34,686 bases of DNA from positions 1 through 34,686 of the forward strand of contig PMBS01000071.1 of the NCBI GenBank assembly GCA_003153015.1, given 5' to 3'. The DNA is from Myxococcales bacterium (lineage in GTDB: Bacteria; Myxococcota_A; Polyangia; Fen-1088). Position numbers and translations under genes: made by a program. Under the pieces are notes generated by a model. That model saw nothing but the letters and a program-made list of their open reading frames with translations, was not told the origin of the DNA and searched no databases. This document shows, piece after piece, positions 1-34,686 of this stretch. Each line of letters begins with the position of its first letter. Within the stretch, counting starts at the first letter, position 1.

Positions 1-749
1 CGCGAGTAGTGCCAATCCTCGTTGTCCGTGACCGAGTGCACCTCCGGCCACTGCCCGGAAGTGCAGGCCTTGGCGTTGACCACCTGGCACTGCGCGGAGC
101 CCGGCCCGCCGCACTGGGCGCAGCTCTCGGACTTGTTGTCGTTGCTACAGTACTGCGCGCAACACACGCCGTTGGTCATAGCCCAAGCCCCGCACGAATC
201 CCGGCCAGCGTCTGGGCGCGGGGCCTGCGTGCGCACGTCCGCCACCGTTGCCTTGGCGTCGGTTTGGGCATCGCCCCCCACGGCAAGCGGTGCATCGATG
301 TCGGGGCCATCGACCGCCGCGTCGGCCTTGGTCGAGGACGAGCCGCCGGTTTGCGCGCCGCCCGTCGCCTGCAAACCCCCCGACCCCTGCGTACCACCCG
401 TGCCCGGCGCCGTGCTCTGTGCGCCACCCGAGCCTTGCGTGCCTCCGCTCGCCCTCGCGCCGCCCGCCGCCTGCAAACCCCCCAACCCCTGCGTACCACC
501 CGTGCCCGGCGCACCACCCGAGCCTTGCAGGCCTCCGCTCGCCCCCGCGCCACCCGAGCCTTGCAGGCCTCCTGTTGCTTGCGCTCCGCCGGTGCGCTGC
601 ATACCGCCTGTGCCCAGCGTTCCGCCGGTTTCCGAGGAGGTCTCTGGACCTGCGCCACAGCCCGCGGCCATCAGCCCCCCCAAACAGGCCAGCGGTATCA
701 TGCCGGCCCAAGAAACACGCGCACAAAGAGCGGTACTGCTTCGGTCCAT
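1..749 (-). CDS. Exported lipoprotein with GG-repeat linker and Cys-rich domain; partial, runs off the left edge
   Basis: Not in the ORF track because it has no stop in the window. Minus-strand ATG at 749-747 reads MDRSSTALCARVSWAGMIPLACLGGLMAAGCGAGPETSSETGGTLGTGGMQ...TGGTQGSGGLQATGGAQTGGSSSTKADAAVDGPDIDAPLA...SCGAWAMTNGVCCAQYCSNDNKSESCAQCGGPGSAQCQVVNAKACTSGQWPEVHSVTDNEDWHYS(R), open to position 1. Lipobox-like AAGC. Confidence 0.8.
   Translation of the reverse strand, partial: MDRSSTALCARVSWAGMIPLACLGGLMAAGCGAGPETSSETGGTLGTGGMQRTGGAQATGGLQGSGGAGASGGLQGSGGAPGTGGTQGLGGLQAAGGARASGGTQGSGGAQSTAPGTGGTQGSGGLQATGGAQTGGSSSTKADAAVDGPDIDAPLAVGGDAQTDAKATVADVRTQAPRPDAGRDSCGAWAMTNGVCCAQYCSNDNKSESCAQCGGPGSAQCQVVNAKACTSGQWPEVHSVTDNEDWHYS
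350..625 (-). repeat. In-frame GG-linker tandem repeat (TGGTQGSGGLQA type)
   Basis: Recurring 'acgggtggtacgcagggg' / 'ggcctgcaaggctcgggtggc' units on the minus strand. Confidence 0.8.
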
Positions 750-843
750 ACCGCCAAGTCTACTCCTCTTCCGGTGTCCAAGTCGCCGACCTCGCTGCGC
801 GCACCGAATGTCTGGGCAAGGTCGTCGTTTTCCCCGGAGCCCG

Positions 844-1800
844 CTACTCGGCTGGGAGCGGCAGCAATGGGTCGCCTTCGCCCGGGGCAAGCAAGAAGGA
901 CGCGCGGGCCTGGTGCAGAATTTGCGGCGTCATGCTGGCGGACCAGAACGCCTGCGTGGCGGACAGGGCGTGCGTCCCGAGAACGATCAAGTCCGAGTGC
1001 ATTTCTCGCGCGGTGGCGAGCACGCCCTCGGCGGGATCAGCGCGCATGACCCGGCCCGAGACGGAGACGCCCATTCCCTGCAATTCGCGGACGTGGACGG
1101 TCAGGTGGCGAGCGGCTTCCTGCTCGGCGAGGCGCAGGACTTCTTCCGTGGCTCTTGGCAGCATGGCGGCGGTAGCGGAATCCTCGCCCCTGAGCGCATC
1201 GGCGGGCGGGATCGCGGTGAACAGGAGCATGGGAATCTTGAGCTGCAGGGCCAGTTGCGCCGCGGGTTGCAATCCCTCTTCGTGTTCGTCGGCGCCGTCC
1301 ATCGGCACAAGAATGTGGTGAAACGGGTAGTCCACCTGGCCGCGTTCGTCGGGCTGAACCAGCAGCACGGGCACGCGGGTCTTGCTCGGTGAGCGATTCT
1401 TTAGCGCGTACAGAATCCGCTGGGCCAGGTTGCCGCGCAAGCGCCACTTCAACCATTGGTTGCCATGGGCACACATCACGACCAAGTCGGGCTGGGTTTC
1501 CCGCGCCTGCAGCGCAAGACTCTCGGCCAGGTTGCGTGCGGCCTCGTCGTGGACATGCCAGTCGACCTTGGGCAAGGAGGAGAATTCACGTGCGACCAAG
1601 CCGCGCAGATAGGCTTCGGCGGAATCTTTGCTCTGCAGGTGCGCTTGCCCGTGCTTCTCTTTCGGGGCTGAACGCTCGATTACATGCAGAAGCGTAATGC
1701 GGGCGTCACTGGCTTGAGCCAAGCCGCGCGCCACCGGGATCACCCGTTCGGCCATCGCGGTCCCATCGAGCGGCAAGAGCAGGTGTTTGAACATGGCCAT
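844..1800 (-). CDS. Tandem-domain universal stress protein (UspA family)
   Basis: MAMFKHLLLPLDGTAMAERVIPVARGLAQASDARITLLHVIE... and a second half HHILVPMDGADEHEEGLQPAAQLALQLKIPMLLFTAIP...DLIVLGTHALS. ATG at 1800 (or 1794) overlaps the mntH stop, so the 473-aa ORF to 2265 is over-extended. Confidence 0.9.
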   Translation of the reverse strand: MAMFKHLLLPLDGTAMAERVIPVARGLAQASDARITLLHVIERSAPKEKHGQAHLQSKDSAEAYLRGLVAREFSSLPKVDWHVHDEAARNLAESLALQARETQPDLVVMCAHGNQWLKWRLRGNLAQRILYALKNRSPSKTRVPVLLVQPDERGQVDYPFHHILVPMDGADEHEEGLQPAAQLALQLKIPMLLFTAIPPADALRGEDSATAAMLPRATEEVLRLAEQEAARHLTVHVRELQGMGVSVSGRVMRADPAEGVLATAREMHSDLIVLGTHALSATQAFWSASMTPQILHQARASFLLAPGEGDPLLPLPAE

Positions 1801-3113
1801 CAGCTCCCGAACAGGGTTTCCCATAGCAAGTAGCCGTTCAAGGCGAGGATAAGCATGGCGATCCCTGCTGCGACGGCTGTGGTGGCAGGCCGGTTGACCA
1901 GCGAGCCCATCAAGTGCTTGCGGCTGGAGAACACGACCAGGGGCACAATGGCAAAGGGCAGGGCAAAGCTCAGCACGACCTGGCTTGTCACCAGCGTCCA
2001 GGTCGGGTTGACCCCCAGCCAGATGACCAGCAGCGCGGGCGCCATGGTTACCACGCGCCGAATCCAGAGCGGGATGCGGAACTCCAGAAATCCTTGCATG
2101 ATGACCTGGCCGGCCATGGTGCCCACCGCCGAACTCGACAGGCCCGAAGCCAAAAGCGCAATCGCGAACAGCGTGCTCGCGGCCGATCCCAAGAGCGGCT
2201 GGAGCGTCAGGTGCGCCTTCTCGATCGCGTCCACGTTGACCAAACCACGCGCGTGGAACGTGCACGCGGCCATGATCAGCATCGCACCGTTGATCGCGCC
2301 GGCCAGCCCCAAGGCCAGGATGACATCGACCGTCTGGTAGCGCAGCAGGCGCTTCTTCTCCTCGAGTCCGGACACGACGATGCGGCCCTGGGTGAGCGCG
2401 GAGTGCAGGAAGATCACATGCGGCATGACCGTGGCGCCCAGGATGCCGGAAGCGAGCAGGAGCCCGGACTTGCCGCCGAAGGCGGGGACTACGGAATGAA
2501 ACGCCGCTTGCCTCCAGTTGGGCTGGGCGAGGAAGAGTTCCGCCAGATAGGAGCCTGCGATGGCCGCCACCAGCAATGCGATGACCAGTTCCAAGCGGCG
2601 GAATCCATAGCGTTCCAGGCTCAAGAGCAGGAAGGTGACCACCGCGGTGAGCAGGCCGGCAATCCCCAGTGGCAAACCCAAGAGGAGATGAAACCCCAGG
2701 GCCGCGCCGAGAAACTCCGCCAGATCAGTGGCCATGGCCACGATCTCCATCACCCCCCAGAGCAGGAAACACAGTCCCCGCGGCAGACTCAACCGGCACT
2801 GTTCCGCGAGGTTGTGCCCGGTGGCGATGCCCAGCTTGGCCGACAAGGTCTGGATCAGCATCGCCATCAGGTTGCTGGCCAGGACGACCCAGAGCAGGGT
2901 GTAGCCGAGTTGCGAGCCGCTTTGCAGATTGGTAGCGAAGTTGCCCGGATCAACGTATGCCACCGACGCGATGATGGCCGGGCCCAGAAACGGCAGCAGG
3001 CGCGCCAGTCCGCGCCGCTTCCCGCTGCCCGACAGCACCTCGATGGCCGCGGCCACCGTAGCGCGATCACCCGGCGGCCCGGTCGCAAGGGGTGCTTCCG
3101 ATGGAATCAACAT
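1800..3113 (-). CDS. mntH: Nramp-family Mn2+/Fe2+ transporter
   Basis: GPAIIASVAYVDPGNFATNLQSGSQLGYTLLWVVLASNLMAMLIQTLSAKLGIATGHNLAEQCR, with DPGN and MPHVIFLHSAL motifs typical of Nramp; multiple TM segments. Confidence 0.93.
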   Translation of the reverse strand: MLIPSEAPLATGPPGDRATVAAAIEVLSGSGKRRGLARLLPFLGPAIIASVAYVDPGNFATNLQSGSQLGYTLLWVVLASNLMAMLIQTLSAKLGIATGHNLAEQCRLSLPRGLCFLLWGVMEIVAMATDLAEFLGAALGFHLLLGLPLGIAGLLTAVVTFLLLSLERYGFRRLELVIALLVAAIAGSYLAELFLAQPNWRQAAFHSVVPAFGGKSGLLLASGILGATVMPHVIFLHSALTQGRIVVSGLEEKKRLLRYQTVDVILALGLAGAINGAMLIMAACTFHARGLVNVDAIEKAHLTLQPLLGSAASTLFAIALLASGLSSSAVGTMAGQVIMQGFLEFRIPLWIRRVVTMAPALLVIWLGVNPTWTLVTSQVVLSFALPFAIVPLVVFSSRKHLMGSLVNRPATTAVAAGIAMLILALNGYLLWETLFGS

Positions 3114-3143
3114 GCCCCGCGAAACCGCGCGGCGAGCGGACCG

Positions 3144-3617
3144 TTAGTCCTCTTCGATCTGCTGGCCGAGGAAGGTGCCCACGCCCATCTGCGCAATTTG
3201 GTCATGCTGGGACTCCAGCATGTCGAGGTGGCCGTCCTCGTCCTTGATGATCGACTCCAGCAACTCGCGCGTGGGCGCGTCCTGCACCTCCATGGCCAGC
3301 GGGATGGCCGCGTTGTAGCCACGGATGGCGAGGATCTCCGCCGCGATGTCGTTCTCGATGATCGTCGGCACGTCGGTCCCGATGTGCAGGGGGTTCAGCT
3401 TGCTCACCACGGGCAACCCTTCCAGGAACACGATGCGGGCGATGAGTTTTTCGGCGTGCTTCATCTCGCCCAGGGCGCGCTTCTCGATCACCTTGTGCAG
3501 ACGTTGGTAGCCCCAGTTGGCGCAAAGCTCGGAATGGACCATGTACTGGTTGATGGCGGTCAGCTCGTCAGCGAGTAAGTGGTTGAGAACGTCGATCAGT
3601 TTCTGGTTGCCCTTCAT
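3144..3617 (-). CDS. bfr: Bacterioferritin
   Basis: 157 aa MKGNQKLIDVLNHLLADELTAINQYMVHSELCANWGYQRLHKVIEKRALGEMKHAEKLIARIVFLEGLP...; ferritin-like helices with ExxH motifs; SD-like ggagacc before the ATG. Confidence 0.95.
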   Translation of the reverse strand: MKGNQKLIDVLNHLLADELTAINQYMVHSELCANWGYQRLHKVIEKRALGEMKHAEKLIARIVFLEGLPVVSKLNPLHIGTDVPTIIENDIAAEILAIRGYNAAIPLAMEVQDAPTRELLESIIKDEDGHLDMLESQHDQIAQMGVGTFLGQQIEED

Positions 3618-3751
3618 GTTGGTCTCCCTGGTATTGGATGCGCGTTCGTGAGGGATTCTAACAGACTTTCTAGCATATCATATGTGCGGCGGATGCCGAT
3701 CGGGCAAAAAGCCGCGCATCGCCGGGACCCGGGCTGCCCCGCGAGGGCACC

Positions 3752-4348
3752 GGCTACTGTCTCGAAAAGGCAAGAAACTACCCCAATTCCAACAAATGGG
3801 AGGACAGGGCCGTAGCAACCTTGACCTGGGGACTGGGCACGGCAGACGCGCTCACCGGCAGCATCGTAGGAACGCTCCGCGGAACCACCCCCGGGCGAGC
3901 CGCGTTCATGGGATCCGCCGCATTGTGAAGCGGCGCCGTGATCGGCACTCTGGCGGGCGCCATCGACAAGAAGATCGACACCGGTATGCTGGTGGCCGGT
4001 ATCGCGCTGAACCTGGGAGCGATTGGCGGGGCTCTGCTCGGGGCTCAGGTTTCGCCGTCCATCGCCCGTGTCCGATTCATCGATCTTGGCGGACTATGCG
4101 GGGGCCTGCTGGTCGGAGGGCTGTACTGGGCCTTGGAAAACAGAAACGCAAGGCCACAGGGGGTGACCGCCTCGTTGGCGATCGGCATGGCCGCAAGAAT
4201 CGCCACCGCCTGGATCTTCACGCGCAATATGGAGGAGGATCTTCCTCGCACCGGACCGGTCCAGAACGCGATGGCCCGAATGCTTCCCACCATCGCCCCG
4301 GCCACCTCCGGCGCGGGCCTCGTCGTGGGCGTTGCGGGAGCGCTGTGA
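3752..4348 (+). pseudogene. Disrupted Gly/Ala-rich membrane or hypothetical protein (internal TGA)
   Basis: One frame reads GYCLEKARNYPNSNKWEDRAVATLTWGLGTADALTGSIVGTLRGTTPGRAAFMGSAAL-TGA(3926)-SGAVIGTLAGAIDKKIDTGMLVAGIALNLGAIGGALLGAQ...VVGVAGAL*. Protein-like composition continues on both sides of the stop, and no in-frame ATG was found at the 5' end. Confidence 0.6.
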
Positions 4349-4585
4349 GCATCACTAGCGCTGCTTGCCAGTCGACATCTCCAAGGGTGAACAGTTCTAG
4401 GTCGACCCTCTTCCGAAAAATGCGCGTGCCGAACACGCCATGCTCGATAGCGGGCGCGGCTACCCCGGGCCCGTGCCTCTATCGCCTGCGCCCTTGACAT
4501 CACCCCCAAGAACTGACAGTTTGCGAGCAAGATGTTCAATTAGAACCCCTGTGTTCTAGCTGACTGGGCAAATGGGAGCTCCATC

Positions 4586-5350
4586 ATGGCACTAAGGCAG
4601 TTGAGTTGCACCCTAGCTATTTCAATGATCGGGATAATCGCCTCAGAAGGGCAAGGCAATTCACAAGAAACTCTGGATAGCCTGAAGACATGCAAGATTT
4701 GCAATGAGAAGGTTCTATATTCGCAAGTAAAGGAAGAGGTGTTGATACGTCACTTCTTCAATGATGCCAAAGATAAGTTCTTCCTGGACGTCGGCTGCTC
4801 CCACTACAAGAACATCAGCACAACCTACTATCTGGAAGAGCATTTGCACTGGAAAGGGATAGGGGTTGACGCCCTCAAGCAATATGCCGAGGACTATTTG
4901 AAGTACCGTCCGAGGACAAGATTCCGGAACTACGCCGTATCGAACCACTCGGGAGGAACGATTGACATTTACACAAAACCGGGGTTCGAGGTGTACTCGA
5001 GCACAATCAAAGAAGCAGTTGACAGGATTCCCGAGCCTGTGGTCATCAAGGTTCCCGTGATCACGCTCAATGATTTGCTAAAGAAGGAGAGAGTTAATCA
5101 CATAGACTTTCTCTCGATGGATATCGAAGCGGGGGAACTCAAGGCACTTGAGGGATTTGACATCAAGAAATATCGGCCATTCCTAGTTTGCATCGAAGTG
5201 CAGGCCGAGATGGGGATTTATTTTGCAAACGAAATCCTGAACTACTTCCAAAGGAACGGCTACGAGAAGATGGAGGCGTATACGAAATTCGAGGGTGGCG
5301 GCAACTGGTATTTCAAGCCGAAGGGGTACAGTCCGAAGGTTAGCGACTGA
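4586..5350 (+). CDS. FkbM-family SAM-dependent methyltransferase with hydrophobic N-terminal segment
   Basis: FFLDVGCSHYKN...GIGVDALKQYAEDYLKYRPRTRFRNYAVSNHSGGTIDIYT...ITLNDLLKKERVNHIDFLSMDIEAGELKALEGFDIKKYRPFLVCIEVQ is a typical FkbM pattern; clearly lower GC than its neighbours. Confidence 0.85.
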   Translation: MALRQLSCTLAISMIGIIASEGQGNSQETLDSLKTCKICNEKVLYSQVKEEVLIRHFFNDAKDKFFLDVGCSHYKNISTTYYLEEHLHWKGIGVDALKQYAEDYLKYRPRTRFRNYAVSNHSGGTIDIYTKPGFEVYSSTIKEAVDRIPEPVVIKVPVITLNDLLKKERVNHIDFLSMDIEAGELKALEGFDIKKYRPFLVCIEVQAEMGIYFANEILNYFQRNGYEKMEAYTKFEGGGNWYFKPKGYSPKVSD

Positions 5351-5407
5351 ACGGCGTTGCAGGCTCCGTCCTGACTTCAATAGGGTTGTTCGGGTTGGGT
5401 TTCTGAA

Positions 5408-6400
5408 CTACTTGTCCAAGACGGAAAGGCCCCGGCCCAGCTCATCCACGAGCGCCTGGCGCGCGGCACAGGGCTGGTCCACAGCTCCCCAGAGCCAGCG
5501 CCCCTTCCATTGCAGCACCACTTCGCCGTTGAGCGGGTCTTTCACTGTCGCGGTTCCCTGGAGGCCGGCCGAATCGGCGCCAGCGTCCGATGCCTTTCCC
5601 ACGGCGCGATAGCGCTTCACCATAGCGCGAATCTCTGCACTATCCTTGCCTTCGACGACAAACAGGCGAAAACTCGCCCCGCCTACTTCGTAGGGCACCG
5701 CGACCGCGTCGTGAAGGAATGGGTGACCAAGAAAGTCGCGTGCGGTGAGCTTCTCGGCGCGGACACGCTTGCCTCGATCGGGGAAACACTTGAGCACCGC
5801 GGGGGCCTCGCGCGTGCCGGGCAGGCCGGCGGCCACTTTGTCTGCGAACCAGCGAAGCATGGACGGCCCCTTGCCACCCGATTGGACCAACTTCACGTAG
5901 TAGGAGCCGACGACGAACTCGAGGTAGTCCTGCCCGGCGTATCCCTCGATGCCGATGGGCAGGGGCGTGGTGCCGGCCGGGCGCTCTTGGGTATAGATCC
6001 CGAAGGCCCGAATGGCGTCCTTGTGGTGGTATAGGTCCACCGTGATTTCCGCGGCAGCAGCCGCCGCCGCCAATCTCGTGGCGCTGTCGCGTGGAGCGCG
6101 CGACGGTCTTCGACTCTTGTCGTTCCCAGCACCAACCTTCGCATAGGTCGCCGACGTGAGATCTTGGAGGTCAAATTGCAGGAACGACTCAGCGCCGCCG
6201 TCGATGTACTCGAAGAGTGTCGCGGGCGTGTACGTGGTGGGGCCGTCGGAGATCTTCCAGCCTTCGAGCTTGGGAAAGGGTGAGGACGCATCAGGAAGAC
6301 CGGCGGGCTTGGACTCGGCCCCAGGTTTGCTTGATGCTGTGGCAGAAAGTGCGACGACCGCTAGCAGCCCGCCCTGCACCGCCAGAAGACCCCTGCTCAT
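5408..6400 (-). CDS. DUF6599-like exported protein
   Basis: Start MSRGLLAVQGGLLAVVALSATASSK (ATG 6400) overlaps the upstream AKR stop (ATGA). FPKLEGWKISDGPTTYTPATLFEYIDGGAESFLQFDLQDL...AFGIYTQERP resembles DUF6599. Family name is from memory. Confidence 0.72.
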   Translation of the reverse strand: MSRGLLAVQGGLLAVVALSATASSKPGAESKPAGLPDASSPFPKLEGWKISDGPTTYTPATLFEYIDGGAESFLQFDLQDLTSATYAKVGAGNDKSRRPSRAPRDSATRLAAAAAAAEITVDLYHHKDAIRAFGIYTQERPAGTTPLPIGIEGYAGQDYLEFVVGSYYVKLVQSGGKGPSMLRWFADKVAAGLPGTREAPAVLKCFPDRGKRVRAEKLTARDFLGHPFLHDAVAVPYEVGGASFRLFVVEGKDSAEIRAMVKRYRAVGKASDAGADSAGLQGTATVKDPLNGEVVLQWKGRWLWGAVDQPCAARQALVDELGRGLSVLDK

Positions 6401-7668
6401 ACCAGGAATTCCCGCGGCACCTCGCGTAGCCGCACAATGTCGCGCACGCGCTGGCGAACGTCGAATCCCTTCGCGCAACGGACTGGGCACTCGTCACAGT
6501 CGTCGCAGGGAGACTCCGGCAGGCCGAGTTCGAGCAGAAGTGCCTGTGCGGCCTCGCGGTTGCGGTACGCGTGGGCGTACATGAAGGAACGCATGAGGTC
6601 GGGTATGGGCAGTTTCTCCAGGCAAGGATCGAGACACTGGTCGCAGCCCTGGCAGAAGAAACCGACGACCTTGGGCGCTTCCAGGCTCCGCTTGTCATCG
6701 TCGGTGAGGGTGGGATCGCGCAAGACCTCCAGGTCGGTCTGCAATTGATCCAATGTGGTGAAGCCCGGAATTGCCGTGTGCACGTTCGGATCGCGCAGCG
6801 CCCATTTCAGCGCTGCCTTCATGTTGATGGGGGACTCCTTCTCCTTGTCCCAGTAGACCCCCGCTTGCGTCTTCATGGCGATGATGCCTAGGCCAGCCTG
6901 CGCCGCTTCCGCGATGGCTTTCTGCACCTCCGGGTGGTGGTCCTGCCGGAAGTTGTACGAGGTGAGCACGACGTCGTAGAGCTTGGCCTCCACCGCCGCG
7001 CGGATCACCTCGGGCTCATTCTTGTGGGTGGAGAGGCCGAGAAAACGAGCCTTGCCGTCGCGCTTGGCCTTCTCCAATGCCCGAAGGACCGGCGGGTAGA
7101 GCACGCTCTCGCGCGCCGATTGGTTGTGCAGGTGAAGGATGTCCACGTGATCGAGCCCCAGTCGCTTGAGGCTGATGTCGAGCTTCTCGCCGATCTCCTC
7201 GCCGCGGGTCTGCTTGGAAAAAAGCCCGGTCTTGCGATCCAGGGTGCTGAGGTGGACCTTGGTGGCGAGCACGAAGGAGTCGCGCTTGCGGTCCTTGAGG
7301 ACCGTGCCGAGCATTTCCTCGTTTCGCCCGTCCTGGTAGCCATGCGCGGTGTCGAGCAAGAAGATGCCACCATCCAGCGCCGCGCGAACCAGGTTGGGGT
7401 TGTCGGCGTTCATGACGCCCATGCTGACAATGGGCACTTCGATCCCGGTTCGGCCGAGCGTGCGGCGCGGCGGCCCGACGGTCTTTGCAACCGGTGCCGG
7501 CTCGGCTGCTGGCACTGGTTTGGGCGGCGGCGCCGCCCCGGCCGGCGGCATCTTCGTTTCCGGACTCGACGCCATCGTCGCGCACCCAGCGGACAGCGCG
7601 CCGGCAGCAAGGCTGCCCGCGCCGAGTTTCAGGAAATCCCTTCGTTCCAGATTCTTCGTCTTGCTCAT
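6397..7668 (-). CDS. Tat-exported aldo/keto reductase with C-terminal Cys-rich (4Fe-4S-type) motifs
   Basis: MSKTKNLERRDFLKLGAGSLAAGALSAGC (Tat RRDFLK); AKR barrel RTLGRTGIEVPIVSMGVM...LLDTAHGYQDGRNEEMLG...HVDILHLHN; C-terminus CQGCDQCLDPC...CDDCDECPVRC. Confidence 0.9.
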   Translation of the reverse strand: MSKTKNLERRDFLKLGAGSLAAGALSAGCATMASSPETKMPPAGAAPPPKPVPAAEPAPVAKTVGPPRRTLGRTGIEVPIVSMGVMNADNPNLVRAALDGGIFLLDTAHGYQDGRNEEMLGTVLKDRKRDSFVLATKVHLSTLDRKTGLFSKQTRGEEIGEKLDISLKRLGLDHVDILHLHNQSARESVLYPPVLRALEKAKRDGKARFLGLSTHKNEPEVIRAAVEAKLYDVVLTSYNFRQDHHPEVQKAIAEAAQAGLGIIAMKTQAGVYWDKEKESPINMKAALKWALRDPNVHTAIPGFTTLDQLQTDLEVLRDPTLTDDDKRSLEAPKVVGFFCQGCDQCLDPCLEKLPIPDLMRSFMYAHAYRNREAAQALLLELGLPESPCDDCDECPVRCAKGFDVRQRVRDIVRLREVPREFLV

Positions 7669-7696
7669 GACACCCAGGCGCGAATTATACACGCCC

Positions 7697-9331
7697 CTAT
7701 TTCACGAAGCCTTGCAGGCCAACGTTGAGTCCCTTCATCGCCTGCGCGACCAGATTGGCAATTTGGGTGGCGCCAGGTTCGTGGAAGTGTGTGCCGTCGA
7801 CGAACATCGCGCTCTTGGCGCTGCTGGACAATGTGCCGTAGTAGGTGAGCGCGAGGCTGGTCAGGTCGATATATGCTACATTCTGGGCCTCGGCCAAAGT
7901 GATCATGGTCTGATCGAATCCGTTGAAGCCGTGGTTGGCGGCGCTCGCGCCTGAGCGTGCAACTGGGGTGATGAGGACCGGAGTGACGCTCTTGGCCTTC
8001 GCGTCGGTGAGGTACTTGGTCAGGTTCGTCTGGTAGGTGGCGGCGGAGTCGGACTTCATGTCGTTGTGGCCGAACTGGACGAAGAGAAAATCGCCCTGCT
8101 TCATGGCCGCTTTCACCGGAGGATAGAAACCTGAATAGAAAGAGCCCGCAGTTTCGCCCGAGTCCGCGTAGTTGGCCACGGCGATGCCTGGACCCAGGAA
8201 TTGCGAAAGCTCCTGACCCCAGCCGGAAACGTCTGTCCCGTCTGGGGCGAACGGATTGTAGGTTGCGGGATCCCAGTCGCAAACCGTCGAGTCGCCGGCA
8301 ATGTAGATGGTCGGTATGCTGGCGGCCGCAAACCCAACCCCGTGCAACGCCGGGGCGGTTCCGTCGAAGGACAGGTTCAGGATGTTTCCCGGGGCACTGT
8401 AGCCGTCGTGTTTTTCTGCCCTGACGTTCACCGCGAAGGTGTAGCGGAAATAGGCCCCGGCTGTCGTGTTGGTCGGCTGCAGAACGATGCGGCGGGTTTC
8501 CGCCCGCACGCGCGTCGTGGCCGCGGCGGTTGCGCTGCCCAATTCCACGGTCACGGTATAGTTGCCGTTGTTTGCGCTGAATGCGCAGTCGATCGGGTTC
8601 GTCCCAGTGCACTTGGCAAGCAACGTCGGATCGAGCGGCACCTCGCCGCTGGAGCCTCCCGCGGCGCCTCCGGTGGAGCCACCGCTGTTTCCGGTGCCGC
8701 CGGCGCCGCCCCCGCCGCTGCCGGTGCGCCCGAGATCCGGAGCCCCACCCGCGCGGCCATCGGGGATGATGGTCGCGTCAGTGGGCCCATCAGGTGGGCG
8801 AACCGCGTCGGACCCCATGGCGTCCTTTGCGGCGCTGGTGCCACCGAGTCCTGCGTCTGGGGGAAGTTGGCCGCCGGCGCCAGTGCCACCGCTTGCCGTG
8901 GTCGCACCGCCCGTGCTGCCGCCTGCGCTGGTCGATCCGCCCGAGGCAGCAATCCCGCCTGTGCCCGCCGAGCCGCCGGTGCTGGGGCTGCCTCCTGTGA
9001 CGGTCGAGCCTCCGGTGCGCAGGCTGCCGCCTGCCGCGGTCAAACCGCCGCTGGCAGGAGTGCCGCCTGCAACGGACCTGCCGCCTGTGGCGGTCAGGCC
9101 ACCACTAGATATGCCACCGGCCCCGGTCGTACCGCCGGCTACTGCGCTGGTGGAGGACTGTCCACCGTTGCCGCCAGCAACCGGCGATCCTGAACTTGAG
9201 TCCGGCGAACTACATCCGCTGGGCCAGGCCACCACCCAAACTGCCATCGCAAACCATGAAATCGCCGCGGTGAAAAGCGCGCGTCGCCTTGGGCCACAGG
9301 ATGAAGGGGGGGGTACTTCTCTTTTCTTCAT
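7697..9331 (-). CDS. GDSL/SGNH lipoprotein, rhamnogalacturonan-acetylesterase-like, with GG-repeat linker
   Basis: Lipobox-like WPSGC, GG-repeat linker, then YIAGDSTVCDW (block I), GWGQELSQFL...VANYADSGETAGSF, LFVQFGHNDMK (block III), MFVDGTHFHEPGATQIA (block V). Confidence 0.85.
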   Translation of the reverse strand: MKKREVPPPSSCGPRRRALFTAAISWFAMAVWVVAWPSGCSSPDSSSGSPVAGGNGGQSSTSAVAGGTTGAGGISSGGLTATGGRSVAGGTPASGGLTAAGGSLRTGGSTVTGGSPSTGGSAGTGGIAASGGSTSAGGSTGGATTASGGTGAGGQLPPDAGLGGTSAAKDAMGSDAVRPPDGPTDATIIPDGRAGGAPDLGRTGSGGGGAGGTGNSGGSTGGAAGGSSGEVPLDPTLLAKCTGTNPIDCAFSANNGNYTVTVELGSATAAATTRVRAETRRIVLQPTNTTAGAYFRYTFAVNVRAEKHDGYSAPGNILNLSFDGTAPALHGVGFAAASIPTIYIAGDSTVCDWDPATYNPFAPDGTDVSGWGQELSQFLGPGIAVANYADSGETAGSFYSGFYPPVKAAMKQGDFLFVQFGHNDMKSDSAATYQTNLTKYLTDAKAKSVTPVLITPVARSGASAANHGFNGFDQTMITLAEAQNVAYIDLTSLALTYYGTLSSSAKSAMFVDGTHFHEPGATQIANLVAQAMKGLNVGLQGFVK

Positions 9332-9390
9332 CGGAACCTCGCAGACAAGGATCCCCCATTGGGTTGCCCATGTCCATATACTCTGTACGC

Positions 9391-11403
9391 GTGAAGCTTG
9401 CTCTCATCTATCCGCCGGCTTGTGATCCCACGGCGCCCTACCCCGCGGTTGCCGCACTGGCGGGATTCTTGCGTCCCCAGGGCATCGAGGTGCTGCCCAT
9501 CGATGCCAACCTGGAGGGATTCCTGGCTCTGCTGCAACGCGAGCCATTGGCCCTGCTCTCCGACCGCATCGAGCGGCGTATCGCCAGCCTGCAGCGCCGG
9601 CGCGCGCTCGACCACCAGAGCCAGCTCGACCTGTTGACCCTTCTGCGGGTGCGCGGCGAAGCAGGCGCAGTGCCGGGCGGGATCGGCGCGGCGCTGGACG
9701 TCCTGCGCGCCAGCGAGGGCTTCTACGATGCCGGACTGTATGCCGACGCGGTTGCCACGGTCAGCGCGGGCCTGCGCGTGATCGCGGCCGCGCACGCGCC
9801 TATGCAGCTCGACTTCACCGCGTACCGGACGCCCTTCGCCCTGACCACGCCGGACGAGATCGCGCGGGATGCCGATTCCGAGCGCGATCCGTTCGACGGC
9901 TACCTCACGGGCGAGCTGGTACCGCGTCTGCGCCGCGCGCGGGTCGACGCCATTGGCCTGTCGGTGTGCTTCCCGGGTCAGCTCGTACCCGCGTATTCGT
10001 TCGCGCTCAAGCTCAAGGCCGCCTTCCCCGAGGCGCACCTGGTCGCAGGCGGGCCGGCCATTACGCAGGTGCTGCTGCGGCTGCAGGGTCGCGCGCTCGC
10101 GCAGGCGCTGGGGTCGTTTGACAGCGCGGTGGTGTTCGAGGGCGAGCACACTTTGCTGGCGCTGTGTCGCGCTCTGGCCGACGAGCGCAAGACGCCGCGG
10201 GCGCTTCACCGAATCCCCAACCTGGTGCTACGCGATCCCGTGCTGGGAGCGCGCGTTTTGCCCGGGCCGCCCGCGGTTGATTTGCGCACGCTGCCCGCGC
10301 CCGATTTCGACGGCCTGCCGCTCGATCGCTATCTTTCGCCGCATCTGCTGCTGCCCTACGATCCCAGCCGCGGCTGCTACTGGGGCCGCTGCGCCTTTTG
10401 CCACTACGGCTTGGCAGCAGCCGGCACCGCCTGCTACCGCGAGCGCGCGGTCGACACCGTGGTCGAGCACCTCGGCGCTCTGTCCGTCCGCCACAACACG
10501 CGCTTCTTCTATTTGTCGCAGGACTCGGTGGCGCCCGGGATGCTTTGCCGGTTGGCCGACGCGTTGGCAAAGGCTGGCCTGGATCTGCGCTGGGGCACTG
10601 ACCTGCGGCCCGAGCCGTATCTGACGCCCGAACGCTGCCAAGGGCTGCGCCGGGGCGGTGCCATCGCGTGCAGCCTGGGGGTTGAGTCGGCCAGCCCGCG
10701 GGTGTTGCGCCTGATCGACAAGGGAATCACACCCGGCTGCGCAGCCACGGCCGTGCGCAACCTGGCCCGGGCGGGCATCGCGGCCGAGGTGATGTGCTTT
10801 TCCGATTTTCCCAGCGAGACCTTCACTGAAGCCATGGCGACCCTGGCTTTTATCGAGCGCCACGCCCCGCATATCGCGGCCTTCATTGTGGGGCGGTTCG
10901 AACTCACCCATGGTTCGCGCGTGGCGCGCGATCCAACGCGCTTCGGACTGCGCGAGATCTGGACCGTGCAAGGCGACGAGCTGGGTACAGCCCTGTTCTT
11001 TGCCGAACGCAAGCCGGGCAAGCGCGACCGCGACCGCGTCCGGCTGGAGCGGGCGCTGGAGCAGCTGGCCTCCGGCTGGTTACTGCGCAGCTATCCCTGG
11101 GCCGGCTCGCTGTCGACCGCGCACACCATTTTCTATTACGATCACTTCGGCCCCGGCGCATTCAGGGATCTCGCGGGCCAGGCGCGCGGCCGCATTCTGG
11201 GTAAGTTGCCGGCCAGCCGATTCTCCCGCTTCGGCCTCCACAAGCTGGCCCGTGCCCAGCAGCACGAGGCCGAGATCTGGCACGAGATGACCCACGTACG
11301 CCGGCAGGTTTCGCGCCAGGCCTACAATGAACTGGCTGCACAAGTCCCACTCTTGCGGCCCGGACACCGACGCGCGGCGGGCCGGGGAACTACCCCACGA
11401 TAG
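9391..11403 (+). CDS. B12-binding-type radical SAM protein
   Basis: GTG at 9391 gives MKLALIYPPACDPTAPYPAVAALAGFLRPQGIEVLPIDAN (ATG 9370 also possible). Cluster motif SRGCYWGRCAFC at 10375-10401, then SLGVESASPRVLRLIDKG. Confidence 0.85.
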   Translation: MKLALIYPPACDPTAPYPAVAALAGFLRPQGIEVLPIDANLEGFLALLQREPLALLSDRIERRIASLQRRRALDHQSQLDLLTLLRVRGEAGAVPGGIGAALDVLRASEGFYDAGLYADAVATVSAGLRVIAAAHAPMQLDFTAYRTPFALTTPDEIARDADSERDPFDGYLTGELVPRLRRARVDAIGLSVCFPGQLVPAYSFALKLKAAFPEAHLVAGGPAITQVLLRLQGRALAQALGSFDSAVVFEGEHTLLALCRALADERKTPRALHRIPNLVLRDPVLGARVLPGPPAVDLRTLPAPDFDGLPLDRYLSPHLLLPYDPSRGCYWGRCAFCHYGLAAAGTACYRERAVDTVVEHLGALSVRHNTRFFYLSQDSVAPGMLCRLADALAKAGLDLRWGTDLRPEPYLTPERCQGLRRGGAIACSLGVESASPRVLRLIDKGITPGCAATAVRNLARAGIAAEVMCFSDFPSETFTEAMATLAFIERHAPHIAAFIVGRFELTHGSRVARDPTRFGLREIWTVQGDELGTALFFAERKPGKRDRDRVRLERALEQLASGWLLRSYPWAGSLSTAHTIFYYDHFGPGAFRDLAGQARGRILGKLPASRFSRFGLHKLARAQQHEAEIWHEMTHVRRQVSRQAYNELAAQVPLLRPGHRRAAGRGTTPR

Positions 11404-11465
11404 CCGAAGGTTGTGGCCGTGGCCCTGGCCGTGGCCGTGGCCGCCAGGAACCGCACGCAAATCAC

Positions 11466-13277
11466 ATGGAGGTGAATTCCGTTCCCTTCGGTCGCGTCCT
11501 TCGATATGCCTCTTGCATGTCGCAGCCTCCCAGCGCCGTCACTGCACCACGTCTTTGGGATCTCATGGATGAGCCGCTCGGAGTGGAACAGGCGAGACCG
11601 AGCTTTGATCTACCTACGCGCAATGGCGCCCGGGTGCTCCTGTCGTCGGTGTTCGGCCCGTATTGTCAAGACGATGAATACGGCAGCCGTGCCATCAACC
11701 CAATGGAGCTCTTTCACAATCAAGTCACGCGCGAACAAGGTTCTTTCTCGCTTCGCGTGTTTCATCCATCTTTGGGAATCCGGCTGATCCAAGCGAACAT
11801 CTCGGCGCCTTGCACGGTGCTCGATTTTCCGACGCTGGAGATCTTCGAGCACGAGATCACGAGCCACCCCTACGACATCATCGGCATTTCATCCATTGTG
11901 GCCAACGTCGGCAAGGTGAAGAAGATGTGCGAGGTCGTGCGCGCACTGTCGCCGCGCTCCCGCATCGTCGTGGGCGGCCACGTCGCTGCGATCCCTTGCC
12001 TGCAAGCCATGGTCGATGCCGATCATGTCGTGAAGGGTGAAGGGGTCGAGTGGATGCGGCGCTTTCTCGGCGAGGACCCGGAAGCGCCCATTCGCCATCC
12101 TGCAGTCTGTTCGTCGTTCGGGTTTCGCTTCATGGGCCTGCCTCTGCCAGCCCCGCGCGCAGCGATGCCCGCGGTCGTCGCGCCTTCGGTGGGTTGTCCC
12201 ATGGGCTGCGATTTCTGCTGCACCTCCGCCTTCTTCGGCGGCAAGGGCAACGTGCACAATTTCTTCACAGACGGCAACGAGCTGTTCGATGCCCTTTGCG
12301 ACATCGACTCGCAGCTACATTCATCGGCCTTCTTCCTGCTCGACGAGAACTTTTTGCTGCAGCGCGACCGTGCGATGCAGTTGCTCAAGCGAATGCGCGA
12401 ACAGAACAAGTCGTGGGCGCTCTACGTCTTCTCGTCCGCGAACGCCATTGCCCGGTACTCGATCGAAACCCTGGTCGAGTTGGGCGTGTCCTGGATCTGG
12501 CTCGGGCTGGAATCGCCGGGGTCGGACTACCAGAAGCTCGAGAACGCCAATACGGTCGAAATGGTCCGGCGCCTTCGTGAGCACGGCATCACAACCATCG
12601 GATCCTCCATCATCGGGTTGCCGCACCACACGGTCGAAAACCTGCGGGAGGAAATCGAGTACGCCATCTCTCACGAGACGGATTTCCATCAGTTCATGCT
12701 CTACACGCCAATGCCGGGAACGCCACTCCACGAGAAGAGCCTGCGAGAAGGGTCCCTGCTTCCGGAGGTCCCGTACGCGGACATCCACGGACAGTTCAAG
12801 TTCAACTTTCAGCATCCCAAGATTTCACGGGACGAATCCAAGCTGCTGCTTGATTGGGCATTTCGTCGCGACTACGAGAGGAACGGCCCCAGCGTCTACC
12901 GTCTCTTCAAGACCATGCTCGCCGGCTGGCGGAGGTATTCTCAACACCCTGATCCCCGGGTGCGCCGCCGATTTCAGCGGGAAAAGCTGGTCTACCAGCA
13001 CATCATGGATGCGGGCCTTCGAGCCATGGAGTACGGGCTCGCGCTGGAGAACCGACCGTCCGCTCGCCAACAGGTGAAGTCGCTCCGGCGGCAGATCAAC
13101 GTCGAATGTGGAGGCGTTGGACGATGGATCGGCGCGACCGCGGCTCCCATCCTGTTCGGGGCCAGCGTGCTCGAACAGCTTCGCGTCGCTCGCGGGTGGA
13201 GGTACGAACCGAAAACGCGAATTGAACGACGCAATTGGGGAAGCGTGCATTCGTGCGCTGAAGCGCAGAAGGCGTAG
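11466..13277 (+). CDS. B12-binding-type radical SAM protein (second copy, divergent)
   Basis: N-terminal PYDIIGISSIVANVGKVKKMCEVVRALSPRSRIVVGGHVA (B12-binding-like), SVGCPMGCDFCCTSAFFGGKGN (CX3CX2C), WIWLGLESPGSDYQKLENANTVEMVRRLREHGITTIGSSIIGLP. Alternative start ATG 11517. Confidence 0.87.
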   Translation: MEVNSVPFGRVLRYASCMSQPPSAVTAPRLWDLMDEPLGVEQARPSFDLPTRNGARVLLSSVFGPYCQDDEYGSRAINPMELFHNQVTREQGSFSLRVFHPSLGIRLIQANISAPCTVLDFPTLEIFEHEITSHPYDIIGISSIVANVGKVKKMCEVVRALSPRSRIVVGGHVAAIPCLQAMVDADHVVKGEGVEWMRRFLGEDPEAPIRHPAVCSSFGFRFMGLPLPAPRAAMPAVVAPSVGCPMGCDFCCTSAFFGGKGNVHNFFTDGNELFDALCDIDSQLHSSAFFLLDENFLLQRDRAMQLLKRMREQNKSWALYVFSSANAIARYSIETLVELGVSWIWLGLESPGSDYQKLENANTVEMVRRLREHGITTIGSSIIGLPHHTVENLREEIEYAISHETDFHQFMLYTPMPGTPLHEKSLREGSLLPEVPYADIHGQFKFNFQHPKISRDESKLLLDWAFRRDYERNGPSVYRLFKTMLAGWRRYSQHPDPRVRRRFQREKLVYQHIMDAGLRAMEYGLALENRPSARQQVKSLRRQINVECGGVGRWIGATAAPILFGASVLEQLRVARGWRYEPKTRIERRNWGSVHSCAEAQKA

Positions 13278-13448
13278 GCCAGGTCGTAAGTGCGGATGTG
13301 CTCGCCGCTCGTCTACCGATTGCGCTTGCCCGCTACGGGAGTCAGGAGCTTCTGGTACCACTCGCGATCAGGATCGTGCCTCGGTCAGGCTGCGATGTGT
13401 CCTCTGTGTGAAGTAGCTAACTTCGATCCACGGTCCGCGAGATGCTGG

Positions 13449-14237
13449 TCAACGCCGTCGGCGACGCGCCAGCATCACGATCGCGCCGAACAGGCCCGCC
13501 AGCAGCCAGGGACCGAAGGTCTTGGCCGAAAACCAGCCGCCCACCGCGCACCCGCTCGAGTCGCTCTGGTCGTTGCCGCCTGTCCCGCCCGGGCCTCCCG
13601 CGCCTGCAGTGCCGCCGGTTGCCGAGACCACTTCCTGTCCGGCTGTCCCGCCCACCGCAGGCGCTGTGGTGCTCGCACTCTGTGTCCCGCCTGCCGGTGG
13701 AGCCGTGGTGGCCTGCCCGGTTGTTCCGCCCGCCGCTGTGGCTCCGCCCGCCGCTGTGGCTCCGCCCGCCGCTGTGCTCCCGCCCGTCGCTGTGCTCCCG
13801 CCCGTCGCGGTTGTCCCGCCCGCCGCCGTGCTCCCGCCCGCTGCTGTGGTGCCACCCGCTGCTATGGTGCCGCCCGCCGCCGTGCTCCCGCCGAGCACGC
13901 TCTTCCCGCCTGTCCCGACAGAACCTCCCTGCGCGCTCGCCCCGCCCTGTCCGCTGGCCCCGCCTGCGCCTACAAGCCCGCCGTCGCCACCTACACAGCG
14001 GAGGCAAGCGTACTGCATGGTTGGCGGCGAGGCAGAGGCATCTCGGTTCCAGTTCGCATAGTCGAGCCTCGAGCAGGTGCTCGCGACGCAAACTCCCGCT
14101 CCGTTGCGACACGAAACGCCTGCTGAGGCCGCCTGGCTGCAATCCGCGACATCCGGCGGAATCACATCGGCACGAGCCACGCTGGCGTAGGCTGCCAACG
14201 ATGCCAACGCTGAAATAAGTAGTCCCGCTGTTTTCAT
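13449..14237 (-). CDS. Secreted GG-repeat protein with MYXO-CTERM-like sorting signal
   Basis: Signal peptide MKTAGLLISALASLAAYASVARA; Cys-rich N-domain; (GGSTAA/T)n repeat; C-terminus SSGCAVGGWFSAKTFGPWLLAGLFGAIVMLARRRRR (Cys motif + TM + Arg cluster). Confidence 0.82.
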   Translation of the reverse strand: MKTAGLLISALASLAAYASVARADVIPPDVADCSQAASAGVSCRNGAGVCVASTCSRLDYANWNRDASASPPTMQYACLRCVGGDGGLVGAGGASGQGGASAQGGSVGTGGKSVLGGSTAAGGTIAAGGTTAAGGSTAAGGTTATGGSTATGGSTAAGGATAAGGATAAGGTTGQATTAPPAGGTQSASTTAPAVGGTAGQEVVSATGGTAGAGGPGGTGGNDQSDSSGCAVGGWFSAKTFGPWLLAGLFGAIVMLARRRRR

Positions 14238-14462
14238 TGGTGACCCCAGTATTATGGCTCAAGGATCCCTCCCGTCTCCCTGCCCTGTCAACCAAACTGC
14301 TCGCCTCTCTGCGCGTTAAAGGTGTCCTCGATCACAGGCGCCACTGCGGTACAGCATCGCGAATATCTGAGCCGTGCGCCTGGAACCATGTCACCAACTA
14401 GTGCGATGCCAATCCATGTCCACAACCGGAAGATGATTCACAACCCGTACTGTCCATGCGAG

Positions 14463-16094
14463 ATGGGGCATTTCCGTCGCCTCATGTTCGCGGTGACCGC
14501 CCTGGCCTCTCTGGGCCTGGGATGCAGTTCATCAGACAACGCTGGGCCGCCACACGTAGGTGGCAGCCAAGCCACCGGTGGGTCAGGTGGAAACAGCGTA
14601 GGTACCGGCGGAACGGTTGCCTCAGGCGGAACGGTTGCCTCAGGCGGAACGGTTGCCTCAGGCGGCGTGGTTACTCAGGGAGGCTCGGTCACCAATGGTG
14701 GCTCAGTTTCCACAGGCGGCACGACAACCGCGGGCGGCTCGGTTTCCACGGGTGGCTCTGTCGCCACGGGCGGCTCGGTTTCCACGGGTGGCTCTGTCGC
14801 CACGGGCGGCTCGGTTTCCGCGGGCGGCTCTGTCGCCACGGGCGGCTCGGTTTCCACGGGCGGCTCTGTCGCTACGGGCGGCTCTGTCCCCGCCGGTGGC
14901 TCGACCGCTCGAGGCGGCACCACAACCGCGGGCGGCTCTGTCGCCACGGGTGGCTCGGTTTCCACGGGCGGCTCTGTCGCCACGGGCGGCTCTGTCGTCG
15001 CCGGCGGCTCGACCGCTCGGGGCGGCACGACAATCACAGGAGGGTCAGTCTCCACAGGCGGCTCCACCACTCCTCCCCCCACCGGGGGCACTGTCACGAC
15101 GGATGGGGGCTCTCCGCCGGCCAATGGCGGTCCAACTCCAGACACCGCGACACGGGCCAAGTGCACCAACGACTCATCCGGCATTGCCTGCCATTTTGGT
15201 GGCAACCCGGGCAACTACGATGTCGCCTTCTACCTCGGTGGCACCGCCGCCGGAAAGACCACCGTAACGGCCGAAACCTCGCGCGGGATGCTGGCCGAAG
15301 TCGACACCGCCGCAGGCCAAAAAGTCCTCTATTCCATGACGGTCAACGTCCGCCAGCCCGAGGGAGAACCTACCCAGGCCACGGCTCCGGCTGGAACCCC
15401 TGGATTGGACATGTACTTCAGAGGACCGGCGCCTCTGCTGGATTCCATCGCCTACGCAACAGCCGCCAACCCAACTGTCCTTTACATCGCGGGCGATTCA
15501 ACCGTTTGCGACCAGTCCGGCGCCGCGTTTGGCGGGTGGGGCCAGGAGGTGCCACAGTTCTTCGGCTATGGCCTCTCCGTGGCGAATTACGCCGATTCTG
15601 GCGAGAGTTCTGGGAGTTTTCTCAATAGCTCCGGGCTAATGGGCGCCGTCACCTCTCGCTGGAAGGCCAATGACTACCTATTCGTTCAAATGGGCCACAA
15701 CGACAAGACGACCACGGCGACGGCTTTCCAAACCAACATGACTTCCTATGTGACTCAGGCAAAGGCAAAGGGCGTTATCCCGGTGCTCGTTACGCCCATT
15801 GCTCGCGCGCAATTCAGTGGCAACACAGTCTCGCCCCAGCACATCAACAGCACTGGCGCCGATCTTCCTGCCATCATCCGACAGATCGGCACAGATCAGA
15901 ATGTTCCGGTCATCGATCTGACAGCCCTGACCGTGGCCTGGCTCAACCAGCTTGGCCCCAATGGCTGGCAGTCCTACTTTGTGTCAGGCCAAGTCACTCA
16001 CACCACCCATTCCGGAGCGAAGGTGATTGCTGGCTTTGTCGCCGACGCGATTCGCACCCTCAACATCTCCCCGCTGAAGAATTTCCTTCGCTAG
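14463..16094 (+). CDS. GDSL/SGNH lipoprotein, rhamnogalacturonan-acetylesterase-like (second paralogue), long GG-repeat linker
   Basis: MGHFRRLMFAVTALASLGLGCSSSDN (lipobox LGLGC); (GGSVST/GGSVAT)n; YIAGDSTVCDQ, VANYADSGESSGSF, LFVQMGHNDK, THTTHSGAKVIAGFVADAI. Longer ORF start at 14322 unlikely. Confidence 0.85.
   Translation: MGHFRRLMFAVTALASLGLGCSSSDNAGPPHVGGSQATGGSGGNSVGTGGTVASGGTVASGGTVASGGVVTQGGSVTNGGSVSTGGTTTAGGSVSTGGSVATGGSVSTGGSVATGGSVSAGGSVATGGSVSTGGSVATGGSVPAGGSTARGGTTTAGGSVATGGSVSTGGSVATGGSVVAGGSTARGGTTITGGSVSTGGSTTPPPTGGTVTTDGGSPPANGGPTPDTATRAKCTNDSSGIACHFGGNPGNYDVAFYLGGTAAGKTTVTAETSRGMLAEVDTAAGQKVLYSMTVNVRQPEGEPTQATAPAGTPGLDMYFRGPAPLLDSIAYATAANPTVLYIAGDSTVCDQSGAAFGGWGQEVPQFFGYGLSVANYADSGESSGSFLNSSGLMGAVTSRWKANDYLFVQMGHNDKTTTATAFQTNMTSYVTQAKAKGVIPVLVTPIARAQFSGNTVSPQHINSTGADLPAIIRQIGTDQNVPVIDLTALTVAWLNQLGPNGWQSYFVSGQVTHTTHSGAKVIAGFVADAIRTLNISPLKNFLR
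14600..15075 (+). repeat. 18-nt tandem repeat encoding (GGSVST)/(GGSVAT)n
   Basis: Three identical ggcggaacggttgcctca units, then alternating ggctcggtttccacggg / ggctctgtcgccacggg units. Confidence 0.92.
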
Positions 16095-16735
16095 AGTTCA
16101 ATCTGCAGCTTGCGGGCCCGGCGGCACATGCGGGGCGCGATGTCCACCCCCACGGCATCCAGGCCCAGGGCATTCGCCACGGCCAAGACCGTGCCCCAAC
16201 CACAAAAGGGATCGACCACGGTGCGCGTGGTGGTTTCGGATTTCACGAATAGGCAGGCATCGGCGCAGGCTTTTGCGCCCATCGACTTGGGGCCGGGGAG
16301 AAACCCACCGTCAGGCAACACATCGACCCGCGCTCGCCGGTGCCCGCGCGCTTGCCCGCGGGCGAAGCCCAGCATGTGCGCGTAGCTGGCCCGACCGAAG
16401 CTGGAGGTGCCGGGCGGCTTGCGACAGACGATCTTGTGAAACAGGCAGCTCATGCCCGAGCGTTCAGCGGCACGACTGACCAGCGCTCCCTTGTCGATCC
16501 AGAAACCGCCGTGCTGGATGTCACTCTGGAAGAAGATGGCCACGCCCTCGTCGACTGTGCACGCCATCACCAGGGCGGCCGCGGCTTCGAACCAGCGCCG
16601 CCAGCCGTCGAGTCCCAAGCGCGGCAACTCGGACACGTCGGGCAACGAGGTGATGACGCTTGCGCCAACCAGCTTGCCCTGCGCCCGCAGCCAAGCGATA
16701 GCGTCAGCGTTGTGAACGATGCGCGTGGGTGCCAT
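16091..16735 (-). CDS. Amino-methyltransferase-like SAM-dependent methylase (atypical catalytic motif)
   Basis: MAPTRIVHNADAIAWLRAQGKLVGASVITSLPDVSELPRLGLDGW...VVDPFCGWGTVLAVANALGLDAVGVDIAPRMCRRARKL: N6/N4-methylase-like layout with FCGWGT SAM motif. Confidence 0.7.
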   Translation of the reverse strand: MAPTRIVHNADAIAWLRAQGKLVGASVITSLPDVSELPRLGLDGWRRWFEAAAALVMACTVDEGVAIFFQSDIQHGGFWIDKGALVSRAAERSGMSCLFHKIVCRKPPGTSSFGRASYAHMLGFARGQARGHRRARVDVLPDGGFLPGPKSMGAKACADACLFVKSETTTRTVVDPFCGWGTVLAVANALGLDAVGVDIAPRMCRRARKLQIEL

Positions 16736-16748
16736 GGAACGGGAAAGC

Positions 16749-18359
16749 TCATCCCAGCAATCGGGGCGAGAAGCTGAACGCCGCGGCCGGCATTGCGATG
16801 CCAACCGAGCGCAGTTGCTGTGCGCGCGTGAGCACTACCGCGCCCTCCAGGAGATTGAGCGCGATCTGCACCACGCCGCGATTCGCTTGCGCCTGCAAGA
16901 ATGACCCGCGCACCCAGTCGTTGAAGGCACCCATGGCCGGGCCGCACCAGATCTGGTAGTCGAGACGCCGGCGCGACTCGCCCTGCACTGGCCACTTGCT
17001 GGCCATGCCCAGGTACCAGCGAAACACCAGGGCCATGCGGTGCTTGGGCTCGGCCAGGGCGCGCTCCAACTCGCGTGGGTCGCGCTTCTCAAAGAAGCGA
17101 CGCACCTCGGACCACACCTCGTCGCAGGTTGCGCCTAGAATCTCGCTCTCCAGGCGTTGGCGAACCTCGGCCGGAAGTGCCTCTAGGCTGTCATAAGAAC
17201 GATAGAGATCGTACAGGCGCTGGGCGCGCACCCCGTACATGGTTCCGCGGCGCAGGACCTGCACCCTGACCCCCAGCTCGAACATGTCCGCACAAGGGGC
17301 CATCATCACGTCAGCCAGGCCTGCTTCCGCCAGCATGCGCTTGCCGTCCTCGGCCAGGCCCGACTCGACCGCAGCCTGGTTCACCGAGCCGGTGACCACA
17401 TAGGCAGCGCCCAGAGAGAAAGCCGAGGCCACGGCGGCGGGCGTGCCCAGGCCGCCAGCCGCGCCCACGCGAATCGGGCGCGGGTAGCGATACTGCTGTT
17501 GCAACCTGTCCCGCAGGGCGAGCAACACTGGAACCAGAGCTGCGAGCGGCCGGTTGTCGGTGTGCCCACCCGAATCAGCCTCGGCGGTAATGTCTTCGGC
17601 CACCGGGACAAGGGCGGCCAGGGCGGCCTCCTCGGCGCCGAGCTTGCCTTCGCGCACGAGAGGTTCCAATAAGGCCGTGGGCGCCGGGCTCATGAAGGCC
17701 TCGGCCACCTCGGGCCGCGACAGTTTGGCGAAGATGTGGTGACGGCGTTGGATGCGGCCCTCGGGATCGCGGCGCAGGCCCGCAGCCGCGCAGCGGACGA
17801 CAGCGGGGGTTAGTCCCATGAAGGCGGAGGCACAGATACGCCTGACCCCGCGGGAAAGATAAATGTCGGCGATCAGGTTCTCCAACTCAGGGTTGTTTGG
17901 CGAATGGATGAGGTTGGCGCCCCAGGATGGCCCGTCATTGCCAAGGGTGGCCTCGATTTCGTCCAGCGCTGTGCCCACCTGGGCCGGCGACAGTCCACCC
18001 GCACCAAAGAAACCCATCATTCCCGCGTGCGCCATGGCGATCACCATGCGCACGGTGGTGATCCCGCGCGCCATCTCGCCCACCACGTACGGGAAACGCA
18101 CGCCATGGGTTTCGCAGAATGAACGATCGCCGAGCCATTCGGGATAGAGCGCAGGCATGGTGCCCAGCAATGGATACCCTGCGCCGTTGGGTGCCACCTG
18201 GCCGCCAAAGCCTACGCCCAGTCGGCCGCCCGCTCCCTCGCGCAGGACATGCGCCGGCTCGCGCACACGCGCCACGGCGGCAGCAAGCGCGCCTGCGTCG
18301 AAACCCGCCGGCTCCGCGCCGGGGTTCCAGGTTCCCAGGTGAGAAAGATCTGTGCTCAT
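16749..18359 (-). CDS. pfaD: PfaD-family enoyl reductase (PUFA/polyketide synthase type)
   Basis: MSTDLSHLGTWNPGAEP...GVGFGGQVAPNGAGYPLLGTMPALYPEWLGDRSFCETHGVRFPYVVGEMARGITTVRMVIAMAHAGMMGFFGAGGL...DITAEADSGGHTDNRPL...RVGAAGGLGTPAAVASAFSLGAAYVVTGSVNQ...SKWPVQGESRRRLDYQIWCGPAMGAFNDWVRGSF. Confidence 0.92.
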   Translation of the reverse strand: MSTDLSHLGTWNPGAEPAGFDAGALAAAVARVREPAHVLREGAGGRLGVGFGGQVAPNGAGYPLLGTMPALYPEWLGDRSFCETHGVRFPYVVGEMARGITTVRMVIAMAHAGMMGFFGAGGLSPAQVGTALDEIEATLGNDGPSWGANLIHSPNNPELENLIADIYLSRGVRRICASAFMGLTPAVVRCAAAGLRRDPEGRIQRRHHIFAKLSRPEVAEAFMSPAPTALLEPLVREGKLGAEEAALAALVPVAEDITAEADSGGHTDNRPLAALVPVLLALRDRLQQQYRYPRPIRVGAAGGLGTPAAVASAFSLGAAYVVTGSVNQAAVESGLAEDGKRMLAEAGLADVMMAPCADMFELGVRVQVLRRGTMYGVRAQRLYDLYRSYDSLEALPAEVRQRLESEILGATCDEVWSEVRRFFEKRDPRELERALAEPKHRMALVFRWYLGMASKWPVQGESRRRLDYQIWCGPAMGAFNDWVRGSFLQAQANRGVVQIALNLLEGAVVLTRAQQLRSVGIAMPAAAFSFSPRLLG

Positions 18360-18627
18360 AAGTTCCTGCCAGTAGCGCCGGGTATAGTACCTCGGAAAAG
18401 CCGGGTCGCGGCAGTCACTTGAGCTTCGCCGGCCCGGATTCGGAGCGGACTGTCGCCGCTCAGCGCCATGCATCCGGTCCTTTGAACTGGAACAAGAACG
18501 AGCCGCCTCGCTGGTTCCCCGTCACTTCAGCGAAGAAGGTTCTGGCCGAAATCGGGCTTGTGTCATACTCACTCACCAGGTGCCTCGGCCGTGTTTCCGT
18601 TCGCGTCTTGGAAGAAGGAGTCCTTTT

Positions 18628-20322
18628 ATGCAAAAGCAAAGACGGGATTTTCTCAAGATAACCGCCGCAGGCGCAGCGGGATTGGCGCTTACCAGAGCGG
18701 ATAGGGCGTTTGCGGCCTGGCCCGGCACCGGAACCATGGCGGTAAATCCCAACATCAGCAACATGCGGGTGGTGGGGTGCTACGACACGAAGATGATGAA
18801 GAGCACTCCGGCGATGTCTTTCGCTGCAGAAAACACGGCGGTCGATTCCGCCCGAGTGCAGGCCAACATGGATGCCATGGCCATGCAACTGGCCAACCAA
18901 ACCACGGCGGATGCGGCATGGAAGGCCATTTTCAGGACCGGCAAATCATCATGGGCGGCCACGAAAGTAGCCATCAAGGTAAACACCCTTGAACCGAAAA
19001 ACATGGCCCACATCGCGATATTGCAGAAATTCTGCACCATCCTTGCGGGCTATGGCGTCCCGCCCGCCAACATAATCATCTACGATGGGCAATCTGCCTA
19101 CAGCGGAACCTCAAACTACGCTTCCTATATCAGCCTGACCGATACCACCAAGATCCAGGCGGTTCTCAGTAATCTGAATTCCGCACTGGGGGGCACAGTG
19201 AGCGCTCCCATCCCTGGCGGAAGTTCTGGGACTTGCACCGCAGACATTGCCAATGGAACGATCGACATTCTCATCAATCTCGCGAACAACAAGGGACACG
19301 ACTTGATGGGCGGGGCCACGCTCTGCATGAAGAACCACTTTGGCACCTTTGCCCCCAAGCACGACATCAACTATCTGTTCAACATCAACAAGAGCGATGC
19401 CATCCTAGGGGGAGCTCCTGTGCGGCAGCAATTGTGTTTTGTCGATTCCTTGTTTACCAACAAGACACAAAACACAGGAACGCCGGAGCTCATGCCGTGC
19501 TATCTGACCATGGGCGTGTTTGCTCCTGCAGTTGACTACCTGACCATCAAGAAAGTCCGCGAAGAGGCTCTGGGGTTGACCCATGTTGCGGCTACCATCA
19601 ACTCCTACCTCACGAGTTTCGGTTACACGACGACCGACCCGGTGTGGGTTCTCGTGTCCCCGGCTGGCAGCGGGACCGGTGCCGACGGAGGCGCGGGCGG
19701 CGCCGGCGGGACCAGCGGGTCCGGAGGCGCAGGCAGCGGCGGCACCAGCGCGGCCGGAGGCGCAGGCAGCGGCGGGACCAGCGCTTCCGGAGGCGCAGGC
19801 AGCGGCGGCACCAGTGGGTCCGGAGGCGCCCGTAGCGGTGGGACCAGCGCGGCAGGAGGCGCGGGCAGCGGCGGGAGCAGCGCGGCCGGGGGCGCGGGCA
19901 GCGGTGGAACGAGCGCGGCCGGAGGCGCGGGCAACACCGGCGGGACGAGCGGGTCGGGGGGCGCGCGCAGCGGCGGGACGAGTGGGTCCGGAGGCGCGGC
20001 CAGCGGCGGCGCGACTGCTGCGGGCGGTACGACCGGCAGCGGTGGCACTACGTCAGGCGGTGCAAGCGGAACTGGCGGCGTGGCGACAAGCTCTGCGTCG
20101 GCATCAGGGGGCTCGGCGACCACAGGCGGGACCCGCGCCGGAGGCGGGACGGGCGGTAGCGGCGGAAGCAAGGGCTCGACGGCTGGCGGCGGGAAACAAG
20201 AGGGCGGTTGTGATGTCGCCGGGGCCGACCGCAGGGCCACGCGCTGGGGTGCGATGCTGGCGCTCGGCGCAGTGGTGACGGAGAAGCTTCGGCGCCTGGT
20301 CAGCGGCGATCGATCGTCGTGA
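18628..20322 (+). CDS. Tat-exported DUF362-domain protein with GG-repeat linker and MYXO-CTERM-like tail (copy 1)
   Basis: MQKQRRDFLKITAAGAAGLALTRADRAFA; TKVAIKVNTLEP, NIIIYDGQSAY, GHDLMGGATLCMKNHFGTF (DUF362-like); tail GGCDVAGADRRATRWGAMLALGAVVTEKLRRLVSGDRSS. Confidence 0.85.
   Translation: MQKQRRDFLKITAAGAAGLALTRADRAFAAWPGTGTMAVNPNISNMRVVGCYDTKMMKSTPAMSFAAENTAVDSARVQANMDAMAMQLANQTTADAAWKAIFRTGKSSWAATKVAIKVNTLEPKNMAHIAILQKFCTILAGYGVPPANIIIYDGQSAYSGTSNYASYISLTDTTKIQAVLSNLNSALGGTVSAPIPGGSSGTCTADIANGTIDILINLANNKGHDLMGGATLCMKNHFGTFAPKHDINYLFNINKSDAILGGAPVRQQLCFVDSLFTNKTQNTGTPELMPCYLTMGVFAPAVDYLTIKKVREEALGLTHVAATINSYLTSFGYTTTDPVWVLVSPAGSGTGADGGAGGAGGTSGSGGAGSGGTSAAGGAGSGGTSASGGAGSGGTSGSGGARSGGTSAAGGAGSGGSSAAGGAGSGGTSAAGGAGNTGGTSGSGGARSGGTSGSGGAASGGATAAGGTTGSGGTTSGGASGTGGVATSSASASGGSATTGGTRAGGGTGGSGGSKGSTAGGGKQEGGCDVAGADRRATRWGAMLALGAVVTEKLRRLVSGDRSS
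19690..20000 (+). repeat. 33-nt tandem repeat encoding (GGAGSGGTSAA)n in DUF362 copy 1
   Basis: Repeated ggaggcgcaggcagcggcgggaccagcgcg units. Confidence 0.88.
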
Positions 20323-20632
20323 TCCGGTCGTCGACACTGGCGGCCAATCAGCGGGAACTCACCGACCTGCCAGCGACAAGCACCAGCCTCATGCGTGCCT
20401 GCGTGCTTTGAGTTGGGGAAAGAAGATGAGCCGTCTGGGCCGGTTCCCCTCACTGTAGCAAGAAAGGTTTCCAGCAGAAACTGGGCACATGTCACACTCA
20501 GTCATTTCGGTCAGCCGAATGGTCACTCACTGGGAAGTTCCAGCCGTGGCTTGATGAATCAATGACGCGTGGCGCTGCGAAGGAATGCTTCACTAGTTGC
20601 TCTACTCACTTCCTAAGAAGCAGGAGTTCTTC

Positions 20633-22198
20633 ATGGAAAAGCAAAGACGGGACTTTCTCAAGATAACCGCCGCGGGCGCCGCGGGATTGGCGCTTAGCAA
20701 AGCGGACAGGGCGTTTGCGGCATGGCCCGGCACGGGCACAATGCCGGTAAATTCTGCCATCGACAACATGCGGGTCGTGGCGTGCTACGACCCGCAAATG
20801 ATGCAGCCGTTCACTCAAGCAGTCTACGCTACCGAGCAAAAGTTGGTTGATTCCTGCCAAGTGCAGGCGAACATGGATGCCATGGCCATGCAACTGGCCC
20901 AAGTAGCCACGGCGGATGCGGCATGGAAAGCCATCTTCAGGTCAGGCAAGGCGTGGCCCTCCACGAAGGTCGCCATAAAGATAAATGGCATTGAACCTAG
21001 GGTCATGGCCAGCGTGGCGGTCATAGAGAAATTCTGCAACGTCTTTACCGGTTTTGGCGTGTTGCCTACCAACATATTCATTTACGACGGGAGCTCCCTG
21101 GGTGCCGCCGGAATCCCAACCCTAGCCTCCTATTTCAGCACGACCGATGCCACCAAGGTCCCGGGGGTTGTTGGCAACAACTCCATATTGGGGGGCACGA
21201 CTAACGCTGCCATTCCGGGGGGAAGCTCTGCGGCTTGCACCGCGAACATCGCCAATGGCACGATCGACATTCTCGTCAATATTGCGAATAACAAGGGACA
21301 CAACCTAGCGTGGACCGGCTACGCCACGCTGTGCATGAAAAACCACTTTGGCACGTTTCCCCCGACCCACGACCTCAACTATATGTTCAACATCAATAAG
21401 AGCGATGCCCTTCTCGGGGGAACTTTCGTGCGGCAGCAATTGTGTTTTGTCGATTCCCTCCTGGCAATCTCTGCGCAAAAGAACACAGGAAGCCCGGATA
21501 AACAGCCGAACTATTTGATCATGGGCGTGTTCGGTCCCGCGGTTGACTACCTTACGTGCAAGAAGGTCCGCGAAGCGATCATGGGGTCCACCCATACTGC
21601 GGCCACGATTAACTCCTACATCACGACTTTCGGCTACGCGACAACCGACCCGGTGTGGGTCATGGTGCCTGCTGCCACTGGCGCAACCTGCACCGGCGGG
21701 GGCACGGGCGGCACCGGCGGTGGCACGGGCGGCGCCGGGGGTTCGGGGGCCAGCGGCGGGACCAGCGCTTCCGGAGGCGCGCGCAGCGGCGGAACCACAG
21801 CCTCCGGAGGATCGGGCAGTGGCGGAACCAGCGCGTCCGGAGGCGCGGCCAGCGGCGGAAACACCGCGTCCGGAGGCGTAGCCAGCGGCGGGACGACCGC
21901 TGCGGGCGGTACGCCCGGCAGCGGTGGCACTACCTCAGGCGGCACTGGGGGAACCGGCGGTGCGGCGACAAGTGTTGCGTCGGCATCAGGGGGCTCGGCG
22001 ACAACCGGCGGAACCGGCGCCGGAGCCGGGACGGGCGGCAGCAGCGGAAACACGGTTACTGGCGAGAATTCGGGGAGCGGTTGTGATGTCGTCGGGGTCG
22101 ACCGCAGGGCCACCCGCTGGGGTGCGATGCTGGCGTTCGGCGCAGTGGTGGCAGAGAAGCTTCGGCGGCTGCTCAGCGACGACGATCGATCGTCGTGA
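20633..22198 (+). CDS. Tat-exported DUF362-domain protein with GG-repeat linker and MYXO-CTERM-like tail (copy 2)
   Basis: MEKQRRDFLKITAAGAAGLALSKADRAFA; near-collinear with copy 1 throughout; tail SGCDVVGVDRRATRWGAMLAFGAVVAEKLRRLLSDDDRSS. Confidence 0.85.
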   Translation: MEKQRRDFLKITAAGAAGLALSKADRAFAAWPGTGTMPVNSAIDNMRVVACYDPQMMQPFTQAVYATEQKLVDSCQVQANMDAMAMQLAQVATADAAWKAIFRSGKAWPSTKVAIKINGIEPRVMASVAVIEKFCNVFTGFGVLPTNIFIYDGSSLGAAGIPTLASYFSTTDATKVPGVVGNNSILGGTTNAAIPGGSSAACTANIANGTIDILVNIANNKGHNLAWTGYATLCMKNHFGTFPPTHDLNYMFNINKSDALLGGTFVRQQLCFVDSLLAISAQKNTGSPDKQPNYLIMGVFGPAVDYLTCKKVREAIMGSTHTAATINSYITTFGYATTDPVWVMVPAATGATCTGGGTGGTGGGTGGAGGSGASGGTSASGGARSGGTTASGGSGSGGTSASGGAASGGNTASGGVASGGTTAAGGTPGSGGTTSGGTGGTGGAATSVASASGGSATTGGTGAGAGTGGSSGNTVTGENSGSGCDVVGVDRRATRWGAMLAFGAVVAEKLRRLLSDDDRSS

Positions 22199-22274
22199 TG
22201 CGTTTGTCGGTGCTCTGGCTCAGGGACAGGTCGTCGGGATAGCCGGTCACGTAAACTTTGCTCTACTTTCGTCG

Positions 22275-22287
22275 TGTCAAGTTGACA
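22275..22287. promoter_or_regulatory. Operator-like palindrome TGTCAA-G-TTGACA upstream of the mod-locus regulator
   Basis: Perfect 6-bp arms around a single G; extends to TC.TGTCAAGTTGACA.GA at 22272-22290 with one mismatch pair; 30 bp before ATG 22317. Confidence 0.65.
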
Positions 22288-22316
22288 TGACAGCCAGGTT
22301 CGGGGATGCTGCCCGC

Positions 22317-23453
22317 ATGGACACCCGGGTTCGCACCGCGGTCAAGGCCATGCGGCAGCGGCTGGAGATTCAGCAGGGCGACTTGGCCAAGGCCATCGGT
22401 GTCAGTCGACAGACGCTTAGCTCGATCGAGGCAGGCGAGACAGTCCCTTCTACCCAGATTGCCTTGGCGTTGGGGCGAGAGTTGCGGTGTCGGGTGGAGG
22501 ATCTCTTCAGCCTCCGCAGCGACGGACTGGTCATTGACGCCGAGTTCGTGCGCGAGGTGGATCGGAATCCGATCGACGCGCGCAGGGCGCGGGTGTCGCT
22601 GGGTTGGGTGGGTGAGCGATGGGTAGCTCGTTTGCTCGAAACCGACGAAGCTTTGGCAGTTGGCACTCCAGCCGACGGCATTGCATGCCTGTCGGGGGAA
22701 AAGGGCAGGGTCAGGGCGCAAGTTCGCCCTTTGCGTGATCTGGAATCGCTCCATCGCAATCTTCTGGTCGCCGGCTGCGATCCCGCGCTCGGGCTGCTTG
22801 GGCGTCATTTGGAAGAGCGTTTCCACGGTCCTCGCTTGCACTGGATCGAAAAGGCCAGCCGGCCGGCGCTGGAAGAACTGGCGTTGGGACGTGTGCATCT
22901 GGCGGGGATGCACCTCCTCGGCGAGGGCGGTGTCGCGGAGAACGCGGTGGCTGTCCGCGCGAGGTTCGGCACCGAGCCCATGGTGCTGGTGACGTTGGCT
23001 TCCTGGGAGCAAGGGTTTGTCAGTCGGCCCGGCCGAAAGTACAAGAGAGTGTCAGACGTAGAACGGAAAGGTACGCGCGTGATCGCGCGAGAAGCGGGCG
23101 CTGGCGCGCAGGAGTTGCTGGAAAGCCTGTTTCGCAAGGCGGGCCGCGCGTTCAAGAACGTAGTGCCGGTGGCAGTGGCGCGCGGGCATCGCGCGGTGGC
23201 GCAGATGGTGGCGATGGGCGTTGGCGATGTGGGCGTGGCCACCCGCTCGGCTGCGGGCAGCTTCGGCCTGCACTTTGAGCCGCTTGCGGAAGCTCGCTTC
23301 GACCTGGTCTTCCCCGTGACTCTCGCATCGGACAGCCGCGTGCAAGCCTTGCTCGATTGCCTGTCGAATGCGCGCTTCCGCCAGGACCTGGGTGGCATGA
23401 CCGGCTATCGGACCGCACGCACAGGCGAGGCCTTCACCGGATCGCAAGCATGA
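22317..23453 (+). CDS. One-component regulator: XRE-type HTH fused to a periplasmic-binding-protein-like domain
   Basis: MDTRVRTAVKAMRQRLEIQQGDLAKAIGVSRQTLSSIEAGETVPSTQIALALGRELRCRVEDLF, then a PBP-like domain (LLVAGCDPALGLL...VPVAVARGHRAVAQMVAMGVGDVGVATRSAA). Alternative ATG at 22287 lies within the operator-like palindrome. Stop overlaps modA start (ATGA). Confidence 0.85.
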   Translation: MDTRVRTAVKAMRQRLEIQQGDLAKAIGVSRQTLSSIEAGETVPSTQIALALGRELRCRVEDLFSLRSDGLVIDAEFVREVDRNPIDARRARVSLGWVGERWVARLLETDEALAVGTPADGIACLSGEKGRVRAQVRPLRDLESLHRNLLVAGCDPALGLLGRHLEERFHGPRLHWIEKASRPALEELALGRVHLAGMHLLGEGGVAENAVAVRARFGTEPMVLVTLASWEQGFVSRPGRKYKRVSDVERKGTRVIAREAGAGAQELLESLFRKAGRAFKNVVPVAVARGHRAVAQMVAMGVGDVGVATRSAAGSFGLHFEPLAEARFDLVFPVTLASDSRVQALLDCLSNARFRQDLGGMTGYRTARTGEAFTGSQA

Positions 23454-24253
23454 ATCGCCGCAAGTTCGTTCTCGCAGGTCTGGTCGCCGCGGGTTCAATT
23501 GCCCCGCTACTCGCAGTGCGGGCGAGAGGCGGCGAAGCACAAGAACTCGTGGTGTTTGCGGCTGCGTCGCTACGCGAGGTTTTTCAAGGCTTGGCGCTCG
23601 AGTTTGAGGCCCAACACCCAAACTCGAAGGTTCGTTTCAACTTCGCGGGTAGCCAGGATCTGCGCGTACAGATCGAGCAAGGCGCCAAAGTTGACGTATT
23701 CGCCTCGGCTGACTGGAAGCACATGGGGCTTCTGGCAGACAGGGGGATGGCTATCGAGCCCGTAGTCTTCGCGCGCAATCTGCCTGTCGTGGTGGTGCCG
23801 AAGAACAACCCGGCCAAGGTGCGCTCCTTTGCCGACTTGCCCAAGTCCACGCACCTGGTGGTGGGCGCCACTGAGGTGCCGATCGGCGCCTACACCGACG
23901 CCATTTTTGCGTCGGCCGAGAAGATCTATGGCAAGCCCTTCCACCAGCAGATCCTTGCGCGGGTACACTCGCGCGAGCTGAACGTGCGCCAGGTCTTGAC
24001 CAAGGTCGCGTTGGGCGAGGCCGACGCTGGCATCGTCTACCGGACCGACGCGCTGACCATGCCCGACAAGGTTCAGATGATCGAGATTCCTCGTCAAATC
24101 AACATCGTCGCCGAGTACCCGATCACTGTCTTGAGACTCGCGCCCCATCCCGATCTGGCGCGCGCGTTTGTGAAACTCGTCTTGTCCAAGGAAGGACATG
24201 AGACTTTGGCTGAGGCCGGCTTCAACCAAGTCGAGAAACAAAGGACGAAGTGA
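23450..24253 (+). CDS. modA: Molybdate/tungstate ABC transporter substrate-binding protein
   Basis: Signal peptide; ELVVFAAASLREVFQGLALEFEAQHPNSKVRFNFAGSQDLRVQIEQGAKVDVFASADWKHM...GEADAGIVYRTDAL: ModA family. Confidence 0.92.
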   Translation: MNRRKFVLAGLVAAGSIAPLLAVRARGGEAQELVVFAAASLREVFQGLALEFEAQHPNSKVRFNFAGSQDLRVQIEQGAKVDVFASADWKHMGLLADRGMAIEPVVFARNLPVVVVPKNNPAKVRSFADLPKSTHLVVGATEVPIGAYTDAIFASAEKIYGKPFHQQILARVHSRELNVRQVLTKVALGEADAGIVYRTDALTMPDKVQMIEIPRQINIVAEYPITVLRLAPHPDLARAFVKLVLSKEGHETLAEAGFNQVEKQRTK

Positions 24254-25083
24254 GCCAGGCGGTTCTGTCTCGATCGAGAAGTCGTCGTCTGTACGGCGCG
24301 GCCATGGTGGGCCTGGGCGGCTGCTTGTTGCTCTTTCTCGTGCTGCCTTTCGTAGCCCTGATTCTCGACGGTGGGCCCGAAGCCATTTGGCGCGGTCTCG
24401 GCTGTTCTCTGACCTGGCCAGCGCTACGACTTAGCCTTGGGACGACTCTGATCTCGGTTGTGCTGGTGGTCGTGGGTGGCACGCCTCTCGCCTGGTGGCT
24501 GGCGCGTTCGCGCTGGCGTTCGGCGCGCTGGTTGGAGATCCTCTTGCAGCTTCCCGTGGTGATTCCGCCTGCGGTGGGTGGAATTGCGCTGCTCCTTGCC
24601 TTTGGGCGACGGGGACTTTTCGGCGGAACCCTGGAACGCCTGGGCTGGACGCCCGCCTTCAGTGTGGTCGCAGTCATCATGGCGCAAGTCTTTGTCTCGG
24701 CCCCGTTCTACTTGCAGGCCGCGGTGCAGGCATTTGGCCGGCTGGATCCCAATCTGCTGGCAGTGGCGCGCAGCCTGGGGGCTTCGCCGCCCCGCCTGTT
24801 CTCTCGGGTGGCCCTGCCGCTCGCCCGCCCCTGGCTGATCGGTGGGGCGGCCATGAGCTGGGCCCGCGCTTTGGGGGAATTTGGTGCCACGTTGATGTTC
24901 GCGGGGAACATGACGGGAAAGACGCAGACCCTGCCACTTGCGATTTACACTGCCCTGGAACTCGACATCCATACCGCGCAGGCATTGTCGCTCCTGTTGG
25001 TTGTGTTCGCCTTTGCCCTCTTGCTCTTTCTCCGGCGCTTCAATCGCGGGGTTGAACCCACGCGCCAGCCGGCGACGCCATGA
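24250..25083 (+). CDS. modB: Molybdate ABC transporter permease
   Basis: GTG start overlapping modA stop; LQLPVVIPPAVGGIALLLAFGRRG...ARSLGASPPRLFSRVALPLARPWLIGGAAMSWARALGEFGATLMFAGNMTGKTQTLPLAIY. Confidence 0.94.
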   Translation: MSQAVLSRSRSRRLYGAAMVGLGGCLLLFLVLPFVALILDGGPEAIWRGLGCSLTWPALRLSLGTTLISVVLVVVGGTPLAWWLARSRWRSARWLEILLQLPVVIPPAVGGIALLLAFGRRGLFGGTLERLGWTPAFSVVAVIMAQVFVSAPFYLQAAVQAFGRLDPNLLAVARSLGASPPRLFSRVALPLARPWLIGGAAMSWARALGEFGATLMFAGNMTGKTQTLPLAIYTALELDIHTAQALSLLLVVFAFALLLFLRRFNRGVEPTRQPATP

Positions 25084-25850
25084 CGGACAATTGCGCACCT
25101 CGACTCTGCATCGCAGTGCAGGCCGCACTGGGGCCGTTTTCCCTGCAAGCCTCGCTGGAGGTTGGTGCTGAGCCCCTGGCCCTGGTTGGTCCCAACGGCT
25201 CGGGCAAGACCAGCTTGCTGCTGACCATCTTGGGCCTGCGCAAGCCTGGGCAAGGCCGCATCGTGCTTTCGGACGAGGTTCTCTTCGATGCAGATTTGGC
25301 CATCGACCGTCCCACGGAAGAACGTCACCTTGCGTATTTGCCGCAGGACTTCGGCCTGTTCCCCCATCTGACGGCAATCGAGAACGTGGCCTTCGCACTG
25401 GCGTGCAGGTCGAAACGGGTGAGCACAAAGCAGCGTCGCGACCAAGCCATGACATGGCTCGATCGTTTTGGGATCGGCAATCTGGCCGAGCGAAACCCAT
25501 CGCGGCTTTCCGGCGGCGAACGTCAGCGGGTCGCCCTCGCGCGAGCCTTGGCCTCGTCTCCCAAGGCGCTTCTGCTCGACGAGCCGACGGCATCTTTGGA
25601 TGTCGAGGCTCGCGTCGAGGTGCGCGCGTTCTTGGCCGAATCAATTCGTTCCCTCGGCTTGCCCACTATTCTCGTCACCCACGACGCCATGGATGTCGAG
25701 GCGCTCGCCAGCCGAGTGGCAGTGCTTGAAAAAGGCCAGCTAGTGGCCTGCGGCTTGCTGAGCGACATCCGCAAAACCCCGCCCACGTCATTCGCCAGCA
25801 GGCTGTTTCCTGCGTCGACACGTCCTGGGCACGATCGCCAGCCCCTTTAG
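25080..25850 (+). CDS. modC: Molybdate ABC transporter ATP-binding protein (no obvious C-terminal MOP domain)
   Basis: Walker A GPNGSGKT, signature LSGGERQRVALARALA, Walker B ALLLDEPTASLD, H-loop VTHD; ATGA overlap with modB. Confidence 0.93.
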   Translation: MTDNCAPRLCIAVQAALGPFSLQASLEVGAEPLALVGPNGSGKTSLLLTILGLRKPGQGRIVLSDEVLFDADLAIDRPTEERHLAYLPQDFGLFPHLTAIENVAFALACRSKRVSTKQRRDQAMTWLDRFGIGNLAERNPSRLSGGERQRVALARALASSPKALLLDEPTASLDVEARVEVRAFLAESIRSLGLPTILVTHDAMDVEALASRVAVLEKGQLVACGLLSDIRKTPPTSFASRLFPASTRPGHDRQPL

Positions 25851-25893
25851 CAATCAAGGTGTTCATCACCAACTGAAATAGGAGGTTCCTGCC

Positions 25894-27609
25894 ATGTCAA
25901 GGTGTCTCGTCCCTAGAATTCGACCCGCTTCTGCCTGTTGGTTTTCCTTGGTCTTCGCAGCCGCGCTGCCTGGATGCGGCAGCGAATCAGTATCCAAGCC
26001 TGCTGATGCCGCGGTCCCTAACGTGGGCCTAGACGCCGCCCAACCCGACTTGGCGGTCGCCGAGGATACCGCCAACCCCAACGTGGGCCTGGACGCCGCC
26101 CAACCCGACACCACAGTTGACGTGCCGGTTTTCGGCGATACCGCGATAGATGCAGGGTTGGACGCACCCCAAACGGACGCGGTGATCGACACAGTGGTGG
26201 CTGTCGACGGCGCTAGCCCCAGTGCTGGTTCAGACGGCGCCCAACCCGACATCGTGGCCGACACAGCGACAGCCGTTGATGTCGGCCCGGTGGCGGACGG
26301 TGCAGTTGGCGATGGCGGTCCTTCGATTGCCTGTTCGTCGTTGGTGAATCCACTGTACGTCATGACCGGAGACACTCAGGTGCCGGTCCTGAAAACCCTG
26401 GGAAAGGCCCTCCGGCAAAGTGCCAATCCCATAACCCTGGTTTGGTATGCGACTGGATCCTGCACCATCATCGACGCTCTTTACCACGGCACCCCGCTGA
26501 CCCAGATCCCGTCCTATATTCCCGGCGACGCCGCATGGGATCCCAGCACGGGAGCGGTGCCGAGCTGTGCGCTGGAAATTGGCGGGCGCAATGTGGACAT
26601 CGGAATCCCGATCGTATTTCCCGCAGCCTGCTCAAGCGATACACCGCCGGCCGATCTCGGCGCTTTCAAGGGTCCGGTGCAGTCGATGCTCTTCGTGGTT
26701 CCGCATGCTGCTTCGTCCGGGGCCATCAGTTCGGAACAGGCGCGTCTGGTCTTTGGCACGGGCGCCACGGCCAACATTGCGCCTTGGACGGATGAGAACT
26801 TCTATTTCATTCGCACGCCCACCAAGGGCGTGGAAGTCAGCCTCGGTGCGTTGATCGGCGTACCACCGGCGCAGTGGCACGGGCAACAGATCGCTGCATC
26901 AAACGATGTGGCAACCAAGGTGGCCGCGTCGACACAGCCCGAAAAGACTATTGGCATTCTTGGCAGTGAAACGTTCGACAGCGCAACCAACCGGACCAAC
27001 CTGAAGGCGCTGGCTTTCCAAGCCGTGAGTCAGACCAACGGCTATCTCCCTGATTCCACCGCAACCGCCTTTGACAAGCGGAGTCTTCGTGAAGGGCACT
27101 ATGTCGCCTGGGCGCATGTGTTCTACTTGACCAAGGTGTCGTCCACCGATGGAGGAGCACCTGACGGAGGTGTGCCGGAGCCGGTCAATGCAAACGCCAA
27201 GCTGTTCATTGACATTCTCACCAACACGGCCAATCCCGGCATTCCGTCTGGATTGGATCCAGTCGCCCTGGTTGCGCAGAAGGGAATTGTTCCTTTGTGC
27301 GCCATGGCGGTGACGCGTTCGACCGAGGGTGGCCCTCTCTCACTCTTTGCGCCCCCTGATCCTTGCGGGTGCTACTACGAAAGCAAGCTGAGCACCGGAA
27401 CAGTTCCTGCGTCCTGTGTGACCTGTACCGCAAGCGCGTCCTGCACCGGCGGCACCACCTGTCGGCATGGCTACTGCGAAGCCGACGATGGCCGCACCTC
27501 TTTGAGCGACTGCAGCCCTCTTGCAGGCGCAGCCACCTACGCCCAAATCATCAATAATACCTGCACGACTGGGACGCGGTTCCAGGCCGATCACATTCCT
27601 ACTCCGTGA
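25894..27609 (+). CDS. Lipoprotein: Asp-rich repeat spacer + PBP/PstS-like domain + C-terminal Cys-rich module
   Basis: SD aggagg upstream; lipobox LPGC; PNVGLDAAQPD repeats; LYVMTGDTQVPVLKTLGKALRQSANPITLVWYATGSCTIIDALYHG...; CVTCTASASCTGGTTCRHGYCEADD. Confidence 0.78.
   Translation: MSRCLVPRIRPASACWFSLVFAAALPGCGSESVSKPADAAVPNVGLDAAQPDLAVAEDTANPNVGLDAAQPDTTVDVPVFGDTAIDAGLDAPQTDAVIDTVVAVDGASPSAGSDGAQPDIVADTATAVDVGPVADGAVGDGGPSIACSSLVNPLYVMTGDTQVPVLKTLGKALRQSANPITLVWYATGSCTIIDALYHGTPLTQIPSYIPGDAAWDPSTGAVPSCALEIGGRNVDIGIPIVFPAACSSDTPPADLGAFKGPVQSMLFVVPHAASSGAISSEQARLVFGTGATANIAPWTDENFYFIRTPTKGVEVSLGALIGVPPAQWHGQQIAASNDVATKVAASTQPEKTIGILGSETFDSATNRTNLKALAFQAVSQTNGYLPDSTATAFDKRSLREGHYVAWAHVFYLTKVSSTDGGAPDGGVPEPVNANAKLFIDILTNTANPGIPSGLDPVALVAQKGIVPLCAMAVTRSTEGGPLSLFAPPDPCGCYYESKLSTGTVPASCVTCTASASCTGGTTCRHGYCEADDGRTSLSDCSPLAGAATYAQIINNTCTTGTRFQADHIPTP
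26020..26109 (+). repeat. 60-bp-spaced direct repeat (aacgtgggcctRgacgccgcccaacccgac) encoding NVGLDAAQPD
   Basis: Copies start at 26020 and 26080, differing at one position. Confidence 0.9.
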
Positions 27610-28898
27610 AGACGCCCATCAACCCGTTGAGTTTGGCCGGGCTCCTCCTGGTCGGAGCGGTGCAGACCGCTTTGGCCGAGGGGGCGCCTACGCCATCTGA
27701 ACCGTCGGCGACCAGTTCGGCGGGGCCCCTGAGTGCAGGCGAGACCACTCTAGTAATCGGAGGATTCCTGCAAGCCGACGCCGTGCTCACGGACCAGTCC
27801 TCGCAGAATCAGCTCTCCCCCTCTGGGGGAGAGCCCCTCAACACAGAGCGATTTCTCATTCGACGCGCACGCCTTTTCCTCGAAGCCCAGCGACCTTTTC
27901 TTCGGGCCGCGATCGAGTTGGACGCGAACACGGTCAAGGGCATGGCGATGGGGTTGGCGCGGGCCGAGCTCGCGCTGGGCAGGGCGCGGCCTGCGTGGGC
28001 CTGGGAGCTTGCCCTCGGTTTTCTCCGCATTCCATTTGGTCTCGAAATCCAGGAACGCGAGCCGGATCGGTTCTTCCTAGAACGCAGCAACCTCAGCCGG
28101 GCGCTGTTTCCCGGCACCTTTGACTTGGGTGCGCGTGCACAGGCTTCCTGGCGCTTTGTTCGCGCGCAACTAGCCGTGATGAATGGCAACCCTTTGGGAG
28201 ATGCGTCTTTCCCTGCGCGTGATCCGAACGCAGCCAAGGATTTCGTCGGGAGGCTGGGAATGGACTCCACTATCGCTGCCAAGGTCCATGTCAGCGCCGG
28301 GGTTTCTTCCCTGAAGGGCACAGGTTTTCATCCCGGCACACCCGCGAGCAAGGACGTCCTGGTTTGGCGCGACCAGAACGAGGACGGCATCGTCCAGCTC
28401 AGTGAGATCCAGGCCATCCCAGGCCGTGCCGCCACGCCTTCACAGAACTTTTCGCGCTTTGCCGTCGGAGCGGATGGCCGCATCGGCTTCGCAGTTCCTC
28501 ATCTGGGGAACGCCACGCTCTTCGGTGAAGTGGTTTGGGCCGCCAACCTCGATCGGGGGCTGCTGCCCGCCGATCCGGTGACTTCCGGCCGCGATCTACG
28601 GGAATTCGGTTGGGTGGTGGGCGCCAGCCAGGAATTCAGAGAGCGGGCCGCGTTTGGCATTCGCTACGACTCCTACAACCCGGATGTGGATGGCTATCGT
28701 CAGACGCCCACGGTTCTCGTGCCCAAGGACATGTCCTTTCGCACCTGGACGTTCACGCTTTCTTGGGGCGGTCCTGCTCACAATCGTCTGGTTCTTGAAT
28801 ACCAGCACAATCGCAATGCGCTGGCCGTGGCCGCTGATGGATCGCCCACTACCCTGGCCTCGGACACTCTCACCCTGCGCGGGCAGATGGTTTTCTGA
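27606..28898 (+). CDS. Outer-membrane porin, phosphate-selective OprO/OprP-like
   Basis: Signal peptide; LNTERFLIRRARLFLEAQRPFLRAAIELD...ALGFLRIPFGLEIQ...SRALFPGTFDLGARAQASW...; alternating beta-strand pattern ending in ...LTLRGQMVF (C-terminal F). GTGA overlap with the upstream stop. Confidence 0.82.
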   Translation: MKTPINPLSLAGLLLVGAVQTALAEGAPTPSEPSATSSAGPLSAGETTLVIGGFLQADAVLTDQSSQNQLSPSGGEPLNTERFLIRRARLFLEAQRPFLRAAIELDANTVKGMAMGLARAELALGRARPAWAWELALGFLRIPFGLEIQEREPDRFFLERSNLSRALFPGTFDLGARAQASWRFVRAQLAVMNGNPLGDASFPARDPNAAKDFVGRLGMDSTIAAKVHVSAGVSSLKGTGFHPGTPASKDVLVWRDQNEDGIVQLSEIQAIPGRAATPSQNFSRFAVGADGRIGFAVPHLGNATLFGEVVWAANLDRGLLPADPVTSGRDLREFGWVVGASQEFRERAAFGIRYDSYNPDVDGYRQTPTVLVPKDMSFRTWTFTLSWGGPAHNRLVLEYQHNRNALAVAADGSPTTLASDTLTLRGQMVF

Positions 28899-29809
28899 TG
28901 GGGCGCAGATCGAGCATTTGGTTTCTCCTCTTGGCCTTCGCCACGGCCACTTGCGGTGGCGCCGCACCCTGTGACACGGGGTTGCAGGCTCGCGTGCGCG
29001 TGTCGGGAGGCCAGTTCTATCACGGCTCGATCGACAAGCTGGCTAGCGCGGATGTTCCTGCCGTGGTGGATGTACGGAACAGCCAGAACGTGATCACACC
29101 TGGCCTACAAAACAAGCAGCTTTCTGGCCGCTTGGATCCGGGAAGTACGGCAGTGGCCATCGGTTTTGCTGGCGACGTCGGCTACTGGATTCTGGCGGCC
29201 GACGTGCCTGATGCCGATAGCCCAACCCAGCCAACCTTCCATGCCAGTCTGTCGTTTGCACCCTCGCTGCCACAAACGTCCTACGATCTGATCGTCCGCG
29301 CCGTGGCCCCGCCCAGTAGTATTGGGCCCGCCGCGCACGTGCCTCTGGACGTCGCGCCGAGCTTGCCCCCGACCGGGGCATTGGTTGTCTCGCTTTGGTG
29401 GGACACGGAGGCCGATCTTGATCTGCACGTGGTCGACACCTATGGGGTCGAGATCTGGGCTGGGAACATCAATTCATTCGACCGATACGCCACCGCTCCG
29501 ACTACCGATGCTGGCGCCTGGAACGAAGGCGGCATTCTGGACTTCGACTCCAACAGTGGCTGCGTCATCGACGGTCGCTGCAACGAGAACGTAGTTTGGT
29601 CGCTGGCCGCACCGGCCGGTGATTATCTGGCCCGCGTCGACACATTCTCGCTCTGCGGGAATTCAGCCGCACGCTGGACTGTGGAGGCGCTGCTCAACGG
29701 GGTTTCACTGGGCAAGGCTGAGGGCGAGGCGCTTCTGTCCAGTCAGCGCTTCAGCAAAGGCAAGGGTGCTGGGCTTACTGCCTTGACCTTCACCATTCCA
29801 TCTCCATGA
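28898..29809 (+). CDS. Exported protein with DUF2135/YfaP-like module
   Basis: Hydrophobic N-terminus ...LLLAFATATCGG; LVVSLWWDTEADLDLHVVDTYGVEIWAGN...GGILDFDSNSGCVIDGRCNENVVW...GDYLARVDTFSLCG. ATG overlaps the upstream stop (TGATG). Confidence 0.7.
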   Translation: MGRRSSIWFLLLAFATATCGGAAPCDTGLQARVRVSGGQFYHGSIDKLASADVPAVVDVRNSQNVITPGLQNKQLSGRLDPGSTAVAIGFAGDVGYWILAADVPDADSPTQPTFHASLSFAPSLPQTSYDLIVRAVAPPSSIGPAAHVPLDVAPSLPPTGALVVSLWWDTEADLDLHVVDTYGVEIWAGNINSFDRYATAPTTDAGAWNEGGILDFDSNSGCVIDGRCNENVVWSLAAPAGDYLARVDTFSLCGNSAARWTVEALLNGVSLGKAEGEALLSSQRFSKGKGAGLTALTFTIPSP

Positions 29810-31971
29810 GAGCGCCAGCCAGGTTCTTCGCGTTGGCGATATTTGCCGCCGCGCCCGAATCGACGGCTTGGGCAAGCGACGCTTACGAAACCGTCGTGAT
29901 CGCTCCGCCAGTGAGGGAAGCTGGGGAAGCTGACCTTTCCACTCCTGAGTTGCGCCAGATTCCCGGCGCGCAGGGCGATGCCGGCAAGGCACTGGAAAAC
30001 CTGCCGGGCGTGGCCCGGCCGGGACTCACCGGCGGCGAACTGGTGGTGTGGGGCGCGGCACCCGAAGACACGCGGGTGGTGGTTGACGGGATCGAGATAC
30101 CCGCGCTGTACCATTTGGGTGGGCTGCGCTCGATCCTTCACAGTGGCTTCTTGCGTACGCTGACCCTTGTGCCTGGTGGTTATGGCGCAGAGTACGGCCG
30201 TGGTTTGGGCGGCCTGGTTCGCCTGGTCAGCCGCGCCCCGCCGGTCGAGTCGCGTGGGGAGCCTGCCGGCTTCGCCGGCAGCGCACCATCGCGCGAGGCC
30301 GAGCGAAGCGATCGGGGAGGGGTGGGGTGTGGGGGGCCGAAGGGCATGGGAACCCTCTCAGGGTTCCCATTTGAAGGAGAGTTGGACGTGGATGTCCTTG
30401 ATGCCTCGTTCGAGGCCGGAATGGCGGTCGGGGACGGCGGGGGCGTTCTTGCCGCGGGCCGCATCGGCTATCTCGATCGTATTCTTGGCGGCATTCTCCC
30501 ATCGGACACGCGTCGTCTGTTCCCCTTGCCGCGCTATCGCGATTTTCAGGCCAAGGTGGCTATCCCCTTGCGCGGCGACGAGAAGATCGAAGTGATCTTT
30601 CTCACTTCATCCGACGCCAGCTCGATCTCCAACAATCCCGCCAGTCCTTCCTCCTTGGCCGAAGAGAATCGGAGTCAATCCTTCTCTCGCCTTGGGGTCA
30701 GATATGTGCGCGCTTTCTCCGACGGTTCAGGTGCGTCGTTGATCCCCTTCGTAGGCTGGGACCGCACCCGGCGCCAGGAAGTCGCAGGGCTGGGCAACGC
30801 GGACGAATCGATTGCGTCGATGGTGCTCGGTCTGCGGGGAGACTATGTGGCCCCGCTCTCGCCAAGGCTGACTCTGGTTCTAGGGTTTGACGGACTCTTC
30901 ACACTGTCGGACGTGCAGCGCTCGGGATCAGCGACCCTGCCAGCAAGGGAAGGCGACACTGTGGTCTTTGGCCAGCCGATTTCAGGGGCAGCCATCGCTG
31001 ATACTTGGAGTGCTTCGATTGGAAATCTGGCCCCATATGCTGCTCCTGAAATCATTCTCGGGCGTTGGCGCCTGATTCCGTCCTTGCGTTTGGATGGCTA
31101 CTGGATTTCACCCAGTCGCAGCACTCCCGAGAACGGCGTCACGCCGCGGGCGGGGTCTTCCCGGCTCTCGTGGTCGCCAACTCCACGCGTTGCCCTGGCA
31201 CACCAAACCCGTTCCTGGTTGCGCGAAAACCTAGCGTTGGGGCTTTACCATCAAGCCCCTTCGCCAAGCGACCTGAGTGCAGTCTTTGGCTCGCCGACAT
31301 TGGGAGTTGCCCATGCCCTGCATCTTGTGGCAGGGACAGACATGGACGTTGGTCGGTACTTCACTGTGCGACCAACCCTGTTCTACCGGTACATGTGGGA
31401 CCTAGTGATGCGCAATCCCGGGCAAAACCCACCGCTTGCCCACGCTCTTGTGCAGGATGGGGTGGGCCGTGCCTTTGGTGCGCAGATCCTCTTGCGATTC
31501 TCTCCTCACCCGGCGCTCTCTGGTTGGCTGGCCTATACGCTCAGCCGCTCCGAGCGTCGGCATTCCTCCGATTCCTCCTACCGACTGTTCGACCAAGACC
31601 AAACCCATCTTCTTACCTTTGTTGGCAGTGCATCGCGCGGCGGCTTTGTTGCGGGCCTGCGATTTCGTTTGGCCACTGGCATGCCACGAACGCCAGTAGT
31701 TGGCAGCTATCTGGATGCGACGACCGGACAGTACCAGCCGATCTTCGGGCAACAAAACAGTGTGCGACTGCCAGTTTTCTACGCCCTTGATCTCCGCATC
31801 GAAAGACACTTCCGCCGATGCTCGCTGGATATCGTTCCTTACTTGGAAGTCCTCAACCTAACCAACCATGCCAACGTCGAGGAATTGGCCTACGACGAAC
31901 AGTTCGTTTCACACTCAAACATAACTGGTTTGCCGATCCTGGCCGTGGCCGGAGTGTCAGTGAGGTTTTGA
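29806..31971 (+). CDS. TonB-dependent-receptor-like outer-membrane protein
   Basis: TonB-box-like ETVVIAPP after the signal; plug PGAQGDAGKALENLPGVARPGLTGGELVVWGAAPEDTRVVVDGIEIPALYHLGGLRSILHSGFLRTLTLVPGGYGAEYGRGLGGLVRLVSR; C-terminal beta-barrel ending ...VSVRF. Confidence 0.87.
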   Translation: MRAPARFFALAIFAAAPESTAWASDAYETVVIAPPVREAGEADLSTPELRQIPGAQGDAGKALENLPGVARPGLTGGELVVWGAAPEDTRVVVDGIEIPALYHLGGLRSILHSGFLRTLTLVPGGYGAEYGRGLGGLVRLVSRAPPVESRGEPAGFAGSAPSREAERSDRGGVGCGGPKGMGTLSGFPFEGELDVDVLDASFEAGMAVGDGGGVLAAGRIGYLDRILGGILPSDTRRLFPLPRYRDFQAKVAIPLRGDEKIEVIFLTSSDASSISNNPASPSSLAEENRSQSFSRLGVRYVRAFSDGSGASLIPFVGWDRTRRQEVAGLGNADESIASMVLGLRGDYVAPLSPRLTLVLGFDGLFTLSDVQRSGSATLPAREGDTVVFGQPISGAAIADTWSASIGNLAPYAAPEIILGRWRLIPSLRLDGYWISPSRSTPENGVTPRAGSSRLSWSPTPRVALAHQTRSWLRENLALGLYHQAPSPSDLSAVFGSPTLGVAHALHLVAGTDMDVGRYFTVRPTLFYRYMWDLVMRNPGQNPPLAHALVQDGVGRAFGAQILLRFSPHPALSGWLAYTLSRSERRHSSDSSYRLFDQDQTHLLTFVGSASRGGFVAGLRFRLATGMPRTPVVGSYLDATTGQYQPIFGQQNSVRLPVFYALDLRIERHFRRCSLDIVPYLEVLNLTNHANVEELAYDEQFVSHSNITGLPILAVAGVSVRF
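30244..30378 (+). repeat. Probable palindromic element inserted in frame in the TonB-receptor-like gene
   Basis: Hairpins ctgccggc-ttc-gccggcag (30263-30281) and gggaaccct-ctc-agggttccc (30348-30368), imperfect palindrome ccgagcgaagcgatcgg (30299-30315) and G-runs 30314-30336. Encodes low-complexity SRGEPAGFAGSAPSREAERSDRGGVGCGGPKGMGTLSGFPF in the plug/barrel region. Boundaries approximate. Confidence 0.6.
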
Positions 31972-32870
31972 TGCGTCGATCTACGCTTTTCGCATTCTTG
32001 TTGCTGGCCGGCTGCGCGCCGAAGATGGGCAATCCCGCCTCGCTGATAGCCCAGGAACGGATCATCGGCGTGCGCGCCGATCCTGCCGAAGCGGCGCCCG
32101 GGGACTTGGTTAAGTACGCGAGTTTGGTCGCTTCTCCTTCCGGCACCGTGGACGCACAGGACTTGTCGTGGAGTATGTGCAATCTGCGCAAGCCGGTTGC
32201 AGAGAACACCCCGGTAAGCCAGGCCTGCTTGACCGGGGATTTGCCGCAGTCAGCGCAGGGTGGGTCCGTTGCAGTTCAAACGCCTAGCGCCGCGTGCGCC
32301 AATTTCGGACCGTTTGCGCCGCCCTCCAGCAGCGGAACCCTTCGACCCTCTGACCCAGATGCTACCGGGGGCTACTACCAACCCCTTCGACTTGATCTTG
32401 GCGTGGAGCAGGCGATCTTCCGCGAGCGGCTGAGCTGTGGCCTGGCAGGCGCTTCGCTCGCGATGTCCCAAGAATTCCGCGCACGCTACACCGCCAACCA
32501 GAATCCAACTTTGGTGTCGTTGGCGGCCCTAGCGGGCGAGACGCCGGCTTCGCTCGATGCGCTGCCTGCCAGTCAACGCATACGCCTGATCGCCGCGTGG
32601 TCGTCCGCCTCGGCAGAGTCCTATCCCGTCTTCGATTCTTCGTCGCAGACGCTAGTGGATCATCGCGAAGCGCTTTGGCTTTCCTGGTTTGCCACCGCGG
32701 GTGTTTTCGACAACTCTGTCACCGGGCGTGATGAAAGCGACCCTGCGGTTTCGACCGAAAACCCATGGCAATCCCCCGCAACTGCGGGAGTCGTTTTCCT
32801 ATGGCTGGTCTTGCACGATAGTCGTGGTGGTGTGGACTTCGCCGCGTACACGCTGACGGTTGTTCCGTGA
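31971..32870 (+). CDS. Lipoprotein of unknown function
   Basis: MRRSTLFAFLLLAGCAPKMGNPASL (lipobox LAGC); TGATG overlap with the receptor stop; no family recognised. Confidence 0.8.
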   Translation: MRRSTLFAFLLLAGCAPKMGNPASLIAQERIIGVRADPAEAAPGDLVKYASLVASPSGTVDAQDLSWSMCNLRKPVAENTPVSQACLTGDLPQSAQGGSVAVQTPSAACANFGPFAPPSSSGTLRPSDPDATGGYYQPLRLDLGVEQAIFRERLSCGLAGASLAMSQEFRARYTANQNPTLVSLAALAGETPASLDALPASQRIRLIAAWSSASAESYPVFDSSSQTLVDHREALWLSWFATAGVFDNSVTGRDESDPAVSTENPWQSPATAGVVFLWLVLHDSRGGVDFAAYTLTVVP

Positions 32871-32894
32871 GAGCGGTTTGACGATTCCACGCGT

Positions 32895-32912
32895 GTGTGA
32901 CGGGCATCACAC
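32895..32912. promoter_or_regulatory. CRP/FNR-superfamily-like site GTGTGA-CGGGCA-TCACAC
   Basis: Perfect inverted repeat fitting TGTGA-N6-TCACA, in the intergenic region upstream of the lipoprotein at 33081. Confidence 0.55.
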
Positions 32913-32975
32913 CGGAACCGCGGGGCCATTGAGCGCCCAGCTCCGCTCACGGATTTGCGACTTCATGTTGGTTGC

Positions 32976-32991
32976 GTTCGCGTACGCGAAC
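32976..32991. promoter_or_regulatory. 16-bp perfect palindrome GTTCGCGTACGCGAAC
   Basis: Self-complementary with no spacer, intergenic, 90 bp upstream of ATG 33081. Confidence 0.5.
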
Positions 32992-33080
32992 TCGCACAAT
33001 GATTGGGCGGGCCGCCGGGCAACCGGCGGATGGATCTAGGCCGGGCAGGGAACCGCAGAACGTATGGCAGGAGACATGCA

Positions 33081-34385
33081 ATGACAAGAAAGGCGAGCCT
33101 AGGGACTATGGTACTTCTCGTAGGTGCCATGATCGCCGGGGCATTGTCCAGCGGGTGCGGGACCAACAAATCGGGAGGGCTCACCGGAACCGGCGGCAGC
33201 GCGGGAGCAGGCGGGAGCACGCAAGGGACCGGCGGGTCCACGGCATCTGGAGGTAGCAGCGCAAGTGGGGGCATCACCGGAACAGGTTCGGGGGGAATTG
33301 CCTCCGGTGGAATTGGCTCCGGCGGAATCGCATCCGGTGGAATAGGCGGAAAGTCCTCCGGCGGAACAGGTGGCGGCGGAATCGCTTCTGGCGGAATCGC
33401 CTCCGGTGGGATCAGCTTGGGCGGAGTTGGCTCCGGTGGAATCGCTGTTGGCGGAATCGCATCCGGCGGAATTGGCTCTGGCGGAGTCGCTTCCGGTGGA
33501 ATCGGCTCCGGCGGAATCGCATCCGGCGGTACCCGCGGCACCGGTGGAACGGGCTCAGGCGTCTGCCCGGCTGGGCAGACGTGGTGTGAAGGGTGCACGC
33601 CTGGGACGGGTTCCTGCGCGGCCACCTGCCCCAGTTTGGTTTGCCCAGGACCGGACGCGGGCTGTACCGGCAGCACCTGTTCGCAGGACGCACGGGCGAA
33701 CGATGAACCCTTGGGAAGCTGCAGCCAGGTCACAACTCAGACGGAGTGTGACAGCCGCAACGACTGCCACTCGGTTTTCGTGGATCCTGGAACTTGTGGG
33801 TGTGCTGGCGCAGGCTGCTGCGCGCACTTCAATCGCTGCGCCGACGGCGCCAACGCCAACTGCAGCGGGCCGGCTTTGTGCAAGATGGCGCAGCCCTTCT
33901 GCGAGGCGCCCTATGTCTTGTCGTACACCGGCAACTGCTACGAGGGCTGCGTCCTGCAAAGCAAGTGCGCTCCTGCCACCTGTCCGCAAACGCCGCCAGC
34001 GAACGCCTCAGGCTGCGGCAGTGGCAGCGTCACGTGTTTCTACGAAGACTGCACCAGCACGGGGCGCACGCTGGCAGTCTGTGCCGGCGGAACCTGGACG
34101 GTCCAAACCGCAGCCTGCGGGCCCGGCGGTCCCATGAGCTGCTCGGCGAACGGGACCACGTCGACGTGCACGGCTGGAAAGATGTGCGTCATAACGACCA
34201 GCGTCGGCGGCGCCTACTTAGTCCGTGCCGACTGTCGCCCCACTTGCGGCCCGGGCCTGGTTACTCCCCAATGCATCGACAACGCGGGCAACAATTGTTT
34301 CGCGACCTACTCCCTTACCTCAGGGGTGACAGTCAATTGCAGCAACTATTCCTCCTGCGGCTCGGGACAAGGCGGCTGCGCTTAA
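33081..34385 (+). CDS. Lipoprotein with (GGIAS/GGIGS)n repeat and Cys-rich C-terminal domain
   Basis: MTRKASLGTMVLLVGAMIAGALSSGCGTNKSGG...; 15-nt repeats; C-terminus with many Cys (CPAGQTWCEGCTPGTGSCAATCPSLVC...CGCAGAGCCAHFNRCADG...). Confidence 0.82.
   Translation: MTRKASLGTMVLLVGAMIAGALSSGCGTNKSGGLTGTGGSAGAGGSTQGTGGSTASGGSSASGGITGTGSGGIASGGIGSGGIASGGIGGKSSGGTGGGGIASGGIASGGISLGGVGSGGIAVGGIASGGIGSGGVASGGIGSGGIASGGTRGTGGTGSGVCPAGQTWCEGCTPGTGSCAATCPSLVCPGPDAGCTGSTCSQDARANDEPLGSCSQVTTQTECDSRNDCHSVFVDPGTCGCAGAGCCAHFNRCADGANANCSGPALCKMAQPFCEAPYVLSYTGNCYEGCVLQSKCAPATCPQTPPANASGCGSGSVTCFYEDCTSTGRTLAVCAGGTWTVQTAACGPGGPMSCSANGTTSTCTAGKMCVITTSVGGAYLVRADCRPTCGPGLVTPQCIDNAGNNCFATYSLTSGVTVNCSNYSSCGSGQGGCA
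33285..33530 (+). repeat. 15-nt tandem repeat encoding (GGIAS/GGIGS)n
   Basis: Repeated ggcggaatcgcatcc / ggtggaattggctcc units. Confidence 0.9.
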
Positions 34386-34386
34386 G

Positions 34387-34686
34387 TCACTCTTCCCTGG
34401 CAAACAAACCCAAGTACATGGCAAGCAGCGAATCGCGCGGAGTTTCGCCCACCGGGACCCGCGGCACAGTGAACACCGGGCGCGGGGCAGCGAACTCACG
34501 GACTGCCTCCACCACCGCAGCGTGGAGCGCGGCGGCTGACTCCTGCTGGCGGCGAAGTTTCTCCAGGCGATCCATGAAAGCGCGCGTCGGTTCGCGCTCT
34601 TCCGACCCCCCGAGCAGTGCCGCTGCCCGCTCCACCGCACGCTCGATTTCGTCGGGACCGGGCCAGAAGGCTTCTTCCACCCGGTT
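34387..34686 (-). CDS. Hypothetical protein, partial (open at right edge)
   Basis: ...MEEAFWPGPDEIERAVERAAALLGGSEEREPTRAFMDRLEKLRRQQESAAALHAAVVEAVREF...; frame open to the window end; GTG at 34680 may be internal. Confidence 0.5.
   Translation of the reverse strand, partial: NRVEEAFWPGPDEIERAVERAAALLGGSEEREPTRAFMDRLEKLRRQQESAAALHAAVVEAVREFAAPRPVFTVPRVPVGETPRDSLLAMYLGLFAREE

Follow-up and report, generated by a model that had tools for sequence, protein, structure and literature searches.

Glycine-glycine repeat tracts as probable tethers between exported domains and envelope anchors in an uncultured Myxococcota bacterium

Introduction

What role does a glycine-rich repeat play when it recurs in exported proteins with different functional domains? 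The question is raised by a stretch of DNA, here called the window, which is one entire contig (C114; 34,686 nucleotides) of the MAG of an uncultured soil bacterium of the phylum Myxococcota (5.84 Mb, 87% complete). An initial annotation of the window described GG-x(3-4) tracts in seven proteins, A to G, and read them as a recurrent, shuffling- or slippage-prone spacer that might form polyglycine-II-like rods. We examined these proteins, a quarter of the MAG and related genomes, and we propose that the tracts are most probably flexible tethers.

Results

Seven window proteins carry GG tracts

All seven proteins are translated as annotated, and each contains a GG-x(3-4) tract. The longest GG runs in A to G are, in order, 12, 16, 16, 29, 25, 19 and 24, compared with means of 2.0-3.0 (maximum 7) when the residues of the same ORFs are permuted. 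GG pairs within the tracts are spaced 3-8 residues apart, mostly 5-6, and TRF reports periods of 18, 36 and 108 nt in D, 18 and 54 nt in C, 33 nt in E, 33 and 66 nt in F, and 15, 30 and 60 nt in G.

Protein D (14463-16094, forward strand) is a predicted lipoprotein with a GDSL esterase domain that resembles rhamnogalacturonan acetylesterases. The domain matches Pfam Lipase_GDSL_2 (6.4e-10) and, in the PDB, 2o14 yxiM (9.7e-18) and the RG acetylesterase 1deo (1.6e-5). Its predicted lipobox Cys (14523-14525, forward; SLGLG-C-SSSD), called like all lipoboxes here by a simple pattern filter rather than SignalP, is followed by a tract of 29 GG with an 18-nt unit and a 108-nt higher-order repeat (14559-15062, forward). 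Protein B (7697-9331, reverse) is likewise an exported GDSL esterase (Pfam, 1.9e-10), with an atypical lipobox (WPSGC) and a 16-GG tract (8870-9136, reverse). Proteins A (3-749, reverse; LMAAG-C-GAGP) and G (33081-34385, forward; ALSSG-C-GTN) are predicted lipoproteins. In A, the tract (423-626, reverse) leads into an Asp/Ala-rich segment and then a Cys-rich domain that is truncated at the contig end; in G, a tract of 24 GG with a 15-nt unit (33174-33548, forward) accompanies a Cys-rich domain. No Pfam family matched A, C or G, and C was also without an NCBIfam match.

The remaining three proteins have the tract near the C terminus. Protein C (13449-14237, reverse) consists of a signal peptide, a Cys-containing segment, a 16-GG tract (13725-13991, reverse) and the C-tail SGCAVGG..LLAGLFGAIVMLARRRRR. 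Protein E (18628-20322, forward) has a Tat signal, a DUF362 domain, a tract with 25 GG in its run and a 33-nt unit (19687-20079, forward), and a GCDVAG..TRWGAMLALGAVVTEKLRRL tail; F (20633-22198, forward) is its paralogue, with 19 GG (21695-21961, forward). The tracts of C, E and F thus precede a tail of a Cys, a hydrophobic stretch and Arg/Lys. The proposal that the tracts lie between anchor or signal and functional domain therefore stands for all seven proteins as far as separation is concerned, but in these three the tract does not follow an N-terminal anchor. Nor are the seven proteins all unrelated, as had been supposed: because B and D are both GDSL proteins and E and F both DUF362 proteins, they represent five unrelated kinds.

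Two side observations concern the same proteins and their neighbours. The predicted DUF362 structure of E (18628-20322) gives a weak Foldseek match to LarA-type nickel-pincer racemases (E 9e-3). A further predicted lipoprotein in the window (25894-27609, forward) has Asp/Ala/Pro-rich imperfect repeats (NVGLDAAQPD) as a spacer and no GG tract.

GG tracts adjoin predicted anchors across the genome

The initial annotation had suggested a census of GG-repeat proteins and their fused domains. We took contigs 1-121 (at most 20 kb each) and the window, together 1.45 Mb or 25% of the MAG, and counted the ORFs whose GG runs reach eight or more. This sample holds 81 such ORFs, or ~56/Mb; a third-order Markov genome holds none. 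The window proteins are therefore a minor part of a set that spans the genome and, by extrapolation from 25% of the MAG, would total about 300 or more genes. The tracts have a median length of 113 residues and occupy 1.7% of the sampled bases.

Two architectures account for 74 of the ORFs: 64 have a predicted lipoprotein Cys, then the tract, then a domain, and 10 have a signal, a domain, the tract and a MYXO-CTERM-like tail. In every one of the 74, the tract is on the anchor side. Fragments and poly-G contig ends make up most of the other seven, which also include one MYXO-CTERM-like protein that the filter missed and one unrelated Gly-rich ORF.

The domains joined to the tracts are of many kinds, with a large share of plant-cell-wall enzymes. 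Matches to 50 Pfam families come from 65 domain parts, which bears out the idea of a spacer recurring in many unrelated exported proteins. The families include GDSL esterases (nine), rhamnogalacturonan lyase family 11 (RGL11; four), GH5 and RCC1 (three each), and GH88, BD-FAE, alpha-fucosidase and GH26 (two each), as well as GH59, GH3, GH31, GH12 and others. Carbohydrate-active domains, counted by hand among the 25 families listed, occur in ~28/65 tract proteins versus 2/24 lipoproteins without a tract (Fisher p 0.002), the latter being a small control set picked by a stricter lipobox filter.

The tracts are uncharged and predicted to be disordered

Glycine makes up ~42% of tract residues. The residues between GG pairs are T (30%), S (22%) and A (20%), and D and E together account for less than 1%. 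Gly autocorrelation is strongest at a lag of 6 residues and falls to 0.60 of expectation at a lag of 3, and Gly-x-x runs hold 12% of tract residues (6% with the x residues shuffled). AlphaFold places almost no structure in the tracts of D and E, with pLDDT of ~26-48 in D and 29-36 in E compared with mostly 80-98 in the domains, although such low values may also reflect a shallow alignment. Disorder is thus the predicted state of the tracts, and we consider a rod much less likely than a flexible tether.

We also considered codon choice: GGA and GGG are few at the first Gly of each GG. Isolated GG pairs in the rest of the genome show largely the same bias, which is therefore not a main feature of the tracts.

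Predicted anchors are lipoprotein cysteines or MYXO-CTERM-like tails

The simple lipobox filter passes A, D and G and 64 of the 81 census ORFs; a stricter filter passes 16 of these 64 and, in the same 1.45 Mb, 24 lipoproteins that lack a tract. The +2 residue of the tract lipoproteins is S, G, T, A or N in 56/64 and Asp in 1/64. MYXO-CTERM tails are tripartite, with an invariant Cys motif, a transmembrane helix and an Arg-rich end. Inspection of C, E and F reveals the corresponding Cys, hydrophobic stretch and Arg/Lys at the C terminus, and the AlphaFold model of E has a helix at 540-558 in this region. The model TIGR03901 gave no match to the three tails at E<=1. The MAG has 15 TIGR03901 loci over the curated cut-off, and one tail on contig C301 is recognised by TIGR03901 (23.2 bits) and also resembles the E-type tail (E 1.4e-7). 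The GC.VAG-type tail of the DUF362 proteins, which occurs nine times in its own genome, is a MYXO-CTERM-like variant that the model misses.

The MAG also encodes one MrtX homologue (NF040593, E 8.3e-42; its 145 bits fall below the curated cut-off of 180) and a GspD homologue (C74:1547-3395) split over two frames, through either a genuine frameshift or faulty assembly. Elsewhere, MYXO-CTERM proteins and pullulanase-type lipoproteins are delivered to the surface via the T2SS (PMC11980579). By analogy, we infer surface display of the tract proteins.

The DUF362 proteins merit a separate description. In the Tat-exported members (window 18628-22198 and L031-L044), the C-tail GC.VAG..R.ATRWGAMLAFGAVVAEKLRRLVS is strongly conserved, and proteins with this tail occur as tandem copies in several genomes. 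The tract is missing from DUF362 homologues of other phyla, found in records of Chitinivibrionales and Calditrichaeota. One from Chitinivibrionales (L043:1897-3336) has, by eye, an apparent FlgD/T9SS-type C-terminal domain in place of the Myxococcota tract and tail.

Repeat units turn over within genes

Units of 18 nt are more alike within genes (identity 0.63) than between genes (0.53), and identity within a gene declines with distance: it is 0.66 for adjacent units (lag 1) and 0.61 at lag 14. These patterns indicate that units probably arise by local tandem duplication within each gene. Copy number also appears to change quickly: GDSL proteins whose domains are 97% identical carry 26 GG in one case and 15 in the other, and in a looser count E has 32 GG against 25 in L031, a relative at 91% identity; the corresponding figures are 21 for B and 22 for L175, likewise a relative at 91% identity. 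All these lengths are read from short-read MAGs, in which repeats may be mis-assembled. Together with the unit identities, they support the slippage-prone spacer of the initial annotation, and invariant repeats restricted to one protein family, the finding named there as its refutation, are not what we see.

Is the anchor-and-tract part also exchanged between genes? Two clear gene pairs among the 74 proteins switch C-terminal domain inside the tract. Adjacent genes on contig C97 (L152) share 82-90% identity across their initial ~240 nt and split within the tract into GDSL and RGL11. For a pair on contig C44 (L099), identity of 85-95% already begins ~140 bp upstream of the start and continues to the tract, interrupted by one gap and a single weaker stretch. 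An all-against-all BLAST of N-modules, run without SEG, returned hundreds of low-complexity hits, of which a few strong pairs were kept and these two verified in the DNA. Separately, L099 (C44) and L115 (C60) include three lipoproteins with a common Cys-rich N-terminal module (55-76% protein identity) and differing C-terminal parts. A shared tract cassette was tried as an explanation and rejected: the longest exact match between tracts of unrelated genes averages 11.4 nt, compared with 11.6-11.7 nt after shuffling of synonymous codons. The suggested shuffling is thus weakly supported, by the two domain switches and with no sign of a circulating cassette.

The expansion is patchy within the family

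A six-GG, 18-nt-period pattern has 1,233 matches in the MAG, the top count of 284 sampled Myxococcota genomes, and at least one match in 194 of them. An eight-GG pattern has 203-439 matches per genome of the same genus and 1-368 in other family members. The expansion is therefore patchy within the family, with counts from 1 to 439 per genome. The closest named relatives of protein E are in Myxococcales 'fen' MAGs. Some families, such as f32, reach high counts through another repeat, the period-3 (GGX)n, and two genomes of other Myxococcota families (G108 and G247) have many such tracts, which would fit a polyglycine-II register.

GG-poor genomes of the same family (G269/G294) often have an Asp/Ala/Ser/Gly-rich linker ahead of MYXO-CTERM, and some of their proteins have no obvious linker. 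Because these relatives often fill the position with other low-complexity linkers, the linker slot is more conserved than the GG repeat itself.

Discussion

Repeat stalks of other compositions are familiar from surface proteins. Gram-positive LPXTG proteins carry Ser/Thr- or Pro-rich stalks of variable length between the anchor and a binding or catalytic domain. Their anchor and envelope differ from those considered here, and the LPXTG stalk spans a thick wall. A close parallel is found in Saccharophagus, in which more than one in four carbohydrate depolymerases carry polyserine linkers and lipobox carbohydrases are also common (PMC2386152). Like the GG tracts, the polyserine linkers of Saccharophagus, Cellvibrio and Teredinibacter are low-complexity flexible spacers in many plant-polymer depolymerases of one genome; a flexible segment (pLDDT ~30) and CAZyme-type domains (~28/65) are found in our set as well. 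However, polyserine linkers are of poly-Ser composition and lie between functional modules, for instance a CBM and a catalytic domain, whereas the GG tracts have a GG-x(3-4) rather than a poly-Ser composition, are uncharged, lie beside a membrane anchor at either protein end, and are more numerous. In position, they also resemble the disordered stretch between the surface-exposed domain and the MYXO-CTERM anchor of TraA in Myxococcus, for which a GG repeat is unmentioned (PMC11980579). Unlike that stretch, they occur in N-terminal lipoproteins too and, by extrapolation, in hundreds of genes. The GG tracts thus resemble known polyserine linkers, and their scale and constant place beside the anchor are unusual. 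A search of the open literature, with most subscription papers outside its reach, found no description of the GG tracts of Myxococcota, which is weak evidence of novelty.

Could the tracts be stiff instead? The initial annotation's polyglycine-II rods would be ordered three-fold helices of polyglycine-II or PPII type, single or bundled, that project the enzymes stiffly. The high glycine content, the third x of period-6 units (71% A/S/G, which would be in register with the second Gly) and the period-3 tracts of G108 and G247 fit this reading. However, the known PPII bundle, that of the likewise Gly-rich collembolan antifreeze proteins, is built from strict G-X-X tripeptides (PMC10235112), a register that the lag-3 depletion and the scarcity of Gly-x-x runs show to be absent from the GG tracts. 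Periods of 5, 5.5 and 6 residues also shift the three-residue register, and almost no structure is predicted, so we consider rods highly improbable. A different view is that the tract exists to be cut. Gly-Gly bonds are known substrates of M23 peptidases of the LasA/lysostaphin type, and such glycyl-glycine endopeptidases could cleave the tract and shed the enzyme. TraA is partly released to the outside of the cell, and cleavage of MYXO-CTERM proteins by other proteases, in the disordered region adjacent to the anchor, has been proposed (PMC11980579). A membrane anchor would nevertheless be pointless were all enzyme shed, and we regard a release region as the least probable of the readings considered here.

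The origin of the tracts invites two further readings. Anchor and tract might form a mobile module that recombines via its repeats to gain new enzymes, as the C97 and C44 pairs, with their change of domain after a closely similar 5' part, would suggest. Yet these are the only clear cases in 74 proteins, exact sharing between unrelated tracts is no higher than in shuffled sequence, and units are closer within genes than between them; such a cassette seems unlikely. Alternatively, the tracts could be selfish products of slippage, tolerated at disordered positions and with a length that brings no benefit. Rapid shifts in tract length, the patchiness of the expansion in the family and the other linkers that relatives have in the same slot are what neutral expansion would produce. 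It accounts less readily for dozens of independently evolving tracts with the same period and composition, for their presence beside anchors only and for the divergence of synonymous codons between units, and we give it a modest chance.

We therefore favour, with fair confidence, the reading of the tracts as disordered, uncharged tethers that hold an exported domain away from its envelope anchor, with loosely constrained length and local repeat turnover. This tether function is inferred from composition, predicted disorder and position. A tether of Gly, Thr, Ser and Ala would separate the exported domain, often a plant-cell-wall enzyme, from a lipid or transmembrane anchor. The anchor would be of one of two kinds, a lipoprotein Cys at the N terminus or a MYXO-CTERM-like tail at the C terminus, with the tract adjoining whichever serves. 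The outer surface would most likely be reached via the type II secretion system, as for pullulanase-type lipoproteins and MYXO-CTERM proteins elsewhere. Units may be gained and lost through local tandem duplication and deletion in each gene, selection may preserve only composition and a minimum length, and an occasional crossover in the tract may couple an anchor module with a new domain. A bolder version, which we hold to be doubtful, would make the self-expanding GG spacer a standard junction, in which slippage sets enzyme reach and tract crossovers recruit catalytic domains, diversifying a cellulosome-free degradation of plant polymers at the surface.

What would such tethers mean for these bacteria? 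If the reading is correct, one linker type would have spread to hundreds of genes without cassette copying. The natural length variants of a near-identical enzyme would offer a testable system for the effect of tether length on the hydrolysis of insoluble polymers. Finally, some uncultured Myxococcota would display on the cell much of their plant-cell-wall-degrading repertoire via a single, cheap and length-variable type of tether.
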